A program made the translations under genes and the position numbers. A DNA stretch of 43,888 nt from Bacteroidota bacterium. Lineage in GTDB: Bacteria > Bacteroidota > Bacteroidia > JAFLBG01. This document shows positions 1 to 43,888 of this stretch, in pieces. Positions within the stretch are counted from its first letter, which is position 1. Each line of letters begins with the position of its first letter. Where the stretch lies: assembly GCA_017303975.1 (NCBI GenBank), contig JAFLBG010000032.1:1-43888 (forward strand), written 5' to 3'. Below the pieces are notes generated by a model that searched no databases, was not told where the DNA came from, and saw only the letters and a list, made by a program, of their open reading frames with translations.

Positions 1-91
1 ATAGTGCGGTGCTCAGTGTAATAAATACACTAAGAATAGCCAATTTAAAGTATGTTGCCCTGGTAAACACGCACGGCAAAAATACAATCAT
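1..91 (-). CDS. 5' end of an unidentified exported protein (partial)
   Basis: An ATG at 91 on the minus strand opens 30 codons without a stop up to the window edge. The translation starts MIVFLPCVFTRATYFKLAIL and continues into a hydrophobic stretch that looks like a signal peptide or membrane anchor. An in-frame stop lies nine codons upstream, so the ATG is the first good start. It is divergent from secA. Too little is visible to name it, and a chance open frame is possible. Confidence 0.4.
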   Translation of the reverse strand, partial: MIVFLPCVFTRATYFKLAILSVFITLSTAL

Positions 92-463
92 TTTAAAAAA
101 CAAGAAGTGTTGGGGCTATTATTTCTTGAGGCAGTTGTTAAATATTTCAGAACTTCGAAAGTATTAATCAATATCTAATCTAGCAGCATATAATCGTTTT
201 TATGGTTAAGACAATTTTGTGAATTGATAAATGGAGCGGATTCGATATATGTGTGCGGAGGTTGTTCTTAAATATGAATTTTAAACAGACTCTATAAGAG
301 TCAAGTTTTTTTAGTTGTTTCAACATACATTTCTACTATGTAGCTTGTGTTATTCTTCTATTTCAAAACAGCACATAAATTTAGGTTTTTCTTACTCTCA
401 CAAAATTACATTAACTTAGTTACCTTTTAAAAATGCTAAAAAAAGAATTTAATTTAAGATAAC
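92..463. other. Divergent intergenic region upstream of secA
   Basis: About 370 AT-rich bases lie between a putative minus-strand gene start and secA. I see no convincing gene, RNA or strong hairpin. The secA promoter must be here, but I could not single out a clear TTTG/TAnnTTTG pair. Confidence 0.5.
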
Positions 464-3400
464 ATGTTAGATTTTATAACAAAATCCATATCAAAACTTT
501 TCGGAAATAAATCAGATAGAGATGTAAAAGATATATATCCTATTGTAGAGCAAATAAAAGAAGAGTATGCAAAATTGCAGTCCATTTCCAATGATGAGTT
601 GCGTAATAAGACAGCAAGTTTTAAAGCTGCAATTGCCGAAGCTTGTAAGGAAAATACGGATAAAGTAGCTGCGCTTAAAAAGCAAACGGAAGAGGATACC
701 ACACTCTCTTTAGATGAAAAAGAAAAGCTATATAAGCAAATTGATGAAATTGAAAAAGAAACGCTTTCAATAATTGAAAAAACATTGATGGATATTTTGC
801 CGGAAGCATTTGCTGTGGTGAAAGAAACTGCAAGACGTTTTTCAGAGAATAAAACGATAGAAGTTAGTGCCTCGGATTTAGATAAAGAGTTTGCTGTTAC
901 TAAGGAATATGTAAAGGTACAGGGCGATAAAGCGTTGTGGACTAATTCATGGATAGCGGCAGGAAGTCAAATTACTTGGAACATGGTTCACTACGATGTG
1001 CAGTTGATTGGTGGTGTGGTGTTGCATCAAGGGAAAATTTCTGAGATGGCAACAGGAGAGGGGAAAACATTGGTTGCTACATTACCCTTGTATTTGAATG
1101 CATTAGCCGGAAGAGGCGTGCATGTAGTTACTGTAAATAACTATCTTTCGAAACGCGACTCGGAATGGAACGGTCCATTGTTTGAGTTTTTAGGATTAAC
1201 AATTGATTGTATTGATAAGCATGAACCTAATTCCGAAGAAAGACGAAAGGCTTATTTGGCGGACATTACATACGGCACAAACAATGAATTTGGCTTTGAT
1301 TATTTAAGAGATAATATGTCTCGTACTCCAGAGGAATTGGTGCAACGTAAACACCATTTTGCCATTGTAGATGAGGTAGATTCGGTATTAATTGATGATG
1401 CGCGTACTCCACTTATTATTTCAGGGCCTGTGCCTAAAGGCGATAAGCAGGAGTTTATGCAAATGAAACCCAAAGTAGAAAAATTGGTTAATGCTCAAAA
1501 AACATATTTGAATACCGTTTTGGCAGATGCAAAACGATTGCTCACAGAACAGAAAAATGAAAAAGAAGGAGGATTGGCTTTGCTGCGTTGTTACAGAGGA
1601 TTACCTAGAAACAAAGCCTTAATTAAATTTTTAAGTGAACCGGGTATTAAAACTACTTTGTTGAAAACTGAAAATCAATACATGCAGGATCAGTCAAGAG
1701 AGATGCATAAGGTGGATGCTGAATTGTTTTTTGTGATAGATGAGAAGAATAATTCTATCGAGATGACTGATAAAGGGATCGATTTAATTACCTCAAATGA
1801 CGAAGACTCTAAATTTTTCGTATTGCCTGATGTAGGTGCCGAAATAGCGGATATAGAGCGGTCTGCAGCTACTGCAGAAGAGAAAATAACACGAAAAGAA
1901 ACAATGCTTCGTGATTTTGCTATTAAATCGGAGCGAGTACATACCATCCAACAATTGCTTAAAGCATATGCATTGTACGAAAAGGATGTAGAGTATGTAG
2001 TAATGGATAGCAAAGTGAAAATTGTTGATGAGCAAACAGGGCGTATCCTTGATGGTAGGAGGTATTCAGATGGATTGCATCAAGCAATTGAAGCGAAGGA
2101 AAACGTAAAAATTGAAGCTGCGACACAAACCTACGCAACTATTACATTGCAGAATTATTTTAGAATGTACCATAAACTTGCCGGTATGACAGGTACTGCA
2201 GAGACAGAGGCAGGTGAGTTGTGGGATATCTATAAGTTAGATGTTGTTGTAATTCCTACAAACAGAGGAATTGTTAGAAAAGATATGGAAGATTTGGTTT
2301 ACAAAACCAAACGAGAAAAGTATAATGCCGTAATTGATGAAGTTGATAAATGTGTAAAAGCCGGAAGGCCGGTATTGGTGGGTACTACATCGGTTGAAAT
2401 ATCGGAAGTGTTAAGTAGGATGTTGAAATTGCGAGGCATTAAACACAATGTGTTAAATGCTAAGTTGCATCAAAAAGAAGCAGATGTTGTGGCAGAAGCT
2501 GGTAAGCCGGGAACCGTTACTATTGCTACGAATATGGCTGGTAGGGGTACAGATATTAAGTTAGGTGAAGGAGTAAAGGAGGCCGGAGGTCTTGCTATTA
2601 TTGGTACAGAAAGACACGAGTCTAGACGTGTGGATAGGCAGTTGCGAGGTAGAGCCGGAAGACAAGGAGATCCGGGTACCTCACAGTTTTTTGTTTCGTT
2701 GGAAGATGATTTGATGCGTCTATTTGGATCAGAAAGAATAGCTGCTATCATGGACAGAATGGGGGCTGAGGAAGGAGAGGTAATTCAACACAGCATTATT
2801 ACCCGTTCGATAGAAAGAGCACAGAAAAAAGTAGAGGAAAACAACTTTGGTATTCGTAAGCGATTGATTGAATACGATGATGTGATGAATGCGCAACGTG
2901 ATGTAATTTATACAAAGCGTAAACATGCTTTATTCGGAGAGCGTTTGTCAATTGATATTGCAAATAGTATATACGATATTTGTGAGTCATTGATTACTGA
3001 AGCTAAAGAGGCTGCCGACTACGAAACGTTGAGTTTAGATTTTATCAAAATATTTTCAATGGAAGTTCCTTTTACAGAAGAGGAACTTACTAAGAAAGCT
3101 ACAGCCGAGTTGGTAGATAAGACCTATCATATTTTGCAAGCTAGCTATACCAAAAAAACAGAGGATGCTGCAACTAAGGCGTTTCCTGTAATAAGCAACA
3201 TATTTTTGAATGCGACTAATAATTTTGAAAATATTGTTATTCCTTTTTCTGATGGAATCAAGACATTAAGCGTGTATGCTAATTTGCGTAAGTCTTTTGA
3301 AACCCAGGGTAGAGAAGTGGTATTGTCTTTTGAGAAAGGTGTAACGCTTGCCATGATTGACGATACCTGGAAAGAACATTTGCGAGAAATGGACGATTTG

Positions 3401-3763
3401 AAACAATCGGTTCAGAATGCGGTGTACGAACAAAAAGATCCGTTGCTGATATATAAGTTTGAGTCGTTTAAACTATTTAAAAAAATGTTGAGCGAAGTAA
3501 ATAAGGATATTGCATCGTTCTTGTTTAAAGCTCAATTACCTACTTCTACCGATCAACCATTGCCACAGCAGCAAGCTAGGGTTGTTCCGCAAAAACAACA
3601 GCTTAAAGAATCACGTGCAGAGCAAACTACCACAACATCTTCTGATGGAACAACTACTGCCCAACCTAAAACTCAACCGGTACGAGCAGAAGTAAAAATT
3701 GGCAGAAACGATCCTTGTCCTTGCGGAAGTGGCAAGAAGTTTAAACAGTGCCATGGGAAGTAA
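464..3763 (+). CDS. secA: Preprotein translocase ATPase SecA
   Basis: SecA is the ATPase motor that drives unfolded precursors through SecYEG at the inner membrane. The 1099-residue product has Walker A MATGEGKT (about 195-202), the DEVD box with [11 protein letters not shown] (about 303-315), GMTGTAETE (about 574), the second helicase domain motif [15 protein letters not shown] (about 688) and a C-terminal zinc-binding SEC-C motif [17 protein letters not shown]. It is about 200 residues longer than the E. coli protein. Part of the excess is an insert at roughly 321-410 inside the preprotein cross-linking region, as is usual in Bacteroidota, and part is a Q/T/P-rich linker before SEC-C. The start is ATG with no strong Shine-Dalgarno. 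In this organism SecA feeds the T9SS cargo encoded further along. Confidence 0.98.
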
Positions 3764-3779
3764 TAGATAGAAGTGGAAC

Positions 3780-3974
3780 ATGAACAACATCAGACGATAT
3801 AGAAGATTATGGCCAATTTTAATTGGACTATATCAATTAATCAAAGGAGGGTATTCTTATTTTACAAGAGACGATGCTCAATGGCATCATATTGTTTCTC
3901 CTTTTGTTGCATTAGGCTTTTGGATTGTGTGTGCTTGGTTAAATAATGGATATTCTTTTAAGGGTAGAGATTGA
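3780..3974 (+). CDS. Small putative membrane protein downstream of secA
   Basis: A 64-codon ORF starts 16 bases after the secA stop, with a purine-rich GATAGAAGTGGA before its ATG that could bind the ribosome. The N-terminus is Arg-rich (MNNIRRYRRLW), then one or two hydrophobic segments (about 12-20 and 37-56: SPFVALGFWIVCAWL). It ends with TGA just before the convergent lipoprotein gene. I do not recognise a family. Spacing suggests cotranscription with secA. Function unknown. Confidence 0.6.
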   Translation: MNNIRRYRRLWPILIGLYQLIKGGYSYFTRDDAQWHHIVSPFVALGFWIVCAWLNNGYSFKGRD

Positions 3975-3990
3975 AAAAAATGGAATCAAT

Positions 3991-4470
3991 TTATTTCTGA
4001 ATCGGTACTCTGCTCGTAACCTCCACCGGAATGGTTCTTCTAAATAAGAATTTCCCAACGGTGATAGTTCCTTTTACTTGTACGGTGGCATCTTTGCTTT
4101 TTGCCAGTTGTGTAGCTTGAGCAAGCAAACCCATTGAAATTCCGGGTAATTCCCCGTGAATGTCAAATTGTATGGTGTGTTCTCCTTTGGCTTTTATTTT
4201 AATGTTTTCATCTAGTTTTACTAACCCTAAATCTATATTGTTAATTTTTACATTTAATGCAGAACCATAAATTTTAACCCCCATTTTATTAGGGTTATCA
4301 ATTGTTGCATTAATAGTGGCATCAATACCCTTGTCTAAAGAAATACTTTTAACTTTTGCTTCGTTCAATTTCTTAAAAACAATTGGCTCTATTGGCTTGC
4401 AGGATTGCATAAAGCTACCTATAATGAATACCAACAGAAACTGTACCCCGTATTTTATATTTTTTCTCAA
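3991..4470 (-). CDS. LEA type 2-like lipoprotein
   Basis: The 159-residue product has a signal sequence ending in a lipobox-like GSFMQSC, so Cys24 is the likely lipidation site. It is followed by a beta-rich domain with DATINATIDNPNKMGVKIYGS and a later RTIPVEV strand, which resembles the LEA_2 / water-stress (WHy) domain found in small Bacteroidota lipoproteins. The start is TTG: upstream ATGs in frame are cut off by stops and the next internal Met lies at the lipobox, so TTG is needed to keep the signal peptide. It lies 49 bases downstream of the DUF5686-like gene on the same strand and may share its transcript. Precise role unknown. Confidence 0.75.
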   Translation of the reverse strand: MRKNIKYGVQFLLVFIIGSFMQSCKPIEPIVFKKLNEAKVKSISLDKGIDATINATIDNPNKMGVKIYGSALNVKINNIDLGLVKLDENIKIKAKGEHTIQFDIHGELPGISMGLLAQATQLAKSKDATVQVKGTITVGKFLFRRTIPVEVTSRVPIQK

Positions 4471-4519
4471 TTTGTTTTCGTTTTAATTAAACATTCATAA
4501 TTCTTAATTCGCAATTTCC

Positions 4520-7078
4520 TCAATACCCCCAAGCACCCCTAAATGAATCGAAAATATCAATTCCGAATTTTAACATTCCGGAAACGTCTGCATGTGCACT
4601 TTTAGATACAACATAATATGTGCCAATTTTAAAACGAAGTTTCCATTTGTTTATGTTTATAGGTTTTTCAATGCCTCCGTAAACTTCTGCATGTTGAAAA
4701 TTATTTTTATTTATCGCTAAAAAGCCTGCTCCGGCAACTTCCATTAATTTCAATTTTTTTAGTAATGGAATTTTATTTAAAATTTTTCCATTGAACCGAT
4801 GTAAGTAGTGAACTTGAAAATACTCGTTAGTAGTATTCAAAGAAGTATCTAGCAATTGAAAGGAGCGCAACGGGTCGGAAAAAAAGTAATTATCGGATCT
4901 TCTAAAAAATTTATTCTCGGTAAATAGCAATGATTTACTGTTTAAGAATTTACCAGTGTACACTTTCCATTTCGATTCTCCGAAGGAGCCAAATTTCCAT
5001 GTGTCCCAAACTCGGAGTTCTATAAATTCGTAATTGGAAATACTTTTAAGAATGTTTGGAATGCCCTTTTTATAAGCTACTGCAAAGGTTGGATATTTAG
5101 AACCAATCACAATTTTTTTGTAAGGCTCGGTGTAGAACTTCTGTGCGGGTGTATATTTCAAGGTGAATTCTAATGCAAATTTTGTAAAATCAGGAAATGC
5201 AGCTCCTTGATTATTGCTGCCAAATGCGTCATTCGACCAGCTACTATATTTTAAATTGGTAATCGTATTTACTTCGGTATATTCAGCCGTTACATCCAGA
5301 TACGCACCGTTGAATATTTCGATTTCATTTCCAATATCGTAGCCAACATTGTTTACAATATTGCTCATGCTTAAAATGTTTGCAAACGATTCGTACCCAT
5401 TTACAAATCCATAATCATTGGAATATTTGGTATGAATGCGACCAAATTTTTTGGGCAAATACGTGTACGAAACAGACGCATCGCCTTTTAAATCATTATT
5501 GGTAAATCCGTAGTGCAATGCGGTTCCTATTGTTAATTTGTATCCCTTTTTAAATTCTTTGGTATAGTTTCCCGCCAAGCGCTGCCTATATCCGCCAACT
5601 CCAAAAATTCCGAAGAGGGTATTATTTATCATTCCATCAATGTACCAGTCTTGCTTTTTAAAGCTATTTTCAAACGATACGCCTCCGAGAAATTCGTACC
5701 AATATATTTTATTGGTTAACGAGTCTTGCATAGCCAAATATTTGGGTGATTTGTAGTAAGTGTCTATACTATCTGTGGTAGCAATGAATTTTTGTTCTTC
5801 TTCTTTTAGCGTTATGGGTCTTTTGCTATTCCAGTAGGATGTGTCTTTGTCGTAAGCATTATCTGTAATTACACTTAGCTCGTTGTTAAAAAAATTCTTT
5901 TTAAAAACCGGATTCAAATTATAATTGCTATACTGAATATAGGTGCTGCCAATCATGGTGGCTTTGCCTTCTTTTGTGTTATAAAAAAATTCTTCTTTTG
6001 TTAAAGCCCATTTATTGTTATTTAGTTGTGAGTATTTTTGAAACAGTCTAAAATAATTGAAGTGCGTAAGTACTGATTTATCAATTTCTAAATCGACTGC
6101 TTTAATGCACCAAATACTATCTACAATATAAATATGTCCGCTAAATAGTGCTGCATCAGTTCTTCGTGGTGTAACCTTTATTTTATTTACCCACACGTTG
6201 TCTTCCCAAAAATACTCTTCCAGTTTAAATCGGTACGACAAAAAAGTAGCATTGTTTAAAGGAGATACTAATGGAGAGCTTAATAGTGTTGGGTTTGCAA
6301 TCAAGTTGTCGTAAAAATTAAATTCGGCATCTGCAATACTTGTTTTAAATAAGTTGAGATTTACAGCTGCTTGTTTTGGTTTATCCTTGTCATCGTAAAA
6401 TGATATTGTAAAATTATTATGAGTTGATTTATCTGCCAAATCTTTGTACGCTTCTTTAATTTCTTTTAAACTGTTGGGTGCAGAAAAATAAACAGTAGCA
6501 AACGATTCAATAAAATTCATACGTTCTTTTGTAAGCTTTTTTTCTTCCTCCTCTTGTAATGAATCTTTTTTTATTTTTTTAATGTATTCTTTTTCTAACG
6601 AAGATTTTATGTATGCATTGCACGTATAGTTGTCGGACAATTCTCTGAAATTACTTTTTGCACCAAGTGCTTTCCGAATAATGGCATAAGCAGGATCTTC
6701 TTTTTCAGTAGTAATCGTAACTTCATTAAGCTGCGAAACAGAAGGCAATAGTGTAATATTTAGAATTTCATTTTTCTGAAAAATGGTAATGGGTACAATT
6801 TTTTTTTCGTAGCCAATCATGGAGAAAACGATTTCGTAATTACCATTATCTAACTCGATAAAGTAATCTCCTTTGATGTTAGACGAAACACCGTACGTGG
6901 TTTTATTTATGTACACACTTACGTAGGGAATCGTATTCCCATCGCTATCTTTTATATTTCCACTTAGTCGGTAGGCAACTATGTTGGGGGATATTAGCAG
7001 GAATGCCATTGCCAGTAGCGGTTTCAATGCAATAATAGGAATCCGGAAATTTAGTTGTCTTGGGATATAAACACGCAT
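4520..7078 (-). CDS. DUF5686 family outer-membrane protein with carboxypeptidase-regulatory-like N-terminal domain
   Basis: The 852-residue product has a hydrophobic N-terminal segment (about 14-36), a CarboxypepD_reg-like beta-sandwich (about 38-120: SGNIKDSDGNTIPYVSV through SQLNEVTI) and then the EDPAYAIIRKALGAKSN segment typical of DUF5686 proteins. The remainder is rich in alternating aromatic beta strands, consistent with an outer-membrane barrel, ending in Trp-Gly-Tyr. No TonB-dependent plug domain is evident, so it is not a classical SusC receptor. The role of the family is not well defined; an envelope or transport function is inferred. Its ATG is 54 bases from the divergent pntAA start, so the two promoters must be close or overlapping. 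Confidence 0.8.
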   Translation of the reverse strand: MRVYIPRQLNFRIPIIALKPLLAMAFLLISPNIVAYRLSGNIKDSDGNTIPYVSVYINKTTYGVSSNIKGDYFIELDNGNYEIVFSMIGYEKKIVPITIFQKNEILNITLLPSVSQLNEVTITTEKEDPAYAIIRKALGAKSNFRELSDNYTCNAYIKSSLEKEYIKKIKKDSLQEEEEKKLTKERMNFIESFATVYFSAPNSLKEIKEAYKDLADKSTHNNFTISFYDDKDKPKQAAVNLNLFKTSIADAEFNFYDNLIANPTLLSSPLVSPLNNATFLSYRFKLEEYFWEDNVWVNKIKVTPRRTDAALFSGHIYIVDSIWCIKAVDLEIDKSVLTHFNYFRLFQKYSQLNNNKWALTKEEFFYNTKEGKATMIGSTYIQYSNYNLNPVFKKNFFNNELSVITDNAYDKDTSYWNSKRPITLKEEEQKFIATTDSIDTYYKSPKYLAMQDSLTNKIYWYEFLGGVSFENSFKKQDWYIDGMINNTLFGIFGVGGYRQRLAGNYTKEFKKGYKLTIGTALHYGFTNNDLKGDASVSYTYLPKKFGRIHTKYSNDYGFVNGYESFANILSMSNIVNNVGYDIGNEIEIFNGAYLDVTAEYTEVNTITNLKYSSWSNDAFGSNNQGAAFPDFTKFALEFTLKYTPAQKFYTEPYKKIVIGSKYPTFAVAYKKGIPNILKSISNYEFIELRVWDTWKFGSFGESKWKVYTGKFLNSKSLLFTENKFFRRSDNYFFSDPLRSFQLLDTSLNTTNEYFQVHYLHRFNGKILNKIPLLKKLKLMEVAGAGFLAINKNNFQHAEVYGGIEKPININKWKLRFKIGTYYVVSKSAHADVSGMLKFGIDIFDSFRGAWGY

Positions 7079-7079
7079 A

Positions 7080-7111
7080 TTTGCTAATTCAGCAACAATT
7101 TCATACTTTAA
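7080..7111 (+). promoter_or_regulatory. Possible pnt operon promoter
   Basis: TTTG at 7080-7083 is followed after 20 bases by TACTTTAA at 7104-7111, a partial match to the Bacteroidota pattern TTTG-N19-TAnnTTTG. It sits in the 54-base divergent gap before pntAA. The last two bases of the -7 box do not match, so this is weak. Confidence 0.25.
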
Positions 7112-7132
7112 GATACTAATAAACTGTTAGTT

Positions 7133-8260
7133 ATGAAATTAGGAATTCCTAAAGAAACAAAACTGAAAGAAAATCGTGTTGCACTTAGCCCCGATGTTGT
7201 AAAAGACCTTGTGAAAAAGGGATTTGAAGTGCAAATAGAAGCTGGAGCCGGGATAAATTCTTTTTTTGCAGATGAACAATATCAAACAGCAGGTGCAACA
7301 ATAGTTGCAGACAAGAATAAAATTTACTCCGATTCTGATGTGGTATTAAAAGTAAATGCACCAGCTGTTGACGAAATTGCAACTATGAAAAAAGGTGCAG
7401 TTTTAATGTCGTTCATGTGGGCAGCCACAAATCCGGAAATGGTAAGCGCGTGCGAAAAGGCAGGTATATCGGCATTTTCCATGGATGCAGTGCCCCGTAT
7501 TTCTCGTGCACAAAAAATGGATGCACTTAGTTCACAAGCAAATTTGGGCGGTTATAAGGCCGTATTGCTTGCTGCAGATACCATTGGAAAAATATTGCCA
7601 ATGATGACAACTGCGGCAGGAACAATTCGTCCAGCTAAGGTTGTAATATTTGGAGCGGGAGTAGCAGGTTTGCAAGCAATTGCAACTGCTAAACGTTTAG
7701 GTGCAGTAGTAGAAGTAAGTGATATTCGACCAGAAACAAAAGAACAAGTGCAGTCGTTAGGAGGAAAATTTATCGAAGTAAAGGGCGATGAAAGTATTAA
7801 GATGGAAGGTGGCTATGTAAAAGGAGTGTCTGAAGAATTTTTGAAAAAGCAGCAAGAGCTTGTTTCTAAACACGTGAAAGAAGCGGACATAGTTATTACT
7901 ACAGCATTAATTCCGGGAAAAAAAGCGCCTCTATTAGTTACAGATGAAATGGTAAAAAGCATGCGATTCGGCTCTGTAATTGTTGATATGGCAGTTGAGC
8001 AAGGAGGAAATGTGGTGGGTAGCGAATTAAATAAAACAGTTCAAAAGCACGGTGTTACAATTATTGGAGAAGGTAATATTCCAAGTTTATTGCCTATGAA
8101 TGCAAGCGATTTGTATGCACGAAATATGCAAACACTTTTTCTTCATTTAGCAGATAAAGATAAATTTAAGTGGGAATTAGACGAAGAAATTACGAAGGGT
8201 TCGTTGATTGTACACAACGGTGTAGCTGTACATCCCAGTGTTAAAGCCAAAGTAGCTTAA
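7133..8260 (+). CDS. pntA: NAD(P) transhydrogenase subunit alpha part 1 (soluble NAD(H)-binding domain I)
   Basis: This subunit binds NAD(H) and passes hydride to NADP+ bound on PntB, coupled to proton flow across the inner membrane. The 375-residue protein begins MKLGIPKETKLKENRVALSP, the hallmark of the AlaDH/PNT N-terminal domain, and has the Rossmann segment VVIFGAGVAGLQAIATAKRLGA at about 171-192 followed by the EVSDIRPE acidic end. The length fits the split (PntAA) form, in which the membrane part is a separate gene (8286-8591). It heads the operon pntAA-pntAB-(insert)-pntB. Confidence 0.95.
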   Translation: MKLGIPKETKLKENRVALSPDVVKDLVKKGFEVQIEAGAGINSFFADEQYQTAGATIVADKNKIYSDSDVVLKVNAPAVDEIATMKKGAVLMSFMWAATNPEMVSACEKAGISAFSMDAVPRISRAQKMDALSSQANLGGYKAVLLAADTIGKILPMMTTAAGTIRPAKVVIFGAGVAGLQAIATAKRLGAVVEVSDIRPETKEQVQSLGGKFIEVKGDESIKMEGGYVKGVSEEFLKKQQELVSKHVKEADIVITTALIPGKKAPLLVTDEMVKSMRFGSVIVDMAVEQGGNVVGSELNKTVQKHGVTIIGEGNIPSLLPMNASDLYARNMQTLFLHLADKDKFKWELDEEITKGSLIVHNGVAVHPSVKAKVA

Positions 8261-8285
8261 TATTTAATTTAAAAAATAAATTTAT

Positions 8286-8591
8286 ATGGAAAACGTATTA
8301 ACTCTTTTTTCAGAACATCGTGATTTAATTTACTTTGTGATACTCTCTATTTTTGTGGGAATCGAAGTTATTGGTGGTGTGCCAACAGTATTGCATACTC
8401 CACTAATGAGTGGTGCCAACGCTATTCACGGAGTTGTAATTGTAGGTGCTATTCACGTAATGTTGAATGTAGATACCACAAATTATATAGCACTCGGATT
8501 AGGATTTTTGGCAGTACTACTGGGAACATTAAATGTGGTTGGGGGATTTGTTGTTACAGACAGGATGTTGGAAATGTTTAAGAAGAAATAA
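8286..8591 (+). CDS. pntAB: NAD(P) transhydrogenase subunit alpha part 2 (membrane domain)
   Basis: This 101-residue protein supplies the few transmembrane helices of the alpha subunit (domain II). About three hydrophobic segments are visible: LIYFVILSIFVGIEVIGGVP, AIHGVVIVGAIHVML and YIALGLGFLAVLLGTLNVVG. The end GGFVVTDRMLEMFKKK is characteristic of this family. It starts 25 bases after pntAA. The usual partner pntB would be expected immediately downstream but lies 447 bases away because of an inserted gene. Confidence 0.93.
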   Translation: MENVLTLFSEHRDLIYFVILSIFVGIEVIGGVPTVLHTPLMSGANAIHGVVIVGAIHVMLNVDTTNYIALGLGFLAVLLGTLNVVGGFVVTDRMLEMFKKK

Positions 8592-8594
8592 TGT

Positions 8595-8630
8595 TCTTAA
8601 AATTCTAAATACTAAACACTAAATTCTAAG
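8595..8630 (+). repeat. Left arm of inverted repeat flanking the S23-type gene
   Basis: The AT-rich segment ending CACTAAATTCTAAG just before the ATG at 8633 is, in reverse complement, closely similar to 8998-9030. An 11-base core (TTAGAATTTAG on the other arm) is perfect, and most of the next 20 bases pair if short gaps are allowed. Together the arms could fold into a stem enclosing the whole gene, in DNA or mRNA. Confidence 0.6.
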
Positions 8631-8632
8631 AA

Positions 8633-9001
8633 ATGGGAAATAAGGTGTATGATTTAGAGGAAAGGACATTTTTATTTGCAAAGAAGACTAGGGAATTTGT
8701 TAAAAAGCTAGAAAAAAATGTTTGGAATAAGGAAGATATAAAACAGGTAGTAAGGGCATCCGGCTCAATAGCTGCAAACTATATAGAAGCGAACGAAAAA
8801 TTAGGAGATAAGGATTTTTTAATGAAAATTAGAATTTCAAAGAAGGAATGAAAGGAAAGTATTTTGTGGCTAAGATTACTGGATGTTGAGGTAAAAACAA
8901 CTGACAAAGAAAGGGTTGATTTAATAAATGAAGCAACTGAATTGAAGAATATATTAGGCGCAATTTATAAGAAATCATTAATCAAGACTACTAATTTTTA
9001 G
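8633..9001 (+). pseudogene. Four-helix-bundle protein (23S rRNA IVS/S23 type) with in-frame TGA
   Basis: The frame from ATG 8633 reads MGNKVYDLEERTFLFAKKTR and QVVRASGSIAANYIEANEK, the signature of the S23/four-helix-bundle family. A TGA at 8849-8851 (codon 73) ends it at 72 residues. The same frame then continues without another stop for 49 codons (KESILWLRLLDVE ... ELKNILGAIYKKS) to TAG at 8999-9001. This is the expected second half, including the conserved WL(R/E)LL helix and the I(L)GAI(Y)KK end, giving a normal family length of about 121. One base change (for example TCA or GGA to TGA) explains the break. Family members occur inside rRNA intervening sequences and as scattered single genes. 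Here it splits pntAB from pntB. Pseudogene, readthrough or sequence error are all possible. Confidence 0.8.
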
Positions 9002-9030
9002 AATTTAGAAATTAGGTATTAGAAATTAAA
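8998..9030 (+). repeat. Right arm of inverted repeat flanking the S23-type gene
   Basis: Begins at the stop codon of the interrupted gene (TTTTAGAATTTAGAAATTAG and onward) and is the inverted counterpart of 8595-8630. The arm overlaps the TAG stop, so the repeat ends fit the gene tightly at both sides. Confidence 0.6.
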
Positions 9031-9038
9031 AAAAAGGT

Positions 9039-10424
9039 ATGAAACACGCACTACTCGAAATTTGTTATTTAATTGGATCGGTAACTTTTATTCTTGGACT
9101 TAAAATGATGGGCAATGCCAAAACTGCTCGAAAGGGTAATTTGGTGGGAGCTGTGGGAATGACAGTTGCTATTATTGGCACCATATTTTTGCACGAAGGA
9201 GCTGTATCTCCTATTATATATAGTCTAATTTTTTCGGCTATTGCGTTAGGTACTATTATAGGTTGGTTTACCGCAAAGCGAGTTCAGATGACTAAAATGC
9301 CTGAATTAGTTTCTATGTTTAATGGTATGGGTGGGGCTTGTGCTGCGTTAATAGGGCTGATGGAATACGAACACAATTTAAATAATACAAGTGCTTTAAT
9401 TCCAATTGTAGCAGGGTTGGTAATTGGTAGTGTTTCTTTTTCGGGGTCAATTATTGCATATCTGAAGTTGAATGGAACTATGAATAAACCTGTTCGATTG
9501 CCTTCCTATAATTTAATTAACAATGTTGTAATGCTTACGCTGCTAGTGTTTGCAGCATGGATAGTAGTTGCATCTCCTTCAGGTGCTGCAATGTTATATG
9601 CATTATTTGTGCTAGCTATTTTGTACGGAATTTTATTTACAGTTCCAATTGGAGGTGCAGATATGCCGGTTGTAATTTCGTTGCTTAACTCATTTACCGG
9701 ATTAGCTGCGGCTTTCGGAGGATTTTTATATGATAATTATGTAATGCTTACTGGCGGTATATTAGTTGGCTCTGCAGGTACATTACTTACATTGGCTATG
9801 TGTAAAGCCATGAATAGGCCATTGAGCAATGTAATATTTGGTGCATTTGGTGGTGGAGCTGCTGCTGCAGGTGCTGGCGATGACACAAAAGGAAGTATAA
9901 AAGATGTAACAGTTAGCGATTTGGCAGTAATGATGAATTATTCCAAAAAAGTAGTAATCGTACCAGGTTATGGATTGGCTGTGGCACAAGCACAGCACGT
10001 TATTCACGAGTTAGAAGTTTTATTGGAAGAGCGAGGGGTAGAAGTTAAGTATGCAATACATCCTGTAGCAGGACGTATGCCTGGACATATGAATGTGTTG
10101 CTCGCAGAATCGAATGTAGATTATGGAAAGTTAATTGAGATGGAAGAGATTAATCCTGAGTTTGACCAGACAGATGTAGTGCTTGTAGTAGGCGCGAATG
10201 ATGTTGTGAATCCTGCGGCAAAAACAGACCCATCTTCCCCTATTTATGGAATGCCAATTTTGGAGGTAGAGCGTGCTAAAAATATTATTATCAATAAACG
10301 CTCTATGAATGCCGGTTATGCCGGAATTGATAATTTATTATTCTACAATCCTAAAACAAGTATGTTTTTTGGAGATGCCAAAAAAGCACTCACTGATCTT
10401 GTAGCAGAGCTTAAAACACTTTAG
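9039..10424 (+). CDS. pntB: NAD(P) transhydrogenase subunit beta
   Basis: PntB carries most of the membrane helices and the NADP(H)-binding domain III of the proton-translocating transhydrogenase. The 461-residue protein has multiple hydrophobic helices over its first ~265 residues, then a Gly/Ala hinge (GAFGGGAAAAGAGD) and a Rossmann domain III with VVIVPGYGLAVAQAQH (about 306-321), the HPVAGRMPGHMNVLLAE loop and the VGANDVVNPAA motif. A run of A with AAAAGG just precedes the ATG and could act as Shine-Dalgarno. It lies downstream of pntAB in the same direction, with the S23-type insert between, so its expression may depend on readthrough of the insert. Confidence 0.96.
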   Translation: MKHALLEICYLIGSVTFILGLKMMGNAKTARKGNLVGAVGMTVAIIGTIFLHEGAVSPIIYSLIFSAIALGTIIGWFTAKRVQMTKMPELVSMFNGMGGACAALIGLMEYEHNLNNTSALIPIVAGLVIGSVSFSGSIIAYLKLNGTMNKPVRLPSYNLINNVVMLTLLVFAAWIVVASPSGAAMLYALFVLAILYGILFTVPIGGADMPVVISLLNSFTGLAAAFGGFLYDNYVMLTGGILVGSAGTLLTLAMCKAMNRPLSNVIFGAFGGGAAAAGAGDDTKGSIKDVTVSDLAVMMNYSKKVVIVPGYGLAVAQAQHVIHELEVLLEERGVEVKYAIHPVAGRMPGHMNVLLAESNVDYGKLIEMEEINPEFDQTDVVLVVGANDVVNPAAKTDPSSPIYGMPILEVERAKNIIINKRSMNAGYAGIDNLLFYNPKTSMFFGDAKKALTDLVAELKTL

Positions 10425-10425
10425 C

Positions 10426-10455
10426 TTACAAATTGTTTAAAGTTCAATTTTGTAA
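10426..10455 (+). terminator. Possible weak terminator after pntB
   Basis: TTACAAATTG (10426-10435) can pair with CAATTTTGTAA (10445-10455) with one bulged base, two bases after the pntB stop. There are few GC pairs and no long T-run, so the call is tentative. Confidence 0.3.
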
Positions 10456-10464
10456 CCATTATAT

Positions 10465-10490
10465 GTCATTCCCGCAAATGCAGGAATCTC
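10465..10490. repeat. Small palindromic repeat-like element
   Basis: GTCATTCCCGCAAATGCAGG followed by AATC contains ATTCCCGC and GCAGGAAT as inverted arms around AAAT, with one mismatch. This is the same form as the short GTCATTCCCGC...GCGGGAATC palindromes dispersed in many bacterial genomes. It is GC-richer than the surrounding intergenic DNA. Confidence 0.45.
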
Positions 10491-10625
10491 TTCCAAATAG
10501 GCCGGAGATGTCAATTTTCATAGGCATTACAGTTGAATGGACTTTATTCACAGCCTGACTTTAAACAACTTCATTTTAAAATGGAAAACAACAAAAAGAC
10601 TTCCGTTAATTAATGTTAAATAATT

Positions 10626-10642
10626 TTGGCACAACTATTGAT
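10626..10642 (+). promoter_or_regulatory. Sigma-54-like -24/-12 element ahead of the DUF1573 genes
   Basis: TTGGCAC-AACTA-TTGAT matches TGGCAC-N5-TTGCW except that the -12 GC is GA. It lies about 54 bases before the ATG at 10696, a reasonable leader. The missing C at -12 weakens the call. No enhancer-binding protein is encoded in the window. A TATAAAAG further down (10651-10658) is an alternative -10-like site. Confidence 0.35.
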
Positions 10643-10695
10643 ACACTATGTATAAAAGAATAAGTTTGTATCTTTAGGTTAACAGATTGTTAGGA

Positions 10696-11082
10696 ATGAG
10701 AAATATTGTCATAGTTGTATTTACTTTAATTAGTTGGGGTTTTGTTGCGCAAACAACCTTTAGCGATCCTTTTGCTCCAATTATTAAATTTGACAACGAA
10801 ACATATGATTTTGGTTCGATAAAAAAAGGAGCTGATGGTAGTTGTGAGTTTAAGTTTAAAAATGAAGGACAAGACCCTTTGATAATCGATCGCGTAGAGC
10901 CCGGATGTGCTTGTGTAGTTACAAAATGGCCTAAAAGACCAATACGAAAAGGAAGAACAGGTAAAATAAAAGTTAAGTATTACACAGAACGTGTCGGACC
11001 AATTGACAAATACGTAACCATACGCTCAAATTCACAAACCGGACCAATTATATTGAAGCTGAAAGGCAATATAGGCGGGTAG
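10696..11082 (+). CDS. DUF1573 domain protein, exported (copy 1)
   Basis: The 128-residue product has a signal peptide (MRNIVIVVFTLISWGFVAQT) followed by one DUF1573 beta-sandwich: IKFDNETYDFGSIKKG, CEFKFKNEGQDPLII and GCACVVTKWPKRPIRKG. It differs from the two downstream copies in having CAC instead of CGC, several extra Arg/Lys residues and no C-terminal tail. A TTG nine bases upstream (10687) is a possible alternative start and is better spaced from an AGG, but ATG gives a normal signal peptide. It is first of three tandem paralogues. Role unknown; DUF1573 proteins are common small periplasmic or surface proteins in Bacteroidota. Confidence 0.85.
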   Translation: MRNIVIVVFTLISWGFVAQTTFSDPFAPIIKFDNETYDFGSIKKGADGSCEFKFKNEGQDPLIIDRVEPGCACVVTKWPKRPIRKGRTGKIKVKYYTERVGPIDKYVTIRSNSQTGPIILKLKGNIGG

Positions 11083-11139
11083 TTCCAAACTAAAGTTTGA
11101 AATTATAAATGAAGAATTAAAAATTATAAATTGAATAAA

Positions 11140-11643
11140 ATGAAAAAATTAGTAATTACAGGAGCGTTAGCTTTAGCTTTCTTTGCAAATTATAACGCAC
11201 AAGAAAAAGTAGCACCAAAAGAATCTACACCTGCGGTTGCTGTAAATCCAAATGCTGCAGAACTAAAATTTGAAAAAGAAACACACGATTATGGCACCAT
11301 AAAACAAGGCGCAGATGGAAATTGTGAGTTTAAATTCAAAAATACAGGAAAAGAGCCCTTGATAATTAGTAATGCACAAGGATCGTGTGGTTGCACCGTG
11401 CCAATTTGGCCTAAAGAACCAATTAAGCCGGGAGAATCAAGCACTATTAAGGTTCATTATGATACTAAGCGGGTAGGTGCAATTAGTAAAAGTGTAACCA
11501 TTACATCTAATGCCAAAAATAGCCCTGCTGTTATTAAGATAAAGGGATTGGTAGAAGCAGCTCCTGCTGAAGAGCCATTTCCAACTAAGAAAACAGACAA
11601 TGGCGCAACACCTTTTGAAAAAACAACAACCGGATTTAACTAA
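11140..11643 (+). CDS. DUF1573 domain protein, exported (copy 2)
   Basis: The 167-residue product starts at ATG 11140 (a TTG at 11131 would add three residues). The signal peptide is MKKLVITGALALAFFANYNAQ. The single DUF1573 domain shows LKFEKETHDYGTIKQGADGN, CEFKFKNTGKEPLII and GSCGCTVPIWPKEPIKPGES. A Pro/Ala/Thr-rich tail of about 30 residues follows. It lies 57 bases after copy 1 and 24 before copy 3, so the three look like one transcript. The conserved Cys pair in SCGC could form a disulfide or bind metal; that is inference. Confidence 0.88.
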   Translation: MKKLVITGALALAFFANYNAQEKVAPKESTPAVAVNPNAAELKFEKETHDYGTIKQGADGNCEFKFKNTGKEPLIISNAQGSCGCTVPIWPKEPIKPGESSTIKVHYDTKRVGAISKSVTITSNAKNSPAVIKIKGLVEAAPAEEPFPTKKTDNGATPFEKTTTGFN

Positions 11644-11667
11644 AAACAGATTATAAAAAAGAAAACT

Positions 11668-12108
11668 ATGAAAAAAGCAATTTTATCAATTGGAGTAGTA
11701 CTTTGTTTAGTATTTGCTTCTAATGCACAGGAATCTACTACTACATCTATTAATCCGAACGCTCCGGATATGAAGTTTGAAACTGAAGTGATGGATTATG
11801 GTTTAATAGAGCATGGATCGAATGGAGTGCGTGAGTTTAAATTTAAAAATGTAGGTAAAGAGCCTTTAATCATTACTAATGCTGTTGGATCTTGCGGATG
11901 TACTACTCCGGAATGGCCTAAAGAACCTATTAAGCCAGGTGGAAGTGGTGTAATTAAAGTAAAATACGATACACAACGTGTAGGTAATTTCGAAAAAACT
12001 GTTACTCTAACTTCTAATGCAAAAGAAGCTAATAAAGTAATAAGAATTAAAGGGTCTGTAAAAGCGGCACCTGCTGCTCCAGCTGAAGGAGAAAAGAAAG
12101 CGAACTAA
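11668..12108 (+). CDS. DUF1573 domain protein, exported (copy 3)
   Basis: The 146-residue product has the signal peptide MKKAILSIGVVLCLVFASNAQ, then DUF1573 with MKFETEVMDYGLIEHGSNGV, EFKFKNVGKEPLII and GSCGCTTPEWPKEPIKPGGS, and a short Ala/Pro/Lys tail. It is most like copy 2. A strong terminator follows within 16 bases, so it closes the three-gene unit. Confidence 0.88.
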   Translation: MKKAILSIGVVLCLVFASNAQESTTTSINPNAPDMKFETEVMDYGLIEHGSNGVREFKFKNVGKEPLIITNAVGSCGCTTPEWPKEPIKPGGSGVIKVKYDTQRVGNFEKTVTLTSNAKEANKVIRIKGSVKAAPAAPAEGEKKAN

Positions 12109-12123
12109 GCTAGTTAAATTTTT

Positions 12124-12170
12124 ATAACAAAAAAGCCGTTAGATAAAACATCTAACGGCTTTTTTGTTAT
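12124..12170. terminator. Strong bidirectional intrinsic terminator
   Basis: A perfect 21-bp stem (12124-12144 with 12150-12170) closes a 5-base loop AAAAC. The core is GCCGTTAGAT / ATCTAACGGC flanked by A-runs on the left and T-runs on the right, so it can terminate transcription from both the DUF1573 genes and the convergent comB strand. Confidence 0.93.
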
Positions 12171-12309
12171 AATGTTTTTCCTCAAAAGCCAACTGCATAT
12201 AACTAAAGATTAGTAAGGAGTTTGGTATTTTGAATAAGTAAAATGCCTTCCTAATACCAAATTGAGGCTGCACCTACTAAGATAGATAGTGCGCTTATTA
12301 CAATAGCTT

Positions 12310-13029
12310 CTATGATTTAATAGCAACCAAAGCACCATCTTGTAACACAGGAATAATGGACGTTTGATTAGGAGTTAAGCAAAAACGAATGTCGTTTTTT
12401 AGTCCTAAACGAGCCAAGCGTTCTTTGTGTGAGGAGTAATTTAAAAATTTAAGGGGATCTTTTTCGGCTATTTGGTATAAATATTTAAGAGCTAGACATC
12501 CGTCTCCGTGCGCATATTCTGCTGAACGTTTTTGGATTTCTTCTGTTACGGATCCTGCAAATAGTGCATCTTCCAAGTTGAATTTGTTTTTCCACCCGGA
12601 ACACAACAATAATATGTTTTTATTTTGCTTTACCAACCAATCACACAACGCATCAATATTTAAGAACGAACCAATTACCACTTTGTGTGATTCTTTGGCA
12701 GCTTCAATAGCTTGTGTGCCGTTTGTGGTTGTAAGTACCAGCGTTTGTCCCTTTATGTTTTCACCCATGTAATCGTATGGAGAGTTCCCAAAATCAAAAC
12801 CATCGAGCTTTACCGCATCGCGCTCTGCACCTACTAAATAGCCTTGTTCTTTGTATTTTCTAGCTTCTTCAACCGTAGCAACTGGAATTATTTTTTCGGC
12901 ACCATTTTCAAAAGCGATACAGATAGCAGACGTAGCACGAAGTATATCAATGATTACAACAATGTTGTCATCATTCCTGTAAACAGGATATAAGTAAGGG
13001 GAGAAACAGGCGTCTATTGTTAAACTCAT
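12310..13029 (-). CDS. comB: 2-phosphosulfolactate phosphatase family protein (ComB-like)
   Basis: ComB is a Mg-dependent phosphatase that converts 2-phosphosulfolactate to sulfolactate, known from coenzyme M synthesis in methanogens. Homologues are widespread in bacteria that do not make coenzyme M. The 239-residue product matches the family along its length: VVIIDILRATSAICIAFENG (about 24-43), LVGAERDAVKLDGFDFGNSP, LVLTTTNGTQAIEAA (about 96-110), LCSGWKNKFNLEDALFAG and the HGDGCLALKYL helix. It is 12 bases downstream of gcvT and last in the minus-strand run that starts with two glycosyltransferases. The in vivo substrate here is unknown; sulfonate or sulfonolipid metabolism is one possibility. 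Confidence 0.88.
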   Translation of the reverse strand: MSLTIDACFSPYLYPVYRNDDNIVVIIDILRATSAICIAFENGAEKIIPVATVEEARKYKEQGYLVGAERDAVKLDGFDFGNSPYDYMGENIKGQTLVLTTTNGTQAIEAAKESHKVVIGSFLNIDALCDWLVKQNKNILLLCSGWKNKFNLEDALFAGSVTEEIQKRSAEYAHGDGCLALKYLYQIAEKDPLKFLNYSSHKERLARLGLKNDIRFCLTPNQTSIIPVLQDGALVAIKS

Positions 13030-13041
13030 TGATTGAAAAAA

Positions 13042-14145
13042 TTACTTTCCTAAAAACGGTATTTTTACCACTTTAGCTTTTAATTGTTTATCGCGGATTT
13101 TTATAAAGATTTCTGAATCTATTTTGGAGCTGCCTGTAGCAACATATCCTAAGCCTAACCCTTTTTGCAACGTAGGCGATTGTGTGCCCGAAGTAACAAC
13201 TCCCAAAAGAGCACCTGTAGCATCAACAATTTCGTAGCCATGACGAGGAATGCCTCTGTCAAGCATTTCGAAGCCAACCAGTTTTTTTGTTACACCTTTT
13301 TCTTTTTGATTTTTTAAATATTCGCTATTGGTGAATGTTTTGGTAAACTTTGTTATCCATCCCAGTCCAGCTTCTATCGGTGACGTTGTATCATCAATAT
13401 CATTGCCATACAAACAGAATCCCATTTCTAAGCGCAGGGTATCACGTGCTCCAAGACCAATTGGCTTTATTCCAAATTCTTTTCCGGCATCTATAATAGC
13501 GTCCCACATTTTTTCGGCATATTGGTTTTCAAAATAAATTTCAAATCCTCCTGCGCCTGTATATCCTGTATTTGAAATAACCACATTCTCTACACCGTTA
13601 AAAGTTCCTTTCTTAAAGCTATAATAAGGAATCTCCGAAAGATTAATAGAAGTAAGCTTTTGCAAGGCTGTTATAGCTTTGGGGCCTTGAATTGCAAGCA
13701 GAGAAGTTTTTTCGGAAATATTTACCATCTCTACATTGTCGGAATTAAACTTCTTAATCCAGTTCCAATCTTTTTCTATGTTAGATGCATTTACTACCAA
13801 CATATAGGTTTTTGCATCAATTCGATAGACCAATAAATCATCTACAATACCTCCTGTTTCATTTGGCAAGCAAGAATATTGAGCTTTGCCGTCTGTTAAT
13901 GCGGCAACATCATTGGATGTTACACGTTGGATTAAATCAAATGCTTTTTCTCCTCTTATAATAAACTCTCCCATGTGCGATACATCAAACATTCCAAGAG
14001 CGTTGCGAACGGTAGCATGTTCGTCATTCAATCCGGTATAACTTACAGGCATATTGTACCCTGCAAAAGGAACCATTTTAGCTCCCAATGAAATATGTTT
14101 TTTTTCTAATGCTGTGCTTTTTAGTTCGTTTACTACAGTCTCCAT
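13042..14145 (-). CDS. gcvT: Glycine cleavage system aminomethyltransferase (T protein)
   Basis: GcvT moves the methylene carbon from the aminomethyl group on lipoyl-GcvH to tetrahydrofolate, releasing ammonia. The 367-residue protein shows [20 protein letters not shown] near the N-terminus, the [11 protein letters not shown] motif (catalytic Asp region), [34 protein letters not shown] and [20 protein letters not shown], all typical. The frame is open upstream to 14232, but [20 protein letters not shown] is the normal N-terminus and avoids overlap with the preceding gene, so ATG 14145 is chosen. gcvP and gcvH are not in the window. Confidence 0.95.
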
Positions 14146-14194
14146 AGTATTGTTTTTTTTAATGATTTTGGATAAGTAAGATACATATTTTTGC

Positions 14195-15403
14195 TTATAA
14201 CCCCTTGTAAACACTATCGTATTTTTTAACACCTACTGTCAAATCCCAAATTGGCTGTGCATTTATGCGAATAGTTCTGCTTTCAATAGTTAGCAATTGT
14301 GGCAATGCATCTACCACTTTTGCAAAAGACAATTCAGAAAAATCATCTACCAATAATCCACATTTAGTAGCTTGAATTATTTCTTCTACATCGCCAATTT
14401 TATTGCCTATCATTGGAATCCCTAATGCCGATAATTCGCCCATTTTAATGGGAGAACTGGCAATCTTGGAATACAAAGGTTTTATAAAAAGCGGACTTAC
14501 ATCAAAAGCACAAACCAATTGCGACACTTCTTTTTTTGTTGCTTTTTTAATAATCAATTTTGAGGTGTCAATTACTAATTCTTTTGCAGCACGTTCTATT
14601 TCATGGGCTGGTGTTGCTGTTAGAAAAATAAAATATGCTTCGGGAAATTTTTTCAAAACAGCATTGTAAAACTTTAGCAATTCCGGTAGCATATACCAAG
14701 TTCCCAAAGAGCCCAAATAGCCTACCGCTAAAGCATTTTCAGCAACGCCCAGTATTTTTTTTGCCTTTTCTTTTTTCTCAGGAGTATTTACTTCAAAAAA
14801 AGAAAAATCGGCAGCGCAGGGTATAACTGTAATAGGAGCATTTGCGTAACTATCCCAACGCTGAATTTCTCTTTGACCTGCAAAAGTTAATGATACAATG
14901 GCATCTGAGGTGTTTATATAGTTGGCTTCTTTTCGTTTATATCGTTTGTATAAAAACTTTCCTAGCAAACTTTTTTTATTCCAAATGCCGCCATCTACAC
15001 GTTCGTCCACCCAAAAGCCGCGCATGTCAAACAAAAATCTAGTTCCATATTTTTTTTTGAATAAATAACCAATCTCTGCTGCTACATAGCTACGACAATG
15101 AATAATATTTATTTTATGTTGCGAGCAAATGCGATTGGCTTCTTTTTTCAATAAATGTAAATCGTACAACTTAGCAACAATAGGTGGTTTGGAGTGAAAT
15201 AAAATGGAATGCCACTGAATATTTTTCCCTTCAAGTAAAGAAAGTATTTCGCTTTTTTTTTCGTTAAGTATATGTTCTTTTTCACAACTAAGGATATGAA
15301 ATTTATATCCCAGCTTTTCCAATTCTATAACATAAGGAAGAATTTGAGATTGCCCTACTTGGTCGGTTAAACCATCGTAGGTTATGTATAAGATAGTTTT
15401 CAA
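14195..15403 (-). CDS. Glycosyltransferase, GT4-like
   Basis: The 402-residue product has an N-terminal [20 protein letters not shown] and a GT-B fold C-terminal half with [20 protein letters not shown], a [20 protein letters not shown] segment that takes the place of the donor-binding E-x7-E loop, and a CGLLVDD end. The start is TTG at 15403: it overlaps the previous stop as TTGA, no Met occurs near the N-terminus otherwise, and the first residues are needed for the first beta strand. Overlap implies translational coupling with the GT upstream. The sugar and acceptor cannot be read from sequence; surface glycan synthesis is inferred from the neighbours. Confidence 0.85.
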
Positions 15404-16479
15404 GATTTTATTAAATCGTTCAAGATTCGCAAATAGTTTTGTTTTTGAGAATCGACAGAATAATTCTCTACTATTGTTTTTCTGGCTTCTTTTCCCATTT
15501 GTTCTCTAAGTCCTTTCGAATCAATTAACTTAGACAGTACTTCTACCCATTGCTCGTCTGTTGAAGCCAAATAGCCATTTACACCATTGTTTATTATTTC
15601 GGTATTCATCCCAACTGGCGACATTACAGCCGGAATTTCCAGTGCCATGTATTGTAATCCTTTAAATCCACATTTCCCTTTCGACCATTCATCGTCTGGC
15701 AAAGGCATAATGCCAATGTCAATTTCTTGCAACTGTTCCATTTCGTCCTTCAACGACCATTTTACGCCATTAATTCCCAGAGAATCGTTTTTGTATGTTT
15801 CGTCTCCAATTACTTTAAAATAAACACTGTCGCCATATTTATTTTTTATTTGTCGTAAAAAGGAAACTGCAAGCTCAAAATGTTTAATGGTAGTATGGCT
15901 ACCCGTCCAACCAATGCAAATTCTGTTTTTGCTTTTTCTGTTAGAATAATGGTAATTCAAGTCGATGGTAGTTGGAATGATTGTTACATTGGGATTGTAT
16001 TTTCTTGCATATTCCGCTAAATAAGCATTCCCAGCAATTACAGTATCGCTTAGTGCAATTAACTTGGCTGTTTTTGCTGGATTTTTTAGCCATTTTAAAC
16101 TTTTGTTTGCTTCAGAAATATCCATTAACCAAATTGAATCATCAAAATCAAAAACAATTTTTTTCCCAACTCGCTTCAGCATTTTTTCGAAAAAGATAGA
16201 GCCAGTCATAAATGCTTCTCTCTGAATAAATATTGCATCGTATGATTTAGCGGAACAGATGTCCCGCAATCTCCTATAGATAGCCTTGATTAGAATAATA
16301 AATTTAAAAATCCAATTACCGGAAGAATAAAAATACTTGTCATCAAACGCATCAAGTAAATAGGATAATTGACAGGTGTAGCCTTGCTCTTCTAAAAAAG
16401 AAAAATATTGTTCGAATCTAAATCGCTGACTTGGCGACCTGTTAATTCGATGTGCTCCGATAAACAATATTTTTGGCAT
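15400..16479 (-). CDS. Glycosyltransferase, GT4-like
   Basis: The 359-residue product begins MPKILFIGAHRINRSPSQRF. It has FDFDDSIWLMD in the N-terminal domain, the GWTGSHTTIKH loop, and the C-terminal IDIGIMPLPDDEWSKGKCGF followed by KGLQYMALEIPAVMSPVGMN, the usual GT4 donor site. ATG 16479 is preferred over a TTG five codons upstream. It leads the minus-strand run GT-GT-gcvT-comB and is divergent (114 bases) from a nucleotide-sugar dehydratase, which fits a polysaccharide or glycolipid locus. Confidence 0.87.
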   Translation of the reverse strand: MPKILFIGAHRINRSPSQRFRFEQYFSFLEEQGYTCQLSYLLDAFDDKYFYSSGNWIFKFIILIKAIYRRLRDICSAKSYDAIFIQREAFMTGSIFFEKMLKRVGKKIVFDFDDSIWLMDISEANKSLKWLKNPAKTAKLIALSDTVIAGNAYLAEYARKYNPNVTIIPTTIDLNYHYSNRKSKNRICIGWTGSHTTIKHFELAVSFLRQIKNKYGDSVYFKVIGDETYKNDSLGINGVKWSLKDEMEQLQEIDIGIMPLPDDEWSKGKCGFKGLQYMALEIPAVMSPVGMNTEIINNGVNGYLASTDEQWVEVLSKLIDSKGLREQMGKEARKTIVENYSVDSQKQNYLRILNDLIKS

Positions 16480-16581
16480 TTTACACTCTTGCAATTTTTA
16501 ACGCACAAAAGTAATTATTTAAGCCTATTAATAGCATCTTCTATCGAAAATAAACTACCGTTAAAGCTGACAGAAACTTAT

Positions 16582-16589
16582 TAAATTTG
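16582..16589 (+). promoter_or_regulatory. -7 box (TAAATTTG) at the dehydratase start
   Basis: TAAATTTG matches the Bacteroidota -7 consensus TAnnTTTG and ends only 4 bases before the ATG at 16594. Used as a promoter it would give a leaderless mRNA. I see no clear TTTG near -33. Confidence 0.3.
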
Positions 16590-16593
16590 TTCA

Positions 16594-18465
16594 ATGTTTA
16601 TTTTTGAAAAAAACACACCTAGGTGGATTATATTTTTTATTGATCTTGCATTAGCTTGTGCATCGCTAACATTGGCGTTTTTGTTGCGTTTTAACTTTGC
16701 TATTCCTGAAGTTGAGGTAGAGCGCTTTCCTATTGCATTTTCAGCAGCACTGGTAGTTCGCGCCATTAGTTTTTATATTTCCAAAACATACAAAGGAATT
16801 GTTAGATACACCGGCAGTAAGGATGCGCAGCGTATTTTTATAGTAAATACACTTGTTTGTGTTTTCTTTTTTGCGGCTAATTTTATAAACGTAAAACTTA
16901 TTGGTGCCGAACTGTTTTTAATTCCAACCTCGGTAGTAATAATTGATTATTTGGCACTAACTTTCTTGATGATATCGCTGCGAATTATGTTTAAGGCGTT
17001 GTATTTTGAATTGAAAAACCCGGCTAAAAGCAAACGAAGTGTAATTATATATGGTGCAGGAGAAGCCGGCATTATTGCCCAAAGGACATTAGATAGAGAC
17101 TTAGGAACGCGATACCATTTTCTTGGATTTATTGATGACGACAAATCGATAAGCGGACGAAAAGTGGAGGGTGTAACAATTTATCCACTTACTAAATTGG
17201 ATGAGTTGCTTCAAAACAATGATGTAGCGCATGTAATAATATCGGTTGCAAATGTTCCAATAAGTACTAAGCAAAAAATAGTGGAACTTTGTCTAAAATA
17301 CAAAACAAGAGTATTGCACGTACCTCCTGCAAGTAGTTGGATAAATGGGGAATTGAGCTTTAAGCAAATTAAGCGGATTAATATTGAAGATTTGCTGCAA
17401 CGAGACCCTATTAAGCTGAATGAAGATGCTATTCGTAAAGAGATTGCTAATAAAGTGGTTCTTATAACAGGTGCTGCCGGCTCTATTGGAAGTGAATTGG
17501 TTAGGCAGGTTGCTCAATACAATCCTATGCAAGTTATTTTGCTAGACCAAGCAGAATCTGGCTTGTATGATATTGAGATGGAGCTTTTGGAAAAATACCA
17601 AGAGGAAAAAATTGAAGTTGTAATTGGCGATGTGCGCAACAAAGAACGAATGCGCAATCTTTTTAAAACTTTTAAACCAGCGGTAGTGTTTCATGCTGCG
17701 GCATACAAGCATGTGCCTATGATGGAAAATAATCCGTCTGAGTCTATATTTACCAACGTGTTGGGTACAAAAACGGTAGCTGATTTATCGGTGGAGTTTG
17801 GTGTTGAAAAATTTATAATGATTTCAACCGATAAGGCGGTAAACCCAACCAGTGTAATGGGAGCATCAAAACGTATTGCAGAAATTTATACCCAAGCGTT
17901 AAATAAAAACAACACGGGCACTCGTTTTATTACCACTCGATTTGGAAATGTGCTTGGCTCGAGCGGCTCTGTAATTCCAAGGTTCCGACAACAAATAGAG
18001 AAGGGTGGCCCAATTACCATAACTCATCCCGAGATAAATAGATTTTTTATGACCATTCCGGAAGCTTGCCAACTGGTTCTGGAAGCTGCTGCAATGGGCA
18101 AAGGCGGAGAAATATTTATTTTCGACATGGGAAAATCTGTTAAGATTGTTGACTTAGCAAAAAACATGATTGAACTATCCGGATTAACACTAGATAAAGA
18201 CATTCAAATTGTATATACCGGATTACGGCCGGGGGAGAAACTATACGAAGAGCTTTTAAACAATAGCGAAAATACAGTGCCTACACACCATTCGCAAATT
18301 ATGATTGCCAAGGTGCAAGAGTACAGTTTTGATGCTATTAATAAGCAGATTGAAGAATTAATTTCTTTATTCAACCAACAAAATAACAATGCAATTGTAA
18401 AGAAAATGAAACAGATTGTGCCTGAATATGTAAGTAACAATTCTGTTTTTGAGAAACTGGATTAA
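16594..18465 (+). CDS. Membrane-bound nucleotide-sugar 4,6-dehydratase/epimerase (WbpM/CapD/FlaA1 family)
   Basis: The family converts UDP-GlcNAc or related UDP-sugars to 4-keto-6-deoxy sugars for surface glycans. The 623-residue protein has about four N-terminal membrane helices (to ~140), a first Rossmann-like domain with VIIYGAGEAG (about 150-159), and a C-terminal SDR domain with VVLITGAAGSIGSELVRQ (about 287-304), VVFHAAAYKHVPMMENNP and the catalytic STDKAVNPTSVMGASKR (about 411-427), where the Met-x3-Lys replaces the classical Tyr-x3-Lys as in this family. GLRPGEKLYEELL follows near the end. Length and architecture match long WbpM-type enzymes. The exact product sugar is not determinable. 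Confidence 0.93.
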   Translation: MFIFEKNTPRWIIFFIDLALACASLTLAFLLRFNFAIPEVEVERFPIAFSAALVVRAISFYISKTYKGIVRYTGSKDAQRIFIVNTLVCVFFFAANFINVKLIGAELFLIPTSVVIIDYLALTFLMISLRIMFKALYFELKNPAKSKRSVIIYGAGEAGIIAQRTLDRDLGTRYHFLGFIDDDKSISGRKVEGVTIYPLTKLDELLQNNDVAHVIISVANVPISTKQKIVELCLKYKTRVLHVPPASSWINGELSFKQIKRINIEDLLQRDPIKLNEDAIRKEIANKVVLITGAAGSIGSELVRQVAQYNPMQVILLDQAESGLYDIEMELLEKYQEEKIEVVIGDVRNKERMRNLFKTFKPAVVFHAAAYKHVPMMENNPSESIFTNVLGTKTVADLSVEFGVEKFIMISTDKAVNPTSVMGASKRIAEIYTQALNKNNTGTRFITTRFGNVLGSSGSVIPRFRQQIEKGGPITITHPEINRFFMTIPEACQLVLEAAAMGKGGEIFIFDMGKSVKIVDLAKNMIELSGLTLDKDIQIVYTGLRPGEKLYEELLNNSENTVPTHHSQIMIAKVQEYSFDAINKQIEELISLFNQQNNNAIVKKMKQIVPEYVSNNSVFEKLD

Positions 18466-18488
18466 ATAGCTTTATAAATAAAATTAGT

Positions 18489-18902
18489 ATGAAACACCAA
18501 ACACCTATTCAAATACGTTTTAAAGATTTAGATTCCTTAGGACATGTAAACAATGCAAACCATATAACATATTTAGAGTTGGCTCGTGTCAAGTATTTTC
18601 ACGAAGTAATTAACGAGCCCATAGAATGGAATAAAGCCGGATTTATTATTGCACGCCACGAAATAGACTATAAACTCCCAGTTTTATTAGAAGATAAACT
18701 TGTGGTGCACACATCCGTTACACGAATTGGTAGCAAGAGTTTTGATTTTGAATATCAACTAATTCGTGAAAATGCTCCGGAACATGCTAAAATTGCGGTA
18801 GTAGCAAAATCTGTAATTGTATGTTTTAACTTCGAAACACACCAGTCGGTTGCTGTGCCGGAAAGTTGGATAAATAAAATAAAAGCATTTGAAGGCAATT
18901 AA
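18489..18902 (+). CDS. Acyl-CoA thioesterase, hotdog fold (YbgC/4-hydroxybenzoyl-CoA thioesterase family)
   Basis: The 137-residue single hotdog domain has RFKDLDSLGHVNNANHITYL, where Asp15 in DSLGHVNN is the expected catalytic acid, followed by ELARVKYF. It starts 23 bases after the dehydratase. Its stop overlaps the convergent cyclophilin gene by four bases. Such enzymes hydrolyse acyl-CoA or acyl-ACP thioesters; the substrate is not known. Confidence 0.9.
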   Translation: MKHQTPIQIRFKDLDSLGHVNNANHITYLELARVKYFHEVINEPIEWNKAGFIIARHEIDYKLPVLLEDKLVVHTSVTRIGSKSFDFEYQLIRENAPEHAKIAVVAKSVIVCFNFETHQSVAVPESWINKIKAFEGN

Positions 18903-19333
18903 TCCTTCATTATCATTTTAACAATAGTGTCGCCTTGTCTTAATTTGTCAACTACATCCAATCCTTCTACAACTTTTCCGAAACAAGTATGTTGACGGTC
19001 TAAGTGCTGGGTATTTTTTCTCGTAAGACATATAAAGAATTGCGACCCGCCTGTATTTCTTCCGCGGTGCGCCATGCTAAGTACACCTTTGTCGTGGTAT
19101 TGGTTTTCTCCTGTTAATTCGCACGGAATTGTGTATCCCGGACCACCCGCACCCGTCCCATCCGGACAACCTCCTTGTACAACAAAATCTGGAATTACAC
19201 GGTGAAATTTTAAACCATCATAATACCCTTTTTCAATAAGCTGAATAAAATTAGCTACTGTTTTAGGAGCATCCTTATAAAAAAATTCCAATTTCATTAT
19301 TCCTTTATCTGTATGAATTTCTGCTGTTCTCAT
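18899..19333 (-). CDS. Peptidyl-prolyl cis-trans isomerase, cyclophilin type
   Basis: The 144-residue single-domain cyclophilin shows KFHRVIPDFVVQGGCPDGTG (active-site Arg and the F..QGG motif), GVLSMAHRGRNTGGSQFFIC and HTCFGKVVEGLDVVD. There is no signal peptide, so it is predicted cytoplasmic. It catalyses proline isomerisation during protein folding. It ends in a four-base overlap with the convergent thioesterase. An exact -7 box lies upstream at 19360-19367. Confidence 0.95.
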   Translation of the reverse strand: MRTAEIHTDKGIMKLEFFYKDAPKTVANFIQLIEKGYYDGLKFHRVIPDFVVQGGCPDGTGAGGPGYTIPCELTGENQYHDKGVLSMAHRGRNTGGSQFFICLTRKNTQHLDRQHTCFGKVVEGLDVVDKLRQGDTIVKMIMKD

Positions 19334-19359
19334 AGTTTATTTATTTCGATTTTATGGCA

Positions 19360-19367
19360 CAAAAATA
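19360..19367 (-). promoter_or_regulatory. -7 box (TATTTTTG) of the cyclophilin gene
   Basis: On the minus strand TATTTTTG matches TAnnTTTG and lies 26 bases before the ATG at 19333. No clear -33 TTTG was found at the expected distance, in very A/T-rich DNA. Confidence 0.35.
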
Positions 19368-19501
19368 CTTTTTATTTTTTCATATTCTAACTATATTGTG
19401 GTTCACAAAAATTTAATTGTGAGGAAATATATCTTGCTTAACAAGGTAAGGTGAAACTAACAATACAATTCTCATAAAAACACAAGTCTAATCACAGTCA
19501 C

Positions 19502-21664
19502 ATGAAAAAAATAATTTTTACACTAATTGTAATTCTTTCTTCTCAATTTCTATTTTCACAATGCTCCGTTGGTGTTTCTTCTACTAGTGTTACCTGCAAT
19601 ACATTGTGTAATGGAACTGCCGTGGCAAATGCTGTAGGGACTGGAAGTATATCGTACAGCTGGAGTCCGGGGAGTTTTTCTACACAACATATTTCTGCAT
19701 TATGTGCAGGTACCTATACTGTAAATATTACAGATTCAATTGGTTGTACAACACATACAACTGTTGTTATAAATGAACCTTCTGCGTTAAGTGCAACTAT
19801 TACACCTATTGGCATTACGTGCTATGGTGCAAAGAATGGACAGGCGGTTGCTTCTGTATCTGGCGGCACACCCAACTATTTTTTCTTATGGAGTACACTT
19901 CCCATAGAAACCTCACCAGTTGCTATAAATTTAGATGCAACTACCTACAGTGTTACTATTACAGATATGAATAGCTGTACACTTTTGAAAACAGTAACGT
20001 TAGTAGACCCTCCCCTAATTAATGTAACGATTGCAACCACTGCCAGTGTTACATGTTATGGTGGCACAGACGGAGCCGCAAGTATTACGCTCAGTGGAGG
20101 ATTGCCTTACAGCAATGGATATAAATATAGTTGGTCGCCAGATGGACAAACAACCAATAGTGCAGCCAATCTAACAGCAACAACCCATACTATCGAAATA
20201 AGAGATTCGTTAAATTGTGTTAGAGATACATTTGTTACCATTGCAGGACCTGCACCTTTTGTTGTAGATGCTTATCAAACCGGATTTTGCGGCAATGGAA
20301 ATAGCGGAGTAGCTACAGTAAGTGTTACTGGTGGAGCACCTATTTATTTTTATCAATGGATATCTACAGGTCAATTTACGCAAATTGCAACCGGTTTAGC
20401 TCCAGGTACTTATTCTGTTTTTGTTATTGACAGCAGGTCTTGTTTTGCTTCGGATACACTCAATGTAATGTTGTATCCAGAATTAACGGCAACACTTACA
20501 TCAACTGATATTGATTGTAATGGGAATCAAAACGGAAGTGTTAGTTCCTCTGTAAGTGGTGGAGGTAATTCGTACAGTTATTTGTGGTTGCCAAGCAATT
20601 CAACAACTACAGCTATTTCAGGTCTCTCCGCAGGCACATACACACTACATGTTTCTGACACTTTGGGATGCTTTGCCAAGCAAACAGCAACAATTGCGGA
20701 GCCTAGTATTCTTACGCTTTCTATTTCACATTCATCTATTACTTGTGGTTCTAATTCGACTGCCTCAGCTACCGCTGTTGCAATTGGTGGTAATACAGGA
20801 GCGTTTAGTTATTTATGGATGCCTGTAAACCAAACAACCGCAAGTGTTTCCGGGTTAGCAGCAAGCACCTATACATGTGGTGTAATGGATAGCAAAGGTT
20901 GTGTTGCCGCAAAAACTATTACCATTTCTGTTTCATCTCCAGTGTCGGCATCTGCTACCGCTATCGATGTTTCGTGTTTTGGATCTTCGGATGGGCAAAT
21001 ACAAGCCACACAAAGTGGAGGTGTAGCTCCTTATTCGTATTTATGGAACAATAATTCTATGTATACTACTCAAGCTGTTAGCGGTTTAGTAGCCGGAAGC
21101 TATACAATAACTGTAACAGATTCGTTAGGATGCTTTGGTATTGCCACAACTACTGTCAATCAGCCAACAGCTATAACATTTAGCAGTACCGTTTCTAATG
21201 CGAGTACTGTAGGTGGAAGTGATGCTGCTATTGCGTTGAGTTCAATTTCCGGAGGTAACGGACAATTTACATTTTTATGGAGTACGAATGATACAACAGC
21301 TTCTGTTACCGGCTTATCAGCAGGAACTTACAGTGTTTGTATAGCAGATGCTAAGGGATGCGATACCTGCACCACATTTATAGTTACAGAACCGGGAATG
21401 GGAATAACAAACTCGATTGCCGAACAAACAACTATTTACCCGGTTCCATTTTCTAACGAATTAACAATTCGTGCAACTTCTGCTCTAATTGATAGAATAG
21501 AAATTTTAGATATGCATGGGAAATTAGTTTATACCAACACCTATCCAACTAACGGAATGGAAATAAAACTGGATACAAAAAATTACGAAAACGGAATATA
21601 CACGTTGTTAATCCACTCATCAAAAAACAATTTTAGCAGAAAGATTGTAAAGATTAGTCAGTAA
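19502..21664 (+). CDS. SprB-repeat surface protein with type A T9SS sorting domain
   Basis: The 720-residue product has a signal peptide (MKKIIFTLIVILSSQFLFSQ) and about eight consecutive SprB-type repeats of 70-80 residues, each with a (V/I)xC-G-x-x-(N/D)G start, a ...YxYLWS strand and GL..GTYTVxxTDSxGC. Examples are ITCYGAKNGQAVASVSGG and VSCFGSSDGQIQATQSGG; the last repeat lacks the Cys. A C-terminal T9SS type A domain follows (about 645-720: IYPVPFSNELTI, GIYTLLI, FSRKIVKI). The protein is expected to be exported by Sec, then T9SS, and anchored or released at the surface. SprB repeats are known from the gliding adhesin SprB, but no gliding function is proven here. Its 3' end overlaps the convergent regulator by 11 bases. 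Confidence 0.88.
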   Translation: MKKIIFTLIVILSSQFLFSQCSVGVSSTSVTCNTLCNGTAVANAVGTGSISYSWSPGSFSTQHISALCAGTYTVNITDSIGCTTHTTVVINEPSALSATITPIGITCYGAKNGQAVASVSGGTPNYFFLWSTLPIETSPVAINLDATTYSVTITDMNSCTLLKTVTLVDPPLINVTIATTASVTCYGGTDGAASITLSGGLPYSNGYKYSWSPDGQTTNSAANLTATTHTIEIRDSLNCVRDTFVTIAGPAPFVVDAYQTGFCGNGNSGVATVSVTGGAPIYFYQWISTGQFTQIATGLAPGTYSVFVIDSRSCFASDTLNVMLYPELTATLTSTDIDCNGNQNGSVSSSVSGGGNSYSYLWLPSNSTTTAISGLSAGTYTLHVSDTLGCFAKQTATIAEPSILTLSISHSSITCGSNSTASATAVAIGGNTGAFSYLWMPVNQTTASVSGLAASTYTCGVMDSKGCVAAKTITISVSSPVSASATAIDVSCFGSSDGQIQATQSGGVAPYSYLWNNNSMYTTQAVSGLVAGSYTITVTDSLGCFGIATTTVNQPTAITFSSTVSNASTVGGSDAAIALSSISGGNGQFTFLWSTNDTTASVTGLSAGTYSVCIADAKGCDTCTTFIVTEPGMGITNSIAEQTTIYPVPFSNELTIRATSALIDRIEILDMHGKLVYTNTYPTNGMEIKLDTKNYENGIYTLLIHSSKNNFSRKIVKISQ

Positions 21665-22340
21665 ACTTATAGCCTACGCCTCTTACAGAGTGAAAGTAAG
21701 TTGGCTGTTTGGGGTCTTTCTCGAAATATTTTCGAAAAGCTAAAATAAAATTATCAATCGTTCTGGTAGAAGGATACACATCGTATCCCCATACTTTTTC
21801 TAAAATTGTTTCGCGAGATACTACTTCGTTTTTTCGTTCAATTAATAGTTTCAAGAGCAGCACTTCTTTTTTAGATAGTGTGCTTTTAAATCCGTTAACA
21901 CCTTGTATTTCGTAGGTGGTGAAGTTTATTTTATTCGCACCAAACAAAAATTCATTCAACTGATTCTCCACTTTTTTATTTGCACGCTTCAGCAATATTT
22001 GAATACGTAACAAAAACTCTTCTAAATTAAATGGCTTGGTTAAATAATCATCTGCTCCCATTTTTAGTCCTAAAATTTTATCGCTGCTTTCATTTTTGGC
22101 TGTTAAAAATAGGATAGGCACTTCGGTATTTTCAATTCGTATTGTTCTACAAACATCGTATCCGTCAAGTTCCGGTAGCATTACATCCAAAATAACTAAA
22201 TCGAACCGCTCCGCTTTAAATTGCGAAACAGCTTTTGTTCCTGTTCCTGCCACCACTACCTGGTAGCCATCCAATTCTAAATTAAGTTTTATGGTAGCCT
22301 GCAAACTAGGTTCGTCTTCTACTAAAAGTATTTTTATCAC
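21654..22340 (-). CDS. Response regulator, OmpR/PhoB family
   Basis: The 228-residue protein has a receiver domain with the acidic pair in VEDE (8-10), phospho-acceptor Asp52 in LVILDVMLPELDG, Thr80 and Lys102 (TKPF), then a C-terminal winged-helix with LSKKEVLLLKLLIE, EVWGYD-like (KVWGYDVYPSTRTIDNFI) and VRGVGYKF. The start is GTG. No histidine kinase is adjacent, so the partner must be elsewhere. The target genes are unknown. Confidence 0.95.
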   Translation of the reverse strand: MIKILLVEDEPSLQATIKLNLELDGYQVVVAGTGTKAVSQFKAERFDLVILDVMLPELDGYDVCRTIRIENTEVPILFLTAKNESSDKILGLKMGADDYLTKPFNLEEFLLRIQILLKRANKKVENQLNEFLFGANKINFTTYEIQGVNGFKSTLSKKEVLLLKLLIERKNEVVSRETILEKVWGYDVYPSTRTIDNFILAFRKYFEKDPKQPTYFHSVRGVGYKFTD

Positions 22341-22420
22341 AGGGTAATTTGTATGAAAAAGTTGTTTTCTTGTTTAAACAAAAATAACAGATATTACTGT
22401 AATTTAAACATTACAGGTAT

Positions 22421-22428
22421 TACCTTTG
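22421..22428 (+). promoter_or_regulatory. -7 box (TACCTTTG) of mqnE
   Basis: TACCTTTG matches TAnnTTTG and ends 18 bases before the ATG at 22447. It also overlaps the TTG at 22426 that extends the open frame, which argues that TTG is not the start. No good -33 box is seen. Confidence 0.4.
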
Positions 22429-22446
22429 ATTATTATAGAAAAAGAC

Positions 22447-23583
22447 ATGGACACTTCACTATTACAATTTATCAAAACAGATGCCGTTTTATCGGCAATA
22501 ACAGATAAAGTAAAATCGAACACCAGAATATCCGATGAAGATGCGCTGTATTTATATAAACATGCAGATGTAGGAGCTGTAGGGGCATTAGCCAATTTTG
22601 TTAGAGAGCAAAAAAATGGAGATTATACTTTTTTTAATAAAAATTTTCATATTGAACCTACTAACATTTGCGTATTTGATTGTAAATTTTGTTCGTATTC
22701 CAGATTACTAAAACAAAAAGAAGGAGCGTGGGAATTAAACGAAGAAGAGATTTTAAATTTGGTTCGCAACTACGATGGTAAGCCCGTTACAGAAATTCAT
22801 ATTGTAGGTGGTGTACATCCCAAAATGGGGTTGAAGTACTTTGGCGAGTTACTAAAAAAAATAAAAGAACTGCGCCCTGAGATTCACTTAAAAGCATTCA
22901 CCGCAGTAGAATTGGAATACATGTTTAGAAAGGCAAAAGTGAGTGTTAAAGAGGGATTGGAGTACTTAAAAAGCATGGGGTTGAATTCACTACCGGGTGG
23001 TGGTGCCGAAATATTTGATGAAGAAATTCGAAAACAAATTTGTGAAGACAAATGTACTTCTGCTGAATGGTTGGAAATACATGAAACAGCGCATCAAATA
23101 GGTGTTCCATCCAACGCAACCATGTTGTATGGACATATAGAATCGTACGAGCATCGTATTGACCACATGAAACGCCTGAGAGAACTGCAAGACAGAACAA
23201 AAGGATTTAACACGTTCATCCCTTTGAAATTTAGAAACAAAGACAATCAAATGTCGAATGTGGCGGAGGTGAGCGTTATTGAAGATTTAAAAAATTATGC
23301 AGTAGCTAGAATTTATCTAGATAATTTTGCGCATATAAAAGCCTACTGGCCAATGATAGGAAGAAATACCGCCCAGCTTTCGTTAAATTTTGGGGTAGAT
23401 GATATTGATGGAACTATTGACGATTCTACCAAAATATATACCATGGCCGGATCTGAAGAGCAATCTCCTGCATTAACTACACAGCAATTGGTTGAGCTCA
23501 TAAAGCAAGTAAACAGACATCCAATTGAGCGAGACACGCTTTATAACACCGTAACAGATTACAAAGATTACGTATTCAATTAG
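22447..23583 (+). CDS. mqnE: Aminofutalosine synthase MqnE (radical SAM)
   Basis: MqnE joins the enolpyruvyl product of MqnA with a SAM-derived adenosyl radical to give aminofutalosine in the futalosine route to menaquinone. The 378-residue protein has the radical-SAM cysteines C75-x3-C79-x2-C82 (CVFDCKFC), then EIHIVGGVHPKMGLKYF, LKAFTAVELEYMFRKAK, LPGGGAEIFDEEIRKQIC, GVPSNATMLYGHIESYEHRI and NFAHIKAYWPMIG. These favour MqnE over the related cyclase MqnC. ATG 22447 is chosen over an upstream in-frame TTG. No other mqn gene is in the window. Confidence 0.92.
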   Translation: MDTSLLQFIKTDAVLSAITDKVKSNTRISDEDALYLYKHADVGAVGALANFVREQKNGDYTFFNKNFHIEPTNICVFDCKFCSYSRLLKQKEGAWELNEEEILNLVRNYDGKPVTEIHIVGGVHPKMGLKYFGELLKKIKELRPEIHLKAFTAVELEYMFRKAKVSVKEGLEYLKSMGLNSLPGGGAEIFDEEIRKQICEDKCTSAEWLEIHETAHQIGVPSNATMLYGHIESYEHRIDHMKRLRELQDRTKGFNTFIPLKFRNKDNQMSNVAEVSVIEDLKNYAVARIYLDNFAHIKAYWPMIGRNTAQLSLNFGVDDIDGTIDDSTKIYTMAGSEEQSPALTTQQLVELIKQVNRHPIERDTLYNTVTDYKDYVFN

Positions 23584-23603
23584 AATCCAATTCAATTCTA
23601 ATT
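23578..23603. terminator. AT-rich hairpin at the mqnE stop
   Basis: A 9-bp perfect stem, AATTAGAAT with ATTCTAATT, around an 8-base loop overlaps the stop codon and lies between convergent genes. It has only one GC pair and no proper T-run, so terminator activity is doubtful. Confidence 0.3.
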
Positions 23604-23677
23604 CTGTGTTTAACCCTAAATACGCAGTTGTATTTTCAATTGCCTATTTATGGCTTAGTAACTCAATGAAACGAAGC

Positions 23678-24907
23678 TTATTTTCCTGCAAACTTCAGTA
23701 AAATATCTTTTGCTGCATCTTTATGTAGTGTCATCGTTGTCATCTTTAATTTTACATAATCTTCGTGGTAGAAATAATATCCCGGGCTGTTTTTATTATT
23801 ATGTCCGCTGCTGCCGGAATCCTTCAGTAAAAACCAAGTTCCATTCGATTTTTCGGTGTATCCAACTAAGTGCATTGCATGATCGTCTGTTGTACTTTTG
23901 TTGTAAAAGCGAAATTGACGTGCATATTCATCAATATACTCAGACGGAATATCATACGTTGGAACCATTGCCACGCCTAGCGTTGAATTGATTCCGCTTT
24001 CGCTTACATCACCCCCGATCGAAATAGAGAATCCATTTTTGCTTGCACTTTTTATGATGCTCATAAATTCATTTAAGGGAACGTTGTGGTAATCGTTTGA
24101 ATGCCACCAATTGTCAGGCACTTCGTACTCCGCCTTTGTCCAATAAGGTTTTTCTACGAACGACATAAAATCTACATAATCATCAGGATTAAGTTTAGTT
24201 ACATTTTTTAAATACTCTTGAGGTGTCATTGTTTTCCCATCTATAGTAACTGTTGTAGGAGGGACACCGATATAATAATTTAAAATTGATTTGATGGTAG
24301 CAACAACAGTTTCTTCATTCCATGCATTGCTTGCTTTAACGCCTTGCAGGTAAGCGTTCATCTCATCATACATTTTGCTATGGTCATGAAATTTTTGTCC
24401 GATCTTAACACCGCTGTAGGCACTGTGTGGAACTAAACCATATTTTTTCATCATTAGTTGTACTGCGTTGGTTTGCGAGCCTTCGCCAAATTCCGACTTT
24501 CCACGCGCGTTTACAAAATAGCGAGCCTTTTCAACATATTGCCAATACACAGTGAATAGTTCAGATAAGGCAATTTTTTGTTTTGTTAATCTGTAAATTT
24601 CTGATTCGTAAAATGAAGTAGTAGAGAAACACCAGCATGTGCCGGTTATACCTTGCGATTCAGGATTTTCGGTATAAACTTTTGTGAACTCATCTGCTGA
24701 CTTTGGAATGTCAATGCCTGTATAGTCCATCATAAATCGCTTTTCTGGTTTTGGTTTGTCTTCGCTAAACAGTTTGGCGTTTTTTTGAATTTCTTCGTAA
24801 AAAAGATTTTTATGTTCTTTGAATTCGGCTTTGTCTTTACGAGTGTTTTGAGCAGTTGTGGTTATTGTTATAACAATAGTTACAAGAAGTAAAAGTGTTT
24901 TTTTCAC
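23678..24907 (-). CDS. C1 family peptidase (bleomycin hydrolase/PepC-like), exported
   Basis: The 409-residue product starts with GTG and has a signal peptide (KKTLLLLVTIVITITTTAQ). The papain-like active site is visible: oxyanion Gln85 and nucleophile Cys91 in QGITGTCWCFST, and His343 in DDHAMHLVGY. The third position, normally Asn in an NSW motif, reads LLKDSGSSGHN, so Asp363 replaces Asn and the Trp is absent. The GYYFYHEDYVKLK end is typical. Length fits bleomycin-hydrolase-like C1B peptidases, but the signal peptide places it in the periplasm or outside. It is predicted to be a cysteine aminopeptidase, with activity uncertain. Confidence 0.85.
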   Translation of the reverse strand: MKKTLLLLVTIVITITTTAQNTRKDKAEFKEHKNLFYEEIQKNAKLFSEDKPKPEKRFMMDYTGIDIPKSADEFTKVYTENPESQGITGTCWCFSTTSFYESEIYRLTKQKIALSELFTVYWQYVEKARYFVNARGKSEFGEGSQTNAVQLMMKKYGLVPHSAYSGVKIGQKFHDHSKMYDEMNAYLQGVKASNAWNEETVVATIKSILNYYIGVPPTTVTIDGKTMTPQEYLKNVTKLNPDDYVDFMSFVEKPYWTKAEYEVPDNWWHSNDYHNVPLNEFMSIIKSASKNGFSISIGGDVSESGINSTLGVAMVPTYDIPSEYIDEYARQFRFYNKSTTDDHAMHLVGYTEKSNGTWFLLKDSGSSGHNNKNSPGYYFYHEDYVKLKMTTMTLHKDAAKDILLKFAGK

Positions 24908-24934
24908 AGTTTTATTTTTTAGAGTTTAAATTTA

Positions 24935-26302
24935 CTAAAAAGGGTTGGCAATTGTATCTGTAAAATGAATATTAAACAGCAAATCATTATAAATATTCTG
25001 TTCGGGCAAGTAATAAAGTTGGTAGTTTTGTGCAGTTAGCGAATCCATTTTAAACTCATTTGCATAACCAAGAAGCAAGCCGTTGTTGCATTGTACTGAA
25101 AAGCCATTTCTTACCACTAACTCGTTATACCACCAACCACAAATGATTGCTTGCTTTTGGGTAGCTTGTTTGCATTTTGCAAGAACACTTTCTGTGTACT
25201 TTTTTTTATTTTTTCTTTTTGTGTAATCTGCATACAGAGGACCTGTTATAGGGTCCAAGTAAATTTCTTGCCCTGATATACTTTTTTTTAATGCAAATTC
25301 AGAATGTTCTGAACCTCGCAATTTGTCTGTAATGTTTATGCCCAGAATAAAAGAAGAACTGATGATTGATATACAAAGTGTAATAAATAGTCGAGGTCTT
25401 AAAAATTGGTTAAGTAAAATAAGTGTAAAAGGAATAATGGTAATTAAGTACCCGCTTTTTTGAGGTAACCGAATGTAGGAAATACAAAATAAAAGTAGAA
25501 CGACCAAAGATGCTTTCCCAAGCCTATCAATTGTTAGCAGCTTGCGCAAATAGCGGATTAGAAAAACAGAAAAACTAAGGCAAATTAAAATAAATCCTAA
25601 AAATCCCCACACTCCGAAGGAGGCTTTGTAAAACACTTTGGGCAGAGAGGGGTAGGGGAATTGGTCGTAATAATCGAAAAATTGTTGGCCATATTGCATA
25701 TAGATAGGTAAGTAGAATAGTGTACTCACGAGAACGCATACAATACTCAATTTAAAAAAATTTAGATAAAAGGTTTTATTGTTTTGCCATGTGTAAATTA
25801 AAAAAGGAATAAGCATTGCGCCTGATGTTACTCGACAAGCAATTGCAAATCCTAAGAACAATCCCGAAACCCAATAGTTGTTTTTTAATAGTGCTAAAAA
25901 AGATAATAGAATAAATGCTATCGTCCACATGTAATCAATAGTATAGGTACTGCTTATAAATACAATGGGAGTAAAAGCAAAAGTGAGCGCTGCTAAGAAT
26001 GGATATTTCAACTTGTGAATTTTTACGATTTCGTAAAATATCACTGTTGCTATCGCAGAAAAAAGTGCACTAAAAAAATTAAATACGAATGGACTTGCTG
26101 AAAAAAAAAGTATGTAAAGTAACTCTTGAAGCGGATGTCCAGGGAATCTTGATACTTCGTATGTTCCGGTTCCTCGTGTGTTATACGCAGATAATGCCAA
26201 TCCCCAAGAATCTTCTTCCGCCCCAAAACCCTCAAATAAAAAAGGTATCCTAGTCAATAGAACTAGAATGAACAATGCTAAGTGTGTGCTGTATTTTGTC
26301 AT
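24935..26302 (-). CDS. GT-C type membrane glycosyltransferase (PMT/ArnT-like)
   Basis: The 455-residue protein has around ten hydrophobic helices and an early periplasmic loop with GFGAEEDSWGLALSAYNTRG, where the acidic cluster takes the place of the catalytic Asp/Glu of GT-C enzymes. FPGHPLQELLY and ACRVTSGAMLIPFLIY recall GT39/PMT_2 family proteins. The last ~110 residues are soluble. Such enzymes transfer sugars from lipid-linked donors on the outer face of the inner membrane. Acceptor and donor are unknown. It lies 27 bases upstream of the C1 peptidase on the same strand. Confidence 0.75.
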   Translation of the reverse strand: MTKYSTHLALFILVLLTRIPFLFEGFGAEEDSWGLALSAYNTRGTGTYEVSRFPGHPLQELLYILFFSASPFVFNFFSALFSAIATVIFYEIVKIHKLKYPFLAALTFAFTPIVFISSTYTIDYMWTIAFILLSFLALLKNNYWVSGLFLGFAIACRVTSGAMLIPFLIYTWQNNKTFYLNFFKLSIVCVLVSTLFYLPIYMQYGQQFFDYYDQFPYPSLPKVFYKASFGVWGFLGFILICLSFSVFLIRYLRKLLTIDRLGKASLVVLLLFCISYIRLPQKSGYLITIIPFTLILLNQFLRPRLFITLCISIISSSFILGINITDKLRGSEHSEFALKKSISGQEIYLDPITGPLYADYTKRKNKKKYTESVLAKCKQATQKQAIICGWWYNELVVRNGFSVQCNNGLLLGYANEFKMDSLTAQNYQLYYLPEQNIYNDLLFNIHFTDTIANPF

Positions 26303-26644
26303 GCAGAACTAAATGAAGTATCTGTTTTTTGTTTTTTACTATCCTGCAAATAGGGCGCTTTAATGCAACCTATTTCACAATAATATTCATTTTTAATAGC
26401 AATTGAAAATGTGTGGTTAAAGACAGTTAAGGTTTTCCTATTTAATCAAGTAAGCTCAAGGTATTATTAAATCTAAGTCTAAGAAAATTGAATTTTAAAC
26501 TGCCTATTAGGGGAGGAAGTCCGATTTTTTTGTAATTCGGTCTTTTTTGTTGCAAAATATACTGTAAAACGCATGGGGAAGTGCCAAATTGGCTTATTTT
26601 TGCGTTGGCAAACAATTTGCTAGTAAACTGACAAATAAAAGATT
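26303..26644. other. Divergent intergenic region upstream of grpE
   Basis: About 340 bases with no gene that I can support. It contains the grpE promoter site (26583-26602) and a short imperfect hairpin CCGATTT...AATTCGG at 26521-26540 followed by T-rich sequence. No upstream gene needs a terminator there, so its role is open. Confidence 0.5.
26583..26602 (+). promoter_or_regulatory. grpE-dnaJ promoter with small palindrome
   Basis: TATTTTTG at 26595-26602 matches the -7 consensus TAnnTTTG and lies 42 bases before the grpE ATG. Directly upstream is the inverted repeat GCCAA-A-TTGGC (26583-26593), which could be a regulator site. It is not the CIRCE operator of HrcA. Confidence 0.4.
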
Positions 26645-27217
26645 ATGAGCACCAACGATAATAATACCGTAGAAGAAACTACCAATTCAGCGCAAGAGGA
26701 AGCAATTAAAAACGAAGTGAAAGAAAATGCCGAGGAGCAAACTGCTCAAAAAATGCCCGAAGAAGCTGAAAAAGAGAAAGATTTGCAAGCTAAAATAAAC
26801 GAGCTAAACGATCGTTATTTGCGGCTATATTCCGAGTTTGATAATTACCGCAAACGTACGGCTAAAGAGCGAATTGAGCTTTCGAAAACTGCTGGCGAAG
26901 ATATTTTAAAATCGTTTTTACCCATTGTAGATGATTTTGAAAGAGGAATAAAAATGAATGAAACAATTTCGGATGTTAAAACCATTAACGAAGGATTTCA
27001 ATTAATATATAACAAATTAAAAACCACTTTGGTTCAAAAGGGTGTTGAGCCTATGGAGTCTATTGGGAAAGAGTTTGATGCAGATATACATGAGGCAATT
27101 ACCAATATTCCTGCTCCATCAGATGAATTAAAGGGCAAAATAGTGGATGAAGTGGAAAAAGGATATTCTTTACACGGAAAAGTGATTCGCTTTGCAAAAG
27201 TAATTGTAGGTAATTAA
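26645..27217 (+). CDS. grpE: Nucleotide exchange factor GrpE
   Basis: GrpE releases ADP from DnaK in the Hsp70 cycle in the cytoplasm. The 190-residue protein has an acidic low-complexity N-terminus (about 1-45), a long coiled-coil (about 46-85, with NDRYLRLYSEFDNYRKRTAK) and the C-terminal beta wing: GVEPMESIGKEFDADIHEAI and VEKGYSLHGKVIRFAKVIV. dnaJ follows 100 bases later in the same direction; dnaK is not in the window. Confidence 0.97.
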   Translation: MSTNDNNTVEETTNSAQEEAIKNEVKENAEEQTAQKMPEEAEKEKDLQAKINELNDRYLRLYSEFDNYRKRTAKERIELSKTAGEDILKSFLPIVDDFERGIKMNETISDVKTINEGFQLIYNKLKTTLVQKGVEPMESIGKEFDADIHEAITNIPAPSDELKGKIVDEVEKGYSLHGKVIRFAKVIVGN

Positions 27218-27317
27218 AATAATTTGAGGATGTGATAATTTGAAGATTTGAAAAATGAGAGAATAATGTCTTCATTTTCAAATTGGCACATCTTCCAGAT
27301 TTCAAATTTATAGTTTT

Positions 27318-28463
27318 ATGGCAAAAAAAGATTTTTACGAAATATTAGGTGTGTCGCGTAGTGCAAGTGCAGACGAGATAAAAAAGGCATATCGAAAATT
27401 GGCGTTGCAATACCATCCGGACAGAAATCCGAATAATAAAGCAGCCGAAGATAAATTTAAAGAAGCGGCCGAAGCGTACGAAGTGCTAAGCGATAAAGAT
27501 AAACGTGCTCGTTACGATCAATTTGGGCATGCCGGAATGGGTGCTGGTGCCGGAGGTTTTGGAGGTGGTGCCGGAGGAATGAATATGGAAGATATCTTTT
27601 CAAATTTTGGAGATATTTTTGGCGATGCTTTTGGGTTTGGCGGTGGCGGTGGCAGAGGCGGTAGGAGAGTTCAAAAAGGAAGCAACCTTAGAATTAAAGT
27701 TAAACTTACGTTAGAAGAGATTGCAAACGGAGTTGAGAAAAAAATTAAAGTACACAAACATGTAAGTTGTAAATCCTGTCATGGCTCCGGTGCTGCTTCC
27801 GGATCTGGAACACAAAATTGTTCCACTTGTCGTGGTTCGGGCTATGTAAATAGAATTACGAATACCATATTAGGACAAATGCAAACTTCTGCACCTTGCC
27901 CAACCTGCCATGGGGAAGGACAAACAATAAAAGATAAATGTAAGCCTTGTGGTGGAGATGGAATTGTACGAGACGAAGAAGTAATTGCCATAAACTTACC
28001 GGCAGGAGTAGTAGAAGGAATGCAGCTTTCTATGGGTGGTAAAGGGAATGCTGCGCCCAGGGGCGGTGTGAATGGCGATTTGATTGTGGTAATAGAAGAA
28101 ATAGAACACGAGTTTTTAAAGCGTGAAGGCATTAATTTGTTTTACGACCAATATATAAATTTTGCCGATGCTGCTTTAGGAACTAGCGTTGAGGTGCCTA
28201 CCATAGATGGGAAAGCAAAAATAAAAATTGATTCGGGAACACAAAGTGGAAAAGTGTTGCGTTTAAAAGGCAAAGGAATACCGGATATAAATGGCTATGG
28301 ACGTGGCGACATGTTGGTAAACATAAATGTTTGGACACCGCAAAATTTAACGTCCGAAGAAAGAAAAATTTTAGAAAAATTTAAGGACGCAGAAAACTTT
28401 CATCCACATCCCAACAAGAATAATAAAAGCTTTTTCGAGCGTATGAAAGAGTACTTTGAATAA
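27318..28463 (+). CDS. dnaJ: Chaperone DnaJ (Hsp40)
   Basis: DnaJ delivers clients to DnaK and stimulates its ATPase. The 381-residue protein has the J domain (1-70) with HPD in LQYHPDRNP, a Gly-rich region (about 72-115), four CxxCxGxG-type zinc repeats ([32 protein letters not shown]) and the C-terminal substrate-binding domain ending in a Lys/Phe-rich tail. The architecture is complete for a type I DnaJ. Confidence 0.98.
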
Positions 28464-28490
28464 TTCTTAATTTATTGGTATATTCTAAGA

Positions 28491-29687
28491 ATGATTAGAC
28501 GATTTATATTCCGTTTTGTTTTACTAGTATGGGTAATACCTGGTCTAAGTGTTGCCCTTCCTCCAGGTTGTTCCACTCCCGGAACAGACGGACCTTTAGC
28601 TCCTAACGTAACTTATACTGTTGCAATTGCAGGGTCAACGTCTGTTTGGAGTAATGTTGATAATGCCAAAGTTTCAGACAATGCCTATGCTACAAATGCT
28701 ACTGATTTGGCGAATAATAATGAATATACAGACTATTTATGTGCACGTGATTTTGGTTTAACATATCCTGCAGATTGCAATGCTAATGTTGTAACTTTTT
28801 CAGTTGAAATTAGTAGTGCAAATGCAAGTACGATTAAAGACTATCAGTTGAGATATATTATTAACGGGGGGATTCAAACTCAATGCGATCATATTAATAC
28901 TTCGTTTTGGTCAACAACGGACGCTAATAGGGGATATACATTCCCATTGGGAAATTATTGTATTTCGGAATCTTATGTAAAGTCGGCTTATTTTGGCATT
29001 GCCATAGCGGCTAAAAGGGCTGCGGCAGCCGGGTCTGCCGGAACTGCAAAAATAGACCGTTTTACACTGTCTGTCCAATACGGAGGAGGTGTTGTTCCTT
29101 GTGCTCCTGATGACCCATGTAGCTACTTGTCAAATTTGCCAATAGAACTAACCTCCTTCGAATTATTTTCCACCAAAAGAAATCAAGTAGATTTAGAGTG
29201 GACTACCATAAGTGAGAATAACAATGATTTTTTTTCCATAGAAAGATCTTCGGATGGAGTGAATTTCACACCGGTAGGTACAGTTGACGGGGCAGGAAAT
29301 AGCATGTCAATGCTTCACTATAAGTTTTCCGATGTTTCAGCACCGGCAGGAGAAAACTATTATAGATTAAAACAAACCGATTTTGACGGACAGGTTACCA
29401 CATCAAGATTACGTTGGGTTTGGGTAAAGAGTGATAATGATATTTTTGTAACCTATTCGGACGATGCAAAAGAGGCCACCATTCATTTTTTAGAATTACC
29501 ACAAGTTATGCCCCATATTGTTTTTGTAAATGCTATGGGTCAATACGTAAAAGTTCCTGTAAATACAGAAGATATGCTGGATGGGCATCTGAAAATAGAT
29601 TTATCTACCCTTTCCTCAGGTGTTTATTATATATCCGTATTTGATAATACGCTTAAAGCCAGCAAGCCGATTGTTGTTTCCAATTAA
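28491..29687 (+). CDS. Secreted T9SS-type protein, paralogue 1
   Basis: The 398-residue product has a signal peptide (MIRRFIFRFVLLVWVIPGLS). Its N-terminal domain (about 25-205) contains VTYTVAIAGSTSVWSNVDNA, VEISSANASTIKD and FGIAIAAKRAAAAGSAGTAK. After a short Cys/Asp linker comes a fibronectin-like segment starting LPIELTSFELFSTKRNQVDL, common in Bacteroidota before sorting domains, and then a C-terminal Por-secretion-like end (GQYVKVPV, LSSGVYYISVFDN, KPIVVSN). The last domain is divergent for a type A sorting signal but in the right place. Function of the N-terminal domain is unknown. It starts 27 bases after dnaJ. Confidence 0.78.
   Translation: MIRRFIFRFVLLVWVIPGLSVALPPGCSTPGTDGPLAPNVTYTVAIAGSTSVWSNVDNAKVSDNAYATNATDLANNNEYTDYLCARDFGLTYPADCNANVVTFSVEISSANASTIKDYQLRYIINGGIQTQCDHINTSFWSTTDANRGYTFPLGNYCISESYVKSAYFGIAIAAKRAAAAGSAGTAKIDRFTLSVQYGGGVVPCAPDDPCSYLSNLPIELTSFELFSTKRNQVDLEWTTISENNNDFFSIERSSDGVNFTPVGTVDGAGNSMSMLHYKFSDVSAPAGENYYRLKQTDFDGQVTTSRLRWVWVKSDNDIFVTYSDDAKEATIHFLELPQVMPHIVFVNAMGQYVKVPVNTEDMLDGHLKIDLSTLSSGVYYISVFDNTLKASKPIVVSN
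29379..29531 (+). repeat. Near-identical 153-bp block, copy 1
   Basis: This block matches 30669-30821 with a single difference (C at 29462, T at 30752), spaced exactly 1290 bases. It encodes part of the shared C-terminal region of the two tandem paralogues; the N-terminal halves are much more diverged. Confidence 0.9.
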
Positions 29688-29756
29688 AAGCAATTACTGA
29701 AAAGTAGTATTTAAGATTATTTACCATTGTTTTTATAAATAACTTATATTTGTCTA

Positions 29757-30977
29757 ATGAAAAATAGCATTGGTCGATTCGTTTTTTTATTCCTTTTTCT
29801 TATACTCTTATTTGTTTTCAATAGTGAATCTCAAAATAAGATGCTTATGCCTCCATGCGGAGGTACTGTAGGTCCAAATAACCCAGGTACAACTTATACA
29901 ATAGCTATTGGAGGTTCAACTTCTACTTGGAGTGATATTACAAATGTAGCCTCTTCGGACAATGCTTATGCGACCAATACAACAGACTTGGCTGCTAACG
30001 GGAATTATACAGACTATTTGTGCACAAGAAATTACGGAATTAGTATAGGGTTGTGTGATCCAAATGATATTACTTTTGGTGTTGAAATAAGTAGTGCAAA
30101 TGCAAGTACAATTAAAGATGCCAGAGTAAGGCTAATAGTTAACGGTGGCATTCAAACACAGTGCAATCATGCCACCAATTCAGCTTTTTGGACAACTACA
30201 GATACGTATAGAAATCATGTTATACCCCTGCCTGTATATTGTGGTTCTCTAACAAAAGCCATCGTTGAGTCGGAGTATTTTGGGCTTGCTCTCGCTGTAA
30301 AAAGGGCTTCAGCAGCCGGTGCTGCCGGAACTGCCAAGGTGGACCACATGCGACTTACTGTAAGTTGGGGTGCCGCACCGATGTGTGTGCCAGATGGAGA
30401 CGATACTTGTCGGGTATTAACAAATTTGCCGGTAGAGCTAACCTCCTTCGAATTATTTTCCACCAAAAGAAATCAAGTAGATTTGGAGTGGACAACTATA
30501 AGCGAAAATAATAACGATTATTTTACCATAGAACGCTCAGCAGATGGAGTAAATTATACACCGGTAGGTACAGTTGATGGAGCCGGTAATAGCATGTCAA
30601 TGCTACAGTATAAGTTTACCGATGTTTCAGCACCCGCAGGAGAAAATTATTATAGGTTACAACAAACTGATTTTGACGGACAGGTTACCACATCAAGATT
30701 ACGTTGGGTTTGGGTAAAGAGTGATAATGATATTTTTGTAACCTATTCGGATGATGCAAAAGAGGCCACCATTCATTTTTTAGAATTACCACAAGTTATG
30801 CCCCATATTGTTTTTGTAAATTCCATGGGGCAATACGTAAAAGTGCCTATCAATACGGAAGATATGTTAGACGGGCATTTGAAAATAGATTTATCTCCCC
30901 TTCCAGCCGGAGTGTATTATATATCTGTGTTTGATAATACACTCAAAACTAGCAAGCCGATAGTGGTTTCTAATTAA
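29757..30977 (+). CDS. Secreted T9SS-type protein, paralogue 2
   Basis: The 406-residue product is a tandem duplicate of the gene at 28491. The signal peptide is followed by a related N-terminal domain (TTYTIAIGGSTSTWSDITNV, VEISSANASTIKDARVRLIV, YFGLALAVKRASAAGAAGTA) that is clearly homologous but with many substitutions. From LPVELTSFELFSTKRNQVDL to the end it is nearly identical to paralogue 1, including at the DNA level. It is predicted to be exported by Sec and T9SS. The 69-base gap between the two genes could carry its own promoter. Function unknown. Confidence 0.78.
   Translation: MKNSIGRFVFLFLFLILLFVFNSESQNKMLMPPCGGTVGPNNPGTTYTIAIGGSTSTWSDITNVASSDNAYATNTTDLAANGNYTDYLCTRNYGISIGLCDPNDITFGVEISSANASTIKDARVRLIVNGGIQTQCNHATNSAFWTTTDTYRNHVIPLPVYCGSLTKAIVESEYFGLALAVKRASAAGAAGTAKVDHMRLTVSWGAAPMCVPDGDDTCRVLTNLPVELTSFELFSTKRNQVDLEWTTISENNNDYFTIERSADGVNYTPVGTVDGAGNSMSMLQYKFTDVSAPAGENYYRLQQTDFDGQVTTSRLRWVWVKSDNDIFVTYSDDAKEATIHFLELPQVMPHIVFVNSMGQYVKVPINTEDMLDGHLKIDLSPLPAGVYYISVFDNTLKTSKPIVVSN
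30669..30821 (+). repeat. Near-identical 153-bp block, copy 2
   Basis: Second copy of the block at 29379-29531 (one mismatch). Such local identity between older paralogues suggests recent gene conversion or strong constraint. Confidence 0.9.
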
Positions 30978-31127
30978 TTTTTGAGATTGCTATATTTATT
31001 TTCTCAATCTATTGATTATTAGATTTTTGTCCAATATTATTGTTTTTATCAATCTTAGAACTTTCCAAATTTAGATTGACTAAAATTGTGTTCGGTGGTA
31101 CTTTTAGTACAACCACCAATTATCTCT

Positions 31128-33542
31128 ATGAAACCGCATATCTTAAACTGCAACAAGCCTATTATTTTTGTAGCCTTTTTTGTAATTCTAAATACACCTT
31201 TTTTTTCTCAAACTAAGAATGCAAACATCTGGTATTTTGGTAATAAAGCCGGTTTAGATTTCAATTCAGGAAATCCGGTTGCTCTTACCAATAGTGCTAT
31301 GAATACAACAGAGGGCTGTGCCAGTGTTGCAGACGCTGCCGGACAATTGTTGTTTTATACGGATGGTCAAAATATTTGGGATAAAAATCATCAAATGATG
31401 CCGTTGGCTAATGGCACAACAAATGCAGATTGGAACAGAATGCTATCCGGAACATGGAGTTCTACCCAAGCTGCTATTATTGCACCGGTGTTAAACTCCG
31501 CAAACAGATATTATGTTTTTTCTACAGATGGCGCCAGTCTGCCTGCTGCAAATTCTCTTGGGCCTCAACAGCAATGGGATGGATTGTATTACACGGTTGT
31601 AAATATGCAGCTAAACGGAGGGCTTGGAGATATAGACACAAGTTATTTAAAACAGTTTTGCAATTATTTACCGGGTGCCAATAAAATACAATTAACAGAT
31701 AGTGTTTCCGAAAAAGTAACCATTGCAATGAATGCGAATGGTTTAGATTATTGGGTAATTACTACCAAACAAGATACGCGAGATGTATATGCATTTAGCG
31801 TAAACTGTACCGGGGTTAATTGTTCTCCTGTTATAAGCACACTTACATCGGGAACTACATTTGGAGGATATGGAATGTTATCGGCATCAAGAGACGGGAA
31901 AAGCTTAGCAATGGCTTGGGGTGGGACTCCTTTCTTAGGAGCAACGTTGGTCGATTTTAATAATACAACAGGTGTTGCAAGTAATAGGCAGTTGCTCTTT
32001 CAAGGGGAAATATGTTATGGAGCTTGCTTTTCTCCGGACGACAATCTTATTTATATTACCACACACATTTCAGCCGGAACTCCCGGGGCTGGCGCTATTC
32101 GTAATTTTCAGCGATTTTCGCCAACTCCTGCAGCAACCATGCTTACATTTAATACCCCAACCGTTAATCACATGAATATACAACAAGGGCCTAACGGTAA
32201 ATTGTATTCGGCAAGTTGGTCAACCTCTTCAATTACAGAAATAAGCAACCCCAATAATCAGGTTAATCCTGGAGTTTCTGTTGGCGCTGTTTCATTAGCC
32301 GGAAAAATAAGCTTGTATGGATTGCCAAATTTATTTGTAGGTTGGACAACACCTCCTCCTTCCAAATTTGTTTCGGCAGCAGATACGGCTATCTGCAATG
32401 GTGGTTCTACGCAGTTAGCCGTATCTCTTATTGATCCAACGTTTACATATAAGTGGACTCCTGCTGCTGGATTGAGTAACGCAACGAGTGTTAATCCTAT
32501 TGCTTCGCCTACAGTGACAACAACTTACACAGTGGCTGTTATGGCGTTGTGTGACACATTGTACGATTCTCTTACTGTACTTGTTCGACCAAATCCTTTC
32601 CTAAGTTTAGGTCCGGATGTGTCTGTTTGCCCCGGAAATGCTACTACGCTTAGTGCGCAGCACTCCGGAGTTAGTATTTTGTGGAGTACCGGAGTAACAT
32701 CAACTTCTATTTCTGCATCCGTTGGAGCTTATTCTGCTGTAGTAACAGATTCTTTTTCGTGTGTTGCATACGATACGGTAGCTGTGCTAGCGCATCTTTT
32801 GCCGGTAATTCAAATTTCGTCTCCTGCAGTATGCCTTGGTTCTCCTGCTACTTTGCAAGCAACAGGAGCAAGTAATTATCTGTGGTCAAATGCAATGACA
32901 GGAAGTAGTATTGTTATTCCGGCATTATCCAATCAAACAATTACCGCTATAGGAACGGATAACAATGGGTGTATAGACAGTGCAAAGTTTGTTGTTCAGC
33001 CTAATCCGAAACCTACCGCTGATTTTGATTTGTTTGTATTGGATTCGTTGTGTTCGTATAGGGTTGCAACACATTTTATTGGAGGCGGGGTTGGGAATGA
33101 TGTTTTTACATGGAATCTAAATAAGAAATTTTATAGCAATGCAGTTGATTTTAATGATTTGTCGTTGCCATCTACCGGACTATACGAGTTACAGCTTATT
33201 TTAACGAGTCCCTTTAATTGTGCTGATACCGCAATCAAGCAAATTAGTGTAAAAGATGAGTTTATAAGCACATTGTATATCCCCAATACATTCACTCCTA
33301 ATGGTGATGATTTAAACGATACGTGGGGGGTAAAAAGTATTTGTATGGAGGATATGAAAATTGCTATCTACAATCGGTGGGGCGTACTTATAAAGGAATT
33401 AGAGAGTTTAAGTGAAGTATGGGATGGAACATTTAATGGCAATTTAGTGGAGTCGGAAGTATTTGTATATAAAGTAATAGCCACCGATGCAATAAATAAA
33501 AACAAAATTATGCGTGTAGGAACGGTGTTGGTGTTGAGATAG
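31128..33542 (+). CDS. Large secreted protein with type B T9SS sorting (gliding-motility C-terminal) domain
   Basis: The 804-residue product starts at ATG 31128; the frame is open back to a TTG at 31086, but the ATG gives a clean signal peptide (KPIIFVAFFVILNTPFFSQ). The N-terminal ~400 residues begin NANIWYFGNKAGLDFNSGNP and look like a beta-propeller-type domain found in many Bacteroidota surface proteins (VADAAGQLLFYTDGQNIWD, LSASRDGKSLAMAW). Then come several Ig/PKD-like segments (TYKWTPAAGLSNATSVNP) and the C-terminal type B sorting domain: LYIPNTFTPNGDDLNDTWGV, IYNRWGVLIKE and VFVYKV. Predicted surface or secreted location; partner and ligand unknown. Confidence 0.85.
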   Translation: MKPHILNCNKPIIFVAFFVILNTPFFSQTKNANIWYFGNKAGLDFNSGNPVALTNSAMNTTEGCASVADAAGQLLFYTDGQNIWDKNHQMMPLANGTTNADWNRMLSGTWSSTQAAIIAPVLNSANRYYVFSTDGASLPAANSLGPQQQWDGLYYTVVNMQLNGGLGDIDTSYLKQFCNYLPGANKIQLTDSVSEKVTIAMNANGLDYWVITTKQDTRDVYAFSVNCTGVNCSPVISTLTSGTTFGGYGMLSASRDGKSLAMAWGGTPFLGATLVDFNNTTGVASNRQLLFQGEICYGACFSPDDNLIYITTHISAGTPGAGAIRNFQRFSPTPAATMLTFNTPTVNHMNIQQGPNGKLYSASWSTSSITEISNPNNQVNPGVSVGAVSLAGKISLYGLPNLFVGWTTPPPSKFVSAADTAICNGGSTQLAVSLIDPTFTYKWTPAAGLSNATSVNPIASPTVTTTYTVAVMALCDTLYDSLTVLVRPNPFLSLGPDVSVCPGNATTLSAQHSGVSILWSTGVTSTSISASVGAYSAVVTDSFSCVAYDTVAVLAHLLPVIQISSPAVCLGSPATLQATGASNYLWSNAMTGSSIVIPALSNQTITAIGTDNNGCIDSAKFVVQPNPKPTADFDLFVLDSLCSYRVATHFIGGGVGNDVFTWNLNKKFYSNAVDFNDLSLPSTGLYELQLILTSPFNCADTAIKQISVKDEFISTLYIPNTFTPNGDDLNDTWGVKSICMEDMKIAIYNRWGVLIKELESLSEVWDGTFNGNLVESEVFVYKVIATDAINKNKIMRVGTVLVLR

Positions 33543-33558
33543 AAGGTTAGTGAAAAAA

Positions 33559-34572
33559 CTAATTGTACAATACCTCTAAAACGGTTTGCCCTACAGCTTT
33601 CAGTGTTTTTCTGTCAATTACATTCATGTTGTCGTTGTGTGTGTGATGAAAACTTCCAAAGTCGCCTGTTTGTGGGCTCATGTGAATGATATCTGCTGTT
33701 GGAATTGCCAATATTTTGTTTACAAATAGATGGTCGTCTGTAATTGGTCCGCTGCGAGCTTCAATAAAATATTTTGTGTAGCCTAGTTCCGATGCGGTGT
33801 TCCATATTTTATTTACTACTTGTGGTGCATAGTATTCGGAATTGCCTTCTTTGCAGAATGTAGCGTCTGCCGCTCCCACCATATCTAATAAAATGCCGTA
33901 TTGTGCATAATACCCAGGCTTGTGAGGGTTTGCAGCCCAGTACTGAGAACCCAAGCACCAAGAGTTTTCTTGTCTGGGGAAATTACTCTCGTTCGGTTGG
34001 CCATAATCTTCAATGTCAAACAAAACAAAATCAACTCCTAGTTTACTATTGGTTTGCGCAAGTACTCGAGCAATTTCTAATAATACTCCAACTCCGCTAG
34101 CTCCGTCATTGGCACCGTCTATAGGTTCGTTTTTTCTAGAAACGTCTCTGTCTGCAAATGGGCGTGTATCCCAATGTGCGCAAAGTAAAATTCTATTTGG
34201 GGCATCTTTATTTATAGATGCAATAATGTTTTTTAAGGTGTGATTTTTTCCATCAAAGGTTCGTTGATTGGCAGTTTGCAAAACAACATCACATCCTATT
34301 TGTTTAAATTTATTTTGCAAATAGGTTGCACATGCTTCGTGCGCTTTGGTGCTTGGAACGCGAGGTCCAAAAGAAACTTGTTTTTCTATAAATATATAGG
34401 CAGAGTCGGCATTGAATTGTGGCGCTGCTATTTTGGGAGTAGGCTTGTTTTTTGTTGTAGAAGTAGGCGTTTCACTTTTTTTAGTTTCTTGATTGGTGCA
34501 AGATGCATTTACCAGGCAGCAAGCAGTTGCAACAAAAAAATATTTTTTTAGGTGGGAGTAAGAAAGATTCAT
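33559..34572 (-). CDS. M28 family glutaminyl-peptide cyclotransferase-like lipoprotein
   Basis: The 337-residue product has a signal sequence with lipobox LVNASC (Cys25), a Thr/Lys/Pro linker, and an M28 zinc-hydrolase domain. Visible zinc and active-site residues are AHWDTRPFAD (His133), GANDGASG (Asp156), FDIEDYG (Glu188) and HHTHNDNM near the end. This set matches glutaminyl cyclases, which form pyroglutamate at protein N-termini. In Bacteroidota that modification is often made on secreted proteins with N-terminal Gln after signal cleavage. ATG 34572 is preferred to a TTG at 34581. It is 16 bases downstream of the PorE-like gene. Confidence 0.88.
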   Translation of the reverse strand: MNLSYSHLKKYFFVATACCLVNASCTNQETKKSETPTSTTKNKPTPKIAAPQFNADSAYIFIEKQVSFGPRVPSTKAHEACATYLQNKFKQIGCDVVLQTANQRTFDGKNHTLKNIIASINKDAPNRILLCAHWDTRPFADRDVSRKNEPIDGANDGASGVGVLLEIARVLAQTNSKLGVDFVLFDIEDYGQPNESNFPRQENSWCLGSQYWAANPHKPGYYAQYGILLDMVGAADATFCKEGNSEYYAPQVVNKIWNTASELGYTKYFIEARSGPITDDHLFVNKILAIPTADIIHMSPQTGDFGSFHHTHNDNMNVIDRKTLKAVGQTVLEVLYN

Positions 34573-34588
34573 GCGCGACAATACGATA

Positions 34589-36637
34589 TTATTTCTTTAA
34601 AATTTTAAACTCAGTTCTTCTGTTCATTTGTCTTCCTTCTTCTGTATCGTTAGTGGCGATAGGCTGAGTAAAGCCATATCCTTTATAAGTTAATCTACTT
34701 GGCGCTATTCCTTTATTTAATAAATAATCAACTACTGCTTTTGCTCTGCTTTCGGATAAATTTTGATTGTACCCCGCACTTCCTTTGTTGTCGGTATGTC
34801 CGGAGATTTCGATTTGTAGGGAAGGGATGTCATTTAATAATTTTATTAATCGCTCCAACTCATTGCCGGATTCCGGACGCAAGGTAGATTTGTCGAAATC
34901 AAAGAAAATATTGTTCAATACAATTTTACTACCCACTTCAATTTTCTGCAGGGCAATGTTTTTTTCTACTTCTATAAAAGCCGCAGTAGCAGGTATGTCA
35001 AAGTTTTCCGAATGAAATAAATAGCCTTCTGCTTTTACTGCTATTCCGTAATTTTTTCCTGCCGGAAGCGATACTAAATATTTTCCGGTAGCGCTGTTGG
35101 AGTTGAAACTTGCAATCACTTCGTTTTTTTGATTGTCAATTAAATCGATAGTCGCTTTTAGTGGTTGTAAAGTGCCTGCATCTGTTATAATTCCTTTAAG
35201 CAAGGTAAGTTGAGCTTGTGCAACCTCAACGGCAGATGCCATGACAACTTCTTTTACCGATTCTGTTTTGCTTGCAATTAATCTGTCTTCTGTGCTAAGT
35301 ATAGGTTGCTTTTCTGGACCTAAAAAATTAATTACATAAATATCTTTTTCTCCATAACCATTTGGATTAAAAGACGAATAATAACCTCTTTTGCCATTTG
35401 CCGCCATTACAAAAAACACATCGTCATCGGTTGTATTTATTGGATAGCCTATGTTTTCTGGCTCACTCCATTTTCCATTTTGGTAAACAGATTTAAAAAT
35501 GTCGTAGCCTCCCATTGTTTTGTGACCTTGAGAGCTAAAGTAAATTGTTTTGCCATCCGGGTGAGCAAACACAGCTTCCTCGCCATAAGGTGTATTAATA
35601 GCAGAGCCAATATTCATAGCCGGACCCCAATTTCCTGTGGCATCCATTTTAGAAAAATAAATATCTCTGTCGCCAAAACCTCCCGGACGATTACTTACGA
35701 AGTAAAGTGTTTTGCCATCGTAGGATAAAGATGTACTTGTCTCGTGACTTTTCGTATTTATATTTTTATTCATTTTTTCGGGAGCCGACCAAGTAGTGCC
35801 TGATAGTGTACACTCGTAAACATTTCCATCTCCTTTATCATCAATATAAATATATAAATGTTGTCCATCCGGAGACAATCCCATGGTAGCATCATGTCCT
35901 AATGTATTGATTGGAGGGCCCAGATTTACGGCAGGATTCCATTTGCCACCACGTTTAAAGGAAACAAAAATATCTTCAAAGTATTGATTGTTGTTCGGGT
36001 CGATTTGCCCTCCAGTGGTTTGCGCTCTGCGAGAGGTGTACATCAAAACAGATTCATCTGCTGATATTACTGGCCCGTAGTCAGCCATTGGAGAGTTAAT
36101 TTCCGCCCCAATATTATCTATAAAAACACGAGCAGGTTTTTTTATCAATTCAATTCCCGTTTTGCATTCTTGTATTTTCTTAGTTGTTTCTGCAAGCTTA
36201 GCAGCCGCATCATTTCCAACTAGCGAGCTTTGGTAAATATTGTAGTGTGTAATTGCTTTTTCAAAATTCATACTTAAGTGGTATGCTCTAGCTAATGAGT
36301 AATGGATTGCCTCGTCTACACTAGGGTTTAGGTCGTATGCTTTTTCTAAATAGGGCAGTGCTTTTAATTTATTTGCTCCATACAAATAGCAGTTTCCTAT
36401 TCGGAAGTTTAGCAATGCGTTGTTTGGGTTAAATTGCTGTGCAACTAGAAAGTGCTCCAATGCTTGTGCATACACGAACGTTCCCAGTTCATAATATTTT
36501 TCTCCTTCGCGTAGTTCTTTCTGCGCTGCTTTTAACCCGTCTTTGTTGTCTGGGAAATTATCTTTCGAAAAATCAACATTTTGTGCAGATACAGAGAAGG
36601 AGAGTAATAACGATAAAATAAAAAAAATATTTTTCAT
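34589..36637 (-). CDS. PorE-like TPR / PD40 / CRD / OmpA protein (possible T9SS component)
   Basis: The 682-residue product (ATG 36637, with an upstream TTG rejected) has a signal peptide, TPR repeats (about 40-165: ALEHFLVAQQFNPNNALLNF), a PD40/WD-like propeller (about 175-440, with repeated LSPDGQHLYIY, LSYDGKTLYFVSNRPGGFGD, AHPDGKTIYFSSQGHKTMGG), a carboxypeptidase-regulatory-like beta-sandwich (about 475-560) and a C-terminal OmpA domain with FFDFDKSTLRPESGNELERL and GHTDNKGSAGYNQNLSESRA. This order is that described for PorE of the T9SS of Porphyromonas, which anchors the machinery to peptidoglycan. Many paralogues with this layout exist, so orthology is not certain. It lies between a TPR gene and an M28 lipoprotein on one strand. 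Confidence 0.82.
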   Translation of the reverse strand: MKNIFFILSLLLSFSVSAQNVDFSKDNFPDNKDGLKAAQKELREGEKYYELGTFVYAQALEHFLVAQQFNPNNALLNFRIGNCYLYGANKLKALPYLEKAYDLNPSVDEAIHYSLARAYHLSMNFEKAITHYNIYQSSLVGNDAAAKLAETTKKIQECKTGIELIKKPARVFIDNIGAEINSPMADYGPVISADESVLMYTSRRAQTTGGQIDPNNNQYFEDIFVSFKRGGKWNPAVNLGPPINTLGHDATMGLSPDGQHLYIYIDDKGDGNVYECTLSGTTWSAPEKMNKNINTKSHETSTSLSYDGKTLYFVSNRPGGFGDRDIYFSKMDATGNWGPAMNIGSAINTPYGEEAVFAHPDGKTIYFSSQGHKTMGGYDIFKSVYQNGKWSEPENIGYPINTTDDDVFFVMAANGKRGYYSSFNPNGYGEKDIYVINFLGPEKQPILSTEDRLIASKTESVKEVVMASAVEVAQAQLTLLKGIITDAGTLQPLKATIDLIDNQKNEVIASFNSNSATGKYLVSLPAGKNYGIAVKAEGYLFHSENFDIPATAAFIEVEKNIALQKIEVGSKIVLNNIFFDFDKSTLRPESGNELERLIKLLNDIPSLQIEISGHTDNKGSAGYNQNLSESRAKAVVDYLLNKGIAPSRLTYKGYGFTQPIATNDTEEGRQMNRRTEFKILKK

Positions 36638-36673
36638 TTTTAAATTTTGTTTAAAGTGTGTGTAAGCCAAATA

Positions 36674-37723
36674 TTACTTGCAATCTTGCATATACATTTT
36701 TGCCTGAATGGAACCGGATGATTCTGCGATTTCCCAGTCTTTGCAGGCTCCATCCGTGTCTCGCAACATTTCTTTTGCTATTCCTCTGTTTACATATGCG
36801 TCTGCATATTGCTTGTTAATACTAATTGCTTTGTTGTAATCGTCTATTGCTCCTTTGTAATCTTTAAGCTTATATTTTGCTGCGGCTCTGTTGTTTAGTG
36901 CAAATGCATATTGTGGGTTTAGTGCCAATGCCATGTTGAACATAGACATGGCTTCTTCGTAATTTCCTGCATCATAATAGGCGCTTCCCAAGTTATTGTA
37001 TAGTGCATAATCATCTTTTTTAATTTTTAAAGCACTTGAATAATCTACGATTGCGCCTCTAAAATCGCCTTTTTTGCGCTTGGTACTTGCCAAGTTATTG
37101 TATGTAAAATACATGTCTGGATTGGCAATCAACGCTTTTTTGTAATCTGCAATCGCACCATCATAGTCTTCCAATTGTTTTTTTGCACTAGCTCTGTCGT
37201 TGTATGCGTAGGCATAATCAGGTTTTAGTTGGATAGCTTTGTCAAAATCAGCAATTGCTCCTTGGTAATCTTTATTGTCGAATCGAATCACTCCTCGGTA
37301 GTAAAATGCTTGTTCGTAAAGTGGTCGCAGCTCTATTACTTTGGAGTAATCTTGTTCGGCACCTTTTATGTCTTTGGCTGCTTGCTTTAGCTTGGCACGC
37401 TCGTAGTAAGCGTTATCGGCAGCGGGGTTTAGTTCGATACACTTGTTTAAGTCGGCAAGTGCATTTTCTGGTTGTTTTAGTTCAATATGTACAATTGAGC
37501 GATTGTAGTAAGCCTTTTCAAAATCCGATTTAAGTAAAATTGCTTTATTAAATTCGCTCAATGCTTCGCTGTATTTTTTGTTGGTAAATAAGGAAATGCC
37601 GTTATTGTAAGCAATGTCGGCATCTTGCGAAGCATCTGTACTTTTTACCTTTACTGTATCTGTTTGCGCACCGACTGAGAGTGTGATGGCGCATAAAAGT
37701 AAAACCCAAAAATATTTTTGCAT
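36674..37723 (-). CDS. Exported TPR-repeat protein
   Basis: The 349-residue product has a signal peptide (MQKYFWVLLLCAITLSVGAQ) followed by about nine tandem 34-residue TPR units (for example YNNGISLFTNKKYSEALSEF, AYNDRASAKKQLEDYDGAIA, LNNRAAAKYKLKDYKGAIDD), ending with DTDGACKDWEIAESSG and a final Cys-Lys. It is likely a periplasmic scaffold for protein contacts. The PorE-like gene begins 36 bases downstream, so the two are probably cotranscribed. Confidence 0.9.
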   Translation of the reverse strand: MQKYFWVLLLCAITLSVGAQTDTVKVKSTDASQDADIAYNNGISLFTNKKYSEALSEFNKAILLKSDFEKAYYNRSIVHIELKQPENALADLNKCIELNPAADNAYYERAKLKQAAKDIKGAEQDYSKVIELRPLYEQAFYYRGVIRFDNKDYQGAIADFDKAIQLKPDYAYAYNDRASAKKQLEDYDGAIADYKKALIANPDMYFTYNNLASTKRKKGDFRGAIVDYSSALKIKKDDYALYNNLGSAYYDAGNYEEAMSMFNMALALNPQYAFALNNRAAAKYKLKDYKGAIDDYNKAISINKQYADAYVNRGIAKEMLRDTDGACKDWEIAESSGSIQAKMYMQDCK

Positions 37724-37778
37724 TTGGATAATTGTTAGTTTATCCTAAAATAGAAAGTTTTTAGCGTAATAAACTATA

Positions 37779-37817
37779 CTTACAAAAGATGTTTTGAACG
37801 AGAGCGTATTGATAAGT
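37779..37817. repeat. 39-bp direct repeat, left copy (truncated 3' end of the DUF58 gene)
   Basis: Identical to 38456-38494 over the first 29 bases and 37/39 overall. Read on the minus strand it still encodes LSIRSRSKHLL-stop, the end of the DUF58 protein (LLKRSRSKHLL-stop), although it is detached from that gene by about 640 bases carrying a toxin-antitoxin pair. Confidence 0.92.
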
Positions 37818-37846
37818 CAAGACTACCCAATTAATCAATAAAGTTG

Positions 37847-37854
37847 TACTTTTG
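37847..37854 (+). promoter_or_regulatory. -7 box (TACTTTTG) of the toxin-antitoxin operon
   Basis: TACTTTTG matches TAnnTTTG and lies 55 bases before the antitoxin ATG at 37910, inside the repeat-bounded cassette. No clear -33 box is visible. Confidence 0.4.
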
Positions 37855-37909
37855 TTGTAAATGAATTTGGTCTTTTTATGAGAGCCATAAAACTTAAGTG
37901 TAGTTTCCA

Positions 37910-38146
37910 ATGAATAAAGATTTATTGATCAATAAAACGCTAGCAATGTTAGCGAAGCTTCCAGAAAAAAGAATTGAAGAGGTTGCTAATTATATTGATT
38001 TTATTTTAAAAAAATACGAAGAAGAGCTTTTGCAAAAAGGAATTGAGAAGATGACTAATTCGTCTAAAAGCTATGAATTTCTTGCTAGCGACCCCGATAT
38101 TTATACAGTAAATGATATAATAGAAAAATATAGTGCAAAAGGGTGA
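37910..38146 (+). CDS. Antitoxin of a type II toxin-antitoxin pair (DUF2281-like)
   Basis: The 78-residue product starts NKDLLINKTLAMLAKLPEKR and continues IEEVANYIDFILKKYEEEL, a helix-rich sequence resembling the small DUF2281-type antitoxins, with an acidic C-terminal end (ASDPDIYTVNDIIEKYS) that would bind the toxin. It precedes and overlaps the PemK/MazF-like toxin gene by 14 bases, the standard order for such pairs. It presumably neutralises the toxin and represses the operon; both are inference. Its stop is TGA. Confidence 0.8.
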   Translation: MNKDLLINKTLAMLAKLPEKRIEEVANYIDFILKKYEEELLQKGIEKMTNSSKSYEFLASDPDIYTVNDIIEKYSAKG

Positions 38147-38450
38147 TATAGTACTAGTCAAATTTCCTTTTACGGATTTAGCGGGAGCCAAACTTCGACC
38201 GGCTTTGATATTAAGCAGTACTGATGCGGATGCGATTTTAATCTTTATAACAACACAACTTCAGTGGAAAGAAAGGTTTGATATTGTTTTGAAGTGTACA
38301 CCAAAAAATGGGCTTAAAAAAGAATCTTTATTACGAGTAAATAAAATAGCAACAGTCGATAAAAAATTAATTGTTGGGAAAATTGGTTCTGCTGAAGAAA
38401 TAATAAAAACACTTAATGCAAATCTTATAGAGCTTTTTAACCTAAAGTAA
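38133..38450 (+). CDS. PemK/MazF-family toxin (endoribonuclease)
   Basis: The 105-residue product starts with GTG inside the antitoxin gene. QKGDIVLVKFPFTDLAGAKL with RPALILSS is the conserved N-terminal barrel of PemK/MazF toxins, and SLLRVNKIATVDKKLIVGKI the second half with the substrate-contact Ser/Arg. Family members cut mRNA at short motifs. It ends five bases before the right-hand direct repeat. The cassette is convergent with the DUF58 gene. Confidence 0.88.
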   Translation: MQKGDIVLVKFPFTDLAGAKLRPALILSSTDADAILIFITTQLQWKERFDIVLKCTPKNGLKKESLLRVNKIATVDKKLIVGKIGSAEEIIKTLNANLIELFNLK

Positions 38451-38455
38451 TTTTT

Positions 38456-38494
38456 CTTACAAAAGATGTTTTGAACGAGAGCGTTTTAATAAGT
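38456..38494. repeat. 39-bp direct repeat, right copy (intact 3' end of the DUF58 gene)
   Basis: This copy contains the real stop and last ~11 codons of the DUF58 gene (minus strand). It matches 37779-37817 at 37/39 positions. The two copies bracket 638 bases holding the toxin-antitoxin operon. Confidence 0.92.
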
Positions 38495-39386
38495 AGGGAA
38501 GAATAATTTGCTCAAAACCATTATTGATGTCCGCTTCAATAAAATCTATCTTATATTGAATGCATCGTTGTCGTATTTCTGCATTTCGAACTTCAACTAT
38601 TTTTTGGTATTGGTCTTTTATCGTGGTTGGATTAAGTTTTACTATTTCATTCGTTTCTAAATCAACAAATTGATATGGCCTGTTTTCTAATTCTAATTTT
38701 ACTTCCTTCGATTTGTCGAATGTATGAAACAGCACTACTTCGTGTTTGTTGTATTTTAGGTGTTGTAAGGCAGAAAATAATTGTTCTTTGTTATGTGCAT
38801 CGTCCATCATGTCGCTAAATACAATAATCAAAGAACGTTTGGGTTGTACTTCTGCAATTTGATGCAAAGCAGCTACAATGTTTGTTTTTTGCGACTGTTG
38901 AGGCTTTGATAATTGTAATAGTTTTTCCAGTTCTTGTAGTAAATAGATATGATGTGCTGAAGTTGATTTGCTGGGGGTTTGTACGTTTATAGATTCTGTG
39001 AAAACAGTTAATCCAATAGCATCACGTTGTTTTTTTAACAATTCTATTAGCACAGCGCAGGCATAAACAGAAAAGCCAATTTTGTTTAATTTTTTTTCAG
39101 AAACTGTTTCAACTTCCGGAAAGTACATAGAAGAGGAGGAGTCGATAACTAAGCGGCAGCGGAGGTTTGTTTCTTCTTCGTATTTTTTTACAAACAACTT
39201 GTCTGTCCGTCCGTATAATTTCCAGTCAATGTGTTTACTCGATTCTCCTTTGTTGTATAGCCGGTGTTCTGCAAATTCGACAGAAAAGCCATGAAATGGA
39301 CTTTTGTGCATGCCGGTAATAAAACCCTCTACAACTTGCCGAGCATAAAATTCTAAATACGAATATTGGTGGGTTCTATTGAGCAT
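38457..39386 (-). CDS. DUF58 domain protein (vWA-like, MoxR-associated type)
   Basis: The 309-residue product has FAEHRLYNKGESSKHIDWKL, the conserved DUF58 core, followed by a von Willebrand A-like fold with a MIDAS-type LVIDSSSSM (DxSxS) and IIVFSDMMDD. No membrane segment is evident. DUF58 proteins usually sit beside a MoxR AAA ATPase and vWA proteins, but no MoxR gene is found here next to it. Its last codons are duplicated at 37779-37817. It is separated from trxA by a terminator. Confidence 0.88.
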   Translation of the reverse strand: MLNRTHQYSYLEFYARQVVEGFITGMHKSPFHGFSVEFAEHRLYNKGESSKHIDWKLYGRTDKLFVKKYEEETNLRCRLVIDSSSSMYFPEVETVSEKKLNKIGFSVYACAVLIELLKKQRDAIGLTVFTESINVQTPSKSTSAHHIYLLQELEKLLQLSKPQQSQKTNIVAALHQIAEVQPKRSLIIVFSDMMDDAHNKEQLFSALQHLKYNKHEVVLFHTFDKSKEVKLELENRPYQFVDLETNEIVKLNPTTIKDQYQKIVEVRNAEIRQRCIQYKIDFIEADINNGFEQIILPYLLKRSRSKHLL

Positions 39387-39398
39387 GTAAAGTAAAAC

Positions 39399-39432
39399 AA
39401 AGCCAAAAGTCTATTTCTAAACTTTTGGCTTT
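39399..39432 (-). terminator. Intrinsic terminator after trxA
   Basis: A perfect 12-bp stem, AAAGCCAAAAGT (39399-39410) with ACTTTTGGCTTT (39421-39432), and a 10-base loop lies between the trxA stop and the DUF58 start on the minus strand, followed there by GTTTTAC. Confidence 0.8.
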
Positions 39433-39447
39433 AAATGATAAGTAAAA

Positions 39448-39765
39448 TTACAACTGTGCTTTTAGCTTAGCTTCTAGTGCTGACTTTGGAGCTGCACCTA
39501 CTTGCTTGTCAACTATTTCGCCATTTTTGAAAAACAACAGCGTTGGAATATTCCTAATTCCAAATTTCATCGAAATGTTTGGATTGCTATCCACATCTAC
39601 TTTGCCTATAATAGCTTTTCCGTCATAATCTTTTGATAGCTCTTCTACCACCGGACCAACCATTCTACATGGACCACACCACTCTGCCCAAAAGTCAACT
39701 AGTACAGGTTTATCTGATTTCATTACTAACTCCTCAAAGTTAGCATCGGTTAATTCTAATGCCAT
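39448..39765 (-). CDS. trxA: Thioredoxin
   Basis: The 105-residue cytoplasmic thioredoxin has the active site [13 protein letters not shown] (CGPC), [20 protein letters not shown] with the cis-Pro, and [16 protein letters not shown]. It reduces disulfides in target enzymes using thioredoxin reductase. It is a single-gene unit closed by the hairpin at 39399-39432. Confidence 0.97.
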
Positions 39766-39896
39766 AATAATAATTTTTAAAGGTTATTTAAATTCAATAC
39801 TTAAATTTATGAAATAATAGCAATTAATTTGCCAATTATCAATTTAATGACAGATTGTCGTTTAAACAAATAAATAGAGTGTAAAAAACAACACAA

Positions 39897-40667
39897 ATGA
39901 ATTTAAAGCTAAACAAACCACTCGCTTTTATTGACTTAGAAACAACCGGAGTAAGTGTGGGTAAGGATAGAATTGTAGAAATATCTATATTGAAATTACA
40001 CCCAAACGGGGAGAAAGAAATTAAAACTCAGCGTATTAATCCCGAAATGCCAATTCCTATTGTTACTAGCAAAATACATGGAATTTATGATAAAGATGTA
40101 GCCTCGGAGCCAACCTTTAAAGAGTTTGCACCGGTTTTGGCGCGATTTTTAGATAATTGTGATTTTGCCGGGTATAATTCTAATAAGTTTGATATACCAC
40201 TTTTGGCAGAAGAATTTTTAAGAGTAGAAATAGATTTCGACTTGAAAAATAGAAAGTTGGTAGATGTTCAAAATATTTTTCATCAAATGGAACAAAGAAC
40301 ATTATCTGCGGCCTATAAATTTTATTGCCAAAAAGAGTTGGTTGACGCACATTCTGCCGAAGCAGATACTACTGCTACGTATGAAATATTGTTAGCGCAA
40401 CTTGATAAATATAAAGAGTTGCAAGGCGATGTAAATTACTTGCACGATTTTTCATCTCGCTCAAAAAATGCTGATCTGGCTGGAAGGATTGTCTTTAATG
40501 AGAAAAATGTAGAAGTTTTTAGTTTTGGTAAGCACAAAGATAAGTCTGTTGAAGAGGTTTTTGCAAAAGAACCTTCTTACTACAATTGGATGATGGATGG
40601 AGATTTTCCACTTTATACCAAAAAAGTAATTACACAAATTCGTTTAAGATTGGTGAATAAAAAATAA
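39897..40667 (+). CDS. DnaQ-like 3'-5' exonuclease with C-terminal DUF3820-like domain
   Basis: The 256-residue protein has an RNase H-fold DEDDh exonuclease domain: Exo I FIDLETTG (Asp13, Glu15), Exo II AGYNSNKFDIPLL (Asn/Asp pair) and Exo III HSAEADTTAT (His and Asp). This resembles the proofreading epsilon subunit of DNA polymerase III. The last ~60 residues (VFSFGKHKDKSVEEV, PSYYNWMMDGDFP) resemble DUF3820, a small domain often attached to such exonucleases in Bacteroidota. It is not clear whether this is the replicative epsilon subunit or a separate repair nuclease. Confidence 0.9.
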   Translation: MNLKLNKPLAFIDLETTGVSVGKDRIVEISILKLHPNGEKEIKTQRINPEMPIPIVTSKIHGIYDKDVASEPTFKEFAPVLARFLDNCDFAGYNSNKFDIPLLAEEFLRVEIDFDLKNRKLVDVQNIFHQMEQRTLSAAYKFYCQKELVDAHSAEADTTATYEILLAQLDKYKELQGDVNYLHDFSSRSKNADLAGRIVFNEKNVEVFSFGKHKDKSVEEVFAKEPSYYNWMMDGDFPLYTKKVITQIRLRLVNKK

Positions 40668-40681
40668 AAGTGAGGAATTTC

Positions 40682-40724
40682 AATAAACATTTCCCAAAGG
40701 TTTAAACTTTGGGAAATGTTTATT
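40682..40724. terminator. Strong bidirectional terminator
   Basis: A perfect 18-bp stem (40682-40699 with 40707-40724; core CATTTCCCAAAG / CTTTGGGAAATG) closes a 7-base loop between the convergent exonuclease and adhesin genes. A/T-rich flanks occur on both sides, and a T-run follows in the plus direction. Confidence 0.85.
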
Positions 40725-40736
40725 ATTTATGATTTT

Positions 40737-43700
40737 TTATCTTCTAATTTCTAAATATCCTTTAAACGGATCCATTCCTTCAATGATTAAGACATAATAG
40801 TACGTTCCAGGTACTACTTTCCCATCACCAATAGTCATAGCGGTATTAGGAGTTCCGTCCCAATTATTTTGGTAAGGATTAGCTTCATACACTTTATTCC
40901 CCCATCTGTTAAAGATTTCTACTTTGTTGTTTCCGTTTCCAAATCGGAGTAAATTTTTAATTACCCAATTATCATTTATACCATCACCATCCGGGCTAAA
41001 TCCATTTGGGATAGATAAAATAACTTCCGGCAATACTTCTATATAAAGTTTAGCTGTGTCGCAGGTGTTTACACAAAATGGATCACATATAATGTAGGTC
41101 AATGAATCATTGCCACTAAATCCTGTGTTTGGATTGTAATCAATTAGTCCATTTGCTATTCCTGTAATGCTTCCATTTACCGGATTTATAAGAACAGTGA
41201 TGTTTGTATTTCCACCTGATGCATTGTCATTTGCAAAAACATTAAACGATTTAGGGGTGTTAAATTCCGTACTGTCGTAGTCATTTACAGCAACAACAAT
41301 ACCGGTAGATTGGTTCGTGATGGTAAATGTATTTGTGCTCGAACAACCCATATTATCTGTTACGGCTATAGTGTAGGAGCCGGCACTTAATCCTGTGAAA
41401 ATGCCTGTGCTATTGCTGTTCCCTAATGGTTGAAGCGTGTACGTAAATCCTCCATTTCCACCGGTTACAGTTATCGCAGCCGAACCATCTAGTGTTCCAG
41501 GACATGATTCATTTACAATGCCACTAGAACTATTAATTACAATTGCAGCAGTTTGTGTAATGGTAATAATGGCACCGTTTGGAGAATTACAACCATTCGT
41601 ATCTATTGCTGTTATAGTGTACGTTCCTGCTGCTAAGGAATTAAATATCCCTGTTGTGTTACTTGAGCTACCCGGACTGATTGCGTATGTGTATGTTCCA
41701 ACTCCGCCACCGGCAATAGCTACAACTGATCCCGTTGATGTTCCGTTGCAACTTACGTTGGTGCTTGATGTTACAGTAAGTGTGATAGGAGTAGGAGGGT
41801 TAATCACAATTGCAGATGTACTGCTGGTTGCAATTGCTGTACACCCATTTGCATCCGATACAACAAGAGTATAGGTGTTAGCAGCTAAATTTGAAAACAC
41901 TCCAGATGTATTGATGGTATTGGTCGGGAATAATGTATACGTGTAAATTGGAGTGCCGCCTGAAGTTGTTGCAGTTAAAACAGCATTAGAGCTTCCTGCG
42001 CATGTTAATCCTGAACTAACTGATACTATTGAGCTTAGTGTAGAAGGCTCTGTTACAGTAGCAGTATCTACAGAAGTACATCCATTAAAATCAGTTACGG
42101 TAACAGTATAAATACCTGCAGGTATCAAATTAATTGTTGAGTTTGTAGATCCATTGCTCCATGCATAATTGATAGGCATTACTCCGTTTGATACGCTAGT
42201 GGTTACGCTGCCGTTAGAACCACCATTACAGCTCACATTCGTAACTGTGGTAGCTACTATTGGCCCGCCACTGGCAGTAACAGTAATAACCGGAATGGCA
42301 ACTGCACATCCTTTAGAATCAATTACAGTAAGAGAATAACTGCCAATAGAAAGACCGGAGTTGTTTTGATCAGTAGAGCCATTGCTCCAGTTGTAGGAGT
42401 AGGAAGCTGTTCCTCCTGTTGCAGAAGTTGCAATTACTGCATTGGATGTGCCCATGCATCCTGCAACACTAACTGTGTAGGTAACAGCTAACGGAGCGCT
42501 TGGTTGCGTAATGTTTGCAGATGCTACCGATTTACATCCATTTGCATCTGTAATAGTTACTGAATAAACTCCAGATGGTATTCCCATCAATACTTGACTT
42601 GTTGAACTTGTATTCCATAAATAATCGTAAGGTGCAAGTCCACCACTAATAAACGCATTTACTCCTCCTGTAGAATCGCCAAAGCAGTTTACATTGCTAA
42701 TAATATTTACAGAAGCAACGCCTCCAGATGTATTTGTAATGCTTGTAGATGCAGTATAAGTACACCCATTTGCATCAGTAATTGTTGCATTGTAGGTTCC
42801 TGAAGGTATTCCGGAAATAGCAGCTGTTGTTTGTAATGTATTCCAAAGGTAGGTATAAGAACCAACTCCTCCGGAAGCAGTAATGCTTGCAGATCCTGTA
42901 TTACTAGTACATATGGATGGAACGGTTGTTATTGTTGCTGAAACAGCAGATGCAGGTTGGGTAATTGTTACTACTGTTTGTGTGGTACACGCATTCGCAT
43001 CGGTAATTGTTACGGTATAATTACCAGCGGCTTGGTTTGTAATAGAATTGGTTGTTGCAGCAGTACTCCATAAATACGTATAGGGTGTAGTTCCGTTTGT
43101 AACGCTTACTTGGGCAGATCCGGTATTTCCTCCAAAGCAACTTACATTTGTTAGCGAGCTAATTGAGGCTATTGGAGCGCCAGATGCGGTAATGGTTGTA
43201 ACTGCGCTTGTCGTACATCCTCGATTGTCAGTAACCGTAAGAGAATAGGAGCCTATTCCTAATCCTCCGTTAACAGCGGTTGTGTTGCCATTGCTCCACG
43301 AATAGGTGTAAGGTGCAGTACCATTTGTTATAGAAGCTGTTGCGACCCCGTTTGAATTTCCATTACAAGAGGAAACGCTGTTTGTAATTGTTGCGACAGG
43401 CGCTCCAGAACCAGTAATGGTAGTAGTAGCGACAGTAGTACAACCTCTGTTATCAGTAACAGTTAATGAATATACACCGGTGCTTAAGCCAGTATTGCTA
43501 GAAGCAGTAGCCCCATTGCTCCACAAGTAGGTATAAGGCGCAGTTCCATTTGTTATAGAAGCTGTTGCGACCCCGTTCGAATTTCCAGTACAAGAGGAAA
43601 CGCTGTTTGTAATAGTTGCGATAGGTGCTCCAGAACCTGTAATGGTAGTGCTTACAACAGCTGTGCAACCAATGTTGTCAGTCACTGTTACTGTGTAAAC

Positions 43701-43888
43701 TCCAGTGCTCAATCCTGTATTGCTAGCAACAGTTCTGCCATTGCTCCACAAGTACGTATAAGGCGAAGTTCCATTTGTTACAGAAGCAGTAGCTACACCG
43801 TTCGAATTACCCGTACATGATGATACACTATTTGTAATAGTTGCAATAGGCGCTCCGGATCCTGTAATGGTAGTGCTTACAACAGCTG
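40737..43888 (-). CDS. Giant SprB-repeat adhesin with type B T9SS sorting domain (5' end outside window)
   Basis: The frame is open from 40737 to the right edge without a start, so the protein is longer than the ~1050 residues seen. A TTG at 43751 is not a real start, because the repeat pattern continues upstream of it. About eleven SprB-type repeats are visible (SSCTGNSNGVATASITNGTA, NVSCFGGNTGSAQVSVTNGT and so on, each with YTYLWSNG and TVTDNxGC). Then comes an Ig/cadherin-like segment starting AVNDYDSTEFNTPKSFNVFA with NPNTGFSGNDSLTYIICD, and a C-terminal type B domain: IPNGFSPDGDGINDNWVIKN, VEIFNRWGNKVYEANPYQNN. It is predicted as a long surface filament exported by T9SS. Ligand and any gliding role are unknown. 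Confidence 0.9.
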   Translation of the reverse strand, partial: AVVSTTITGSGAPIATITNSVSSCTGNSNGVATASVTNGTSPYTYLWSNGRTVASNTGLSTGVYTVTVTDNIGCTAVVSTTITGSGAPIATITNSVSSCTGNSNGVATASITNGTAPYTYLWSNGATASSNTGLSTGVYSLTVTDNRGCTTVATTTITGSGAPVATITNSVSSCNGNSNGVATASITNGTAPYTYSWSNGNTTAVNGGLGIGSYSLTVTDNRGCTTSAVTTITASGAPIASISSLTNVSCFGGNTGSAQVSVTNGTTPYTYLWSTAATTNSITNQAAGNYTVTITDANACTTQTVVTITQPASAVSATITTVPSICTSNTGSASITASGGVGSYTYLWNTLQTTAAISGIPSGTYNATITDANGCTYTASTSITNTSGGVASVNIISNVNCFGDSTGGVNAFISGGLAPYDYLWNTSSTSQVLMGIPSGVYSVTITDANGCKSVASANITQPSAPLAVTYTVSVAGCMGTSNAVIATSATGGTASYSYNWSNGSTDQNNSGLSIGSYSLTVIDSKGCAVAIPVITVTASGGPIVATTVTNVSCNGGSNGSVTTSVSNGVMPINYAWSNGSTNSTINLIPAGIYTVTVTDFNGCTSVDTATVTEPSTLSSIVSVSSGLTCAGSSNAVLTATTSGGTPIYTYTLFPTNTINTSGVFSNLAANTYTLVVSDANGCTAIATSSTSAIVINPPTPITLTVTSSTNVSCNGTSTGSVVAIAGGGVGTYTYAISPGSSSNTTGIFNSLAAGTYTITAIDTNGCNSPNGAIITITQTAAIVINSSSGIVNESCPGTLDGSAAITVTGGNGGFTYTLQPLGNSNSTGIFTGLSAGSYTIAVTDNMGCSSTNTFTITNQSTGIVVAVNDYDSTEFNTPKSFNVFANDNASGGNTNITVLINPVNGSITGIANGLIDYNPNTGFSGNDSLTYIICDPFCVNTCDTAKLYIEVLPEVILSIPNGFSPDGDGINDNWVIKNLLRFGNGNNKVEIFNRWGNKVYEANPYQNNWDGTPNTAMTIGDGKVVPGTYYYVLIIEGMDPFKGYLEIRR
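43186..43888 (-). repeat. 225-bp tandem repeats inside the adhesin gene
   Basis: The landmark ending GGTAATGG recurs at 43186, 43411, 43636 and 43861, exactly 225 bases (75 codons) apart. The units at 43411 and 43636 and the partial one at 43861 are highly similar in DNA. Units nearer 41,000 are diverged. The array continues past the window edge. Confidence 0.9.

Follow-up and report, generated by a model that had tools for sequence, protein, structure and literature searches.

Restriction-modification (R-M) systems have reportedly inserted into genomes with long target duplication (work of Nobusato, 2000, and Furuta, 2010).

Target duplications recorded for R-M systems are both long and variable (PMC3031569, PMC3874152). 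For T6SS effector-immunity and Rhs modules, displacement by homology-facilitated illegitimate recombination has been put forward as a hypothesis (PMC5361080). In Microcystis, a ParDE-like pair linked to MaOC1 is fenced by 152-bp direct repeats (PMC7935541), and chromosomal integrons hold promoter-bearing toxin-antitoxin (TA) units between repeated sites (PMC2654758). The locus considered here is a TA pair enclosed by two copies of the end of a DUF58 gene. It lies in a stretch of 43,888 nucleotides from a Bacteroidota bacterium (contig JAFLBG010000032.1), and “the window” below refers to this whole stretch.

Each of these systems is similar to our case in part. With the R-M systems, the common traits are a selfish unit of the toxin-antidote kind, long and variable direct target repeats, and the lack of a recombinase of its own; the differences are that TA pairs are concerned here, mostly in Bacteroidota, that the repeat is a gene terminus bounded at a stop or start codon, and that synonymous differences are frequent between the copies at other TA loci, suggestive of a second genome. 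The T6SS and Rhs modules share homology on one side and an illegitimate join on the other, displaced gene parts, and successive insertions leading to arrays; however, there the effector's own end is replaced, whereas here intracellular TA pairs stand beside unrelated intact genes (PMC5361080). The Microcystis pair is likewise a chromosomal type II TA system between direct repeats just past a gene, but its repeat starts 14 bp after the stop codon, contains inverted repeats and is intergenic (PMC7935541). The likeness to integron cassettes ends at the repeated sites, since no common attC-like site is present in our loci and every repeat is a different coding sequence (PMC2654758). Taken alone, the window fits known insertions. 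We found no TA pair associated with homology-facilitated illegitimate recombination or with gene-end duplication in the open-access literature, and gene-terminal duplications across TA families appear not to have been described there.

The DUF58 locus

The window contains a 39-bp direct repeat with copies at positions 37779-37817 and 38456-38494 of the plus strand. The copies are identical over 29 of 29 bases and then over 8 of 10 (37/39 overall). Sequence and repeat comparison delimit a segment of 638 bp between them (37818-38455, no strand assigned), which holds two small genes only and no recombinase. The repeat, the length of the enclosed segment and the lack of an integrase in it were all proposed in a first-pass annotation, and our analysis recovered each of them. 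The 29-mer occurs twice in the window and in none of 100 dinucleotide-preserving shuffles; these two copies are also its only sites in the 3.43-Mb host assembly with up to three mismatches allowed. The flanks align with a score of 34.5, against a cross-locus median of 9.5 and a 99th percentile of 13.8. At 39 bp the repeat is longer than the usual transposon duplication; the flank repeats of other loci are up to about 195 bp long, or longer.

The right copy is the working 3' end of the DUF58 gene (38457-39386, minus strand, 309 aa), which ends in RSRSKHLL-stop. The left, displaced copy encodes LSIRSRSKHLL-stop on the minus strand and is attached to no gene, just as it was initially read. Both differences between the copies are non-synonymous and sit in the displaced one. 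The tails of DUF58 proteins at other loci mostly follow KRx[KR][ML]x, and the window gene has KRSRSKHLL; the C-terminal SKHLL (38457-38490) is absent from the other DUF58 loci examined. Considering that this odd tail is found in both copies, it is either older than the duplication or arrived with it.

The toxin gene (38133-38450, plus strand, 105 aa) has a GTG start and overlaps the antitoxin-like gene (37910-38146, plus strand, 78 aa). Its product matches PF02452 with 47.4 bits, above the curated cut-off of 23.1, and solved MazF/PemK chains are recovered with the family profile (E of about 2e-5). By these profile matches, the toxin is a member of the PemK/MazF type II family and a predicted RNase, in agreement with the first annotation. 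The antitoxin named there is less certain: the gene remains under both curated cut-offs (DUF2281, 21.2 bits versus 26.5; VapB, 23.3 versus 60), and its position and the homologous pairs support the antitoxin role. PADLOC returned no match for the window TA pair. As for the promoter-like box suggested earlier, we read by eye TACTTTTG at 37847-37854 (plus strand) as a putative promoter element matching the Bacteroidota –7 box TAnnTTTG; no clear –33 box was seen by eye with it.

Six base pairs separate the stop codon of the toxin gene from that of the DUF58 gene. On the other side of the insert, a TPR-repeat gene (36674-37723, minus strand) is defined by its open reading frame and a profile match. 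Without the insert, the start of this gene would lie about 55 bp past the DUF58 stop in the presumed joined state.

We gathered 109 other DUF58 loci with a protein identity of about 53-65%, the nearest at about 64%. Besides the window, 96 loci had at least 700 bp downstream; the TA pair was present in none of them (0/96), nor was there a second gene end within 1.5 kb (0/96). Since all the compared loci are distant, these counts indicate that the state of the window is unusual and probably derived, rather than presenting a true empty site. The two arrangements that had been named in advance as speaking against insertion, i.e., both copies in every relative or two copies without the TA pair, were not seen in these 96 distant loci.

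Gene ends repeated around other TA pairs

Within the class, 38 of 395 genomes encode a homologous toxin, and further genomes do as well. Concerning a carrier, plasmid matches to the toxin were below 60% identity and phage records gave none. A flank repeat was called when the local alignment score between flanks of about 700 bp was at least 20. Such repeats surround 21 of 83 distinct PemK loci and 14 of 68 ParE loci, that is, 35 of 151 TA loci in Bacteroidota and relatives. They surround 1 of 70 acetyltransferase (GNAT) loci, a control set unmatched for recent horizontal transfer, and 12 of 1086 pseudo-cassettes in DUF58 loci (Fisher P of about 5e-6 and 4e-24, respectively, for the pooled TA loci). 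In a smaller control of 20-kb contexts from TA genomes, 10 of 350 were flanked, partly next to TA pairs or in repeat-rich stretches.

Not every flank repeat is a gene end. The repeats in L120, L146, L155, L171, L238 and several ParE loci are dispersed, palindromic or intergenic and were excluded; tandem paralogues (L129) and an Rhs-like locus (L163) were also excluded from the gene-terminal cases. L125, L137, L138, L145, L255 and L265 are outside the classified set. In L145 the contig breaks within the second copy of a 37-bp flank repeat adjoining a PemK TA pair.

There are 15 loci with gene-terminal repeats (about 14 independent ones; L304 and L380, from one genus and in the same gene, may share one event), each with a different neighbouring gene whose 3' or 5' terminus makes up the repeat. 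Beside the DUF58 gene, the scars involve an epimerase (L115), a 276-aa gene (L121), a T9SS-type protein (L122), LytTR regulators (L142, L264), a class-V aminotransferase (L296), asnS (L307), a 486-aa ORF (L369) and gene 5' ends (L262, L304, L311, L319, L380). The shortest repeat measures 23 bp and the longest about 195 bp or more; 14 of the 15 repeats are bounded at a stop or start codon. By our reading, the repeat in the nine 3' cases stops at most 2 bp short of the stop codon's last base or 1 bp past it, and in the five 5' cases it starts on the first or second base of the start codon; the exception (L253) ends a few codons short of the stop. None of the 70 acetyltransferase loci has a gene-terminal repeat (P = 0.004).

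Some of these loci present additional features. In the oriented sequence of L307 (reverse strand, 1-1900) the 3' end of asnS occurs three times: besides the native end, a copy follows a HEPN/nucleotidyltransferase pair and another follows a ParE-type pair. The copies separate the pairs, and the whole resembles a small array of TA units. In L253 (oriented 1180-2520) the 3' end of one gene occurs three times, around and beside a PemK TA pair. A gene-order search for L121 revealed no further toxin. Relatives of L142 have the LytTR gene, and the neighbour on the other side is not conserved. For L264, a genus search returned only its own genome and a dispersed repeat; the latter, about 140 bp long (889-1035), lies upstream of the displaced gene end and has about 40 or more copies across many contigs of G854. 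Relatives of L262 confirmed the glycosylase gene and its downstream neighbour, and its native 5' end was not distinguished.

Empty sites are available for the epimerase locus, L115. In G083 the TA pair separates the epimerase gene from a PPIase gene convergent with it; two genomes from the same genus, G233 and G304, have a gap of about 50-55 bp between the two genes and no TA pair in it. The distance from the displaced epimerase end to the PPIase gene in G083 is about that of the native stop in G233 and G304. Together with the 0/96 count at the DUF58 loci, these empty sites back the initial proposal of an insertion at a gene 3' end that leaves a displaced copy behind. Three further genomes (G044, G205 and G258) have other sequence in the gap and no displaced end. 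This gap sequence (L228, L229 and L230, respectively) differs between species of one genus, i.e., the gap is a small insertion hot spot.

The paired copies were compared codon by codon at ten loci, the window left out. Third codon positions account for 39 of 58 differences (P = 1e-7 against 1/3, and 0.002 against 0.48, the share we would roughly expect if one copy were under selection and the other neutral). Among the 49 changed codons, 29 are synonymous. Such a synonymous bias is unexpected for a dead duplicate of the host's own gene, so the paired copies at those loci probably derive from two functional orthologues. Along the repeats of L262, L264 and L142, divergence between the copies gives way to identity, the pattern expected after a crossover; no such shift is visible in the window.

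Origin of the duplicated gene end

We believe, with somewhat better than even confidence, that the scar in the window arose from one homologous crossover in the gene end and one illegitimate join of the incoming DNA. A type II TA pair, with a PemK-like toxin and a VapB/DUF2281-like antitoxin, would have arrived on DNA that also bore a DUF58 gene end. On one side a homologous crossover would have occurred within the DUF58 3' end, and on the other an illegitimate join within the same gene end. This would leave the DUF58 gene intact with the TA pair directly adjoining it, and a truncated duplicate of the gene end on the far side of the pair. It would be a case of homology-facilitated illegitimate recombination, of the kind associated with natural transformation or conjugation. 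An insert between direct repeats would normally be prone to excision; cells losing the antitoxin would be killed, so that TA inserts would retain the scar. The duplication, its lack in distant relatives, its recurrence at other gene ends and the synonymous bias elsewhere are observed; how the DNA recombined, how it entered and what addiction contributes are inferred.

A crossover combined with an illegitimate join accounts for the variable targets, the use of both gene ends, the intact genes and the synonymous differences. A codon-precise repeat edge is also to be expected from it wherever conservation covers the coding sequence and does not extend into the intergenic one. Two observations fit less well. 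In L122, L142 and L369 the copies are 97-98% identical and the similarity still halts at the stop codon, so this edge is not well explained by the divergence of orthologues alone. In L115 the displaced copy lacks changes shared with G044, and it is this copy, not the gene-attached one, that looks foreign by sequence; a circular donor or a later transfer is then needed, which counts against the crossover with an illegitimate join.

Among other explanations, a long target duplication of the host's own gene end, in which the displaced copy has drifted since, seems to us improbable though worth serious consideration. It fits the window, where the two differences are both non-synonymous and in the displaced copy; this copy may thus simply drift after a same-lineage duplication, and the two changes are compatible with an imported gene end and with an own duplicate alike. 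Target duplications that are long and variable are on record for R-M systems (PMC3031569, PMC3874152). However, copies at the other loci differ chiefly at third codon positions, and 14 of 15 repeats have their edge at a stop or start codon, which is not what a target of random length would give. The first-pass annotation had admitted an illegitimate event that duplicated the target; this is closer to our reading than its attL/attR proposal, although the synonymous differences elsewhere oppose a pure duplication.

The attL/attR proposal itself, with a site-specific recombinase acting in trans, the cassette moving as a circle and the gene end being restored, was put forward initially, but we consider it unlikely and do not retain it as the leading explanation. 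It is tempting for the reasons that gene 3' ends are classic integrase targets, that the gene is restored and the displaced copy has a clean start and end, and that L307 and L253 resemble successive insertions at one end. Nonetheless, homologous TA pairs occur at unrelated gene ends, some of them 5' ends, with no common attachment site; the repeats, 23 to about 195 bp long or longer, vary in length and surround a unit without a recombinase; the host genome has no further copy of the window's repeat; and synonymous differences separate paired copies at other loci.

It is very improbable that the displaced end is the remnant of a tandem or paralogous DUF58 gene, with the TA pair landing between the two genes or replacing most of the second one, since, even though paralogues explain one surveyed flank repeat (L129), no second close DUF58 copy is present here in the 96 other loci and the two further DUF58-family genes of the host are only 26-27% identical.

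Extending the crossover with an illegitimate join to the other loci, we propose only tentatively, and regard as doubtful, that TA pairs of unrelated families spread as mobile units without a recombinase: the terminus of a neighbouring gene would travel with them as a portable homology arm, the join would fall at the stop or start codon, and addiction would keep the scar. The excess of flank repeats around TA pairs over acetyltransferases could be due to addiction blocking excision between the repeats, an idea that is to be read with controls unmatched for recent transfer.

The scars bear on how chromosomal TA pairs move without a plasmid, phage or transposase carrier. If about a tenth of such loci have gene-terminal duplications, these would mark insertion events that could be polarised and assigned to a donor lineage. 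Whether addiction protects otherwise unstable inserts would then be directly testable.
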